Below, piece after piece: positions 1 through 64,000 of a stretch of 64,000 nt of DNA; within the stretch, counting starts at the first letter, position 1; each line of letters starts with the position of its first letter. This stretch comes from Branchiostoma floridae (taxonomy: Eukaryota > Chordata > Leptocardii > Amphioxiformes > Branchiostomatidae): assembly GCF_000003815.2 (NCBI RefSeq), contig NC_049987.1:13548270-13612269 (forward strand), in the 5' to 3' direction. Below the pieces are notes generated by a model. It did not search any database. It saw nothing but the letters and a program-made list of their open reading frames with translations, and was not told where the DNA came from. The translations under genes and the position numbers were made by a program.

Positions 1-383
1 CCAAGTTGAGCTCTATTCATTGTTGGACATGACCCAAACCAGGTCAATATGACTGTGTGTGTTTCAGATCAAATGTGCGCTCTGCCTGGTCCGTAAACCC
101 TTCCTATATTAACCGGTCTGTGGGTCCATATTCCGTGATGATCCAATAGCTGCAGTATAGAATAGTCAGCATTTTATCCGCGAGAATTCTTCACGACACC
201 CAGGGGTGTTAATGTCCACAAGCCGCAATAGAGAGAAATCTCAATCTAAAACTTTAAGCCGGGGTCTCTGACCGTGACGGTTGGTCTGTGAGTGGATTTG
301 GATAGATTGATCAGGTTACGTGAACGCCGCTCTTACTTAATACTTCTTAAAGGTGAAGAGGCATCTTGGGGCTGGAGGTACGA

Positions 384-480
384 TAACGTAGCGCCTGATG
401 TGAATTTAAGCAGCTATCTGACTTTACGTACAAGTACAGGTGACGTCTTGAGAAAGTGTGTAAAACCACGTTAATCTTTA
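384..480 (+). repeat. Diverged duplicate, copy 1 (partner near 2124-2220)
   Basis: The stretch around 398-475 (core TGATGTGAATTTAAG, CTATCTGACTT, GTGTGTAAAACCAC) reappears near 2142-2217 with substitutions (TGATGTGAATTTGAAGAACT, AACTGTGTAAAACCACTTTA). A 60-codon frame across copy 1 (292-474) is broken in copy 2, so I treat this as a repeat rather than as a gene. The two copies flank the glycine-rich exon. Confidence 0.45.
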
Positions 481-845
481 TAGATTGTTAATGTTGGTAA
501 CATTTCAATGGATAATACAACATGCAATAGTGAAGAAAGAGGATAATTCTCTTTCAAGCATTGATGATAGATACATTGGTAACAGTAGCATTTTATATTC
601 AGATACAATTCATTCCCTACAACTGGATAAACGCAGATTTCGCCACCTCCGTTTTTATCTAGTTGTTGAGATTGAATTGTCTTTGTGTACTGTATACCTG
701 GATATTGTAAGCCTTCATTTTGACATCACTGAAGCCGGGCGTTAAACATTGTAAAGTACCAAGTCACTTTAAAGAAAACTCTTCTTCTTGAGATGGTGAC
801 TGTAAGTACGAATTGTTCATTTCTGCTCCTGTCTAGTGATGACAA

Positions 846-945
846 NNNNNNNNNNNNNNNNNNNNNNNNNNNNNNNNNNNNNNNNNNNNNNNNNNNNNNN
901 NNNNNNNNNNNNNNNNNNNNNNNNNNNNNNNNNNNNNNNNNNNNN
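846..945. other. assembly gap (100 N)
   Basis: Run of 100 N. It cuts the 3' end of the glycine-rich exon on the minus strand, so that exon's donor site cannot be placed. Confidence 0.99.
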
Positions 946-1570
946 CCATCCTTGCCGCTCGTGTCAGTACCGGAGTTAAACGAACCGCCGCCTCCTCCTC
1001 CTCCATTACTGACCCTATACTCTCCTCTGCCTCCGCCCGAGTACCCTCCTCCCCCACCTCCTCCACCAAAGCTCCCATAACCCCCTCCACCTCCACCAAA
1101 CCCACCATCAGCATTATCTCCTGATATAACGAGTCGACCATCAACACCAAAGACGCATGACCAACGCCCTCCCACTCCACCATTCACAAACGCCTTCCCA
1201 CCCTCCCCACCACTCTGACAACTGTCGCCTCCATATCGTCTAGAACTCCCTCCATCTGTCAGCAGCCCTCCCCCTCCCCCACCCATTGCGTTACCCTTCC
1301 ATTCTGTCGCCCCCTGTCCGTTAGATCCTCCACTGCAGCCGGCTTCTCCAGGACTTTTGTTGCCAGTAGTGGATACAGTTCCGTCACACAGGGAGTTGTG
1401 AGTTGTTAGCCCCAGTCCTCCCCCTCCCCCTCCCCCTGCGATGATGAGCGGCTTGTTGTCTCTCCTGGTGACAAACGTACCGCCCCCTCCTCCTGCGCCC
1501 CAGCCCCCTAAACCCCAGTCTCCCCTGTCCTTTACACCTTCTTGTCCGACCAGGATCTTCAGAGTTTCAC
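946..1570 (-). CDS. Glycine-rich (ALK/LTK-type) domain exon, partial gene
   Basis: On the minus strand an acceptor (TTCCTTACCAG) at 1571-1572 opens an exon in phase 1 that stays open until the N gap at 945. The peptide starts GETLKILVGQEG and continues as poly-glycine runs of six to nine residues spaced by short segments with Cys, Tyr and Trp (GGGGGGYGSFGGGGGGGGYSGG split by Y/S/F; PLIIAGGGGGGG; GGDSCQSGGEGGKAF). Glycine runs alternating with W/C/Y, plus the LxIxVGQ(x)G entry motif, are typical of the glycine-rich region (Pfam Gly_rich family) in the extracellular part of ALK and LTK and in many invertebrate secreted proteins. No kinase, membrane segment or signal peptide is visible, so whether this is a receptor or a stand-alone secreted protein is open. 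The plus-strand proline-rich frame is its shadow. Confidence 0.6.
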
Positions 1571-1688
1571 CTGGTAAGGAACATAAATGTATGATCATCA
1601 AATTATGCTCATCAGAGAAACGTACCTGTTTAACTAATGATGATTCTTTATTTCATAACTGATTTAATTTTCCACGATATAGAAATAC

Positions 1689-1788
1689 NNNNNNNNNNNN
1701 NNNNNNNNNNNNNNNNNNNNNNNNNNNNNNNNNNNNNNNNNNNNNNNNNNNNNNNNNNNNNNNNNNNNNNNNNNNNNNNNNNNNNNNN
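1689..1788. other. assembly gap (100 N)
   Basis: Run of 100 N immediately upstream (in minus-strand sense) of the glycine-rich exon. Confidence 0.99.
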
Positions 1789-2123
1789 ATTCCCAAATAT
1801 TGGGACGGCAAAATAGCGCAACGTTGGCAAAGGCGTTTGACGTTGTTCGACTTTTGTTTCAGAAAATGGTACTTTTCTACAGCAAGAATGACAAGATCTA
1901 AGAAGACATTTCACATACAAAACGATGAGATGCCATTTAACAAATCATGCAGTTCCGTCGCAATTATCAATACAAATGTTGAAGGGAGGTCACGTCCAAA
2001 TCTCAAGCTGATTTAGTGAGATAACAAGATTTTAAACAAATGCAACGGTGTTCTTGTCTGCCTTTCTACCAAAAGATCCAATTTTCCGTTCGAAAATGGC
2101 AATGTGTGTAGATTGATGGGCCG

Positions 2124-2220
2124 AATTACTGTTTGGGAGTCGTGATGTGAATTTGAAGAACTATCTGACCTCAAGTACAACACAGATGACGTCTTTAAAA
2201 ACTGTGTAAAACCACTTTAT
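2124..2220 (+). repeat. Diverged duplicate, copy 2
   Basis: Partner of the copy near 384-480: same order of short matching blocks, same orientation, about 1.74 kb downstream. No intact frame. Confidence 0.45.
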
Positions 2221-3821
2221 TGTCTGGCATGGAAATCGTACACGTGTTAATTTGCCATATGAGAGAAAATGGTAATTCCACACGCAAGCATTACCATGGC
2301 AGATGAATTCGTAGCAATAACATATCAATTACTAATATGCAATACATCTCGTATACGAACTTTTTATTGGGTTGTTCTTATTGTAATTATATGATATAAA
2401 TGATTCAGTAATAGTAAAGCAAATAAAGAAAACAAACATGCCCATTACTTAGGACCATTGTTTTTACCATACTAAGGAAGACATCTGTCTTTGAATGTCA
2501 GTCTATACGACAACAGTTAACTTAGAATAGTCTTCAGAATCTTTAAAGACTATTTGTCAGTATGTTTGATAAACTTGATAGGAAATTATTATGATATAAG
2601 ATGCAAATCCTGCTTGAAGGTAACGTCATTTTACAGAAAAACGCCAAATTAGCACCAAGGACAGGTCTGTTTTCTTGCCAGTCAATAGATAACAACGACT
2701 ACCAGATGTGAAGGGTTCAGCCTTTTACACTTAATCAAAATAAGACTATACAAATGTAGATCATTAAGAACTCAGTGAAATAAAATGGGATGAATGACGA
2801 GGACATAAACTTAAGCAGAAAGACCCATTTAATTCGAAAAGAACGAAACGAACAAAACATATAACAGCCCTTGAAAAACACTTGGTGAAACTATTTGCAA
2901 TTGTTCTCATGAACCAGTTTGAACTGGAGAACTTCGCATTCAATTTGATAACAATCGTACAAACTTCATCATCATCACCATCAGTCGGCTGCGGATCAGT
3001 CGATCACAACAAGTATAAAAAGGTAGCTAAAGCTATGAATCAGCATTTGAGACATTTACTTTAGTGTTATGTAAAGATGTTGGCCAAACCTGATACACAA
3101 AGACAGTTATTGTCAACTCTGATATATAATTTCCTTATTTCAAATCTTAAAGTAATTCACGATAAGAATTGTGATATCCTCAGGTCCCTTAACCTACCTA
3201 CAGGTCACTTTTTTTTGTAATAAAAGAAATTATTCTACGCGAAATGTTCACCACGTGTTCTAGACTCAACTGCAGTGATAAAATGTAGTTTCAAACGTCT
3301 TCTTGAGTTGAGTGACCGAAAGTATTGCTTGTTGACTTCTACACCTGCCTATAGATGTCAATAGATCATCTATGTAGTGATATAGTTAGATTAGTTGATA
3401 GATATAAAGATGATTAAATTTGTCTGTGTAATATAAATGTGCCTTTTATTGTTAAGTTACATTCAGTTTTTATTTCACATATTTATCTATTACCAGGTAT
3501 ATTTTATAGGTGTTTGTTCGCTCCTTTGTTTAAAACAAAACATCGGTAAGGTAAACCCAATATCATGGTGGGTCAAGACTAAAATTGTATAAATCAAAAT
3601 ATATTAGTAATTTTTAATAAAGGCAATAGTTATATTGTATGAAATAACATACTTAAAATGATAATACCAAACCATGATAACAATAACGTCTGGAGCGCAT
3701 GAATTAAGTTCTTGACAAACCCTACACGTCATTGGGAAAGACAACAGCAATTTCCTCACTTCAATCAGGTAAAAATGAGTCATTAGTTTCTCTATAGCCC
3801 TAGGATGAGACGTTAAGTCTA
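2221..3821. other. A/T-rich intergenic stretch, no gene seen
   Basis: Only short, low-complexity frames in either strand; no splice-bounded coding segment, no structured RNA and no obvious repeat recognised. Confidence 0.6.
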
Positions 3822-6800
3822 CTATATCTTCATGGCGTTGAGCTGGTCCACGATGTCCTGTAGTCCCGCCTCAGTCAGAGCCCGCAGAAGCTTCTGTATG
3901 GTCGCGGCGTCGCCTCTCCGCCTCCGCCACGCCTCCAACATGTCCATGCAGCAGTCCTTGGCGTCGCGGTTGGTTGGTTTGTACTGAATCGCATCGATGT
4001 CGGGTCTTCTGAAGCCCAGGAAGAAGGCCAAGTCTTTCCAATATACGCTTACCTTTTCTTTGATGAAGTGGAAGTGTAGTTGGACATCTGCTGTAGTAGA
4101 AAAGGCAAGAAAAGGCAAATGTATATTTATGAATGAGCTTTTACATCGTACTGGTTTATACGGGGCTTATCATGCTACAATGATTCCGTGGTTAAAAATG
4201 CAACAAATGAAAAAAAAAGGGGGGAATATTGAAGACGTAACATCAACTCTCATAATTTCATCGGGTGCCAAAATACCTCCATATAATATATATTAAAAAT
4301 TGTTGTAGAGGCTTTCTGAAGATAATCTTGAATGTCTTAAGTGCATATACCTCAAGGTTACTGATGCTGTATTGGTAACGTTACATTGTTTTAAAAATCA
4401 CTTTGATTAAATTCATTTGTTTTCTCGTGTTGCGGTATAATGGCATTGGCACCCGGTGGAATTATTCAAATTGTAACATTCGGGATAACGTACCTTCACT
4501 AGTGATCTGTCCAGCTGCAGCTCCTCCGTCTAGAATAAACAAAGTATGATCCTTGGAGTCAAGCCATATCAATAATCACAGGATAAAGTCGTGCCCAAAA
4601 CCACACGTTCTTCATGAAACACGTCTGCAATAAACTAAATCGGTCATGTAACTTTTTGCAGAAGTGGCATAACAGATCTTACGTCGTCAAATGTGAAAAT
4701 ATGCTGAGGACCATAATGTAATTGTACTACTGACACGTTGTGAAGTTAAGTTAGAGGTGACCTTACATAAACGCCTTTTGCAGCTACAGACGACGTTGGT
4801 GTCCTCCCCCTGCGGATACAGCTGAAGATTCAGCTGCAGTCGCTCACTGTCCGGATGTCTCTGGACAGTCATGTGGAATGATGGGTAGATCCTGTTGCAG
4901 TCGAGGGTGTCTTCATACTCCAGTCCGCCAGGGGGCTAAAACAGTGCTTTTATTAAACACGTCTGACCAATGACTGCTACTGACAATACAAGCACATCAA
5001 TTATTTGTCTCGAAAGGTTGTTGGAATATGTACTGATGAACAACTATTTGAATTTTCCTACATTAACTGACTACTAATGAAAATGTACCCTCTTATTAAG
5101 AAACACCTTGAGGCAGAAAGTGGGAATTGTTTACCGTTTGTTCATCGTTTCCAAAAGTTAATGAACTCAGATTTACCTGCTTATTTGTCTTGCATTTTGT
5201 CTTCTTCGAATAAAATGCAATAATCTTTATTACGATAATCATCCATTCAAAACTCACCCCTGGGTCAGCAAGATCCAGGGTTCCGCCCTCCACTGTCGCC
5301 TGTAGACAGTAGATCTGGTGAGGCCGGAGTCCCTGGCAGGTGATGGAGTCCCACCAGTAGAACTTTGGATCAAGCTGGGACATGTATTCCTGCAATGCCT
5401 AAAAAACACATAAAGTACAACCTGTAAGAACATGGATCTGGTGTGCTGGTAGTATTGACTGCCGTGCAATTTTCATTTTCTGAATTAGAAAATCCTGAGC
5501 ACAAAACTAAAATGACAACGACACACCTTGACAATATCCATAGTGTTTGAGACGATGTGAGCCTTTACATCCACAGCGTCCTGAGTCATAGACGCTTTGA
5601 AGAGAGTGAGGAGTCCCCTCCTGTTGGCGGAGAGAGCTCGGAGTTTCTGCAGTACAGAGGCCCACAGACTTCCCTTCATATGCCTGGTGATGACGTGGGT
5701 GGGCGTGATGTCTGCAGGATGAAGTGTTATGTTCCCCGCCACAACTTGGGCAGCCTTGACATCATCCGTAGTAAGAGCTGGGGGAATACAAAGTAATGGT
5801 GGTGATGAGTTGATGAGAAGGAAATTAGCCGCAACCTTCAAATGTAACTCGCACTAAGAAATGAACGTGTGCAAAACACTTGTCCTCACCGCTGCCATCC
5901 TCCTGTGTCAGGTCCAGGATGTGCGGTAGGAGGAGCTCCACGGGTACGCCGTCGTCATGGTTACATTGGATGTGGATGAGCGGACCAATCAGCTCCCAGT
6001 CCTCGTTCTCCGGCCAGTAGTCAGACGGGTTCACTGTCCTGTAGGTCAGCTGGACAGGACAGGGGGTAACGACCCCCAGGTCGGTTTGTTTGCACACGTA
6101 CTTCCCTCGGCCAGGCAGTTGTACAGACCTAACAACCAACAGAGTCAGCCGTCAATATAACCAAATGTACCCACAAAAATGTCCACAGAATCCTTTTTCT
6201 ACACATGCACTTAAAAACATAACCTTATTGACAAAGGTAATAAATGCAAGATTACTTTCAACATAATCAAAACTGAATGCAGTTGACACTTGTAATTTGA
6301 ATCGACATCAATACAAACCTTGTTTAAAAAAATGTCCACGGAATCCTTTCGGTGTGGCAATGTTCTAATACGTTTGTTATATAAAATGTATTGCTATAAT
6401 TATAAAATGAATTCATAAAAAAACATTCTGCAAAACATTAACGAAACATTGTGTTTACTAAAAGAACCTAGCTAAACAATTTCTTGGAATTTTCAACTTT
6501 TGCCAGAACCAAGTGTACTGTACTTTAAATCAAACTTCTTACAGCACACAGTAAAAAAGTAACTCACCATGTCGTAACCCCCTGGTCATCCACAGAAGCC
6601 TCAGGTTCCACCTCCACCTCCGGCATCTCCTTTATGAAGTCCTAGTGGCAAGAAAATGGGAAAATTCATGAATAAGACTGTGTCAGAAATTTGCATAGAC
6701 TTTGTACATAAGATACATCCTACCATGTCTCCTAATAGTCCGAAATCTAACCAATGGACGGTTTTCACAATATCTAAGATCAGAACTGTCCATGTGTTCT

Positions 6801-9800
6801 GAGAGTCCTTACCCATACGTTACTTGTGCGCAGACTTCACAATGTAATCAGCCTCGTCCATGTGTTTTAGGACTCATCAACCATACGTACCTTGTACCAT
6901 GTCTATGACAAGCCCTGTCTATGTGTTCTAAGTCTCCTTAACCATACTTACCTTGTAGGCAGTTTTCACAATGTCTAAGAGATCAGCCCTGTCCATGTCT
7001 GTCAAGACTGTCTCCAGCTGCTTGAGGTCGTGCGGAAGTCCGTGGTCCCCTCCGCCCATCCAGACCGTCATTACCTTACAGGTCCGCTGGATGGCGTTGC
7101 TGTACCGTGCCTGTATGCTGTCCAGTCGTGGTTGTGGGATCCGCAGCGCAGCTCCCAGCCGCCGCCAGTCAGAACCAAGTTTGCAGCTTAGCTTTGTCAG
7201 CAGATTGCTTTCTGTACAAGGATAAGGGTTCTTTAAGTTCATTCAATGCTTTAAAATGTTCCTGCTTCTGACTTCACAAAGACCTTTTGGAAGAGGGTAT
7301 TTATATATCGGAACGAAGCAAAGAAGTAGGCCGTTACAGTTCAAGGGGACGATTGCATTTTAGACTAAATGGCGGTGAAATGTAAGGCACACAATACAAC
7401 ACCCTCAGAAGACGAAAAACAACCAAAGATGACCGATAGATTTGCTATTTTGCAATTTGCTGATTTTGTGCACTGGCACACGCACGTAAGAACACACTTG
7501 CCTGCTGATGTAGCTAGCTCTGTCTCCCTCTGGTTTGGTTTGCTCTGTCTGAACTTTTGCAGGGCGTTTTCAGTAAACATCATGGTGGTCCGCTCCAACA
7601 ACTCAGTTGTCTGTTCGTCAGCTGTGGACAGAGTTAGAAGACTGACGATTCAGTCCCAAAAGTAATGGATATAAACTTAATGTGAACACCATTCATGCTG
7701 TAGATCTAAATTCAGATGGAAAGACAGCTGTAAATGCGTTTTAGAATTTGGAAATTTAACAATCTAGTCAGCTGTAGACAACAACAACATTGTGCAAGCC
7801 ATAAGTACCATCAACATAGCAACAAAACAGAAAGACAGGATCTGTACCTGTTTCGTACCCCTTGATTCCATTTGTCGCACAAACATTTAGCAGTTTTTGC
7901 ACAAACTGAACAAGACCGAGAAAGTCATCGAAAATTCCGGGGAGTAAATTCCTGTTTTGTTTGAAAACACCTGAGCTTTCTCATAATGTAACATCCATTG
8001 GCATAATACCGGCCGGTTTACTGCAATTTCTCAAGCAATGCTAATTTGGCAAATGATCAACGCATCATTTTCTCCAGTTACATGTTGCTGTTACAGCTTA
8101 CCTTTGCCACTTCTTCTGTGTATATTATTTTGTCTCTCTTGTCCTGCTACAACCGCTATGACGTAAAACTTTACTGCTGGCGTAGCATTAAAAATGGCGG
8201 GAAAATGGCGGCGTACGTTCAATTTGACCCATTCAGCCGTAGATACGGGCGATAATGCAACGGTTCTTCACACTTTTACACGAGTTGTAGGTCACCAAAA
8301 GAAATTCAAGATTGCTGTTGAATCATGCTCGTCTTGTGCCGTGAGCACATGTGATTATTATCTACAAATCTGGCGATGAACGTGACATCTCCAGGTTTGT
8401 CCCACGACGAGCTCGCCTGCCCCGAAAATGAACTGAAAACTTTTGGCCTTGTTGTCTTCGAATGCATTGTTATCGATGCTTTGTAAATGATGTATTGGAC
8501 ACCTAGATGTCTGAAGTGTGCATACCTCAGAAATAACTATTGTTGCATGTGTAGATCTCTTTAAATTCCATTATTTTTTATCGGCCGGTATAAGTCTTAC
8601 GGCCGGTATTATGCCAATGCATGTTAATCTATCAACTCAGATGAACTTCCAAGCTTTTATAAAATCTATTTATCCAGTCATATATTTGGCACAACCCAAC
8701 GTCTAAATATCAACAAAAGGTGTTTCAGATAATCTTGAGAAAGCCTCTATAACACTTTCCTTTATGTGCCGGTATTGTGAAATTATAAGAGTTTAAGTTA
8801 CTTGAAAATCAAAGTCGTAGAACTACCTACGACTAATGTGACGCCCTTTTGCGATAATAACCACAAAACGTACCGACAATGTCACCAAAGATGATTTCCC
8901 GGTCTTTTCGGTCTGTCCTGTAATCAAACCTGACGTAACTGATGTCGTCAGGAATGTCCGGGGTTGGACCTTTCAGCAGAGACTCGAGCCGGGCCGTGAC
9001 GTCAGAGTACACGTTCATGACGTCAAAGTCACTGCCATGCTCCACGACTTTCTGAGAGAAGTCCACTGTGCTGGACAGACAGCCTAAGGTACTCTCAACA
9101 CTGTCTGCTGTAGCAGAGAGCTGCTTGGAACGGGCTGCTGTGACGGCCGCTAACTTTTCTTTCAGTTCAGTCTGCTTGCGTCTGACCAGGCCACTGTAAT
9201 ACTTGATCTCTTCCTTCGCAGCTGCATCGATGTCGTCTGCAGCTTTCTTACTCCTGGTGTTCAGTTCTACCTGCTTCTCATTTATGACCCCTGCGACATC
9301 CCGGTATTCCTCAATTTTCGGCCCGGCAGTTGCGAGTTTGTATTTGATCTTTGCCCTGACGTCCCTTACAACGTCTGTCAGCAAGACGTACTTGTGGTCT
9401 TTGTGCTGCAGTACCGTGCAGTCTCGGCAGATGGGGTGCTGGCACGTCTCACAGTAGAACTTGAGCTTCTCGTATTTGTGTTTTGGGCACGTCGGCAGTG
9501 ATGATGACGTTTTGGTGATCAGCAGCTCCTTACGCTCTGCCACACCAGTGACTTCATGATTACGTGTGGTTTTGAGGAGACGATGGACTCGAGTGCAGTT
9601 TTTACACAAAAACTCTGCACACACAACACAGTAGTGGTTAGCCACATGTTCTTCACAGACACCACAAGACACTTTGGCATCCTCCTTGCTAACAAGACTC
9701 TTGTGAGTTTGAACGGTGTCCCTCAAGCTCAGGACGAAGAAGTTGTTTTTGAGCCCGGCGACACCGCCCGCCGGAAGTACAGTTTCGGTCCGACATGTTG

Positions 9801-9963
9801 GACATGGAAACTTCCCTTCACCTTGTTTCCCTACAAACTTCTCCAGACAGCCCTTACAGAAGGTGTGAAGACACGGCAGGATCTTGGGTTCCTTAAATGG
9901 CTCCAGACAGATTGTACACTCCAGAAAGTCGCCCGAAATCTGGCTGTGTATGGCCTCCGCCAT
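3822..9963 (-). CDS. RING - B-box - coiled coil - death - ZU5/UPA (FIIND-like) - death protein, nine exons
   Basis: Minus-strand exons 9963-8874, 7211-6952, 6641-6568, 6128-5890, 5777-5527, 5398-5258, 4935-4767, 4529-4494 and 4090-3822 all have GT-AG borders and compatible phases; they sum to 2529 bases, 842 residues plus stop. Residues 16-57 are a C3HC4 RING (CTICLEPF ... CPTCR); 100-137 and 159-192 are B-box zinc fingers; about 205-300 is charged helical coiled coil. Residues 365-450 form a death domain (SDWRRLGAALRI...). Residues 476-555 fit a ZU5 half (WELIGPLIHIQC, VELLLPHILDL), close to the FIIND of NLRP1/CARD8/PIDD; 600-742 fit UPA. Residues 754-842 are a second death domain (YWKDLAFFLGFRRPDIDAI). 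Inferred role: cytosolic innate-immune or cell-death adaptor with ubiquitin-ligase activity. An alternative ATG lies 7 codons upstream (9984). The join across the 1.66 kb intron between RING and death exons rests on phase only; two separate genes remain possible. Confidence 0.75.
7989..8626. mobile_element. Non-autonomous inverted-repeat transposon, about 638 bp, in an intron
   Basis: The ends are inverted copies: the left end reads TAACATCCATTGGCATAATA and continues into ACCGGCCG; the right end (8600-8626) is its reverse complement with one mismatch over 27 bases, 19 inner bases being perfect (GGCCGGTATTATGCCAATG at 8601-8619). A third GGCCGGTAT lies at 8583-8591. No transposase frame inside. 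It sits in the intron between the coiled-coil exon and the first death-domain exon of the RING gene. Confidence 0.75.
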
Positions 9964-11824
9964 GACCGCACCTGTACGCCACACGTATAAGCGGAACTTT
10001 GTACTGCTATATGTGTAGATACTAGTAGCACGTTATTGATCAGATCTGTTTATTGTACAAAGGTTATGCTTTATTGCGGGTGGCAGTGGATAAAAACAAT
10101 ACGAACTGTTTGCAGACAAATATGCAATCTAACAAGAAAGAATAATGCTCAACAGAGACGGGGAAGGCATAGACTTTCTGATACTTATGACCCCCTCCTG
10201 CAAAAGTGGCGTGTTCCTGACGTCACTGCTGGAGATAGAGAGGGTCATTCTGTGAACAAGGTCGACGGAGTTCGACCGAAAATTTAGGGTAAGTCCCTAT
10301 ATTAATTCAGTGTTGGAAAGAAAGTTTAGCAATTTCTATAATGTATTCTACCAACACAGATGAACTTTCATGCTAAGAAAGAATAACTTTTCTTTTTTTC
10401 CGTGAATACATAAAACTGAGTTTGCTAATCACCACGCCACATAGATGGCCCATCTGGTAATTCAGTAAGTACTCCTACAACATGAAGAAGCTAAAGGACC
10501 ACTTTAAGGGGATCAGTGGACTGAATTGGGAGAAAGTATGAATGAAACTATCTGGATTTTATGATAACTCACTAGGAAGTTATGCTCATAGTTAACTAGC
10601 TTGGTGCGGTTATCAGTTGTGATACAGTACTGCAACTGATTGATAGAGGCCGCTTTTGATCCATGGTACGGCTCTTCTGGTATACTGTCCTAATAGGGAG
10701 AAATTCCAGGTATACATTCAGCTGTCATAACAAAGCCACAGCCACAACAGAAACTGTACTACAAATTGTTATAATCTCACAGCTACCCAGAGACCCACCT
10801 ACAGTATGTGAAACAACCCCAAAATGTGCACACACACACACGATCACACACATACACATCTGTCCAAGTGACACAGCATCAGACACTACTGTACAATGTG
10901 AGATGTTTATTTCCAACTGTTGGTGTACAAGAGTCTCCCACAAAGGTGGAAGTACAGGTTGTTAGAGGTTTACAAAATTGGTCCAAAGGTAACCACGGCT
11001 GCCAGTGTCATCATCATAACAAAAACAAAATGCTGAAAAGCTGCTTTGAGAGCATCCTCAAGAAGTTGTCCTATTTTCCTGGTTACCTGTATGTACATGT
11101 AGCACACATGATGGTACATCTAAGGCCTTCTTAGGGTAGGAATAGAAATTGTACAGGCAAAGTTGCACCTTAAGTCCTTAACCCTTTTCCTGCTGTGAGC
11201 TAAATTTCATGTAAATCTGCCCAGAGTTACAGTCCTGATCAGTTTTGGAAGGGTTAACAAGGCTTAATTCAAAGATGTCAAAAGGGATACTGTAACAGTT
11301 TATCATTATGGAAGTCTACACGCTGCCCTTATAAATAAACTGCCCCTATGAATAAACTATGTTATGTCATTATTAACCCTTTTGCTGCTAAAGGCTCATC
11401 ACAGCACATGTGCATGGGTTACATCAAGCAGGAACATGGTTAACATACCATCTGGTGATTTACAGTGTTTGACAGCATGTCCCTAGTAGTACCAGTATTC
11501 TGTGTGAGCTAACATGCATATTTTCCATACTAAAATATCCTCCACTGTCATTATGAGGAATCAAAGCAACTACATATATTATCTCCTTTTGTAGTTAGAG
11601 GTATAAAATTGTCAGTGGTAATGTACAAATGTACTATGACATGATTACAAGATCTGGTTTACCACATGACTCAACATAGCCTGAATATTTCCAGCTTCTA
11701 GCAGCCCTTCCACTGGTCAGGCCGCTAGCATGGGAATGGTTCCCTCAAGTTAGATGTGTATAGCATATCGACACACATGCTCCTGACAGCAAGAGACTGT
11801 GAAACATAGGCTAGCCATATACAG

Positions 11825-11997
11825 TCAAACCTGTATTAGGGGCCACCTCTACAGAGGGGCCACCTGTCCATAGTGGCCACTTTTTGTCGGTCCCTTTGGT
11901 ATTTTATCTACAAGTTACCACCTCTATACAGAGGCCACCTGTCTATAGTGGCCAAATTTGTCCGGTCCCTTGAGTGGCCGCTATAGACAGGTTTTGA
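11825..11997. mobile_element. Short repeat with internal CCTGTCTATAGTGGCC modules
   Basis: Begins TCAAACCTGTATTAGGGGCC and ends GGCCGCTATAGACAGGTTTTG, an imperfect inverted pair, with two internal copies of a block like CACCTGTCCATAGTGGCCA. A related head (CAGTCAAACCTGCCAAAGAGG) is at 23999-24019, showing that the family is dispersed. No coding capacity. Confidence 0.6.
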
Positions 11998-13220
11998 TAT
12001 TTTTTCCACCAGATGTGCTTTTTTGAGAAATTGAAAATATTTACAAAAGTTGTTACAGAAGGCATGGTCTTTATTATCTGAAATGTCTGACTGTTTCCAA
12101 AATCATATCCAGTTGCTTGAGTAACTGCTTTTTGCCGAATAATTTTGACATAAACCATTATCTTCTTGTGTAATCAAATTCCACGCTTCATACTCACAAT
12201 TATATGTGAAATGTGTGAAATGTTTTCGTCTGGTATATCCTTTTACAAAAAGGGTTAAGAATATACCAGAGTCCTCCCCATAGGATGGAATAACGGAGGC
12301 CCTCCACTATACTCCAGCCCAGCTCCACTATTCTACTTTTGAAATTTAGTGTGTTTCTTCCCTATTTTCTTCAAATTCTTGGTTAGTCTTGCGAAAATTG
12401 ATAAAAATTCAGATTTTTATGCCAAGTGGCATCACTTTTCCAGTGGGCATTGTCTGCAAAAACTTGTGAATGGGCAATGATCAAAACAATAGTAGTTTTG
12501 CCACTTCACAACAAAGGAATCACTATAATATATTAGACTTGTTGTAGTATTTGACACCCTCTGTCATTGCAAAATGAAACTATTTCCATAAAAATGCAGT
12601 GAGCTGGTTCGGGTTATTTTTGCCAGCTCCTCCACTATACTGAAAAATTCTGGGGAGGACAATGATATACCAAAATGTGAAAGGTTATCAAGACCTACCT
12701 TGTAACCTTACCCTGACCAAGGATAAAAGTTAGCAGGGACAGGTTTAATGCAATGACAAAACACTTACAATAAAGCACTATACAAAGTTGATATGCTCAA
12801 GCAAATGTCTTTTGCCGCCGTAAATATTTTTGATAATTTTTGTGAAATGTCTTAACTTCTTGAGAGGCTGCAAAGCTACAAAACTACATATGCCATTGTT
12901 TTAATATAACAGTCATGATCTAATTTGCTTTGCATGAATACAGTCCTGCATTCATGCTGTGGGTTGATTTTAATGTAAAGCTTTTGACTTAGGATATTGT
13001 TGTCTTTTGTTGGAGAGGGTTTTTTTAATGGCCTACCCCCCCCCCCTGATTTCACTCATTGACATTGGTATGTGCAAAACTAATATAAAACCTGCTTCAG
13101 TTCTGAAAAAGACACACATTACATGCTACGAGGTAGGACCTTAGAGATAGTCTTTGTTGGCAGGGACAAAACCTGAAGTTTACTATTATTACTGACTACT
13201 CAACATTTGTTAGCATAGTG

Positions 13221-13540
13221 CAGGGTTGGACAAGTTTTCTAAAACTCATGTCTTGTCCTATCGGGCAAGTACATAAAAAATCCAAACACCAAACCAACAT
13301 TTCACTTGTAGGAAATCAAAATGACATTTTTCTGCGTATTTTCACTTCCAGCAAAGGAGTTCTTTTTATCATTGGCTCTATTTTTCTGTGTTGACCAATG
13401 CTTGATGCCATGACTGTGAAAAGTGTGAAAAGTACATCATAACCTCACTCATGCAAAAATCTTAGTGTAGGTCATGTGCTTGCCTGATCAGCACTTTCAC
13501 TTGCCCAGGACAATCGGGCTAGTGGACTTGTCCAACCCTG
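13221..13540. mobile_element. Inverted-repeat element, CAGGGTTGGACAAG family, copy 1
   Basis: Starts CAGGGTTGGACAAGTTTTCT and ends GGACTTGTCCAACCCTG: inverted termini. Internal TTGTCCTATCGGGCAAGT matches the other copy at 27158-27548 in inverted orientation. About 320 bp, no frame, so a non-autonomous element. Confidence 0.75.
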
Positions 13541-14105
13541 ATCGTAATTATACTTGTAATACATAGCCAAGGTTTTGTTTAAATTAACTTAAACAACAAA
13601 GACTGACTATGACTGTTTAACCTCTAGTACTGTTACCGTGTAGTCTCGGCAGCTCAGCTGGGTTTTCACCATAATTTTTTTTAACAGTTCAAAAATGATT
13701 ACCGGCTCTTACAGCAAATTCAAGATACTTAAATCAAGACATTTTTCCTGGCCCCAGGCCATAAATTGTTGCTTGGCTTAAAGCCAAAATTTCTTCAAAT
13801 TGCTTTTAATTGCATTGGCCAAATCAGTATTTACAAGCCCTGGTTAAACGTTGGAAATAACAAAAAAAAAATCTCAAAAACGGTTAAAGAAAGTTATAGA
13901 GGGCCTTTTCTTTTTGTTAGCTCTCACCACATGATGCAGTGGTGTTGACGCTAGGATTACTTTTATACACTATGGGGAGGTACAAATGTCGTCTACAAAA
14001 GTATCACCAGAAATGGCCACAGGCACTAGAACAATAGCAAACACATGTCCTGGCAGAAAATCTCCTTAGAAAGATAGAAAGACTTGAGACGTCTTACAGC
14101 GGATA

Positions 14106-17100
14106 CTACCGTTGTTCCATCTTGTGTTTGGGAGGTTTGAACATGCGAGGAGGCTTCTTCTCTTTCTTGGCCTTTTTCTCCTTCTCAGGTTTAGGTTTGG
14201 TGGTCTGCTGCCAACTCCTCCAGCTGTCCACACGCTCTTCTCTCTTGGCCTGGGTGGAAAGCCAGGAGAAGCAAGATGTCAACACTTCTGTACACTTTCA
14301 TAGCAATAGGCATACGGATCAAATTTTCAACAACCACTGTCGCCTTCTTCAGGATCAATAATGATCATTGATGATCCATGTACATTTGTATGCCTTTGTG
14401 TTCGAAGAAAGTTTGGCATTGTACGATTACTACCAACACAAATTAGCTTCCACTTTTGTACCAGGTATTTAGATCACTGAGACTTTGATCAACCAGCTAC
14501 ACCTAACCTTTGCACATCCAACTCTAGGCACTACATAAAGCTACAAAATGTATCAATTGAGGATATCCCTACTGCACATGGTAAATACTATATTCACATA
14601 GCAGCTTTGCCAGCACATGTTGGCAGTTGGTTACAATACATTAAATGACTGAATATATGGACAACAACATACTATGGCGTACACCGGATGATGATACTAC
14701 GGAAACGTAAAATCAGATGTGATTTTCAAAAATAAAATCTTTGTTTCATGACAAGAATTGTTGGTGACTCATTTTCAAACAGTATTTAGTGATCATGAAA
14801 ATTATTGCCAAAATCTACAATGTTCTGTAGCATTCTTTTACATCGAAAAATAAACCTATACTGGAAACAAAACACAAAATAAACAGGAGGTTGTAGAACA
14901 GTTATGACTAAAACTAGAAGACATAGTTTTTCTCCACTACAACTCCCTAAATTCTCCACCCACCTCCCACTGTTTCTCCCACTCCTTCTGCCGTTTGGCT
15001 TTCTCCACTTCCTCTGCCTCCTCATCTGCTGCTCGTTTTCTACAACACAGGGAAAACATTAGTTTCAAAAACTGTAACAAAAGAGGTATTTAACTGAAGA
15101 GTTAACTTTTGGGGACTATCGCTTTGGGGTACTTGTAGTCAAACACATAGCAGTTCATAGAGCTGTCTGCCTTTCAGGGGTACCTCAAGCGTTTCCAGAC
15201 AATTAAAGATCTAGCTCTTCTTTCCCCATATAACAAAATTGACTGCCTAGAACTCAAAGAGTTGGTAATTTCAGAGGAATACATGAAAACTTGCTGATGA
15301 AAGACTGATGAAAAATTGAGCTACAATCCATTGAAATGCAGATAGGGACAACAACATAGCAGTCAACATGCTGGGCCAGTTTCAATAAAAAAAAGTGAGT
15401 GAAAAGCTCTATATAATAAGATGTTTTCAAGCCATACCTTAAGTCAGCTTCCCTCTGTTCTGTTTCCCTCCTCTTCCTCTCCCTGTCTGCAAACAGCTTA
15501 CACATCATCACCCACAGGGCATGCTTGTACTGGGGACAATAAACAATGGACTGTGAGCAGTACATACATAAAACCATGGACTGTGAGCAGCACATATACA
15601 TGTACAACTAGTACTGTTCCAGTTTGTGGAAACTGTACCTCTATCACAAAACTATTAGCCTAGAAAATACATCAGTTCTACAAATTACTCCTCCTCTGAT
15701 ATCAGAGGTGTGCCAAAGGATGCTATATCAGAACAACACATAGAGTAAGGCATAGTATGGACTTTTATTTGCTAATACTGATTAATTGGAATTCTATAAT
15801 GAGGGTTGTGTAGCACTCCAGTCAAAAGTAAAAGACAGAATATCATATACCTTAGCAGGGTCATCCTCCTCTACTGTACTGGACTTGCCTTCCTTCTTCA
15901 ACTGTTTCCTCTTCTCTTTTATCTGAAAACAAATATCAAGATGGATGAGTTCCACATTTCTATTTTACTTAATATGATTTGCAGCACATTTTCTTTGCAT
16001 TTGTAGTTTGAAAACCATTGTAACTATATTGTAACAATATGAAAACTATAGTGAGAAACTCACCCTATTTTCCACATGTGCCTTGGCCTCCTCCACCACA
16101 TCCATACATCTCCTCTTGGCATCCTCATTGTCCAGCATCTTGTAGGCCTTGTTGACAGCTGGGGGAGGGGGGCAAAATAAAAATGGATCATGGTCACACT
16201 TTCAGTGACTCTTTCACAATCTTTACTTTTTAAGACTGAGGATAATTGTTACACTTACGTTTGAGAGGCAGGTATTGCTGCAGGCTGTATTTTGACATGG
16301 ACAAAACATGTATGTGGGTTAAAGTGTGACACTTCAATATAAGCTCACACATCAATGCTTACACTGTAGGAACAAATAGAACTGGAGGTGACCACTAACG
16401 TTTCCATCACACTGAATAAAAGAGAAAAAACTACACATTTTGATTAAGAGTGATGCAAAACTTTGAAAGATGTCAAAAGAGTGTTACTACGCATACTAGC
16501 TAAGAGATGTAACTCTTTATATTGTAACCATTGGACTCTACGTTGTTATTGTCTTGTTTTCTTACCATCGAAAGCTGCCTCTGCCCTGTCATGGTCATCT
16601 GGGTTCTTGTCAGGATGTATTAGGATGGACAACTGTGGAAACATTTACAAGAAATAGAGACATGTTAAGCAGAGTTGCTGAATTTATACCAAACATTAGG
16701 CTGAAGCACTACTTTGCCAACAGTGTTTCCGCCAGACCTCAGCTGGGAGGCCGTCCACCTTGGGGCGCGAAAACCGCGAAAATTTAATTACAAAACCGAG
16801 AAAATTTAATTTAATTGTAAAACAGCGAAAATTAAATTAAATTGTAAAACAGCGAAAATTAAAGTTAACGGTTAACTGTCGCAAGAAAAAACAAAACAAC
16901 TAACGTCCGATTAAAGTTCAGTGCCGTAACAACAAGGATGTTTTGATTTGTGACTTCTCGCGAGATCTGGGAAAGCTAGCGACGTCACGGGGAGCTAGCG
17001 CTGTGATTGGCTAGGATAAAGAACAGCTCTCGAGCGCCATTTTGGAGTGTATTTATCCCGAAAATTTCTGCCGTTTTCAGAGATTTTGCGGGCTCAAAAC

Positions 17101-20100
17101 TCATATCAAAAGGAACCAAAGTTATACTTGATGTTTTTTTATGTCCAGCACCTCTTATATGAGCACTTTATTTTTCCGCTGTGTTGCCGATAACGAACTT
17201 GAACGAGGTCGGGGATTTCCCGTGCCATGCACCCGGTGGGCACATGTTTCTGATCATCCTGTTTTGTTTTGTTTTGTTTTGTTTACGATGATTGACGATG
17301 AAAACAGAGACTAAAGTTGTTAATCTAGACAAAGTTAGTGTGTTGTCTTATTTCTCCCAATAACAAAGTTTAGTTTGTAGTGTTATACTTATAGCGAGAT
17401 CGACCTACCGCCAAGTTTTCGAAATGTGGCAGGGCAAATTTGCATAACTGAGACCTTGAAGAACGGGTTTTAATGAGTATTTGCAATGTTCCTGTTCATA
17501 GTAAGTTGTTTAGCAAGACAGAACATAAACACATGTATTCCTAGTGTGATGAGGCTATGCAGGGCTCGAATTAACCACTTGCAAGTTGTTTTCTCTGTGC
17601 GCAAGTTGTTCAGAAAGTCAGGTTGCGCACGGCGCAACTTGATTTTTTGGGTAAACAAAACGATCCTTAAGTTACAGGCCCTTTACTAACAAGATATCAG
17701 AAAATGTACACCCTGTTTTGGGGATGAACGCCTTTGGTAAGCCCTAATTTTCCGCTGGAAACTTCGCTCAAAGTTCAAAATCTGCGGATTTCGGCTGCTA
17801 TAGAGCCGCCATTTTAAATCTAACTTCAAGTCTCGCGCCAAATCTCGCACTAACTCACATCTCGCGAATTGCGAGAGTCATACCCCATTGGCCATTTCGG
17901 CGTGACGTAGCTTGCCTGGGTGCTGCTATTGGTGGAATATCTGATGACCCAACACTGTGTTCCCGGGAAAAATCACGCAGCAAGGCATGAAACTTTGACA
18001 ATGTAAATACGAAAACTCATTGACTGCCTTACGTCCTTGCCGATAAGTACATGTATAGGCTTATTTTGAAGGTTTTTTTTTGCTTGTTTGGGATAATACT
18101 GTCGATGGAATGCGGGAAAAACAGCTAGTGTGACGATGACTATACTGGGGAGGGGTGCACGGTCGGCACTGTTCAACGGAGGTCGCGATTTTTTCACGGT
18201 TCTTTGAGATATTATTTTTGTTGCAGCCTTTGTTTTCAAAAGATCGATAAATGGATGTTGTTTATTGAGAAAAGTGCGCTAATTTGCCCTGCATCTTTTT
18301 TTCGCCATATTTCTTCAACTGAAATGAACTGTTTATACAGATAATTGATAAGTAGCTAATTTGGAGAAAGTAACAACTTGGAAGTGGCGCAACCTGAAAT
18401 GCTGATGGCGCAAGTTGGTTTTTGATTCAGGTTGCCGCCTGCGCAACCTGGCTAAAAAAAGTATTTCGAGGCCTGCTATTTTTAGAGCTTGCCACAAAAA
18501 CTACTGTTAACATTTCTTTATTCTTTACCTACAGCATAAGAGGATCTATCATTGTAAAGTACCAGTGGACTCACCTGTCTGTACCTCTTCTTTACATCAG
18601 CAGGTGTAGCATCTATATCTACCTGTAACACCTGAAACAACAAACATAGCACAGCTTAGAAAACAGAAAATTTAAAGGGAGATGAGACTAGAAAAATATA
18701 GTTTCTAGGCTTGTAGACTGCACTTTAAACTTTAAGTTCTTCTGAATTAACAATGAAGTGTGTAAAGTTGACAAGAAGCTAGGGGGAGAAAGACAGGTTT
18801 GGACATCTGCATCCATATCAACTTAATAAAATATGTAATTGAGGGCCCCATAACATAGACAGTAGCAACACTTAGAACAAGTTTTACTTTGTCTTTTTAT
18901 GCAGGGGAGAGCCATGTTCATGCAGTCATATATTTTTAGTCAAAATGCAACAATTTTCATTCAGCTAACATTGGTGAAATGAAAAGTTGAACTTTTAAAT
19001 TTAAGTTATGAGACCCTCCGTTAAAAAGTTTAGGACACTGCAAATACATGTCACAATATGCCTTGTTCACAAAAAAGAAAAATACAGGAAACACATACCT
19101 CAAAAGGGTTGAGGTTGAAGTAGGTTGCTCCTGGCCTGAGGAGACGGTCGATCTGCTGTTTGGAGGTCAGAACGGAGTCTCTTACCTCAATCTCCTTCAC
19201 CTGAAATATCATCAACAGGTAAGTTGTTCTGTAATAAGTATCCCATGGTTCTTTGTGGAGAAAATGTGCTCTCCTTCCCAGGACCCTATGTGTTGTAACC
19301 TGGGCACAAGAACCACTCATGCAGACCTACTTGTATAATATATTGCATGTCTTGTACTACAGTTGTAGTGTGTAACAAGCTCTCGACTTGAGTGTCTCAA
19401 GTCAAATGTTAATTCACAATGTATGTAGGAGTGTGCAGTAAAGAGTACAAGAACAACTCACTGTGACTCTAGTTGTGTGAAACAGATAATGAGATATGTA
19501 CTTTTAACTGAAATTGCTGAACAAGGAAGTTCTTCTTACTTTTATGACAGACTACCAAATTGCTCTATTTTCTAGATGTACATGTGATTCTTGTCACTTG
19601 CAACATACTTTTCCCACTCGTTTTATTTGTCATTCTCATTATTTATCACTCGTTTTATTTGTCACTCAACTAGAGTTAGGGGGAAATATTAACAGTGAAT
19701 ACATGCATGATAATTTTAGAAATGGTTAAAATGTTCTTTGTTTTGACACATTATTGGTATCAACTTTAGCATGAGATTTCCTGGATATTTCGTTTTGTGA
19801 ATCATCATAATTCATTACTATTACATAATATCAAACGTTATATTTACGCAAATATTCCATTACATAATCTTTTATATAATGTTACCTATCAATTGTGTAA
19901 ACAAAATATGAATAAGTAAATTTCACAGGTCCTTTAAAGTTTAAAACGCCAAGTACGTGTGATTTTACTAACAACAGAGAGTTGTTTGTGTATTTGTTGT
20001 CATGACCTATTTTCGCTTTCTCCGTTGTTATTGAAAATGTCCGGCGTGGCCTGGAAAAATATTCAACAACTGACATGTGCCAAACAGACGAAAACAAACC

Positions 20101-20467
20101 AGTAAAGAATCAAGTCACATCACAAGAAGTTACAAAAGACATCTAGACTAGTTCTTCAAGAATATTACCCTAGTATAAGGAATTTAGGCTAAGCTAAAAG
20201 CCACGAAAAACGTCTTTCCGACGTTGATATCGTCACATGTACGTAAATTTGTAAATAAATCCAGATTTTATATCACAAAACATTGCGTGTTTTCCTTCGA
20301 TTTTCACCATGAAATCCTTGGTACAACCACAAACAAAACTCCCAGAAGTGTAGACTAAAGTATCTAGGACTTACCTCGGTCATAAACTGCTCTAAAACGT
20401 GCTCCCCGGGCACAGCATTGGCCGAAGAAGGGCCAGCACCGATCTGAGAGCTTCCGTAAGCCGACAT
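14106..20467 (-). CDS. DNAJC8: DnaJ homologue subfamily C member 8 (DNAJC8/SPF31), nine exons
   Basis: Minus-strand exons 20467-20375, 19200-19099, 18631-18575, 16632-16566, 16158-16064, 15922-15851, 15529-15438, 15039-14964 and 14249-14106 close into 265 residues (human protein about 253). The J domain is spread over exons 2-5: YFNLNPFEVLQVD, KKRYRQLSILIHPDKNPDD with the catalytic HPD, then AYKMLDNEDAKRR. The preceding RDSVLTSKQQIDRLLRPG is a DNAJC8 signature. The C-terminal half is a highly charged helix ending KPPRMFKPPKHKMEQR, like the human tail. Known role: nuclear J-protein associated with spliceosomal SR proteins and the kinase SRPK1. The start is set by the first ATG in a phase-0 first exon; a longer ATG 4 codons upstream also exists. 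Shares a 255-bp divergent promoter with WDR4. The intron at 16633-18574 carries a transposon and promoter-like motifs. Confidence 0.93.
16757..16870. repeat. Short tandem repeat, about 27-bp unit with GCGAAAATTAAATTAAA
   Basis: Three to four diverging units of roughly 27 bp (TTGTAAAACAGCGAAAATTA) in the DNAJC8 intron. The CCGCGAAAATT core is also found in the element at 35824-36026, so it may be a remnant of that family. Confidence 0.55.
16945..17050. promoter_or_regulatory. Cluster of core-promoter-like motifs inside a DNAJC8 intron (module 1)
   Basis: Within about 100 bp: CTTCTCGCGAGATC (contains the palindromic TCTCGCGAGA promoter motif), GACGTCAC (CRE), GTGATTGGCT (inverted CCAAT box) and GCGCCATTTTGG (YY1-type). 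This combination is typical of CpG-type housekeeping promoters. No exon was found that it would drive, so function is inference. Confidence 0.4.
17559..18476. mobile_element. Non-autonomous transposon, about 918 bp, in a DNAJC8 intron
   Basis: Left end GCAGGGCTCGAATT and right end ATTTCGAGGCCTGC are inverted copies; just inside, the left arm has CGCAAGTTGTTCAG and GCGCACGGCGCAACTTG, and the right arm has GTGGCGCAACCTG, GGCGCAAGTTGG and GCGCAACCTGGC. No transposase frame. A possible CTAT target duplication flanks it. It includes the second promoter-like module at 17810-17910. Confidence 0.65.
17810..17912. promoter_or_regulatory. Cluster of core-promoter-like motifs (module 2)
   Basis: GCCGCCATTTTAAA, three TCTCGCG half-sites, CCCCATTGGCCATTT and GGCGTGACGTAG within about 100 bp: the same motif set as the module at 16945-17050 but in a different order. 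It lies inside the inverted-repeat element at 17559-18476. Confidence 0.35.
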
Positions 20468-20722
20468 TTTGGGCTTCAAGGTCCCGCGTTCAGCTAGGGC
20501 TGTCCACAGATAATGTTGCCCAAATATATTATTTTATCATAACCAAATAATTCGAGTCTGAATCAACTTTTTTTCATTAGAATAATATAATTCCTATTAT
20601 GAAGTATTTTTAAGTGTTTCGTTCTTTGATTTTTGGGGATATAGTGTCACAACAGTTTTGAAGAAAGACAGGCATTGCTTAATTCGATTAAGACGACCGT
20701 TAGCAATAGAACAAGTTTCAAA
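20468..20722. promoter_or_regulatory. Bidirectional promoter between DNAJC8 and WDR4
   Basis: The ATGs of DNAJC8 (minus, 20467) and WDR4 (plus, 20723) are 255 bp apart, head to head, so both promoters must fit in this interval and the two 5' untranslated regions. No TATA box stands out. Confidence 0.75.
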
Positions 20723-22315
20723 ATGGCGTCGCTAGTGTGCATGAAAAAGTCGCTCGTGGTAGAAAGCGGCAATTCTTTCAAAGTGTACGACCGGTATGGT
20801 AAACACGATGTTGTCTATTCTCACAGTATCGTCTGCAGGGCCAAAAATGAGAAGGAGAAGACCGAGGGTTCAAAGACTTCGGAGGAGAAGGATGACGAAA
20901 AAGTTAAGGGGGAGGGGGGCGGTGAGGGCCCAGGTTCTGACAAGATCCTTGCACGTGCATGTTCAGTACCCGGTGAGTAAAAACACTCTGACAGCTTATA
21001 CAGGTAACTTTTATTTGGTAATCATCAACCACAAAAATATTGTTGTCTCTAGATGAGACGTGTGTCATCAAATTTTCTTGACTGTTGTTGTCTCTGGTCT
21101 TGTGGCGCGGCTAAGGTTTCAGTTGCATTTTTTTGGAATCTAAAGAATCACCAGCAGGTCCTAAAGTTGTGCCCTTTGGAAAGGTAATTTATGCTGCTTG
21201 TACCTAGCCTAGTATACAAAACTGAGCTATTACATACGGGCGGTTATGCAGAAAAAAAATCTTTCCAAAGCAAAACTGACATGTTTTCTCTTTTCACAGA
21301 TGGGTACTTTGCAGTGGCCACAGACAATAAGGAACTGATTTTGTGGAAGACCACACCTACTTGGAAACATATTAGCACCAGGACTGTTGCTCGCCGCTGT
21401 ACCGCTCTGGTCTTTACCTTCAAGGGAGATGCCATTCTCGCTGCCGACAAATCCGGCGACGTCTACAGCTTCTCAGTGTCGGATCCCGAAGCTCCCGGTA
21501 CGCTACTTCTTGGCCACCTGTCGATGCTGCTCGACATTGCAATCAAAGATGACGACAGTTTCCTCATCACGTGTGACAGAGATGAGAAGATTCGCATCAG
21601 CCACTATCCCAACACACACAGCATCTACGGTTATTGTCTTGGTCACACAGAGTACATCACTGCGCTGTGTCTCTCCCCCTACCCTGACGGGGTACTCCTC
21701 TCAGGGGGTGGGGATGGTACAGTCCGAGTATGGGACTGGCTGAGAGGCAAAGAGCTACATGTAGAACACCTGGCAAAGTTCTGTGGGGAACTGAAGGACA
21801 ACAAACCCCCGGTGGTGTCCAAACTGGTCTGTAACTGGGTAGGGAAACTGGTAGCTGTTGTGGTGGAGGGGCTGGATAGTGTTATCCTGTTCAAGCTTCA
21901 CACAGAAGTAGCACCACGTTTGGATGCACAGCTGATTGAGTCCAATCCTCTCCCCTGTAAGGGTAAGGTGTGGGACGTCGCCTTTGACTGTAACGGTTAC
22001 CTGTGGGTGGCGCAAGCTGTGAAAGATAACACGGTACAGGTGTACAAATACATGCCTTCATGTCGACCACTCATGTGCGTGAGCTCACAGGAACATTTTG
22101 TAGACATCACCACAGCTATCAACTCAGACTGGGACTTCTTCCAGAGCTCCCTTGGTGAGGATACCATGTACAGTGGCTTGTACAAGAAGCACTTTGACAA
22201 CCTGACCCCATACTTTGAGAGGAAGGAAGAGAGGATGAAGGGAAAGAAGAGAAAGGAGGACAAGAAGGGTGATGAAGAAGGGAGCAAGAAAGTCAGAAGT
22301 GAAGAAGTGGTTTAG
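20723..22315 (+). CDS. WDR4: tRNA (guanine-N7)-methyltransferase non-catalytic subunit WDR4/Trm82, two exons
   Basis: Exons 20723-20972 and 21300-22315 join in phase 1 (donor GGTGAGT, acceptor TTTTCACAG) to give 421 residues. Conserved blocks match WDR4 closely: RTVARRCTALVF, DKSGDVYSFSV, LLGHLSMLLDIA, DRDEKIRISHYP, CLGHTEYITALC, SGGGDGTVRVWDW and FDNLTPYFERKEERMK. WD repeats form a beta-propeller. Known role: binds and stabilises METTL1 for m7G46 methylation of tRNA in the nucleus. Exon 1 has an acidic, lysine-rich insert (EKEKTEGSKTSEEKDDEK) between the first blades, and the C-terminus is strongly basic/acidic (KKRKEDKKGDEEGSKK), as in other animals. Most of the propeller is one large exon. 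A polyadenylation signal candidate AATAAA is at 22807-22812. Confidence 0.95.
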
Positions 22316-23342
22316 GAACTGCATGTTAATTACAGCCTTGCTAGAGTAGTACTAAAAGGGACAGAAGATAACCTTGTGATTTTTGTTGAAAGAGAAATAG
22401 TATTTATATTGATTGCTACAAGTTACTTATGTTCCACAAGATTTGTTTGCAACAATGTTACATAACTCACAAGGACATATGTTTTAATGTTTAGTGATAT
22501 TGTCTCGCTCTGCATTGTATTGATACATACACAAGAACACAGATGAAATAACATGAAAATTTTATGACTTTATTTGAGAAGTTTTCAATTCATAATTACT
22601 TGTTTGAACATGACAGCATAATTCCATAGAATTATAAAAGTCGTCCATTGTTATTGTTTTATTCTTACAATTCTTGTATCGATATCACAAAAATAATGTG
22701 ATGTTACTCCTTACTTTGACTAACTCTCATACTACAAATTACTTTGAATCATTTTCTCATATACATGTATAACATTTAAATATGTACATCAACTTGACCA
22801 AAATGAAATAAATGTTGCTTCATCAGCATCTAATCTACAACAAGATGTGTTTAACTGCTTTTTGAAAATAGAAACAGTTAAAGACTTCCAACACACACGT
22901 ACAAAAACAATATTTTGATCAGTGCCAAATCTACTTAGATTTGGGAAGTGACTAACTCTGTGCATAGTTTGAACAGACCCCTGTAGTATAATCTATGTCA
23001 TACCTGTGATGCGAAAACGTTCGATACGGGTGTTCCGGACTGGGCCATAACTTCCGTATCGCACAGGTTCGAAAGGCGTATCACATGGGCTCCATTCGAA
23101 TAAATCGAATTGTTTCGAGCGGGCCGAATGCAGCGCCATCGAAAGTTTGAATACCTGAGACGTTGGAGCATTACTGTTGCAACACTTTTTGTTCGAGGGC
23201 ACCAAATTTGGGTGATATGGAATACACCGTGTTGTATTCTATATGTACATTGTATTGAAAATGGGTCATTTATTTCAAGAGTTGTATCTGAGAAGTGCTG
23301 CACAACAAGAAAAAACAACTGCTTTGATGTTAAGATAAGCCA
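22316..23342. other. Region between two convergent genes (WDR4 and STI1-repeat protein)
   Basis: Contains the likely 3' untranslated regions of both genes. No coding exon or recognised repeat otherwise. Confidence 0.6.
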
Positions 23343-26031
23343 TCATCTCTGAAAAGACAGCAGGCCTGCTTCCACTAGTTTCCTGATTTTCTTCTGCATG
23401 TCTGGACTAGCAGACTGGGCATGCCTGAGAACAAGAAAAAACAAACATTTCAGAGTTAAAGAATGCCCGTGTGCACCAACTTAGTATAGCTGCCATTGGG
23501 GGTGGGTACTGGGGTACAGAAATCCTAGAAGAAAGAACACACCAGCAAAAACAATAAGTTTTCTCCTTTGGGAAAATGTAAGTTGTAGACTACCTTTGTG
23601 CAGATTGAGGATCTGTTTTCAGCATCTGCAGCAGATTCTGTACATCCTTATCTAACAGAACCTGCTGCATCTCAGGGTTGGACAGGATCTCCCTCATCTT
23701 AGCCTCATCCTCTGCTGTGGGCTGGTGAGGATCTGTGCTCTGCAGGACCCTCATGTCCGCACCTGCAGGGGTGGGGGTAGTCTGGACCGGTGGTGGGGCA
23801 ACACTATCCTGTTGGTCTGCTATCTTTGTGAAGTGATCACCTGTAATACAGAAGATATCTGGTTAGCTATTATATATCTTGCCAAACCATTACTTTTATT
23901 TTGCTTTTAGCTAAGTAACATGGTGTAACCATTGCATGCAATTTGTAATCTAGAGATTGTAGTTATTCAAATTGCTACAGAGAGCAAATGTACATGTACA
24001 GTCAAACCTGCCAAAGAGGCCACTTGCAGCCTTAAAACCTGGTCAACGTGTTTGGAAAGGTTGTCACTATTATAGATAGGATTATTAATGCTTGATTTCA
24101 AACATTCCACCAAAAAGTGGTCACATTTTTAATACATAATATTACATAAAACAATTACCGATGATCCTTAAATGCTCAAAAGAAGATCTCACCTAAAATG
24201 GAGCAGAATTCCGTGAAGAACTTCTGGACCTCTGGGTTGTCCCCATATTCCTGCATGGCAAGTGCAGGGTTTCTCTGGAACTTGGCTAGAGCTTGTTGGA
24301 ACCTGGGGTCCTCCATCTTGGATGTTAAGGATGAACTGGACTGAATCTTCTTCAGCAAGTCTTCTGTGACCCAATCTATCAAAGCATCATAGAGTACAAA
24401 ATTCAGTGTTATGCAATCTTTCTTTGGTCAACCTTGAAGGGTAATGTTTAAGGTAAAACATAATTTTCAAAAGCTGATATAGTGCAAGGCAACTTTGCTA
24501 TGACTCACATTTAAAGCCAGTTGCACTGGGTAACACCTACTCTTCAAGACAAATCTAGTATTTCCCTATGTGCTATGATACATTTTCTGCTCAATCCTTT
24601 TTCTTTGGAAACAGAGACAATTTTAGCAAAGAAAAATACAAATAAAGAATCTAAGAATAACTTTTCTAGCAAAGCCAAGAAAAATGACAATGTGAATGAC
24701 AAAAAAATGGTAGGTTATATGGTAAAAGGATTTAGTATGGAACTATGGATCATTATTGCAATAATATCAGGCATCTACAAGTAATTTATAACAAAAACAT
24801 TGCCCTGTAGCTATTTGTTTACCTGTGTTTTTCTGAAGTTGTTCTGATGCAGACTTCATAGCAGCCTGCACCTCTGGAAGCTCCAACCCTGTACCCTGTG
24901 GCTCCTTGGGCTTTATAACAGGAATGCTTTCTACATGTCCTGTTTCAGTCTTTTTCTCTGCAGGTTTACTGACAGGTTTCTTCTTAGGCTTTGCTCCTGA
25001 CCCAAACAGAAACCCTTTCTTCATTCCACCAAACGTCTCTTTCTTGCTTACTGAATCCGATGATGTACTGCTGGACTGCAAGAAGAACAAATTAAACTCA
25101 GACTTCTTCCAGATGAAAAATGTAAACAGACTTAAAAATAATCAACATGTTATGTAATTTCACTGTGCAATGCTGCTTGTTTCTTAGACCCTGTGTATCA
25201 ATAATGAGACGACAATTTCAAGAACAATACTCAATTATTCAATAGATTTATTTATTTTAATCTAACTTCATAGTAGTAGTGGTTTTCGTTTCCTGTCAGA
25301 ACAATATTGTAACATTAGTACATGATTTCATGGTGGATAGGCACCATGAAAAAAACTCTAAATTTGTGGGCCAAACAGTACCAAAGATGATGGTGATAAA
25401 ATATTTCAGGATCTACATTCTATACTTACAACTTGGCTGTCTCCTTTGCCAATGCTGCCATCTTGACCTGAGGTGACCTTGCTGGAAGGTGGGCTGGATG
25501 TTGTGGGAAGGTTTTTTCCTTCACCAGATCCTGCTTCAGTAAAACTAGATACTTTTGAATCACTCACAGTTTTCCTCTTCCCTTTGAACTCACTTATAGT
25601 GTTGATTCTCTCCACTAACTCTGACATATCTTCAAGTGGGGGAATATCTGTGAAAAAAATGTAACGAAATTGTTTACGATGCATTTGTGAATTTTAGTCT
25701 GCTTGATGCTGACTCTCTCATCATATCAATCTACTTTTGAAAGGCATTTTTATTCTTTTAACTGCTCCATTTTACCATCATGACAAATTTGGTCACTTGG
25801 AAACAGGTGTCATCAAAACAGCTAGCTGAATTTCCAAGCCTGAAACTATGGTAGTTTCTCGCCAATTCTGATACTCTAAAGAGATTAAACGTAACACTAC
25901 ACATGTGAGAATTTAGAATCTTTAGAAGCTGGTCATATGTCTTTATCTATTATCCACAATATGCAATGGAAAGGCCAGAACATGCTTATAAACTTATAAA
26001 AAGTTTAAATTTTACCATCATCGTCCGCCAT
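23343..26031 (-). CDS. STI1-repeat protein of unknown function, six exons
   Basis: Minus-strand exons 26031-26016, 25647-25430, 25075-24823, 24375-24193, 23840-23594 and 23424-23343 have GT-AG borders and close into 332 residues. The N-terminus is acidic (MADDDDIPPLEDMSELVERI), followed by a Ser/Thr-rich linker and a GGMKKGFLFGSG block with a KPKKKPVSKPAEKK stretch. Two STI1/DP-type helical repeats follow: EDPRFQQALAKFQRNPALAM...VQKFFTEFCSILG, and a C-terminal one, KMREILSNPEMQQVLLDKDVQNLLQMLKTD with an NPE turn. STI1 repeats in HOP, HIP and ubiquilin bind hydrophobic client segments or chaperones, so a cytosolic co-chaperone-like role is plausible but inferred. I do not recognise the named orthologue. 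The start is the only ATG of a 16-base first exon, 337 bp from the ISCU start on the other strand. Confidence 0.82.
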
Positions 26032-26367
26032 TTTGACCGCATTGCCTTATGGGATATCCTTCTTGACACTTCACTACATCACTTGACCAAGTGTGAAATC
26101 TTGCTGCCGAGACAAAATAGTTCTCTTTTTGAAAGGTTTTATAATACGGTTCTTTATATATCACCAATAATGTATTTTCAGATTCATTAACTGATATAAA
26201 ACGGCGATGTACTCAACGTCTTTTAGTGTAAAGGGATCACCAGATTACGATTGTTATGAAACTATGCGAAGGGATATGACATTTTTTATCAGTGTGTGAC
26301 GTCGTTGTTATATATCGTGGTGCGAAGGTGACCATTTTCTGCAGCTGCTGTGGTTTTAAGAAGAAAC
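26032..26367. promoter_or_regulatory. Bidirectional promoter between the STI1-repeat gene and ISCU
   Basis: The ATG of the STI1-repeat gene (minus, 26031) and the ATG of ISCU (plus, 26368) are 336 bp apart, head to head. GCCATTTTG (YY1-type) overlaps the minus-strand start and TGTGACGTCG lies at about 26294. Confidence 0.65.
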
Positions 26368-29300
26368 ATGTCTCTTTTGAGACATTTGGGGAAGTCTCTG
26401 CGCCCCATGGTGGGTGCGAGAGCCGCAGCGGTACCGACGGCGGGTTATCACGAGAATGTAAGTGTTGTCAGGCGGTTTTACGGGCCGAAATGGCAGTGGG
26501 AATCGGGCAAGCCTTCCGCGATTTTTAGGGGAGGGGGGCATCGGAAGGGTTCCATCGAAAGTTTTCTTCTTCCTCTAGCAAAATATGAAATCCATACTTG
26601 TAGCTGCTGGTTGAATCGTGCAAGATAGACGATGTAGAGCGGCGTTATGTCACAAGGGGAAGGTTATAAGCATCCACAAGTTGAACTGTTCCTCAGTGAA
26701 CAACTTATTCACAAGTTACGTCATATATTTCATCATGATAATCTATATTTTGAAACCCTTCATTTTTTTTCATGATAAGTGTTTTAAAACCCTACGAAAT
26801 TTGTTTAATGAAAGACATGGCCCTTATTTGTCGGAAGGCATAAGATTGTTGAGGTTTGGAAAAGTCCTAAGTTATACACAGTACACAGGTCATCAGGAAA
26901 GGTTTATCAGTTTATGCAAAACAATCAATATTTACATAATTCTAAGGTCATTGGGGACATAGCCACCTAACTTATGACATTTTTTGCACTCATAAACTCG
27001 AACTATGAGGATCTCAGCCCTCATTCAACAAACCTCTTGTGTACTTGTAAGTTGTAGTTAAATTTTTGTTAAGTCATGCAGTGTTCCAATGCATGGCCCA
27101 ACCCAACATCTAGCAAAGAAACAGTACAAATGTCCATGTACACAAAGCAGCTACTAGCAGGGTTTGACAATTCCAATAGTCTGATTGTCCCGGCCAAATA
27201 AAAGTGCCAATCGGGCAAGCGCATGTCTTATCAGGCAAGTGAGATTTTCTAAGAGTAGGACTAGGAGTGTGCCCGATTGGCATTTCAGAGGCTTTAGTAA
27301 AGCCCTTGCCAGTTGCATATGTGCTGAGGCTTTTGTTGTTGTTTTTCTCTGGTTCATTATCAACAAAAGAGGCACAAAAACCTCTGAAATGGTCTTAGTT
27401 ATCAGACTAATCCAGTAATTATGTTTGTAAACCCGCGAAAAATATGACATTTAAATTTTGGGCAAGTGAAAAGTTGGTTCGGACTAGTAAATTTTTCATG
27501 TACTTGCCCGATAGGACAAGTGAATTTTAGAAAACTTTTCCAACCCTGTACTAGCCTACTTCTTATTAAACAAACATTGGTGGGCAACAAATCAAGTTTG
27601 GCTAAACTAGGTTACAAAAGCATAGATACTGTAGCATCATGCCATCTAATTCCATGAAGTATGGCATAATAATAATAATAATCTTTATTGCATATTCATT
27701 CCCGATGGCTAAATGCACAAAAGGACCACAAGTGGTCTTATGGATGTAGAGGAAAAGACTTAACTTATACAATGATTTTAAACTAGGCTAAATGGAAGGG
27801 AACTATGACATAAATCCTGACTTCCTCCTCCAGGTGATAGATCATTATGAGAACCCCAGAAATGTGGGATCTATGGACAAGAACGACAAGAAAGTGGGGA
27901 CAGGTCTGGTGGGAGCCCCTGCCTGTGGGGACGTCATGAAGCTACAGGTCAGAACAACAGCATTTGCTTTGATTTTGGATGTTGCTATTTTATATGAATT
28001 ATACTGTTGATTTTATGTTTCCACCCCCTGGTATATCCTGTATACCGATGGATGCCCTATGTGCTGTGCACGGTTTTAACCAGGATATAGGGCATTCCCT
28101 GCAAGAAAATAGCATTGTGTGTGTGTATAGCATTCGAAACCTGGAAGTTAGGAGTGTCGGCCTTGTCTGCGGGTTTTAGGTCTGATGTCAGGGGTCAAAC
28201 CTATAGCTATTATGAGGATTTTTGATTGGGATGAAAATCAATGAAAATGATTTTGGTATTACTATCAGGTATCAGTGTAGCTCAAACAGGTAAGCTGTTG
28301 TTTACTTAAAGAGCTCTGTGCCATAATTACAGGTGACTGTTGAAGTTAAATCTTTTTTTCTTTCTTACACACAGATTGAGGTAGATGATGATGGGAAGAT
28401 TGTTGATGCCAAGTTCAAGACATTTGGCTGTGGGTCGGCCATCGCTTCCAGCTCACTGGCTACTGAGTGGATCAAGGGCAAGTCGGTAAGTCAGTGTTCT
28501 GCTGGATTTTACTGAGTAGAAACTTAGTCTCCAAAATGCTTCAGTTGTGGCTGCATCAAAAGCCCTCTTGAAATGTATTGATGACAGATGTCTCAGAAAA
28601 ATTAAACAGTACATATTATAACAACTAAGATTTTATCACAGGCCTCCCTGAGTTAGACCCTACTTAGCGTTATATCTCATAAGATATGTTCTTGTTTTAA
28701 GGTCGAACTCAGGGGGTTTTGTGGTAAAAATTTCCTTGGGGGCATGTAGTCCATAAGGAGCTAGCCTGGATAGGCCCTGGAAACAGTCTGGCATCCAGGC
28801 TAACTAAAATTTAAGTACGATTATCCACCATTTCAGTGTAGTACCTTCAGAAATGCTAGGAAGGAGATGTTTTATTTTGTTTTGGAATGGTAGATTGCAT
28901 TTTAATTATGGTCACAGTTCAGGGTTGTAAGAAAAAGAGTGTTGAAAGCCAAACACTTGTTGTTCACAGATGGATGAAGCTGCTACCATCAAGAACACAG
29001 ATATTGCCAAGGAGCTGTGTCTTCCACCTGTCAAGCTGCACTGCTCAAGTAAGTAAAATTATCATCACCATTCATGTATGGATGTACCGGTAATATTGTG
29101 CATTATCCAATTGTTCGCAACCCTGCTTGTCAATTAGAATTTTAGGATTATGTATCCCTGTTGTTGCTCATATGACAGGCATAAAACTAGAAAACACAGT
29201 CCTCAGGATGGCATTATATACAGAGCGGCTAACAAATCATTGTACATACGGAATAGAGAAGGGCAATTTATCTGGTATATTGAATCAGCATGTGCTGCTT

Positions 29301-29821
29301 ACAGCGTCTATATTTCATGTACTATGACAAATTTGGAAAAAAAAATAGCATTAATACTATAGTTTTATGTTGGCGTTAACTGGACAGAGATACCTGCGTA
29401 GCATTCATAGTGCAGTGGTTAGCGACCCGACCAGGAGGTCAGAAGTTCAAATCACAAGATGCACACTTCTGAAATTGGATGTAGGCTTAGAACGGGATGT
29501 TAAACCATGAACAGGGTTCATTTTACTTGTTGAAAGAACAAGGGAAATTTCACCAAAGCTGTGAACAAGTATATACTGTGCGTATACTATCTTTCTTGTC
29601 ATAACCCATAGAAGATAAGCTCTTCGAGTGAGCTGAACCTGTTTGGGGTCACACTTCTCCTAATTCATGTAGTCTGTGCTCTAAAATGTCAAGGGTTTTT
29701 TTTTTTTTTTGCTGTCCTTGCAGTGCTCGCTGAAGACGCCATCCGAGCTGCACTGAACGACTACAAACTGAAGAACAAATCAGCAGAAGAGTCAGATGAA
29801 AAGGCTGCAGTGCAGGCCTAG
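26368..29821 (+). CDS. ISCU: Iron-sulfur cluster assembly scaffold ISCU, mitochondrial, five exons
   Basis: Exons 26368-26457, 27834-27947, 28375-28485, 28970-29048 and 29724-29821 join in phase to 163 residues. Residues 1-28 are basic and Arg/Ala-rich, a typical mitochondrial presequence (MSLLRHLGKSLRPMVGARAA). The mature part starts VIDHYENPRNVGS. The three cluster-ligand cysteines are C61 (GAPACGD), C87 (KTFGCGSAIA) and C130 (VKLHCS), and the LPPVK motif recognised by the HSC20/HSPA9 chaperones is at 123-127. Known role: scaffold on which NFS1-ISD11-ACP and frataxin assemble [2Fe-2S] clusters. Exon 2 could also be read from an upstream in-frame ATG at 27792, but the acceptor CTCCTCCAG at 27825-27833 gives the normal ISCU join. 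AATAAA lies at 29874-29879. Confidence 0.95.
27158..27548. mobile_element. Inverted-repeat element, CAGGGTTGGACAAG family, copy 2
   Basis: Starts CAGGGTTTGACAATTCCAAT and ends AACTTTTCCAACCCTG; internal ACTTGCCCGATAGGACAAGT is the reverse complement of the matching block in copy 1 (13221-13540). Possible target duplication TACTAG on both sides. Lies in ISCU intron 1. Confidence 0.72.
28762..28804. repeat. Short foldback, TAGCCTGG termini
   Basis: GCTAGCCTGGAT at the left and CATCCAGGCTAAC at the right form an inverted pair about 40 bp long in ISCU intron 3. The same terminal octamer bounds the foldbacks at about 35130 and 61936. Confidence 0.5.
29402..29655 (+). mobile_element. tRNA-derived SINE-like element
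   Basis: ATAGTGCAGTGGTTAGCGAC resembles a polymerase III A box and CAGAAGTTCAAATCAC, about 20 bases later, a degraded B box. The following tail is unrelated to tRNA. Lies in ISCU intron 4. Confidence 0.45.
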
Positions 29822-29929
29822 AGTCATGTGTACAAAGCTTCTCCACAACAAAGAGAAGAAATACCAAAAAAAGAATAAAAATTCAAAATACAAAAAAAGA
29901 AGAAAGACAACAAGAAAAATACTATGTGT

Positions 29930-30125
29930 AACACCCTCAGCATCGGGAAGCAGGAGTCCTGAGTTCTAACCCCGGCAGGTGTACTGATGGATATGTGTTG
30001 GCTTGGTGTCTGCTTTTTAACAGGCTGGTAACTTCAGAGTGATCACTGAAGATGTAGCGCAATGGCAAAGTGCTGTTTAGAGTTGTAATTGTCTCACACG
30101 GATTGATGGAATATTCCATGTTGGT
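29930..30125 (+). mobile_element. Possible SINE fragment after ISCU
   Basis: CAGGAGTCCTGAGTTCTAAC followed by CCCGGCAGG resembles the T-arm/B-box half of a tRNA-derived SINE; the tail contains GTAGCGCAATGGCAAAGTGC. Weak support, within or just beyond the ISCU 3' untranslated region. Confidence 0.3.
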
Positions 30126-31610
30126 TTTGCACTAATTTGCACAGAGCCTGTAGTTCATAGGAAGGAAATCGTAAGACTAACATTTTTTTGGTAAAGCCTA
30201 AGGGGCGGAGCCTTCTTAGCTATGAAGGCAGCATTTTGAGTAGCGAATTGGTGTGCAGCCTGGATTGCAAGGGTTTATCGTCTCAAGAATTGTCTGTACC
30301 CCCGTAAAACTAAGGAAATAAAAAAAAAAGAACAAAATGTGAAAAAATGCACAGAGCACAATTTATAAGAGATGACATCAGCACACAGTACGTGTAGACA
30401 TACAGTTGGGTGGAAATGGTGCCTCCTTATTTGCCGTTGTTTTGCTGGTCCGTGGATGGCCAGAGGTACAGTATTAAGAAAGTTACTGTAAAGTGCATGG
30501 CTCAGGTGTTTTTGTCAGGGTAAAACTGGTTGTCAAGGGCAACTACAGTACTAACTGTGATTCTGTGTGTAAAATATATTACTGGTGTTCCAAATAACAA
30601 AGAGGTAAGATGCCATTGTAATGTGGCAGGATTTAGGAGACAAATACGGATGTGTATACATATTTCAGAGTATGACACAATACCAGTATTGAGTTAGCCA
30701 CTTTCAAGCTGATCTGCAATGTACCATTACTGATTTCTTGTATGAATGAGCATATGGTATTAAAAAGGTTAAATCGGTTTGGACATAGAATGTCCAAGAA
30801 ACTAATCGTTTTGCTAAGGACAGAAAGATTTTAGGAGGGAATCGAATAACGCACCAGGGAATTGAGTGAAAATATTGCTCAAAAGATGGTTAAAGTTACA
30901 CATGGAGACTTGGAATAACACGTGGCCATTTTTGTCATCTTGTCAGATTTTTCCATCACATTTCCTAGAAATCACTGATGGACACTTTCCTGTATATATC
31001 TAGAGAACTAGGGAAGACCTTGCAGTAAAGCTGGAGCCAACAAGATGGAACAATGTGTTCTTACATGCTTGGAAGCATAATAAAGTATAGTTTGACTGGG
31101 ATCATGGTATATGTCTGAGTATCCTTGTGTGTTTCAAATGCAAATAAATCCAGAATACTAAAGAATGTAGAAAGCTACACAAAATCACACAGAATCAACA
31201 CTTAAAGAAAAAAAACTTAAATGGTGTATTTTGTTTCCTTAACTGTCAACAACGCTGTCTTTAAAGGCATGATTAACTTTAAAGGCAGGCAGTAAGTATG
31301 GAAAAGATATGAGTTTTCATAATGTTCTGTCTCAGATAAATTCACACAAAGCCTGTAAGATAAGTCTTATTTACACTTGCAGTAATTAAAAACACTAACT
31401 GCAGAATTCTTTTTCATCTTGATACTTAGTATACCATCTGCATTACACTATTGCCACCAGCATGCAGTAACTAACATGGTAAATTTTGGAAACAAGCGTA
31501 AAGACATGCTACAATAAGAATGATATGTATGAGGAATATCATTCGTGGGTTAAATTTTAATCGAGTTCCGTGAATTTAATTACATGTACTAGTACAATCG
31601 TAGTGATACA
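30126..31610. other. Intergenic, no gene seen
   Basis: A/T-rich sequence between ISCU and the first Toll-like receptor. No coding exon is supported. Confidence 0.55.
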
Positions 31611-34547
31611 TTACATCATGTTAAGTGGTACGAGTTCGTGTCCATCGTCGTCTCTCATGCCACCGTCCCCAGCCTGTTCATTGTTCACGGGTTTCCCCAA
31701 GGCGGCTCGCAGACGTCTCCAGAACAGCGGCCTGCCCCGTGCGTCCCCCGGCCACTCCAGGTACGTGTCCCGGTCCATCACGGCCTCCAAGTGTTTGTAC
31801 TTCTTCAGCAGCGGTCGCGGAATCTTCTCCAAGAAGACGAGGATCAGCCGACAACTGCCGCCCTTGCCAAACAAGTTGTCCGGAGTCTGAGCCAGCTGCA
31901 GCTCGAACTCACACCAGCCGCTCCGCAGGAAGCTCCTGGTCAACACGCAGATGGTTTTCCGGCTGGTTTCGATTGCTTTGACGATGTTGTTTACAATGGG
32001 GGCACCGGGTAAGAAGTTTCTCTGGTGGATACAGAGTTTGTATCTGGGTTGGTCTTCGACATCTTCTAAGTTGTGGCAGAGTTCGTGCACCACCCACCTA
32101 ATGTCCTCGCTGTTGTGTGCTACGAAAGCATCGTACACAAACCTACGGCCTCTCATTGGTTCTTCATCGTTCTCATTTCTACGTCTTAGCAAGAACATCA
32201 AGTACTTAATCTTCCAATGGTAATGACTGACCAGGATTACTGCAAACATGTAGAACAGAACTGCTGAAGAGGATAATACACAGGCTAGTAGCGGGTCAGG
32301 CCTGAATTCTGTATCAGTATCTACTGGTGACGTACAGTTGATGTGAAAGTTTGACAAATATGTTTCGGCATATTCGGGCGGCGCATTACATTTGTACGAC
32401 TCCAGATTTGTTGACAAATCTAGTTTGCTAGGATTCTCCCTCGCCCATTCCACAAACCAAAGAAGCCTACAGTCACAGAAGAAGGGGTTATCATCTAACG
32501 AAACACGAGTAGCACGTCGAACGACTCTCCCAAATGTCTCCTCTTCGAAGAGACTGATTTTGTTTCTGAACAAAGCAAATATCTCTATGTTAGGCAGACC
32601 GTCAAATGCATGCCTTTCTACTTTGATAATTCTGTTATGACTGAGGGCTAATGTAGTTAAACTATCCAGGCCAACAAAAGCATATGGCGGAATTGCGCTA
32701 AGTGAGGAACCAATTTGAAGCCTTGGCAAACGTCGTAAACCGTAGAAACCATACGGTTCAATTTTTGTCATATCGTTTGAACTGAGATACAACTCTGTCA
32801 CATTTTCGAGGCCTTGAAACATCTTACTCGTTACAGTAGTGATGCTGTTACCGCTTAGATCAAGTTCCTCCAATTTTCCTAGACCTTGGAATGCACCAGG
32901 TTCAATATTGCTGACATCGTTGCTTTCCAGAGACAAGTAGACTAAATTTGCCAGACTTGAGAATTCATTTGCCTTAAGCTCTGTAATCCTATTCCTTCTA
33001 AAAGTGAGATATCTAAGATTTGGCCCTACAACGTTTCTGACAGTGACGAGGGAATTGTAGTTAAGGTAGAGATGGGTGAGAGACCTTAGGCGTATAAAAG
33101 TTGTATTATCGATATGAATTATACCGTTACTGGTTAGATATAACCATTGGAGATTTAGGAGACTGTTGAAAGGCCTAGCCGAAATGGTCTGTAACTTATT
33201 TAAGGTCAAATCTAGGTATGTAAGAGAGCGTAGAGGGTCGAAAACGTGGGCCGGCAAAGTTTCGATATTGTTGAATTGCAACTCAAGTCTTTCTAATCTC
33301 CCCAATCCTTTAAACGCACTGCCATCAATTATATCAATGTTATTCCATCCCAGGTTCAGTTTAGTAAGGTTTCTTGAATGTTGTAGGAATTGTGCCCTCA
33401 CAGTACTCACGTTTGGACCACTACTAGGTTCTTCTAATTGGTAAAACCCTGGCCCGTGAATGTCCAGTTCCTCTAAATCTGGCAGTCGTCCAAAAGTTGT
33501 ATTATCTATGGCAAAGGCCCCACGAACTGTTGTTCCCCATTCTAGCTTTTGTATCTGTGTATGCTGTAGTTCTGTTAATATCGTTTGCGACCGTAAAGGT
33601 TGACTTGATTTGAGACTCAGTGTTTTCAAATGCCGTAGCCGTAACAGAATTCCCTTTTCAAATGTAGAAATCGTGTTGTGATTTAAAAGTAAGTCATGGA
33701 TCGGTAAGTCCAAAATGGGAACCACGTGTTGAAAGCAGAACTGTTCTATGTTGTTGCGTGACATGTCGATTCGATTGAGGGATGTCAGGTTTCTAAAGGA
33801 CTGTGCAAACTTAGGAATGGAGAGGAGGTTTCGTCTAACATTCAGTGTTCGTAGTCTTGTCAGTCTTGACCAGAGTTCCTCCTTTTCTAACAAATCATCA
33901 CGAAGCCAATTACCGGATAAATCCAGAAACTCTATTTCCGACTGTGGATGAAAAAGCCTATCGGGTAGATCTTCAGTTCGTAACTTATTGTGCGACATGT
34001 CAAGCACTTGTAGTCTTTGCAGCCCACATAACGCACACCCTTCGAAACCAATATTACTGGACCATCCAACATTAGAGCTAAGGTTCAAGAAGGTCAGGTT
34101 GTACATACCCATGAACGACCACCTGTTTAAGTGCTGCAGACGATTGTTCGAAAGGATAAGAGTTTGTAGCGACGGAAGAGACGAGGTAATGTTGGACCAC
34201 TGAGAGTCTCCTAGGTTATTTCTTGATAGGTTCAGAGTCCGCAAATGTTTCATCGACGCGAATGTCCCGTTTTCTACATACCGAATACCGGTCCGACTCA
34301 AATCCAAGTACTGCAAGCGCTTCAGACTCCCGAAAGACTCTTTGTGGAATTCTTTTATCCAGTTGTCCTGTAGATCCAATCGCAGAATGGACGCAGGCAG
34401 GTCTGGTGGGACATATTTGAGGTTGGCATCTACGCATGTCACTTCCGTTGTACTCCATACCTGACATCCGTGTGGGTTGTCTGCTTTCGCGACAGGCATT
34501 CCCAACAGAGACCACGCAGACAGACTGAGAATGACCACAGCCCACAT
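31611..34547 (-). CDS. Toll-like receptor A, single exon, 978 aa
   Basis: Intronless frame. Residues 1-22 are a signal peptide (MWAVVILSLSAWSLLGMPVA). An LRRNT-like cap (NPHGCQVWSTTEVTC) leads into some 20-25 leucine-rich repeats (LxxLxLxxNxI), then one cysteine-rich LRRCT cap (NPFFCDCRLLWFVEWA ... YKCNAPPEYA ... INC). A single CF motif makes it vertebrate-type (sccTLR). A membrane segment spans about 751-774. The TIR domain starts near 801: box 1 YDAFVAHNSED, box 2 QRNFLPGAPI with the BB-loop proline, box 3 LFWRRL near 942. Expected role: surface or endosomal pattern recognition, signalling through MyD88-type adaptors; ligand unknown. Many NxT/NxS glycosylation sites are present. The TIR coding sequence is almost identical to those of the next two receptors. 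Confidence 0.95.
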   Translation of the reverse strand: MWAVVILSLSAWSLLGMPVAKADNPHGCQVWSTTEVTCVDANLKYVPPDLPASILRLDLQDNWIKEFHKESFGSLKRLQYLDLSRTGIRYVENGTFASMKHLRTLNLSRNNLGDSQWSNITSSLPSLQTLILSNNRLQHLNRWSFMGMYNLTFLNLSSNVGWSSNIGFEGCALCGLQRLQVLDMSHNKLRTEDLPDRLFHPQSEIEFLDLSGNWLRDDLLEKEELWSRLTRLRTLNVRRNLLSIPKFAQSFRNLTSLNRIDMSRNNIEQFCFQHVVPILDLPIHDLLLNHNTISTFEKGILLRLRHLKTLSLKSSQPLRSQTILTELQHTQIQKLEWGTTVRGAFAIDNTTFGRLPDLEELDIHGPGFYQLEEPSSGPNVSTVRAQFLQHSRNLTKLNLGWNNIDIIDGSAFKGLGRLERLELQFNNIETLPAHVFDPLRSLTYLDLTLNKLQTISARPFNSLLNLQWLYLTSNGIIHIDNTTFIRLRSLTHLYLNYNSLVTVRNVVGPNLRYLTFRRNRITELKANEFSSLANLVYLSLESNDVSNIEPGAFQGLGKLEELDLSGNSITTVTSKMFQGLENVTELYLSSNDMTKIEPYGFYGLRRLPRLQIGSSLSAIPPYAFVGLDSLTTLALSHNRIIKVERHAFDGLPNIEIFALFRNKISLFEEETFGRVVRRATRVSLDDNPFFCDCRLLWFVEWARENPSKLDLSTNLESYKCNAPPEYAETYLSNFHINCTSPVDTDTEFRPDPLLACVLSSSAVLFYMFAVILVSHYHWKIKYLMFLLRRRNENDEEPMRGRRFVYDAFVAHNSEDIRWVVHELCHNLEDVEDQPRYKLCIHQRNFLPGAPIVNNIVKAIETSRKTICVLTRSFLRSGWCEFELQLAQTPDNLFGKGGSCRLILVFLEKIPRPLLKKYKHLEAVMDRDTYLEWPGDARGRPLFWRRLRAALGKPVNNEQAGDGGMRDDDGHELVPLNMM

Positions 34548-35129
34548 CTTTCTAGCAAAATTTGGAAAGAAACGTCGTTGATAAAAGATTGTGTAGGATC
34601 ACTGAGATGACAAGCTGATTTAGTCCTTGCTCGAGAGTCAAACACTGCAAGCAACGCGGGCGTCCTATACACACGTTGGCGGCTGGCCAGAATTTAGTCT
34701 TGCTGTCAGTTTGACGAAACAGGCAACGATCTTCACCAAGCCACAACTGTGCTGCTTTGTAATGTTTCAATCAGACTCGAGCTGGTGATCAGACGTACAG
34801 ACCCACTAGAGCCGTCGGTCACAAAGAGAGACGAGAGAAATGTTTTTAAACCTCTCCTTAGAGGACTCTCAGTCGTTCTGTTAAGCCTTCGAAACTGAAA
34901 CCAGAACATGACCCCCCGTGTGCACATAATGTTACGTGATTTGAATAGTTTGTTTTGTCGTGTTGAATGGGCTAGTTCTGGTCGTATGACATTGGGGAGG
35001 AAGTTCTGCATGCCTCCCACTGTTGTCGAATTTTGACACGGGAACAACATATCTATTATGCTAATTACCCTTTCAACAATTTACAAAGCAGACGCATGTA
35101 CTGATGATAATCTAATGGTATTTATTCGT

Positions 35130-35275
35130 AGCCAGCTGGAGTCCGGCCTTGTTAGCCTTGGTCTGCTCCCGACGGTGACGATATCCCGCCGTTGTTTTCT
35201 TCAGTTCGCCGTGTTAGCGGGATAGTGACTGTCGGGAGCGGACCAAAGCTAACAAGGCTGGACTCCAGGCTAACT
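35130..35275. mobile_element. Foldback (palindromic) element, about 145 bp
   Basis: The left arm (GTAGCCAGCTGGAGTCCGGC then CTTGTTAGCCTTGGTCTG and CTCCCGAC) pairs with the right arm (GTCGGGAGCGGACC, AAGCTAACAAGGCTGGACTC, CAGGCTAAC). Arms of roughly 60 bases with few mismatches and a loop of about 25. Bounded by the TAGCC...GGCTA termini seen in other foldbacks here. Confidence 0.8.
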
Positions 35276-35823
35276 TGTTCGGGCAACATGTAGTATAGTA
35301 TGCTCGAAAGCGCCCGGCCAAAAGCAAAACTCTTTATGCAAGGAATGAATAAATGGTTTATTACGTAGTTGAGCGACATGCAGCAACAAGTATACAATGG
35401 CAGCCCACTTCGGTTGAATTGCAGTATGCTTTGCCATTTCAAATGAACAGCAATAATCATACATACCTAACTTAAACATGACAAAGCTTACAATATTTAC
35501 TTACAAAATACCTCTGTTTACATCCAGAAGCCTATTGACGACGCTAGCACTTTGAGTTGTTGAGTATATCGATAAGGTAAGGTCCCAAATATGCAAAACA
35601 CATTAAACAAATGAGACGTGCTGTCTCCGAAAGCCTGTATCAATTGTATTCTTTACACCATTGTCGTAGAAACTCAGATAAACCAAAAACGTAGGAAAGC
35701 TATACCGTTGACGTACTATATGTAATTAATTACTTCATCGAATCAAAATTTCATCACATCTAACGTTACAAAGTTCACAGTTTCATCATTCCTCGTTTAT
35801 TGCAACAACGTTAACGTACCATA

Positions 35824-36026
35824 TACTGTAAATGCAGAAATGTTCGCGGTGGATTAATGTTCGCGGTGACCGTTTCACCGCGAACGTAAAACCACCGCGA
35901 ACATTTTTCTATTAAAGTATTAGACTGCAGTCTATGGTGTTACCGCGAAATTAAATCCACCGCGAAAATTCCTTTTTCCCGCTACCGCGAAATTAAATCC
36001 CCGCGAACTTAAATGCATTTACAGTA
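35824..36026. mobile_element. MITE, 203 bp, TA-flanked
   Basis: Perfect 13-bp inverted ends: TACTGTAAATGCA at 35824 and TGCATTTACAGTA ending at 36026, so a TA target duplication around CTGTAAATGCA is likely (Tc1/mariner-type insertion). The interior is built from GTTCGCGGTG, ACCGCGAA and ACCGCGAAATTAAATCC modules. No frame. Lies about 80 bp downstream of the stop of Toll-like receptor B. Confidence 0.82.
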
Positions 36027-36107
36027 TTTCTGAACGACTAAGAAAGCTTAGAAAAATTCCTATGTGTGCATAATGCTTCATTTCATGATCACAATCGTGG
36101 GGATACG

Positions 36108-38984
36108 TTACATCCTGTTCAGTGGTACAAGTTCGTGTCCATCATCGTCTATCATTCCACCGTCTCCAGCCTGTCCGTCGTTCACGGGTTTCCCCAAGGC
36201 GGCTCGCAGACGTCTCCAGAACAGCGGCCTGCCCCGTGCGTCCCCCGGCCACTCCAGGTACGTGTCCCGGTCCATCACGGCCTCCAAGTGTTTGTACTTC
36301 TTCAGCAGCGGGCGCGGAATCTTCTCCAAGAAGACGAGGATCAGCCGACAACTGCCGCCCTTGCCAAACAAGTTGTCCGGAGTCTGAGCCAGCTGCAGCT
36401 CGAACTCACACCAGCCGCTCCGCAGGAAGCTCCTGGTCAACACGCAGATGGTTTTCCGGCTGGTTTCGATTGCTTTGACGATGTTGTTTACAATGGGGGC
36501 ACCGGGTAGGAAGTTTCTCTGGTGGATACAGAGTTTGTATCTGGGTTGGTCTTGGACATCTTCTAAGTTGTGGCAGAGTTCGTGCACCACCCACCTAATG
36601 TCCTCGCTGTTATGTGCTACGAAGGCATCGTACACAAACCTACGGCCTCTCATTGGTTCATCGTCGTCCTCATTTCTACGCCTTAGCAAAAACATTAGGT
36701 ACTTAATCTTCCAATGGTAATAGCTGATAAGGAACACTGCAAACATGTAGAACACAATTGCTGATGAAGATAGTGCACAGGCTAGTGGCAGGTTAGGCTG
36801 AAATTCGTTATCTATAGGTGACGTACAGTTAATGTAAAAGTCTACTAATCTTGTGTCCGCGTATTCTGGTGGCCCGGCACACTTGTACCAGTGCAAGTAA
36901 AAAGAATATATCTTATCTGGATTGTTCCTCGCCCATTCCACAAACCAGAGAAGCTTACAATCACAGTAGAACGGATTCTGTTCAAATTGAATTTGAGAAG
37001 CTTGCCGAACGACACGACCGAAAGTCTCCTCTTCGAAGACGGTGATTTTATTCTTAACCAAAAGAAGTATCTTCAACTTATGCAGACCATCAAAAGTATG
37101 CTTATTCACTCTAGCAATTTGGTTAAAACTGAGGTCTAAGAAAACTAAACTATCCATGCCAGTAAAGGCATACGAATCTACGGTTCTTAATGTGCGTGTA
37201 ATAGAAAGGTTTTCCAACCGTCGCAAACCGTAAAAACCATACGGTTCAATTTCCAGAACGTCGTTCAAACTAAGATCTAACACTGTCACATTTTCAAGGC
37301 CTTCAAACATCCTACTCGTGATAGTGGCAATTCTGTTCAAACACAAATCAAGTTTCTTTAGTTTTCCTAGACCTTGGAATGCATGAGGTTCAATCGTCTT
37401 GATAACGTTACCTACTACGGATAAATAGACTAAATTCTGAAGACCGCAGAATTCGTGTGCGTTTAGAACTGTGATTTCATTTCTCGCCAGGTTAACAGCC
37501 TTGACTGTCGGTCCTACAACATTTCTAGCTGTGGTAAGGAGATTGTACGATAGGTCGAGATGGGTCAGAAAATTGAGCCCTAAGAAAGTTGTGTTATCAA
37601 TTTGGACGATGCCGTTACCACGGATGAATAGCTTTTTAAGATGTAGAAGACCTTTGAAAAGAGTAGGAGAAATTGTGTCCAAATTATTTGAACTCAAATC
37701 CAGATAAGTAAGGAAGAGCAGGGGGTCAAAAACATGGTCTGGTAAAGTCTGGATATAGTTTCTGCGTAACCGAAGCTTGTCTAGGCTCTCCAGGCCTGTA
37801 AATGCATACTCATCAATGATACTGATATTATTCCATCCCAAGTCTAATTTAGTAAGATTTCCCGAATGTATTAGGATGTTTGCCTTTAACACACTCAAGC
37901 CTGGTCCTTTAATAGTCAGCTCCTCTAAACCTGGCAGTCGTCCAAAAGTTGTGTTATCTATGGCAAAGTTGCCTGGAGCTGTTCCCAATTCTAGCTTTTG
38001 TATTTTTGTATGTTGCAATTCTGGTAATATCTTTTGCAATTGTGAAGGAGAAATAGGCGTTTGTTCCAGATCTAGTTTTCTTAAATGACGAAGCCGCAAT
38101 AGGATGCCTACTTCAAAAATAGAAATCGGATTGTAACTCAAAATCAAGTCATGGATTGGTGCGTTCAATAGAGGAGCTAAGTTTTGAAAGCGGAACTGTT
38201 GTATTTTGTTACCGGACATGGTGATGGTGTTCAGGGATGTCAGATTTCTAAAGGACTGTGCAAATTTTGGAATGGAGAGGTAGTTTCGCCTTACAAGTAG
38301 TGTTCGTAGTCTCGATAGTCCTAACCACAGTTCCTCCTTTTCTAACACATCATCAGTAAGCCTATTGTTTGACAGGTCCAATAACTCTAGTTCTGATTGA
38401 GGGTGGAAGAGTCGGTTGGGGAGGGTACTTATCTCGTTACTGGTCATGTCGAGCCTTTTCAGTCTTTGTTGTCCACAAAACGCACACTCTCCAACAATGA
38501 TGGCATTGGAGCTAAGGTCCAAGAAGGTCAAGTTGTGTAGGCCCTTGAACGACCACCTGCTTAAGTGCTGCAGACGGTTGTTCGAAAGGATGAGGGTTCG
38601 TAGGGAGGGAAGAGACGAGGTTATGTTGGACCACTGGGAGTCTCCAAGGTCATTTCTTGATAAGTTCAGAGTCCGCAAATTTGTCATACCGGCAAATGTT
38701 CCGTTTTCTACATACTCAAAACGGGTCCAAGTCAAATCCAAGTACTCCAAGTGCTTAAGAGTATTGAAAGGTTGCCTGTAGAGTTCCTTTATCCGGTTGC
38801 CCTGTAGATCCAATCGTAGAATGGACTCAGGCAGGTCTGGCGGTACAACAGTGAGCTGGAACGTATCAACGCAAGTAACCTCCGCTGGACTCCATACCTG
38901 ACATCCGTGGGGGTTGTCTGCATTCCCAACGGGCATTCCCAACAGAAACCACACAGACAAACTGAGGAACGCCACATTCAGCAT
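36108..38984 (-). CDS. Toll-like receptor B, single exon, 958 aa
   Basis: Intronless; same architecture as receptor A: signal peptide (MLNVAFLSLSVWFLLGMPVG), N-terminal cap NPHGCQVWSPAEVTC, about 20-24 leucine-rich repeats, one LRRCT (NPFYCDCKLLWFVEWARNNP ... YKCAGPPEYA), membrane segment (LACALSSSAIVFYMFAVFLI), TIR from about residue 781 with YDAFVAHNSED, RNFLPGAPI and LFWRRL. The ectodomain differs throughout from A, while the cytoplasmic part is the same except for single residues in the juxtamembrane region and tail. Same strand as A; 1.56 kb of spacer with a foldback and a MITE separates the stop of B from the start of A. Confidence 0.95.
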   Translation of the reverse strand: MLNVAFLSLSVWFLLGMPVGNADNPHGCQVWSPAEVTCVDTFQLTVVPPDLPESILRLDLQGNRIKELYRQPFNTLKHLEYLDLTWTRFEYVENGTFAGMTNLRTLNLSRNDLGDSQWSNITSSLPSLRTLILSNNRLQHLSRWSFKGLHNLTFLDLSSNAIIVGECAFCGQQRLKRLDMTSNEISTLPNRLFHPQSELELLDLSNNRLTDDVLEKEELWLGLSRLRTLLVRRNYLSIPKFAQSFRNLTSLNTITMSGNKIQQFRFQNLAPLLNAPIHDLILSYNPISIFEVGILLRLRHLRKLDLEQTPISPSQLQKILPELQHTKIQKLELGTAPGNFAIDNTTFGRLPGLEELTIKGPGLSVLKANILIHSGNLTKLDLGWNNISIIDEYAFTGLESLDKLRLRRNYIQTLPDHVFDPLLFLTYLDLSSNNLDTISPTLFKGLLHLKKLFIRGNGIVQIDNTTFLGLNFLTHLDLSYNLLTTARNVVGPTVKAVNLARNEITVLNAHEFCGLQNLVYLSVVGNVIKTIEPHAFQGLGKLKKLDLCLNRIATITSRMFEGLENVTVLDLSLNDVLEIEPYGFYGLRRLENLSITRTLRTVDSYAFTGMDSLVFLDLSFNQIARVNKHTFDGLHKLKILLLVKNKITVFEEETFGRVVRQASQIQFEQNPFYCDCKLLWFVEWARNNPDKIYSFYLHWYKCAGPPEYADTRLVDFYINCTSPIDNEFQPNLPLACALSSSAIVFYMFAVFLISYYHWKIKYLMFLLRRRNEDDDEPMRGRRFVYDAFVAHNSEDIRWVVHELCHNLEDVQDQPRYKLCIHQRNFLPGAPIVNNIVKAIETSRKTICVLTRSFLRSGWCEFELQLAQTPDNLFGKGGSCRLILVFLEKIPRPLLKKYKHLEAVMDRDTYLEWPGDARGRPLFWRRLRAALGKPVNDGQAGDGGMIDDDGHELVPLNRM

Positions 38985-40090
38985 CTTTCCAGCAATATCT
39001 AGAGTCGCCGCCGTCCGAAAACTGTCACGAACAGTTTAAGATGTCAAGCTGCTGGTTATACGAACGTCCTGTACCGTCTGCAGAATTAGTCCAGTTGATG
39101 GCCGCCTGATCCAATAGAAAACGCTTTCCAACACGCTACAGTTGTACAGCGTCAATCTCGATCTAGTGATGAAATCAAAAGTCTCACTAAAGAAGTAGTA
39201 TAGGTCACAATGAGAGACGGGAGAAATATTTTGGAAGCATCCACCCACGGCTATGCTCTAGGTCGCTGTGTAATCCCCTCGTAAGCTAAGCCATTGCATG
39301 GCACCAGATAAGGGTGCATACCGCATTGGTGTGCTTTGATTAATTTCATGTTAAGTGGATTTATCCTAGTCATATGATTGTAAAGAGGAAGTCCTGCATG
39401 CCTCTGACCGTTGCGAATTACTATAAAAGGAGCACATCTATGATTTTAAATATACTATTCCTCTTTCACCAATCCATAAAGCGGGAGTATTGAAATCCCG
39501 ATAAGACCTTGAACGTGGTGCTGAAATTCTCCCGAAAATTCTACCTCCCCCTGCATTACACAGACCTAAAAGATAAATCTTCAAAGTATAATCATTACTA
39601 TTGTAGTCATTCATAAACTGTAATGACTGCAAGCTCAAAGTAGCCACTCGGTAGAACAATGCTTCTGCTTTGTGCTTTGGCAAAAACGGAACATAACCGA
39701 TACGACCAAAACATGTTCAAGTGATCAAGCTATTGATAATAGTGAAAGTAAATCAATACTTCCTCTTTAAAGTGATATGACTCATACTACGTATAGCTAG
39801 TACTTCCACATTCTTAAAACCAAACAGGCGCCTGTTGGTCTTGCTGATGTCACACTCTGGGTTCAGCTGCTCCGACTGTCAAAGGCCAACTGCAATCAAC
39901 ATATCTCACTTGCTCCTATCATGTGACACGTGGCCGGAAACTTGGATCATTACGAACCATACTGCCTGCGAATTCAGCCGGAAGGAATCCGATACGCTTG
40001 TGAAGGCCGGTCGCTCACTGATAGACAGATCCAGTTATTGACTACAGCTAAGATAAGAGTACCTGGATTTCTGTCTCTTCTAGATTCACC
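38985..40090. promoter_or_regulatory. Divergent spacer between Toll-like receptors B and C
   Basis: 1.1 kb between the start codons of B (minus) and C (plus); must contain both promoters and any 5' untranslated exons. No coding frame and no confident factor sites were identified. Confidence 0.5.
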
Positions 40091-42922
40091 ATGTCTATTA
40101 GGCTCCTGGCCATTTTCTGCCTTTCTGTGTGGTTCCTGTCGGGAGCATTATCTACCAGGAGTGGAGTTAATCCACACGGATGTCAGGTATGGAGTCTAAC
40201 GGAGGTAACATGCACGCACGCGTTCCTCCACACATATGTCCCACCAGACCTGCCTGCGTCCATTCTGCGACTGGATCTACAGGGAAACGACATAACGCAA
40301 CTCCTCGTACAGCCTCTAGATGCTCTAAAGAACTTGCAGTACTTGGATTTGAGTTGGAACCGAATAGAGTATATAGAAAACGGAACATTTGCCTCCATGA
40401 CAAATTTGCGGACTCTGAACTTATCAAGAAATGGTTTAGGAGACTCTCAGTGGTCCAACATAACCTCGTCTCTTCCCTCCCTACAAACTCTCATCCTTTG
40501 GGCCAACCGTCTGCATCACATAAACAGGTGGTCATTCAGGGGACTACAAAATCTGACTTTCTTGGACCTTGGCTCAAATGTCATCAATGTTGGAGAGTGT
40601 GCGTTTTGTGGACTACAAAAACTACAAAGACTCGAAATATACGGTAACGACTTAATTACCCTTCCCAGTCGACTTTTTCATCCTGAGTCAGAACTACAGG
40701 CGCTGGACCTGTCGAACAATTTGCTTTCTGATGATGTTTTAGAGAAGGAGGAACTCTGGTCAGGATTAGTAAAACTACAAGTATTGTATGTACCAGGAAA
40801 CTACTTCTCCATTCCAAAATTTGCACAGTCCTTTAGGAACCTAACATCCCTTAACACCATTAACATGTCCGGTAACAAAATACAACAGTTCCGCTTTCAA
40901 AACGTAGTTCCCTTGTTGAACGCACCAATCCATGTTTTGATTTTTAGTTACAATCCGATTTCCATATTTGAAGAAGGCATTCTGTTTCGGCTCCGATATT
41001 TGAACACATTATACCTCTACGATACGTCTATTCCGTCTTCACAATTGCAAAAGATACTACCAGAATTGCAACATACAAAGATACAAAAGCTAGAATTGGG
41101 ACCAGCTCCAGGCAACTTTGCCATAGATAATACAACTTTTGGACGACTGCCAGCTTTAGAGGAACTGAGTATTTACGGCTCGTACCTGGAGGAGAATAAC
41201 GTTACTATCAGTGATGAAAATGCATTCATAGGATTAGAGAGATTAGCAAAATTACAGCTGCAACGAAACAGTATCCAGACTTTACCAGACAATGTTTTTG
41301 AGCCCCTGGTTGCTCTTACTTATCTGGATTTGGGCTCAAATAATTTGAACATCATTTTACCCACACTTTTCAAAGGGCTCTTAAATCTTCAGTGGCTAGA
41401 TCTATCTAGTAATAGCATTACTCAAATTAATAATACGACATTCATAGGGCTAAATTTTCTGACCCACCTTGATCTATCCGACAATTGGCTAACCACAGCT
41501 ACCCTGAATATCGTAGGACAGAGTGTCAAGTCTATTGATTTGAAGGCAAATAACATCGGAGCTCTAAAAGCAAATCAATTCTCAGGTCTTCCGAATTTAG
41601 TCTCGTTGTGCCTACAAAGTAACAGGATTATAACCATTGAACCTCGTGCATTCCAAGGTCTAGGAAAATTAGAGGAACTTGATCTGAGTTTCAACAAAAT
41701 TGCCACTATCACGAGTAGGATGTTTGAAGGCCTTGAAAATGTTACAAACTTAAATCTTGATCTAAACCATGTACTGGAAGAAATCGAACCGCATGGTTTT
41801 TATGGTTTATGGCGTTTGAAAAGTCTTAAAATTGTAAAGAATTTGAAAAGAATTTCGTCGTATGCTTTCTCTGGTTTGGATAGTTTAACATTCTTAGACC
41901 TCAGTTATAATGAGATTGCCCAAGTGAGAAGGCATGCATTTGACGGTTTACCTAAATTGGACATATTTCTTTTGGTTAAGAACAAAATCGCCGTCTTCGA
42001 AGAAGAGACATTTGGGCATGTCGTTCGGCAAGCTTCTCAAATTCAGTTTGAACAGAACCCGTTCTACTGTGATTGTAAGCTTCTCTGGTTTGTGGAGTGG
42101 GCGAGGAATAACCCCGATATAGTATATTCCAATAATCGCGATTTGTACAAGTGTACTGGACCCCCAGAATACGCGGATACGATATTAGCAAACTTTTACA
42201 TCAACTGCACGTCACCTATAGACAACGAATTTCAGCCTAACCTGCCACTAGCCTGTGCATTATCCTCTTCAGCCATTCTGTTCTACATGTTTGCAGTGTT
42301 TATTAGCTATTACCATTGGAAGATTAAGTACCTAATGTTCTTGCTAAGACGTAGAAATGAGGACGATGAAGAACCAATGAGAGGCCGGAGGTTTGTGTAC
42401 GATGCCTTCGTAGCACATAACAGCGAGGACATTAGGTGGGTGGTGCACGAACTCTGCCACAACTTAGAAGATGTCCAAGACCAACCCAGATACAAACTCT
42501 GTATCCACCAGAGAAACTTCCTACCCGGTGCCCCCATTGTAAACAACATCGTCAAAGCAATCGAAACCAGCCGGAAAACCATCTGCGTGTTGACCAGGAG
42601 CTTCCTGCGGAGCGGCTGGTGTGAGTTCGAGCTGCAGCTGGCTCAGACTCCGGACAACTTGTTTGGCAAGGGCGGCAGTTGTCGGCTGATCCTTGTCTTC
42701 TTGGAGAAGATTCCGCGACCGCTGCTGAAGAAGTACAAACACTTGGAGGCCGTGATGGACCGGGACACGTACCTGGAGTGGCCGGGGGACGCACGGGGCA
42801 GGCCGCTGTTCTGGAGACGTCTGCGAGCCGCCTTGGGGAAACCCGTGAACAATGAACAGGCTGGAGACCGTGGCATGAGAGACGACGAAAACCACGAACT
42901 CGTGCCGTTGTTAAGGGTGTAA
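40091..42922 (+). CDS. Toll-like receptor C, single exon, 943 aa
   Basis: Intronless; signal peptide MSIRLLAIFCLSVWFLSGAL, N-terminal cap NPHGCQVWSLTEVTC, leucine-rich repeats, LRRCT (NPFYCDCKLLWFVEWARNNP), membrane segment (SSSAILFYMFAVFISYYHW) and TIR from about residue 766. It is closest to receptor B across the ectodomain (shared LNTINMSGNKIQQFRFQNV, for example) but lacks one repeat: after LPALEELSIYGS it jumps to NNVTISDENAFIGLERLAKL, missing the LxKLDLGWNN repeat present in A and B. The TIR coding sequence is nearly identical to A and B. AATAAA lies at 43355-43360, about 430 bp after the stop. Confidence 0.95.
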   Translation: MSIRLLAIFCLSVWFLSGALSTRSGVNPHGCQVWSLTEVTCTHAFLHTYVPPDLPASILRLDLQGNDITQLLVQPLDALKNLQYLDLSWNRIEYIENGTFASMTNLRTLNLSRNGLGDSQWSNITSSLPSLQTLILWANRLHHINRWSFRGLQNLTFLDLGSNVINVGECAFCGLQKLQRLEIYGNDLITLPSRLFHPESELQALDLSNNLLSDDVLEKEELWSGLVKLQVLYVPGNYFSIPKFAQSFRNLTSLNTINMSGNKIQQFRFQNVVPLLNAPIHVLIFSYNPISIFEEGILFRLRYLNTLYLYDTSIPSSQLQKILPELQHTKIQKLELGPAPGNFAIDNTTFGRLPALEELSIYGSYLEENNVTISDENAFIGLERLAKLQLQRNSIQTLPDNVFEPLVALTYLDLGSNNLNIILPTLFKGLLNLQWLDLSSNSITQINNTTFIGLNFLTHLDLSDNWLTTATLNIVGQSVKSIDLKANNIGALKANQFSGLPNLVSLCLQSNRIITIEPRAFQGLGKLEELDLSFNKIATITSRMFEGLENVTNLNLDLNHVLEEIEPHGFYGLWRLKSLKIVKNLKRISSYAFSGLDSLTFLDLSYNEIAQVRRHAFDGLPKLDIFLLVKNKIAVFEEETFGHVVRQASQIQFEQNPFYCDCKLLWFVEWARNNPDIVYSNNRDLYKCTGPPEYADTILANFYINCTSPIDNEFQPNLPLACALSSSAILFYMFAVFISYYHWKIKYLMFLLRRRNEDDEEPMRGRRFVYDAFVAHNSEDIRWVVHELCHNLEDVQDQPRYKLCIHQRNFLPGAPIVNNIVKAIETSRKTICVLTRSFLRSGWCEFELQLAQTPDNLFGKGGSCRLILVFLEKIPRPLLKKYKHLEAVMDRDTYLEWPGDARGRPLFWRRLRAALGKPVNNEQAGDRGMRDDENHELVPLLRV

Positions 42923-44850
42923 TATGTTACCAATAGTACGTTGCATGGATAGTATTTGGGAATTTGTGTTCCCTAGAATATTTGCTATCGACAGGAACAT
43001 CATGTACAAATGTAAATGCGTATACTTAGAGTTTTCATAGACTTTTTGATGCTTTTTAACATTGCATACTACAGTATTTAGCACTGTCATATTCTCATTG
43101 CCGATGATCCTTTTTTACTACTTGTCAAATCCAATTATATGATGCGCCCTGTCATATAGAGCAGTGTAAACCGAAATACTGTATTATGTATATAACGTTA
43201 TAACGTATATGCTGCAAAATGTAGAAATATTACTTGTGATTCTTGGTTCGATACAGTTGTAATGATCTTCTTTTCTAAAGATTGATGTTGGCATACTGGC
43301 AAATAGATTCTATATAGGTTTGTCTTACTATATTATGTATTCTGTGTGAAATTGAATAAATTACTGTTTGAATCTCGAAGATCTTTTCGAAATTGTCTTT
43401 TTTTTATATCTAGGTTTGTTGTTATAATTAGGGACACCCTGGCATTCATCACTCAGCTTGCGTTATAACAATTAAGAAATATCACCAGACTTTGAACCAA
43501 CCAGTTTAGCCAGTGCAGTACAAGAAACTTGGATTGAACAGAGACCGTCTTTACCAAAAATCACCGAAACAACCGACCATTTTGCAAGAGGAGTTAAAAA
43601 AGGCAATAAAAATGTTGATCAAAGCCCATTCAATGTACTTTAATTTTATTATTCTATACAGCCTGTAATCTCCATAAAATCTTTCAGTGGATATAGACTT
43701 TTGTATAACTTAGTGAAGAAAACTATTTGACAACAAGAGTTCGTAGACCTCAGGCCTGCATGAAATGTATTGGGTGTCTGTAGACCTATTGTGTATTTTT
43801 TCCCTTTTTGTCCGTGTTTGCGTGGTTGGAAAATGTGCACCATGCAAAAGTCTGAAATTCCATTTTCGGAATGTGTAAGTTTGGGCATGGATGAACATTA
43901 CTTATTTTGGATTTCTTAACCATGTAACCAACCACAGTACCTTGAATTTGTTGAGGCGACTTTTCCTACCTTTTTTTTGTCTCAGATGGCCCTTGAAGTT
44001 ATTCTGTCACATATGATCAGTACTGATATCTTCCTATTTCAATGTACTGACCTAATGCAGCTGCTAAATCTCCTTAGTGTGGCAATGATATTCATTAAAG
44101 ATTTATTCCTGGAGTGCTATAACACTTGACAATGGAAGGTTATTTGCATAATTTGACCAATTAAGTTTTTACAGTAGTTCCATAGACAACATAGAATAGT
44201 GGTAGCCCCCATCCAGCAGCAACAGTTAGTCCCCAGGGTGGTATGATATTTTTATTCAACCATCCAACTAAAACCTAAACCTAAGTGACAAAATGCAACA
44301 AACGATACCAAATTTAAAATAGAACAAAGCTTCTACCACTTAACCCTGTATGTACTATAGATTAAGCAGGCCCAAAAATCAAGCGACCATGACTAGCCCC
44401 AAACTACAAATTACCTGCATACAATACGGAAATGGCATCCCCAAAGAAACAACAAGAAACACAGGAAGATAATATACATACCTTTCTCTTACACTCAAGC
44501 TTTATACATTTCTCCTCCACTTTAGAAAGTTGTATCTTCTTCTGATTGCCAAACAGGGTAAAGGAACTTGTACCAGAACTTTAAACTCAGTACTACACAG
44601 GTCTCAAAACACCACAAAGACTAAGAAGCAAACTCAAATTGTACCTAACAGCAACAGATACTAGTACAAACATCATCTGGCAGGTCAGACACTGTTGATA
44701 CAAAGTAACCTGATACATTGAAGGTTGCAGAAGCCAGTGCAAAAACAGATGACGATTCTACACCTAAGCTTAAAGACCTATCAATCAACCCAAACCCAAC
44801 CAAACCAAGCAGATATTGGGGGGATGCCCCAACCACACAAAAACAGGGTC
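42923..44850. other. 3' flank of Toll-like receptor C and intergenic, no gene seen
   Basis: The first 430 bp are probably 3' untranslated. Beyond it the sequence is A/T-rich with no splice-bounded exon in either strand. Confidence 0.55.
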
Positions 44851-44856
44851 AACCTA

Positions 44857-45435
44857 CAGTATCAAGTTCAAGCACTAGGAGGCCCAAAATCAAACCTGAC
44901 CACCAGGACAGCAGCAACAACCCACGTAACAAATAGCAACACGATGGCATTTTGCGTTCCGGAGATACAGCGCATGCGCAGTGCCCGCACAAAAGGTAAC
45001 CTGGAATGTCAGGTTCAAGCACCAAGGGCGCCAAAATCAAAATTGAGAATTATTCAGCCACCGCCAACACATGTGCCAAATATCATCGCGCCCGCACCAA
45101 CCGTTCAGAAGATATAACTCCGGAAATACCCCTCCCAGACACAAAATTCGACCTGCCGCGTCAAGTTCAAACGTGACAAGGCCCAAAGTCAATCCTAGGC
45201 AACAGGCAACAACTTCCCACCCATGCACCAAAAATCGTCGCAATGGTGCGTATCATTCCGGACACACAGCGCCAAAAGTGCCCCAAAAACACCAAAAATG
45301 CCACCTGCAATGTCAAGTTCAAGCGCCAGGAAGCCCAAAATCAAACCTGAGTGTCAGGCCACCACCCCCAACCCACGTACCAAAAATCGTCGTGCTCGCA
45401 CCATCCGTTCTCGAGATACAGCGCCCTAAATCCCC
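44857..45435 (+). repeat. Degenerate tandem repeat, unit roughly 140-150 bp
   Basis: Four diverged units: each has a TCAAGTTCAAGC...AGG block, then CCCAAAATCAAACCTGA, an ACAACCCACGTACCAAA-like block, a TCGTCGC...GCACCA block, and CCG(G/T)TC...GAGATACAGCG. Units start near 44857, 45009, 45159 and 45313. The 177-codon frame across it (45071-45604) is proline/asparagine-rich and repeat-derived, so it is not listed as a gene. Confidence 0.65.
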
Positions 45436-45604
45436 AGCTTCCAAATTTTCCCACGCCCGTGAAAACCATACCTGCATACATGCAGGTAACAAGTTGAAGT
45501 CATTTGCATATTTGTGGTGGCGTCTCGTTCCCAGGGCTTCCGGCTTTATGCAAATGTTGCACCACCTCACACAACCCAGTCAGACTGGTCAGTCGACGTC
45601 CTAG

Positions 45605-46553
45605 TTTTTTTCGGCGCAGGTTAAGGTAGATGCTGAATTCTTACTTTATTTCATTTACTTATTGTGTATTTTTCTGCATAATACAGCATCTGTGTTGGTA
45701 TATATAGCATCATGAGTTCACTTATTTTGAAGAATAGAAAATCGGTGTGTCCAATCTCTTTTGTAAACGGTTGACCTTGGCTGGTGGCCTCGACCCTTGA
45801 CCACCCATAAGCGACAGAATAATCAACGAGATGATTGTGGTCGCTTCAACCGGAAGAAAAAAAGAAGAAGACCTCTTTCACGTTGTCTGTCATAAATTAG
45901 AAGTGTTCTGGAGAAGGCTTTGTGTCATTAGCTCTACTGTACATAATGCAGGCAAAAATACTTCATTCTTCACAAAAAAAAGAATTACATACAGTTAGCC
46001 AGTAAAAACGTCATGAAATAATTCAACGGTGTCTTAAGTTGTTTGAAGACTTTCCCGCCAATTATTGTGATTGATACACTATTGTCTATTCATTAGCCAG
46101 GCTGACAACCAGGGGTCTTGCACGTGTCCTTGTATCAGCGCTGTATGTTCATCTGACGTGTGTTGTAGTACAATTTGCTATTGTCTCAAAATGATCGTCA
46201 AATAAAGAAAGAAATATTGCATTTCATGTTTGATTCAAACTGAAGCTCAAAGCGCGTACGTTCACTATAGCTAGAAGCCTAATATGGGGGACAATAGATG
46301 CTCCCGGCTAAAATAAACAACAACAGAAAACCCTTGTCTCATGTATCTGATTTACGATCTTCGGCATCAAAAGAATAGCCAATACAGAAGAAAACGTTGA
46401 GGAAAAGATAAAACTGGAAATTCGTGACAATTATGCATAGTTCATCAAACTTGATATATGGCAATATCGAAATGTTTTTCTTCTTCTGGAAGATGTTAAG
46501 TTACAATCTTTAACTTTTTCGGATTTCACCAGTTTCGTCAGAAGTATTAAAAC
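45605..46553. other. Intergenic upstream of DDAH, no gene seen
   Basis: No coding exon found; the 5' untranslated region and promoter of DDAH should lie at the right end. Confidence 0.5.
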
Positions 46554-46942
46554 ATGTCTTCGGCCAACTTCGGGACTTACACACGAGCCATCGTCCGCCA
46601 GATTCCCGACTCCATTCGGCACCACTCGGAGGCCTTCGAAGACCGTGAATTCTGTGGCCTTCCCATCTATTCACCGATCGACCTGGAGAAAGCGCGCCAA
46701 GAGCACGAGTTGTACACGCAGACCCTGCGGGACCTGGGGCTGGACGTGACCGTGGTGCCGGCAGACGAGTCCACCCCCGACTGTCCCTTCGTGGAAGATA
46801 CGTGTGTAGTGGTCGGCAACAAGGCGCTGCTGACCCGGCCGCAGGGTGCACCACGAAGGAAGGAGGTGAAACTCTGCCTTACGCTTAGTTTGCACTCATT
46901 ATCTCTATGGAAAATCAATATATTGTTTTGGGTGTGTCTGTA

Positions 46943-46991
<49 letters not shown>

Positions 46992-48991
46992 GTGTGTGCG
47001 TGTGTGTGTCTGTGTGCGTCTATCTGAGTGTCTGTGTGTGTGTGTCTGTGTGCGTTTGTGCGTCTGTGTGTGTGCGTCTGTGTCTGTGTGTGCGTGAGCG
47101 TTAAAAACATTAATAACAGAACAAAAGATAGATCAAATTAATAATGACATTGCTGTAGACATGAAGTTGCCAGCACATGGCCACGGACTTGAGACTTAAT
47201 TTTTTCTCCCTCCCTTTTAAAGATCGACACCATAGAGAAGGTACTGACAAACCTTGGACTTGAGGTACAAAGGATTCGTAACAAACATGCAACGCTTGAG
47301 GGCGGCGACGTTGTTTTCACTGGTTCGTTACTGAATTTGATTATTTTTGTAGTTTTATCACGGTGTCAAGGAGAGTAGTGAAAATGAATCCACATTGACA
47401 TCTGTTGTGAATTCTTGTGTGTTGTGCTTACACGTAAGATTATTGCAAGTTTAGGGATAGCCAAAACCTGTATTGTTTTTTAACGTCGATCCTTGGGCAC
47501 CGCCATATTGACCTATGACGTCACGGGTCGGCCATCTTGTTCTTCAGGACACGAGTTCTTCGTCGGTGAGTCTATTTGCTCCAACCCTGAAGGTCACAAG
47601 ATCCTGGCGGAGACCTTTCCGGAGTACCCCGTGCACGCTATCCCACTCGACCCGCCCAAATTCCACCTGAAGGGAGTCGTCTGTATGGCTGCACCGGGAG
47701 TCATCGCCATCGGGGAGAGCAAGTGGGGAAAGCGTGCCTGGAAGGTAATCCCACGTGATTCTTTCATCTAAGAAGCCAGTACTCAAAATGAACGGACTCG
47801 ATTCTTGTAGCAACTCTCAATATTATGCCTTCCGTACCATGTATGTAAAAACTGTGTATCTGGACTTTAGACTTATAAGACTCATTAAGACTTGTTATGT
47901 AAAGGGCTAGACCTTTGTAATAGCCATAGGCTAGTTGGGCAGCCCTGGCTGTGTGTTCGTTGCAGCCAAACCAATAAATAAATAAATATGTAAACTGTTC
48001 AAACAAACATACAAAACAAGTATTTTTCCGTAAAAATGCCACAAAAATTAGCATCACACCGTCTTATCTAATCAAGGAGCTTTTAAAAGCTCCTTGAATA
48101 TAGTCTAACCTGGCATCCGATCTACATTGCATTCGCTGGGCTCTCTTTGGGGCGATACTTGGATCTTTGGCACATTAAACTCCAACCGCGCAAAACTCCT
48201 TGGTGCGAAAAATTGACCCGGTGGTGGTCCTGGCCAAGGGAGAATGCTGTTTCCTTGCTATAACTAAGCAAGAAGATTACATTTGTCAAACAATCTAATC
48301 ATATTTCAGAAAATTCAGAAACATGCCAAGTTCACTTACGAACCCCTGTGGCTGCCAGACAAAGTCTTCGAGGACCATACATGTGACGTCATCTATTTTA
48401 ACGGAAACCTCATCCACTGCAAAGAGCAAGAAGGGGCCGAAAGTGTGAAGGTTTGTTGACAATCATTCCAGTTATTTGCACATTAGTAAAGCTCATGCTC
48501 TAGTGTAGAGTGGTTTCACTTATTTTCCTTATCAATGAAGCTTAGTGCTAGGTGTTCTTGATTTGTATGTCAGTGCAGCGTAGATCAAACGCACACTTTC
48601 TTTTTGATTTTCATTGAAAGGCTTTTATGTGCTATTCTCTTGCAATAGTCATTTGAGAAGATGAGGAGATCTCTAGATGTAACATGTATAGTCTGCTTAA
48701 TTCTGATTATCCCATAGATGCAACCACTAGGTCCATAGTATATTAGATGTACAGAGCTTTGAACAACGCCTTTGACTAGATGTGTAAAGCTTAGGTGTCA
48801 CTGGTCGTGCGACGAAATGTAACGCGTGCCTCCAAAGTTCGCAAACTTACTAACGCATAACTCAGAATATTTCATGCCACCTATTGCAGAGGTTTGCGGA
48901 CAGGTTCCCAGACCTTAACCGTGTGGAGCTGACCATTGGTGAGCTGGAGAAAGTTGATGCTGGGTTGACCTGCTGCTCCGTCCTGTTCTAA
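46554..48991 (+). CDS. DDAH1: N(G),N(G)-dimethylarginine dimethylaminohydrolase (DDAH), five exons
   Basis: Exons 46554-46865, 47223-47322, 47548-47744, 48310-48450 and 48890-48991 join in phase to 283 residues (human DDAH1: 285). Conserved blocks: [63 protein letters not shown] and the C-terminal [16 protein letters not shown]. Catalytic His is H177 (KFHLKG) and the nucleophile is C278, first of the CC pair. Reaction: hydrolyses asymmetric dimethylarginine and monomethylarginine to citrulline and methylamines, relieving inhibition of nitric oxide synthase; cytosolic. Donor of exon 2 (ACTG/GTTCGT) is weak but phase and homology demand it. Intron 1 carries a long GT microsatellite. Whether the orthologue is DDAH1 or DDAH2, or precedes that split, cannot be decided here. 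AATAAA at 49081-49086. Confidence 0.93.
46943..47100. repeat. (GT)n microsatellite with GC/CT interruptions
   Basis: About 155 bp of TGTG dinucleotides, pure at the left (46947-46986) and interrupted to the right, in DDAH intron 1. Confidence 0.95.
47870..47990 (+). mobile_element. Probable non-LTR retrotransposon 3' end with (AATA)n tail
   Basis: GGGCTAGACCTTTGTAATAG followed by CCATAGGCTAGTTGGGCAGCC, TGCAGCCAAACC and a terminal AATAAATAAATA run, the shape of a retroposon 3' end. Lies in DDAH intron 3. The reverse-oriented ATAATAATAATCTTTATTGC at 27668-27692 may be another such tail. Confidence 0.4.
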
Positions 48992-49350
48992 AGATGAAAC
49001 AACTGTGGCGGCACTGACAACATCGCACTTATCAGTTTGTTTTTTTGTTGTTGTTTATTTTGCATATAAAAAACAATAACAATAAAACATAAAAAAGTAA
49101 ATAAAAGTGCCGGAAAAGGAGGGTTGAAGTCTGCATCGCTTGTGCAACGCCCTCCTCTGCTCAGCTAACATGGCTAATACTTATCTGAATACAAGTGTAG
49201 AAAATATAAGATAAGTGAAAGAATAACAACAATTGAGAAATATCAACAGTCAATCGGTACTGTAAGTAATGGAGCAAATACATGAAACATAGCAACGTCC
49301 ATTACAAGCTAAGCTTCTGACATACTTGTATTGTATAGACTCCTGTTACT

Positions 49351-52300
49351 TCAAATAAGAAATTTCTGCATTTCCATCCAATCCAGAAGCTGTGGAAATA
49401 AGGCCCGAAGTGTGGACAATGGCCACACCATACTCCACGGGTAGTACAGCTCACGTTGTCGTACGGCACCGCTGCGTATAATCGCCATGGCAGCATCCTC
49501 CGCTGAGAGTGCAGTGATTTTTGCAAGGTTTTCAATTCCGATGACCTTGAAGAGAGAAGAAAAGAATATCTAATTGTTTTGACAAATCAAACTTCCCACA
49601 GACGTTTCTATAACTTCAGAATGATACCAAATGTTACAAATATGAACCACTTTACCTTTGCAGAGTTCATGGACAATTCTGTGTCTATCAAGCCCAGCAC
49701 CGCAAGTGTGATTGTCACATTGGCCTTCTTCAGCTGAAGCTCCTGTCGTAAAGAGCTGAAGAATCCGTCGAGTGCAAACTTGGCTCCCGAGTAGAAGGAG
49801 CCAAAAGTACCTGCAATTTTACCTGTAGCAATGGAGTTTATGTATTTTGCATTGGAGAAAGTCCAATTTGAATGTAAGACTTTTGACTTTTGGAAGGAAG
49901 ACAAAAGAAAGTGAAAAAGACGGAATATTTCTTGTTTTGTTTTCAAGAACAACATGAAATAACAATCTTGACATGCCTGAAGTCAAAGTTGAAGGCCCCT
50001 AACCTATGATTGGTTCTTATCTTTGATATGCATGTTCTGCTTGTGTCTGATTGGTCCTCCAATTTGACACAATGCATTACTGTGCAGCATTGAAGATTTG
50101 GAAGCTCTGACCCCCAGAGGAAGGGAGTGTGTGGAGTACTGGAGCACTAAAGTGTAGTGATGACACGAAGAAGAAGAAGATGAACTGTGCAGCATGAACC
50201 AAGCTTACACTTTTAGAAGCAAACGTTTGTTGCTTGAAAATAGTTTTTCAGTCTGGTAAATCAATTCTGCATACAAAGAACATACTTAGGTACGTAGCCT
50301 TACTTTTCTTTTCTACAGACGTTTTAATTTGACAAAACATCATTGCCGGGATAAGTACGTTACAATAGGACAAGTTTGTACTAAAGACAGGCAGGTTGTT
50401 GAAACGTCAGTAGGCAAGAAAAATAGGGTTGTGTACCTTAGAAAACAAGGTTGAATAGTTGGTTCTTACCTAAAAGCGATGACACGACCACGACACTGCC
50501 GTTGCTCTGCTCTAACATGGGAAGCGCGAGTGATGCCAGCCTCACGTATGACAGGTAATTAATGTTGGTGAAGTCCTCAAGGAATGCCATATCTCCATCC
50601 CATAGAAAAGGACCTCCCTTGTTATAGCTTGAACCCATGTGGTTCAACACAAGATAGTCCAGTCCTCCTGTGCACGGCACGAAAAACGGTATTTAAGGAT
50701 GCTGAAACCATGCGTAATGTTGACGTATTTTCCTCCTTTACGGATCTATACACCACTTATACGAGTACGTAAATATTGCCTTTAAGTGGTCTTTCTGTAG
50801 GTCCGTGTTAGTCCTTATTTTCCGGTTTTCCCGTTGTCTTTCAGCAGCTTAAAGATGTCGTAAATGATTTTTAAAACCCCCTTAAAACTTGTTTAAAGTT
50901 CACGTTTATTTGATCTAAAGCCTCTTTACGTCTCATATACAATTGCATTNNNNNNNNNNNNNNNNNNNNNNNNNNNNNNNNNNNNNNNNNNNNNNNNNNN
51001 NNNNNNNNNNNNNNNNNNNNNNNNNNNNNNNNNNNNNNNNNNNNNNNNNNNNNNNNNNNNNNNNNNNNNNNNNNNNNNNNNNNNNNNNNNNNNNNNNNNN
51101 NNNNNNNNNNNNNNNNNNNNNNNNNNNNNNNNNNNNNNNNNNNNNNNNNNNNNNNNNNNNNNNNNNNNNNNNNNNNNNNNNNNNNNNNNNNNNNNNNNNN
51201 NNNNNNNNNNNNNNNNNNNNNNNNNNNNNNNNNNNNNNNNNNNNNNNNNNNNNNNNNNNNNNNNNNNNNNNNNNNNNNNNNNNNNNNNNNNNNNNNNNNN
51301 NNNNNNNNNNNNNNNNNNNNNNNNNNNNNNNNNNNNNNNNNNNNNNNNNNNNNNNNNNNNNNNNNNNNNNNNNNNNNNNNNNNNNNNNNNNNNNNNNNNN
51401 NNNNNNNNNNNNNNNNNNNNNNNNNNNNNNNNNNNNNNNNNNNNNNNNNNNNNNNNNNNNNNNNNNNNNNNNNNNNNNNNNNNNNNNNNNNNNNNNNNNN
51501 NNNNNNNNNNNNNNNNNNNNNNNNNNNNNNNNNNNNNNNNNNNNNNNNNNNNNNNNNNNNNNNNNNNNNNNNNNNNNNNNNNNNNNNNNNNNNNNNNNNN
51601 NNTTTGGTGCGCACTGGGTCACCTGTTTACGTCTCATATACGTGTGCATTAAGAGGATTATAACGTGTGTTTAGGTGCCTTTTCAGCAGTTTAAAGTTGC
51701 CATAAATATCTATTAAAACGCCCTTAAGACATGTTTAAACTTCACGTATATTTGATCTAAAGCCTATTTACGTCTCATATACGTGTGCATTAAGTGGATT
51801 ATAACGTGTGTTTAGGTGCCTTTTCAGCAGCTTAAATTTGCCATAAATACCTATTATAACGCCCTTAAGACTTGTTTAAACTTCACGTTTATTTGATCTA
51901 AAGCCTGTTTACGTCTCATATACGTGTGCATTAAGTGGATTATAACGTGTCTATATTTTTCTTTTTAGCAGCTTAAAGTTGTCATAAATACGTACTAAAA
52001 CACCCTTAAGGCATGTTTAAAGTTCCCTAAAGTTCTCTCTGTACGTCTCATATACGTGTACATTAAGGTGTGGATAAGTGCCATTTTAGGAGAATAATCA
52101 TTAGCACATTTCAAAGCAAGAAAATACAATGGATGAAACTTTAAAATTTTATTGAATTACGAGAAAATATTACATGGAAAAGTAAAAAAAACCCTACAGC
52201 CTACTAGGTATTTGTGGCCTTTCATTCTGATGTAGTCGGCAGTTGAAACAATCACAACGGTTGCGCAATTCCGTGCAGCAGTCCACAGTCCCATTTCCAG

Positions 52301-55300
52301 AGTCGGGTGAAGCGTCTCGGCGTAAGTTAAAAAGAGCACACATGTACAGTTCCATCTGGTCACCACAGGAATAAGAATCCGGTAAGATCTAGAGTATCCT
52401 AGAGTAGTGGCCGATATGACTCGTGTTGTTGGATGGTCCTGGATTCTGTGAACGCGAAACATGTTCAGCTTGCAGTGTCGGCTTCTATTAATCCGGATGG
52501 TGCAAGGGCCGTGATTTCCATTCTGTGTCGATTTCCAACAACAACAGCTTGTACAGAATGATAGCCACCTCGTATCTTTGAGTCAAATTCCGTCACCGGG
52601 GGTCCTAGGCGGTAAAAGCGGTGTCGCGGCCACAACTTGCGGGCTAGAGCAGGCCCAAACTTTCTTCAATACTTCTCTTCAAAAATGAACGCCTGGAAAA
52701 TAACCGCTCCTTGTCGTACGTATGGCCCGTAAATTTGAACCTCCCACTCTTTTCTGCCATTGGATACTTCCTATCACATGACACAGCTGTGCCACAGACG
52801 GACCAAGGAAGTTCAACCTCCTTGGACGGACAGAGACGTGCGCCCCATGGCGAGTACGAAATAACGCTGAATAAATTTACATCTTGCCTACCCAAACAAA
52901 CACGAGCAACACGAGAAGACACCGCCCGTGTGCACAAACTGTTCTTTCTCGACGCTTGCTTGTAGATAAAGAAATAAACATATTTCGTACATTTACCTGT
53001 AGTAAGAACTGCTTGCCGTTTTATAGAGAAAACACAACTCACTGCACAAAACGGTATACCTACTACATCCTTATTCTTCAAGCAGAGGTTGAGTCGCGGA
53101 GATATTCATAGCAGTAGTCGGGATTTCTACCGTCTCTTAGCTCGAGTGTCAACATGCCACAAAGAAAACCTCACCCTGATTTAGACCCAGGAATTTCAGA
53201 ACATATATGCGGTATAAAATAAAAAGGAAAGGGTCTCCTCCTGTTCGCATAAACTGCGCTTCAAACATGCCGTATGTTCAGCAGAAAAAGGCACCGTTTC
53301 ATAAAACCTTATAGACGGTATTAGCTAATGGATAAAACGGGGGTAGTACCCCCAAATTTGCTTAAGCTACGCGGATTCAAAGATTAAACATGTCGTATGT
53401 TCAACAGAAATACGCAACATTTCATATACGTCTTGGCAACATGGAAGCTAAACGGGGGAGGTCTCCCCTAGTTCGCTTAAACTGCGCGGATTCAAAGATT
53501 AAATATGTCGTATGTTTTACAGAAATACGCAACATTTCATATACGCTTTGGCAGCATATAAGCTAAATGGGGGAGGTCTCCCCTAGTTCGCTTAAACTGC
53601 GCGGATTCAAAGATTAAACTTGTTGTATGTTTTACAGAAATACGCAACATTTCATATACGTCTTGACAACATAAAAGCTAAACGGGGGAGGTCTCCCCTA
53701 GTTCGCTTAAACTGCGCGGATTCAAAGATTAAACATGTCGTATGTTCAACAGAAATGCGCAACATTTCATATACGTTTTGGCAGCATATAAGCTAAACGG
53801 GGGAGGTCTCCCCTAGTTCGTTTAAACTGCGCGGATTCAAAGATTTAACTTGTTGTATGTTTTACAGAAATACGCAACATTTCATATACGTCTTGAGAAC
53901 ATAAAAGCTAAACGGGGGAGGTATCCCCTAGTTCGCTTAAACTGCGCGGATTCAAAGATTAAACTTGTCGTATGTTTACAGAAATACGCAACATTTCATA
54001 TACGTCTTGACAACATAAAAGCTAAACGGGGGAGGTCTCCCCTAGTTCGCTTAAATTGGGCGGATTCAAATATTAAACATGTCGTATGTTCAACAGAAAT
54101 ACGCAACATTTCATATACGTCTTGGCAACATATAAGCTAAACAAGGTAGGTCTCCCCTAGTTCGCTTAAACTGCGCGGATTCAAAGATTAAACATGTCGT
54201 ATGTTCAACAGAAATACGCAACATTTCATATACGTCTTGGCAACATATAAGCTAAAAAAGGTAGGTCTCCCCTAGTTCGCTTAAACTGCGCGGATTCAAA
54301 GATTAAACATGTCGTATGTTCAACAGAAATACGCAACATTTCATATACGTTAAGGCAGCATATAAGCTAAACGGGGGAGGTCTCCCCTAGTTCGCTTAAA
54401 CTGTGCGGATTCAAATATTAAACATGTCGTATGTTTTACAGAAATACGCAACATTTCATATACGTTTTGGCAACATATAAGCTCCCCTAGTTCGCTTAAA
54501 CTGCGCGGATTCAAAGATTAAACTTGTATGTTTTACAGAAATACCCAACATTTCATATACGTTTTGGCAGCATATAAGCTAAACGGGGGAGGTCTCCCCT
54601 AGTTCGCTTAACTGTGCGGATTCAAATATTTAACATGTCGTATGTTCAAATGAAATACGCAACATTTCATATACGGCTTAGCAAATATATTAACGGGGGA
54701 GGTCTTCCCTTCTTTGCGTAAATGACGGTTCGAAATAAATTATATATATGGCATCCTTCGGTCAATATTGACCATGGTATACGCAACATCTCATATAACG
54801 TAAAATAGCGCATATAAGCTAACCGTGAGAGGTTCTCCCCTGTTCGAATTAAACCTTGCGCACAGAAAGTTAGAATACGTCAAATGCTTTCGGAATAGCT
54901 AAAAAACACAGAAGATTATTGTATTTGACTTTGTATTGTATTGTATTTGTATTTGCTGAGGTATAAACATAACATTTTGTACCAGAAAGCGCAATAATTT
55001 TCAGTTTTGACTGTTATAAAACAGATGACGCAATGTTTTATCTCACACCAGACGCAAAGGCTTATTACATTTGACTTAGCCGGTTAACATGTATTTTGTA
55101 ACAGATCTAGAGAAACGGTATTTGTCCGTTTTGACAGAAAATATTTTTGAGACATTTAAGTTGTCTCTTCGGCATACTAAAATACATGTAAAATTCACGT
55201 AAAGAAACACAACAGATTAAGTTAGATTTACAAACGCTGAAATCTTCCGTAAATGCCAAATGTATGTTTCCGATGCCTTTAATAGATCTTAAAATCTGCT

Positions 55301-57663
55301 GAAATATTTCTCCGCCTTTTAGGGCTTTATACGTATCTCTGAAACTTTGCTTAAAAAGTTGTTTTCGTGCTGTGGTGTAGATTTGGCAAGTTAAGAAGTT
55401 GATTTTTTTAATAAAATACTACAATCTTCATAAAAGTGTTACAGAAAAAGATTGGCCGAAAATTCAAGAAGAAAAGGAAATCAAATATGTCATAACTTAT
55501 GACTCTGTGAAACATTTTTAGTTTCATAGATTTCTTTTTTTCATTAGTCATTGTAAATTCCTCACCGATTCATAGCAGCAAAATGAAGACAGGAAATGAC
55601 ATAACCTGTTCTGGGACTTTTGGCCTAACTTCCTGTCAGTGCCCCAAACATGCCTACGATAGGTCATCAGTAGGGAGGAAGACTGTATACATGTAGCAAG
55701 GTTCAAACAAGTGTTCTTTTCCGGGCTGAGGTTAGATTTCTAATGTCATTTAACAATCATCTTGATGTTAGAAATATACTTACCAAACTTTTCCTTTGCT
55801 GTTTGGATGGTCCTCTCACAATCTTCAGACTTCCCCATATCTCCTGCTACATAGATGGCCTCCTGGGCTCCCAGGTCCTTCATCTTAGCTACAACCTGGA
55901 CAAATACAGGGTGGACCAGAAATAATGTCTCCTGCTACATAGATGGCCTCCTGGGTCCTTCATCTTAGCTACAACCTGGACAAATACAAGGTGGACCAGA
56001 AATAATGTCTCCTGCTACATAGATGGCCTCCTGGGTCCTTCATCTTAGCTACAACCTGGACAAATACAAGGTGGACCAGAAATAATGTCTTCCGCACCAC
56101 AAGAAAATATCTTTGATTTATGTTCAAAGGAGCTTCATATAACTGTAATATGATACATCATGTACTTTAATGTCCCAGTGATGACCATAGCTATTTCTAT
56201 TTTTTAAACAACTTTGCCTCTTTGAGTCGTGCCTCCCTCCTTGCTGTGATGACGACCTTCGCACCCAGCCTTGCATAGTGGTACGCCATCTGTTCGCCGA
56301 TGCCAGAACTGCAGCCAGTGACGACAACTCGGGCTCCCCTCAAGGATTCTACAACCAAGGAAAGTAATCAAAGTTTGTAATTAATAACTGTATGACTTGT
56401 GTGTTAAAAAAAATTTCAGAGGCTCCGTTTATTTTGTTTGTAAACAAAAGAGCTGGTTTTAAATTCAATCTTAACTCCCTTTTTGTGGTATCATACTTTA
56501 TGCAACCAAGTGTGCAGATTTGTTTTGTACAGCATTACAGCACAATATGTATTTTGTAATATTGCTTCATACACCGGTCTGACAATTCATACGAACTCCA
56601 GGAATCCATGGCACTGCATACTTGACATAGATGTTTGTTTACTAAATACAAAACAAGCTATTTGACCCTTCTTCTACTGTCGCCCGCAACAAGGTTGTTA
56701 TCGTGCTATGCATCTAAATTAAGACATAGCAAGACAAAGACAACACTCAAGTGGAGAGAATGCACCAATAGTAAATCAAGCGTGTAGACCGCTAACGTTT
56801 ACAAGTTTTTCTCTCCAAGCAGAGGCTCTAGCTGTTTTTAAAGATTCACAGAAACGCACTATAGAACCTTCTATTTGTACTGTTTAGGCCACGAGACATA
56901 ACGAAAATGGCAAAAACAGTCGGGGCCTAGCCTCTGCTGTGAGAGTATTCGCTTGTTTGTTTTGCATACCCGATAAACCACCTTGAGGCGTAACACACCA
57001 GGTTTGTACTGAACAGTACAAGCTGGGAAGGGCCCCTGCTCTTTTTGATTAATACGGTGGTTCTTTAACGTGCTCGAGTTAATTAATTGTGGCTCCCCTC
57101 AAACACGGGACCTCCATTTAACGTCCTATCCTAGGGGCGGCCCTAACCAAAGCTGGATACTCAATTTTACTCGATTGAAGGGATGAAAGTCGTGTAAAGT
57201 GCCTTTCCCAAAGGTACAATATCGGTGGCTCATCATAGGATTCGAACCCAGAACCTCTGGGTTGTGAACCCCGTCGATTGCGCCAGAAGACCCACTACAA
57301 TGTACACTACGATGTCTTTTGTCCATAGCTCAATGTAATGCCTAAAACCAGAGCCACACGCATTGTACTTCTAGTTCATTCTGTCCCATTTAACTATAAT
57401 ATACATAGTATATATAATAGCTATAAAGTAATCAACAGTGTACTTTATACGTTTCTTCGGTGTTTCTATTGTACAGCATCAGTGTTAGTAGTAGCCCAAT
57501 ATCAGGAACTTATAAAATCATATCTAGTTGCTTGAGTAACTGCTATTTAGAGTGATATATAATTATTAATGCATAGATTACCTGGGTCAAAGCCACCAAG
57601 GTAGAAATAGCAGCCAATCACAATAGAAGCTCCTAAAACGATCAACCATGTTCGTCCTGCCAT
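49351..57663 (-). CDS. HSD11B1L: 11-beta-hydroxysteroid dehydrogenase 1-like short-chain dehydrogenase, six exons
   Basis: Minus-strand exons 57663-57582, 56348-56218, 55895-55784, 50667-50470, 49822-49656 and 49545-49351 close into 294 residues. Residues 1-24 are a hydrophobic signal anchor (MAGRTWLIVLGASIVIGCYF). Then the SDR fold: cofactor motif TGCSSGIGE, VVITARREARL, NHMG, catalytic Ser in NGSVVVVSSLLG, Tyr-Lys pair in FYSGAKFALDGFF, then VLGLIDTE. These match HSD11B1 and HSD11B1L. Expected: NADP(H)-dependent, ER-membrane enzyme; the steroid substrate is not deducible. The second intron begins GAG/GCAAAG, a GC-AG intron. Upstream of exon 3 the acceptor region is triplicated. The 5.1 kb third intron holds two satellite arrays and an N gap, so a missing small exon there cannot be excluded, although phase and homology close without one. 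Convergent with DDAH, 359 bp apart. Confidence 0.9.
50875..52085. repeat. Satellite array, 141-bp unit, interrupted by an N gap
   Basis: The landmark CGTCTCATATACGTGTGCAT recurs at 51630, 51771 and 51912 (141-bp spacing) and 52044 (a unit shortened to about 132), and left of the gap at 50931. Units also share TTTAGGTGCCTTTTCAGCAG, GCCATAAATA and TTAAGACTTGTTTAAACTTC. The distance across the gap (699 bp) is close to five units. Confidence 0.93.
50950..51602. other. assembly gap (653 N) inside the 141-bp satellite
   Basis: Run of N flanked on both sides by the same satellite. Confidence 0.99.
53210..54870. repeat. Satellite array, 115-bp unit, about 13 copies
   Basis: The landmark GTCTCCCCTAGTTCGCTTAA recurs at 53461, 53576, 53691, 53806, 53921 (GTATCC variant), 54035, 54150, 54265, 54380 and 54592, spacing 114-115 with one 13-bp deletion near 54480. 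Other unit parts: GCGCGGATTCAAAGATTAAA, CATGTCGTATGTTCAACAG and TACGCAACATTTCATATACG. Both edges decay into diverged units. Confidence 0.95.
55840..56087. repeat. Tandem triplication (about 77-bp unit) of an exon start with its splice acceptor
   Basis: CTCCTGCTACATAGATGGCC ... CCTTCATCTTAGCTACAACC ... ATACAGGGTGGACCAGAAATAATGT appears three times in a row. The leftmost copy is the 5' part of HSD11B1L exon 3 plus its acceptor; the other two, upstream in the transcript, lack 8 bases (CTCCCAGG) and are nearly identical to each other. Confidence 0.92.
56985..57325 (-). mobile_element. tRNA-derived SINE
   Basis: On the minus strand, TCTGGCGCAATCGACGGGG resembles a polymerase III A box and CTGGGTTCGAATCCTATGAT a B box, followed by TTTGGGAAAGGCACTTTACA and, further on, a tail with GGACGTTAAATGGAGGTCCC. 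This order is a known tRNA-SINE layout in marine invertebrates. It lies in the first intron of the HSD11B1L gene and is not a functional tRNA, since no cloverleaf closes. Confidence 0.7.
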
Positions 57664-59929
57664 CTGTAACATACACGGACAAAACAGTCCTGTGATTTCT
57701 GGACACGTAAGGAAGAGCAAAGACACGTTTCTGAAAAGATCGCCCCTCCCCGTGCCTTTGCGGCAGAGCCTTTTGGAGAAATGCACGCCCCTAGGCCGGC
57801 TACACTTCTACGACCAGCTTATGATACTATCTTATCCCCCCGCAGGAGTTGAGGAAGGGGTGGATAAAGTTGCGATAAAGGCGTTATGACTTGGGGTGGA
57901 GAGTTTGGGCCCTGTAGCGTTTTCTTTGGAACTGCAGGAGCCGGTCTAGTTTCAGACTTTGAAGAAGTATAACTCAAGAAAGGATGAACGAACCATCATG
58001 ATTTTGGGTATGCGGACTTGATATAATTTGATGGTAATTATGCAAATCAAATATGATTTGCATGATGGATATGGAAATCGTCTATACCCGCTATGCTCTA
58101 TTATAGGGCTATTGCAGCATGTAATGTGATGTGACTGAGAAAGAGAAGAATGTTGATAGATAAATATTAAGACCTAATTTGCAAAACTGATGAGAAGATG
58201 CTGTAATCCCACCGTGGTAAATGATTGGAATTTATTACTTGTAGCACGTTATGTACAGGTTAGCATCATTGAACATTGACCGAACTTGCTAGGGGTCGTC
58301 ATCGACACGTGTATTTGGAGATGGCTGTCTGAAGACATTGAAGAAGTTCAGGTTTAATCTGTGTCCTATACTAGTGTTTGCTGTTTCCCGTTCAGATTTT
58401 CGAACGAAAAAGTCTCTCATTCATTCCCATATTTGCTCATTTCACGACGGTATGGGCTCTTACGAGGGTTTCATCACTTTCGTGTTTTCCTGCTCTTATT
58501 CTCGACATTGAGGCTAACCATGACCACCTAGATATTACTGAGCTATCAGGAATGAAAGATCTAGTCTATTTCTCATAACAATCAAGTCAATGTGGCTTAC
58601 GTGAATAAAGAGAGGAGTCAAACAAATCTAGAGAAGATCCATTTATTATACAGATAGACACCACAAAACTATGAATATGTACACATGGAATAGCAGCATT
58701 CGCAGTGGCTTGGTAGAAAATATTGAAAACCTTGAAAATTCCACAAATAACACGTTCAATCCAGAAAATCTAGAATGATTAGAATTCAGAGTAAACCATC
58801 AAACGATCTATCTCTACCTGAAGCTACATATCATCCAAACTCTTATCCTAAAACATTTTACTAAACTTGTGTGCAGATTTTATTCACATTTCACTGATCT
58901 TAATCTCAATCGTCACATAACACTGCTACGTAATGAATTCTTGGCAACATTACAATAAAACAATATAGAAAATTTTACATTTTACCCTTGATATAAATTT
59001 GTGCAGTTTTACAACTGATTTAAAATGTGATTTTCATTTGTATCTTTACAAGAATTATACTTTTTATTGCTTTTCATTTGTAACAATGCGATAATAATTG
59101 TTTGATTTATTGGCCAAAACATCGCTGTAAAAAGGCATAACTGCATACATGCAGGTTTGTAATGTTCATACGCAGAACGAATGGCAAAAGATATCTTAAC
59201 CACAACAAATTAGAGCCATTTTAGACACGGACACATCATAACCATCCAGGTTGCATGCAAGAACTCTTGCTCCTTGATTTTGGTTCTCTACTAGTTCCAA
59301 ACACTCTGAGTTCCCATATCGTTATGTTGTATTCTGTGTCGTACGTTTGGCTATCACAACACTCAAGTGTTTGTATATTATCATTTGTGTTTTTCCTTTG
59401 GAAAGTTGACACTATAGTGTATCTACCAGTGCTATTCTATCATTAAAGATGGGTAAAAAAGTTAAGTTCTGGACCTTGCAACCCTCCTTCGCCATAAAAT
59501 GTTCATTATTATTAATATTCAAAGTTTGCTTTGGGCAAAATGGGGACTTTACAGTGACGATTTTCAATTGGCGACGCCCATGGAAGCGAAAGGCAAAGAT
59601 ATGCTCTTACACCTACGGCTGAAGCGAAGACCATAGCATTTAAAGAGCCCCACTTTAGGTGTATGTTCCAAACGTAAACGCAAAATCCGTAAATGTTCGA
59701 GTTATCTTGTTTCGTTTTGATCTGTTTTCATTCATTTGTATTGGTCCGATATAAAAAATGCAGTGTTGAATAGGGTAAGTTTATATTCATCTAGCACCTA
59801 TGAAAGATAACTATGTTGGTATATACGTTTTATATAAACCCTTCAAACTGAAATCATCGTAAGAAGGGGTTCATGGGTAGAGCTGATGGTGACGTCACCG
59901 TTGCCTAGGCGACGGTAGTGATGCCCTGC
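57664..59929. other. Intergenic, no gene seen
   Basis: 5' flank of HSD11B1L and 3' flank of the tyrosine/proline-rich gene. A/T-rich, no supported exon. A palindromic pair of octamer-type sites (ATGCAAATC ... GATTTGCAT) is at 58040-58063. Confidence 0.5.
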
Positions 59930-62196
59930 TCACATCCAGTTGCCATAGCGCCCAGCCGGACCGATCCCCGCCCCGTTCCAGAGTGTGAAGCGGTCTTGTA
60001 CTGTAAGATGATAGATGAATGGGCAATGTGTTAGAAAATATTTAGCTTCGATAAAGCTTTAAATGATTGACTAGCTTGAGTGGTAAATTTGCCAAGAACA
60101 CTCAATACATAACTAGAAAGGCAACATGTTTGCAAAAATGCAGAATGTTTTCCCTCTAGCCTTGTGTTAAGCTAATCGCATGCAATATCATACCATTAGG
60201 TTCGCCCCAAGGTAGTGTGTGCGAGTGAAAAAAAAAAGAATTTTGGCTATGAATAGAGGTATCTGAGTAAAGCCAGTCCAGGTAGACAGCCATGTAGCCA
60301 GGCCTAGTGCAGGCCCAGACTTTTCCGCAAACCTTTTCTGCTTTGAGGAAGAAAAATAACACACCATCAAAAACAACATGTTTTCTCCTTCGTGAAAACA
60401 TCTCTATAAGTCAGTATGTCCTCTTACCGTATGGCTTGCCTGCGACCCGCCCGTCGTTTTGGCCGGGTTTGAGGGGTCCCGGGCGGTAGAAGTCTTGGTC
60501 GCTGTGTTGGTAGAGCTGCTCTTGTGTGTTTCCAACAAACGCCGCTGTCATGAAATGAAAGAAAACGAATCATAACAAATCAATATTCCATTGGAATTAC
60601 TTTTAAGTTGGTGCTAGACGTTGTGTTGTTACGGGAACCACCCTTTCAGTTTGCTGTCTTCAGAATTTGAGCGACTTGGGGATTGAACCACCTGTTGTTG
60701 CAAAACGTTTTCTGCAGTTACTGTTTATGTCGCTAGATGTCATACCTGAACTATCCGCGTTGAAGCTAGTCTCAGACGTCGACTCTGTCACTGCCTTGTA
60801 ACAAATTCCGTTGTCTCATGAAAGTTTCAGACTTTTTTGGGGAAGAGAAGCTTAGATTTTTATATCATAGCGTTGACATCAAACGCACTCAACGCGTCAC
60901 GACATCGGTAGGCATGCACCGCACCGCATTTATTCAACATGTACCACGGCAAAGTGTTATCAACAAATTAAAGCTCAGTAAATTGAATCTCCTACTTTTT
61001 CGTTCTCTAATTGAAACGCGTAAGTTTTATATCACATGCACATAAAAACACATACACAAAATAAACAGATAAACAAAAGCATGTAATGTGGAAGATCACA
61101 TCAATAGCACGTACTAGAATCGTCCTATTATCGTATTAGAGAAAAGAAAATGGAATATAGTGATATCATTTTCTTTCTGTCGTACGATGATATGAAGTTT
61201 CTAACACGTCCTATGGGTGCAATCGCGCTCTGTGATGTTTATATGTAAACATGCATGATGATAAACATGCAATGATAAACCAAAGCCCGCCACCAGAGGA
61301 CTCCAGGGATGTCAAGGTTGATGAGATTGCTGTGATAGTCTCGTAAACCGCTCGTTTGAGGACGTTGGGACGAGTTGAGAGGCCTTCTACACAAGCGGTC
61401 GGCTTACGAGGCTACAGTGGGAAGATGATCCTAGTATAGCAGTGTCATGCAAGGATAGGGTTTAGCTAAGTGTTACAAGCACGTTTATAATGCATGAGTC
61501 AGTATTGTGTTATACATGAAAGTGCGTAGGATGTGTTAGCTGAGTTAGTACAGCATATGCAGCTCTCTACAGCCGTTAGTGGGTTACCTTTAGAAGGAGT
61601 GTTGGGCCAGCTTTCGTAGTAGTCCTTGGAGTTACGGACGTGTTGGCCCCACGCCTGGGTGGGGTTGGGCGGGTAGGTGCCCAGGCGGGGCAGCGGGTCG
61701 CGGTGAGCTGTCGGCGTGTACCTCACGGGAAATTTTCCTGGATCGAGAGAGAAAGAGAAAAAGGCAAGATTGAAGAGGTTTTAGGTTAGAATGATTGTAC
61801 GTACGTGGTTTTGAATGACAGGAACCAAGTTCGGTGTGTTGTTGCCCAAGCGTCGGATTTTGTCGCGGTGCACCACGGGAGTGAACCTCAGAGGGTACCA
61901 GTCTGAAGGGGGAGGCAAATAGGATGAGGAAACAGCTAGCCTGGTATCTATCTCTATTGAGATAACGGTTCCCTTTGCGAAGGGACAGAAGGGAACTGGA
62001 TAGAAATGGATACCAGGCTAGACATCAGCTGCAAAGTTTAGCATCCGCTGCAACCATATTCCTATTGCCCTTTATCATTTCATCTTTTATAGCATTCTTG
62101 CAATCAAACTCTGTTGCTACGTCCATCTGTAGATCCCAACCTCTTCATTTTTCCTACCTCTAGTCCTCCATTTACACTCTCTGCTCTTCACACCTA

Positions 62197-62256
<60 letters not shown>

Positions 62257-62359
62257 TACTCATCTCTTTTTCTCTCCCACCTTCTCCCTCCCTTGATCTC
62301 CTTCTTTGTATATCCCTCTCTTTCTTCTCCCTCTCTCCCCTCTCCCTTTCCCTCTCCCA

Positions 62360-62390
<31 letters not shown>

Positions 62391-62689
62391 CCCTTTGTCT
62401 CATTCCCTCCTTTTCTCTCCTTCCCTCCCTCACCCTCCCACATACCCTCTGGTTTGTTGAAGGCCATAGTGTAGCTGGTGTTCCAGTCCATCTCCAGACG
62501 TCCCTGTCCGATGTACTTGTGGTTTGCAGCGTACGCGGGGTAGGTGGCCTGGGTTACTCGGGGTTTTCCAGCGGGCGCGCTCAGTGGATGGTGCGGGGCT
62601 TCACGTGGGAGGTCCCGATGGGGCATATAGTAGTCGGTCGCCGTCTTGATGCGGGGGTTGTACGTCTTATCGATGATGTAAGATCGGTT
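59930..62689 (-). CDS. Unrecognised Tyr/Pro-rich protein, 3' part of gene, four or five exons
   Basis: Minus-strand exons 62689-62446, (optional 61902-61801), 61737-61588, 60544-60428 and 60000-59930 join in phase; the stop is at 59932-59930. The first visible exon starts at an acceptor in phase 0 (TTTTCAG/AACCGATC), so the true N-terminus lies further right, beyond or inside the gap at 63232-63413. Peptide features: NRSYIIDKTYNPRIKTATDY, KYIGQGRLEMDWNTSYTMAF, VRYTPTAHRDPLPRLGTYPP, YQHSDQDFYRPGPLKPGQND and a C-terminus WNGAGIGPAGRYGNWM. It is rich in Tyr, Pro, Trp and Asn with no signal peptide, membrane helix or enzyme motif. Such short extended Y/P-rich segments resemble microtubule inner proteins of cilia and sperm, but I recognise no orthologue and this is speculation. 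The optional exon is a diverged duplicate of its neighbour. Confidence 0.7.
61934..62023. repeat. Foldback element with TAGCCTGG termini, about 88 bp
   Basis: GCTAGCCTGGTATCTATCTC at the left and GATAGAAATGGATACCAGGC plus TAG at the right are an inverted pair; the inner GGTTCCCTTTGCGAAGGGAC and AGAAGGGAACTGG also pair. It lies between the first and the optional exon of the Tyr/Pro-rich gene. Confidence 0.7.
62199..62400. repeat. (CT)n and (CA)n microsatellites
   Basis: CT run from about 62199 to 62232, CA run from about 62233 to 62256, and a second CT-rich run at about 62330-62392, all in the intron after the first visible exon of the Tyr/Pro-rich gene. Confidence 0.95.
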
Positions 62690-64000
62690 CTGAAAAGTAA
62701 AAAAAAAATGCATTCTCTAAAACTTCATCTCTTGCATATGAAGGGAAAGAGCAAGTACTATACTGCGTGTAACACCTTTGCATTATCCAGCTAACCGGAG
62801 AGCAGATGTCTTCTAATTAGTTCTTGCATTTTTCATCATCACCGATTGCAATGATGTACTAGGTATCATTGGGAAATGTGGCATTGAGATAATACAGTAT
62901 TATAAGCATCAATCACTATAGTTATTGCCGCATAGACTGCCACAAACTCGCAATTGAATAGTATACTGTTTTAACATTTTAACGTCGCTTAGCTAATCGA
63001 CAATACATAAGTTCGCCTATGTTGAAGTACACAAAACCAGTAATATGGTACCACCAGAGTATCCCCCTCCCCCTTTCCGTTGCCAACCATATAGCCTTGC
63101 AATTTAAAGGTCTTGGCTGAGACGGTCTTGGCCAAGACGTTTTAATAACGAGAGCTTTACACACGCTGTGACAAGCTGTCTTGGACTCCCTGCAGAGCAG
63201 GCTTGCAGACATTACCTGGCCAACACGAATANNNNNNNNNNNNNNNNNNNNNNNNNNNNNNNNNNNNNNNNNNNNNNNNNNNNNNNNNNNNNNNNNNNNN
63301 NNNNNNNNNNNNNNNNNNNNNNNNNNNNNNNNNNNNNNNNNNNNNNNNNNNNNNNNNNNNNNNNNNNNNNNNNNNNNNNNNNNNNNNNNNNNNNNNNNNN
63401 NNNNNNNNNNNNNGCTTGTCTAGACACACGTCCGGTTTACAACCTGTGACCGGCACGTGACAGTGAACTTACCGACAGGTGCGCCAGGGTAGAAGTAGAT
63501 TAAGATGAAGAATGGCCCGACGGTGTTCTAATTCTTACTGTACTTCACGGTACCGGTTTTCTTAATAGGCATATTCTCTTAGTAAAAGCGATGTGATTGC
63601 TTCACAGACTAATGTTTCTGTAAACCTAGCAATCGTTGGCTCTTATGGGGTTTAATCGGGTATCATACCTGTTTTGATAAATGAGGCCTTTTATATGCCA
63701 CAAACGCCTATGACAGACCTCCGTTGCTATGTTCACACCAAGTTTCCACCCTACGAAATATCTCCCTCGTTATACCTACATCAGAGTCGTCATGTGATAT
63801 TAACAAGCACATGGTGACCTTATAGACTTTAAAAACAAATATGCTCAGGTATTTTACAAAGTCAGATTTGTCGTAGGCAAATTTCAAAGTCCGTATACGT
63901 GCGTGTATACGTGCGTAAGCATTCCGATCTCAAGTGTTCTGTGCACCAAGTATTTACGTGTCGTGTGCAACAACCCAGTCACGTTGTCAGACGACATTTT
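62690..64000. other. Right end of window, no supported exon
   Basis: A donor-like site (CTGTCG/GTAAGTTC on the minus strand, near 63466-63478) could end an upstream or non-coding exon of the Tyr/Pro-rich gene, but no open frame of useful length precedes it. The 182-N gap at 63232-63413 may hide coding sequence. Confidence 0.4.
63232..63413. other. assembly gap (182 N)
   Basis: Run of N upstream (minus-strand sense) of the Tyr/Pro-rich gene; may contain its missing 5' exon. Confidence 0.99.

Follow-up and report, generated by a model that had tools for sequence, protein, structure and literature searches.

TRIM (RBCC) proteins carry a RING and B-boxes, and their usual C-terminal domains include NHL and PRY-SPRY. 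PIDD1, whose features we took for comparison from the part of PMC3210808 consulted, has LRRs, two ZU5 domains, an HF/S site and a C-terminal Death domain. NLRP1 and CARD8 share a FIIND; in CARD8, the F296H change is severely defective and S297A abolishes cleavage, according to the same part of PMC3210808. Fusions of TRADD-N with FIIND or with TRIM ligase domains have been described in animals (PMC8195603, in part). Lancelets show very high exon shuffling with a 1-1 phase bias (PMC4284660, in part), and among their dispensable genes Death is reported to be over-represented more than any other domain (PMC12373286, in part). Here, we analysed a 64,000-nucleotide stretch of the 513 Mb Branchiostoma floridae genome (C9:13548270-13612269, hereafter the window), whose minus strand holds a gene model combining several of these parts.

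The predicted window protein has the RING and B-boxes in common with TRIM proteins, but its C-terminus is Death-FIIND-Death instead of the usual TRIM C-terminal domains. With PIDD1 it shares the order of a ZU5 and then a Death domain at the C-terminus, and LRRs lie upstream in two of its paralogs, C18A and C18B, as well; it differs in that it has one FIIND/ZU5 stretch where PIDD1 has two ZU5 domains, carries a further Death domain ahead of that stretch, and lacks both an LRR match next to the gene and an HF/S site. The description of the back half as a PIDD-like platform, given in the first-pass annotation, therefore holds for the C-terminal Death domain but not for the LRRs or the single FIIND stretch, and it fits C18A and C18B better. 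With NLRP1 and CARD8, at 17-22% identity, the protein has in common the FIIND and the aligned cleavage-site Ser, but it carries Death rather than CARD, has no NACHT listed by Pfam, and has a Gly where they have Phe in front of the Ser. The TRADD-N fusions mix TRIM and FIIND in a similar way, but the partner there is TRADD-N, and a TRIM-Death-FIIND-Death chain was not named in the part of PMC8195603 consulted. Such a protein was also unnamed in the titles and abstract starts of the CC-licensed PMC papers that the searches listed. The proposal of a lineage-specific shuffled protein was consistent with the 1-1 phase shuffling published for lancelets in the consulted part of PMC4284660, and we regard the chain as a variant within that shuffling and not as a new kind.

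The gene had been proposed as nine minus-strand exons. Their AG/GT borders and agreeing phases held, and they sum to 2529 nt, or 843 codons including the stop, with a single stop overall; the chain was not complete, however, as an exon at 7621-7502 had been overlooked. The corrected model has ten exons and 883 codons including the stop, contains no premature stop, and lies wholly in unbroken sequence, with N runs absent from 1789 to 50949. Exon 1 (9963-8874) contains the start codon, the RING (residues about 15-60), two B-boxes (best stretch 157-194) and a presumed coiled coil, and ends at a phase-1 donor, GTACGT, at an end point also found in relatives. Intron 1 (8873-7622) contains a transposon-like repeat. 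Exon 2 (7621-7502; 120 nt, 40 residues) is of phase 1 at both ends and is followed by a GC-AG intron with the donor GCAAGT. Exon 3 (7211-6952) encodes the first Death domain, exon 4 (6641-6568) a linker, exon 5 (6128-5890) the first part of the ZU5 of the FIIND, and exon 6 (5777-5527) the remaining ZU5, the aligned cleavage-site Ser after Gly, and the start of a segment at the position of UPA, which would continue through exons 7 (5398-5258) and 8 (4935-4767). Exon 9 (4529-4494) is a 36-nt linker exon, for which a 42-nt counterpart was mapped in C18B only. Exon 10 (4090-3822) encodes the second Death domain and the stop; it begins at a tandem acceptor, CAGCAG, and so at 4090 or 4087, of which 4087 fits the CAG-ATGTCC border of C18A and C18B. 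Two AATAAA signals (3474-3445; first bases 3474 and 3450) lie 3' of the stop, together with an ATTAAA starting at 3618. The single frame claimed from RING and B-boxes to the second Death domain stayed open and is the best gene model; alternatively, the Death part may have its own promoter, or the RING exon may be spliced elsewhere. We consider the chances somewhat better than even that exon 1 and the Death-FIIND-Death exons form one chimera made at a phase-1 intron; agreement of phase by itself would arise by chance in one case in three.

For the front of the protein, Pfam bore out the claimed RING (zf-C3HC4, 1.6e-9, residues 16-57; zf-RING_UBOX, 1.3e-9, residues 16-55) and B-boxes (zf-B_box, 1e-14, two stretches). 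Among solved structures, TRIM3 and TRIM2 were the best matches, followed by TIF1-beta and TRIM56, and the phmmer match of the exon-1 protein to TRIM25 extended to residue 232. The two Death domains were likewise recovered on separate pieces, at 9.2e-9 for the first and 2.9e-14 for the second; the first matched the solved structure of FADD at about 1e-4 over half of the domain, and the second matched RIPK1 at 7e-7. Pfam listed no CARD at E up to 10, and the C-terminal domain is Death.

Between the two Death domains, a FIIND-like ZU5-UPA had been claimed. The ZU5 part was confirmed (Pfam FIIND, 1.2e-24, residues 509-641); with the window protein and its paralogs as query, hhalign against rat NLRP1 aligned 71 columns with a probability of 41.8%. 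The UPA part was not borne out by Pfam or by profile comparison: no Pfam UPA was detected at E up to 10 in the window protein or in two paralogs, and comparison with the UPA of NLRP1 and CARD8 gave an hhalign probability of 1.7%. NCBIfam yielded no family. The search of the profile of window and paralogs against solved structures at E up to 10 gave two matches, a weak one to rat NLRP1 (0.42) and one to a designed repeat protein (8.2e-8 overall); we take the latter to be spurious, as no single stretch of it passed. The UPA half, placed by position and length in exons 6-8, is therefore unconfirmed and termed putative here. The cleavage site retains its Ser but has Gly in the place of Phe, and so reads Gly-Ser and not Phe-Ser. 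Around the nearby His, the window and C19 have AAQ where C18A and C18B have AAH, one column off the NLRP1 His, which leaves the cleavage His ambiguous. Since Phe is replaced by Gly and the F296H change leaves CARD8 severely defective, autoproteolysis would not be expected here.

The back half of the gene has three paralogous loci, C18A, C18B and C19. Exons 3 to 6 recur in all three with equal lengths and AG/GT borders, so the exon chain is more than a chance arrangement, and the matched pieces show 77-94% protein identity to the window. The last Death exon was also found in C18A and C18B, and C19 enters N in exon 8. In C18B, L029:3286-3384 and L029:3426-3557 lie next to each other and match one and the same set of exon-7 residues, possibly a duplicated or mutually exclusive exon. 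All three paralogs have, 5' of exon 2, an open frame that by eye is coiled-coil-like and reaches a phase-1 GT; no curated coiled-coil family scored above its cut-off in these frames, and a search of the window at E 0.01 did not recover the frame. Further upstream, an LRR exon and ankyrin exons are present in C18A and C18B (Pfam on those of C18A). In exon order, this neighbouring pair (L026-L029) reads ankyrin, then LRR, coiled-coil-like, Death, FIIND and again Death, and would, if these exons are spliced together, resemble PIDD more closely than the window gene does. In the window, matches to the paralog LRR exon lie only at 32.6-41.9 kb, with 24-29% identity. By eye, the window also has three Toll-like-receptor-like single open frames of 956-995 residues (31611-34598 and 36108-39035 on the minus strand, 40052-42922 on the plus strand), with LRRs, a membrane stretch and a TIR-like end, and a 375-residue open frame (21188-22315, plus strand) resembling a WD40 protein of the WDR4 kind.

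Exon-1 residues 1-354 had no match in the 8-11 kb upstream of C18A, C18B and C19, and with no TRIM match over that distance in any of the three paralogs, the TRIM-Death-FIIND-Death combination is a single case. We also compared 33 FIIND places (from 48 rows) with 61 TRIM or B-box places picked by eye (from 113 plus 150 rows). The window was alone among the places compared in having a FIIND-B-box pair less than 100 kb apart, the next nearest pair being 118 kb apart; as only 150 of 570 and 112 of 498 candidates were scored, this pairing is not proven unique.

Exon 1 itself belongs to a large set of sequences, with at least 113 genome rows for its protein including its own (112 of 498 candidates scored). 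The best 13 relatives after itself showed 57-84% identity, and 11 of these 13 extend to query residue 362 or 363, which is the exon end. In five of six relatives examined, a G plus GT follows GDIV, GDFV or GNIV just where the window has them, in phase 1; C146_44, the exception, lacks the shared GT. Two of the five shared GTs read GTACAG (L033) and GTGCAA (L042), which we take to be poor donors. Behind this end point the relatives differ. Glycine-rich modules follow in three of the best 13 (L033, L034 and L042), the first glycine-rich exon starting, by eye, in phase 1 with G|AT. MATH modules continuous with the TRIM exon follow in six (L037-L041 and L043), an assignment made by Pfam on L037 only (2.3e-10). 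A WWE-coding frame lies after L035 (Pfam, 1.4e-9) and is possibly the C-terminal module of that TRIM exon; L036, L044 and L045 have no assigned module. In L037, L039 and L040, the TRIM exon runs without introns into several MATH-like repeats, as one open frame of 856-874 residues. Exon 1 thus belongs to a local family with one phase-1 end point and varied C-terminal modules (glycine-rich, MATH and possibly WWE). A tree of the family, built on 11 rows out of 14 (L043, L044 and L045 left out), grouped it with L033 and L034 with modest support (82/83); exon 1 therefore probably derives from a TRIM-glycine-rich gene, with the Death cassette entering behind it.

A glycine-rich exon is in fact present in the window. 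This orphan exon (1573-946, minus strand), termed ALK/LTK-like after its relative C3_42, whose glycine-rich construct matched Pfam ALK_LTK_GRD at 1.2e-4 and 22.6 bits, below the curated cut-off of 24.5, stays open for 208 codons until the next gap and has a pairwise dN/dS of 0.35-0.37; it matched no solved structure up to E 0.1. Its position downstream of exon 1 on the same strand suggests a rival partner. Exon 1 could belong to a TRIM-glycine-rich gene reaching this exon, with the Death-FIIND-Death gene lying in its intron under its own promoter and starting in exon 2. The glycine-rich exons that come next in L033 and L034, the nearest relatives of exon 1, and in L042 agree with such a nested arrangement, as do the poly(A) signals that the Death gene has of its own. 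However, glycine-rich exons 1 and 2 were missing from the assembled window and would have to be in a gap of 100 N (1689-1788) about 115 bases from the third, which could hide them; a second gap of 100 N lies at 846-945. The relatives are also imperfect witnesses. L033 (C9:12608540) and L034 (C9:12602526) are neighbouring copies with an in-frame TAA at the same place of the TRIM exon, the glycine-rich exon of L034 changes frame, and both copies may lack full proteins. With these stops and this frame change, L033 and L034 are weaker models of a working partner, and only L042 of the three seems intact. A further reading joins both partners, exon 1 being spliced alternatively to the Death-FIIND-Death or to the glycine-rich exons; acceptors of both kinds take phase 1, and each partner is open with dN/dS below 1, but with two of the three glycine-rich exons unseen we regard alternative splicing as quite unlikely, and less so the nested arrangement, on which exon 2 and intron 1 also bear.

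Residues of exon 2 were matched in all three paralogs (364-396 in C18A, 364-403 in C18B and 364-399 in C19; 33 to 40 residues). The GC donor at its end recurs in C18B (120 nt) and C19 (121 nt, one undetermined base counted), C18A has a different 3' end, and the exon start is conserved in all three loci. Around the GC donor, the C18A stretch (L026:8423-8754) is repeated at intervals of multiples of 27 bases, so the donor-like and acceptor-like signals of C18A lie inside a tandem repeat. A branch-point-like CTAAC stretch 5' of exon 2 is common to the window, C18A and C18B and absent in C19. Exon 2 of the window reads ATGATG, where the paralogs have a single ATG, in what we take to be a favourable start context, and a separate translation start here is possible, as the nested arrangement would have it. 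On the other hand, exon 2 retains its acceptor, so an upstream exon with a donor is still needed. On the sense strand of intron 1, neither AATAAA nor ATTAAA was present. An alternative promoter in this intron had been a candidate, with a CpG-rich stretch near 8205, presumably YY1-like, and a donor near 8103. The stretch lies inside a many-copy MITE-like element (7989-8626; 638 bp) with 27-nt inverted ends (7989-8015 and 8600-8626, 96% complementary) and at least 79 genome matches including its own, from 40 of 1228 candidates scored. Because it is part of this repeat, the promoter-like stretch was dropped as specific evidence. On balance, we consider a nested Death gene, the main rival of the chimera, unlikely. 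The homology of the window to the C18B intron between the coiled-coil-like frame and exon 2 begins at about 7877, which fits a break within that intron.

We then considered the constraint on the two halves. Exon 1 compared with six relatives gave pairwise dN/dS values of 0.23-0.46, and exons 3-6 compared with the three paralogs gave 0.26-0.32. On the window branch, dN/dS was 0.39-0.47 for exon 1, with bootstrap upper bounds of 0.76-0.88, and 0.18-0.28 for exons 3-6, with bootstrap upper bounds of 0.36-0.53. The private dS values were alike, at 0.12-0.14 and 0.13-0.15, respectively. These values indicate that both halves have been kept coding since their split from the nearest sampled copies, over similar times; dN/dS speaks for each half separately, and neither dates the joining nor proves a shared transcript. 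They also bear on whether the halves are mere neighbours through assembly or duplication, with a misjoin or a dead 3' cassette and no functional gene. Lancelet genomes are polymorphic, and the two gaps of 100 N are nearby, but the whole model lies in the unbroken stretch, lacks a premature stop and has dN/dS below 1 on both halves, which makes such an artefact very unlikely.

Under the favoured reading, the locus would produce one chimeric protein of about 882 residues, with a TRIM-type front and a Death-FIIND-Death platform joined by splicing in phase 1. Its probable origin is the insertion of the 3' cassette from a Death-FIIND-Death gene into a TRIM-glycine-rich gene, behind the TRIM exon. 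In this protein, the presumed coiled coil would dimerise the RING, the two Death domains would collect death-fold partners, and the ligase would put ubiquitin on the gathered complex or on itself. The FIIND, with Gly for Phe at the cleavage site, would serve as an uncleaved regulatory spacer. In NLRP1, outside signals direct the N-terminal half to the proteasome (PMC7794386, in part), and by analogy the RING could ubiquitinate in cis its own N-terminal half, whose loss would free the FIIND-linked Death domain as a self-contained death-fold switch. That version would require cleavage at the non-canonical Gly-Ser site or by another protease, and we consider it very unlikely.

If the two halves are joined, the chimera would place a ubiquitin ligase in cis with a FIIND/Death platform, in an order unnamed in the portions of the literature searched. 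More generally, the exchange of modules seems to have centred on a single phase-1 joint, with TRIM, or LRR plus coiled coil, in front of it and Death-FIIND-Death, glycine-rich or MATH modules behind it. Such a joint would offer a concrete example, open to testing, of the way in which lancelets assemble new immune adaptors.
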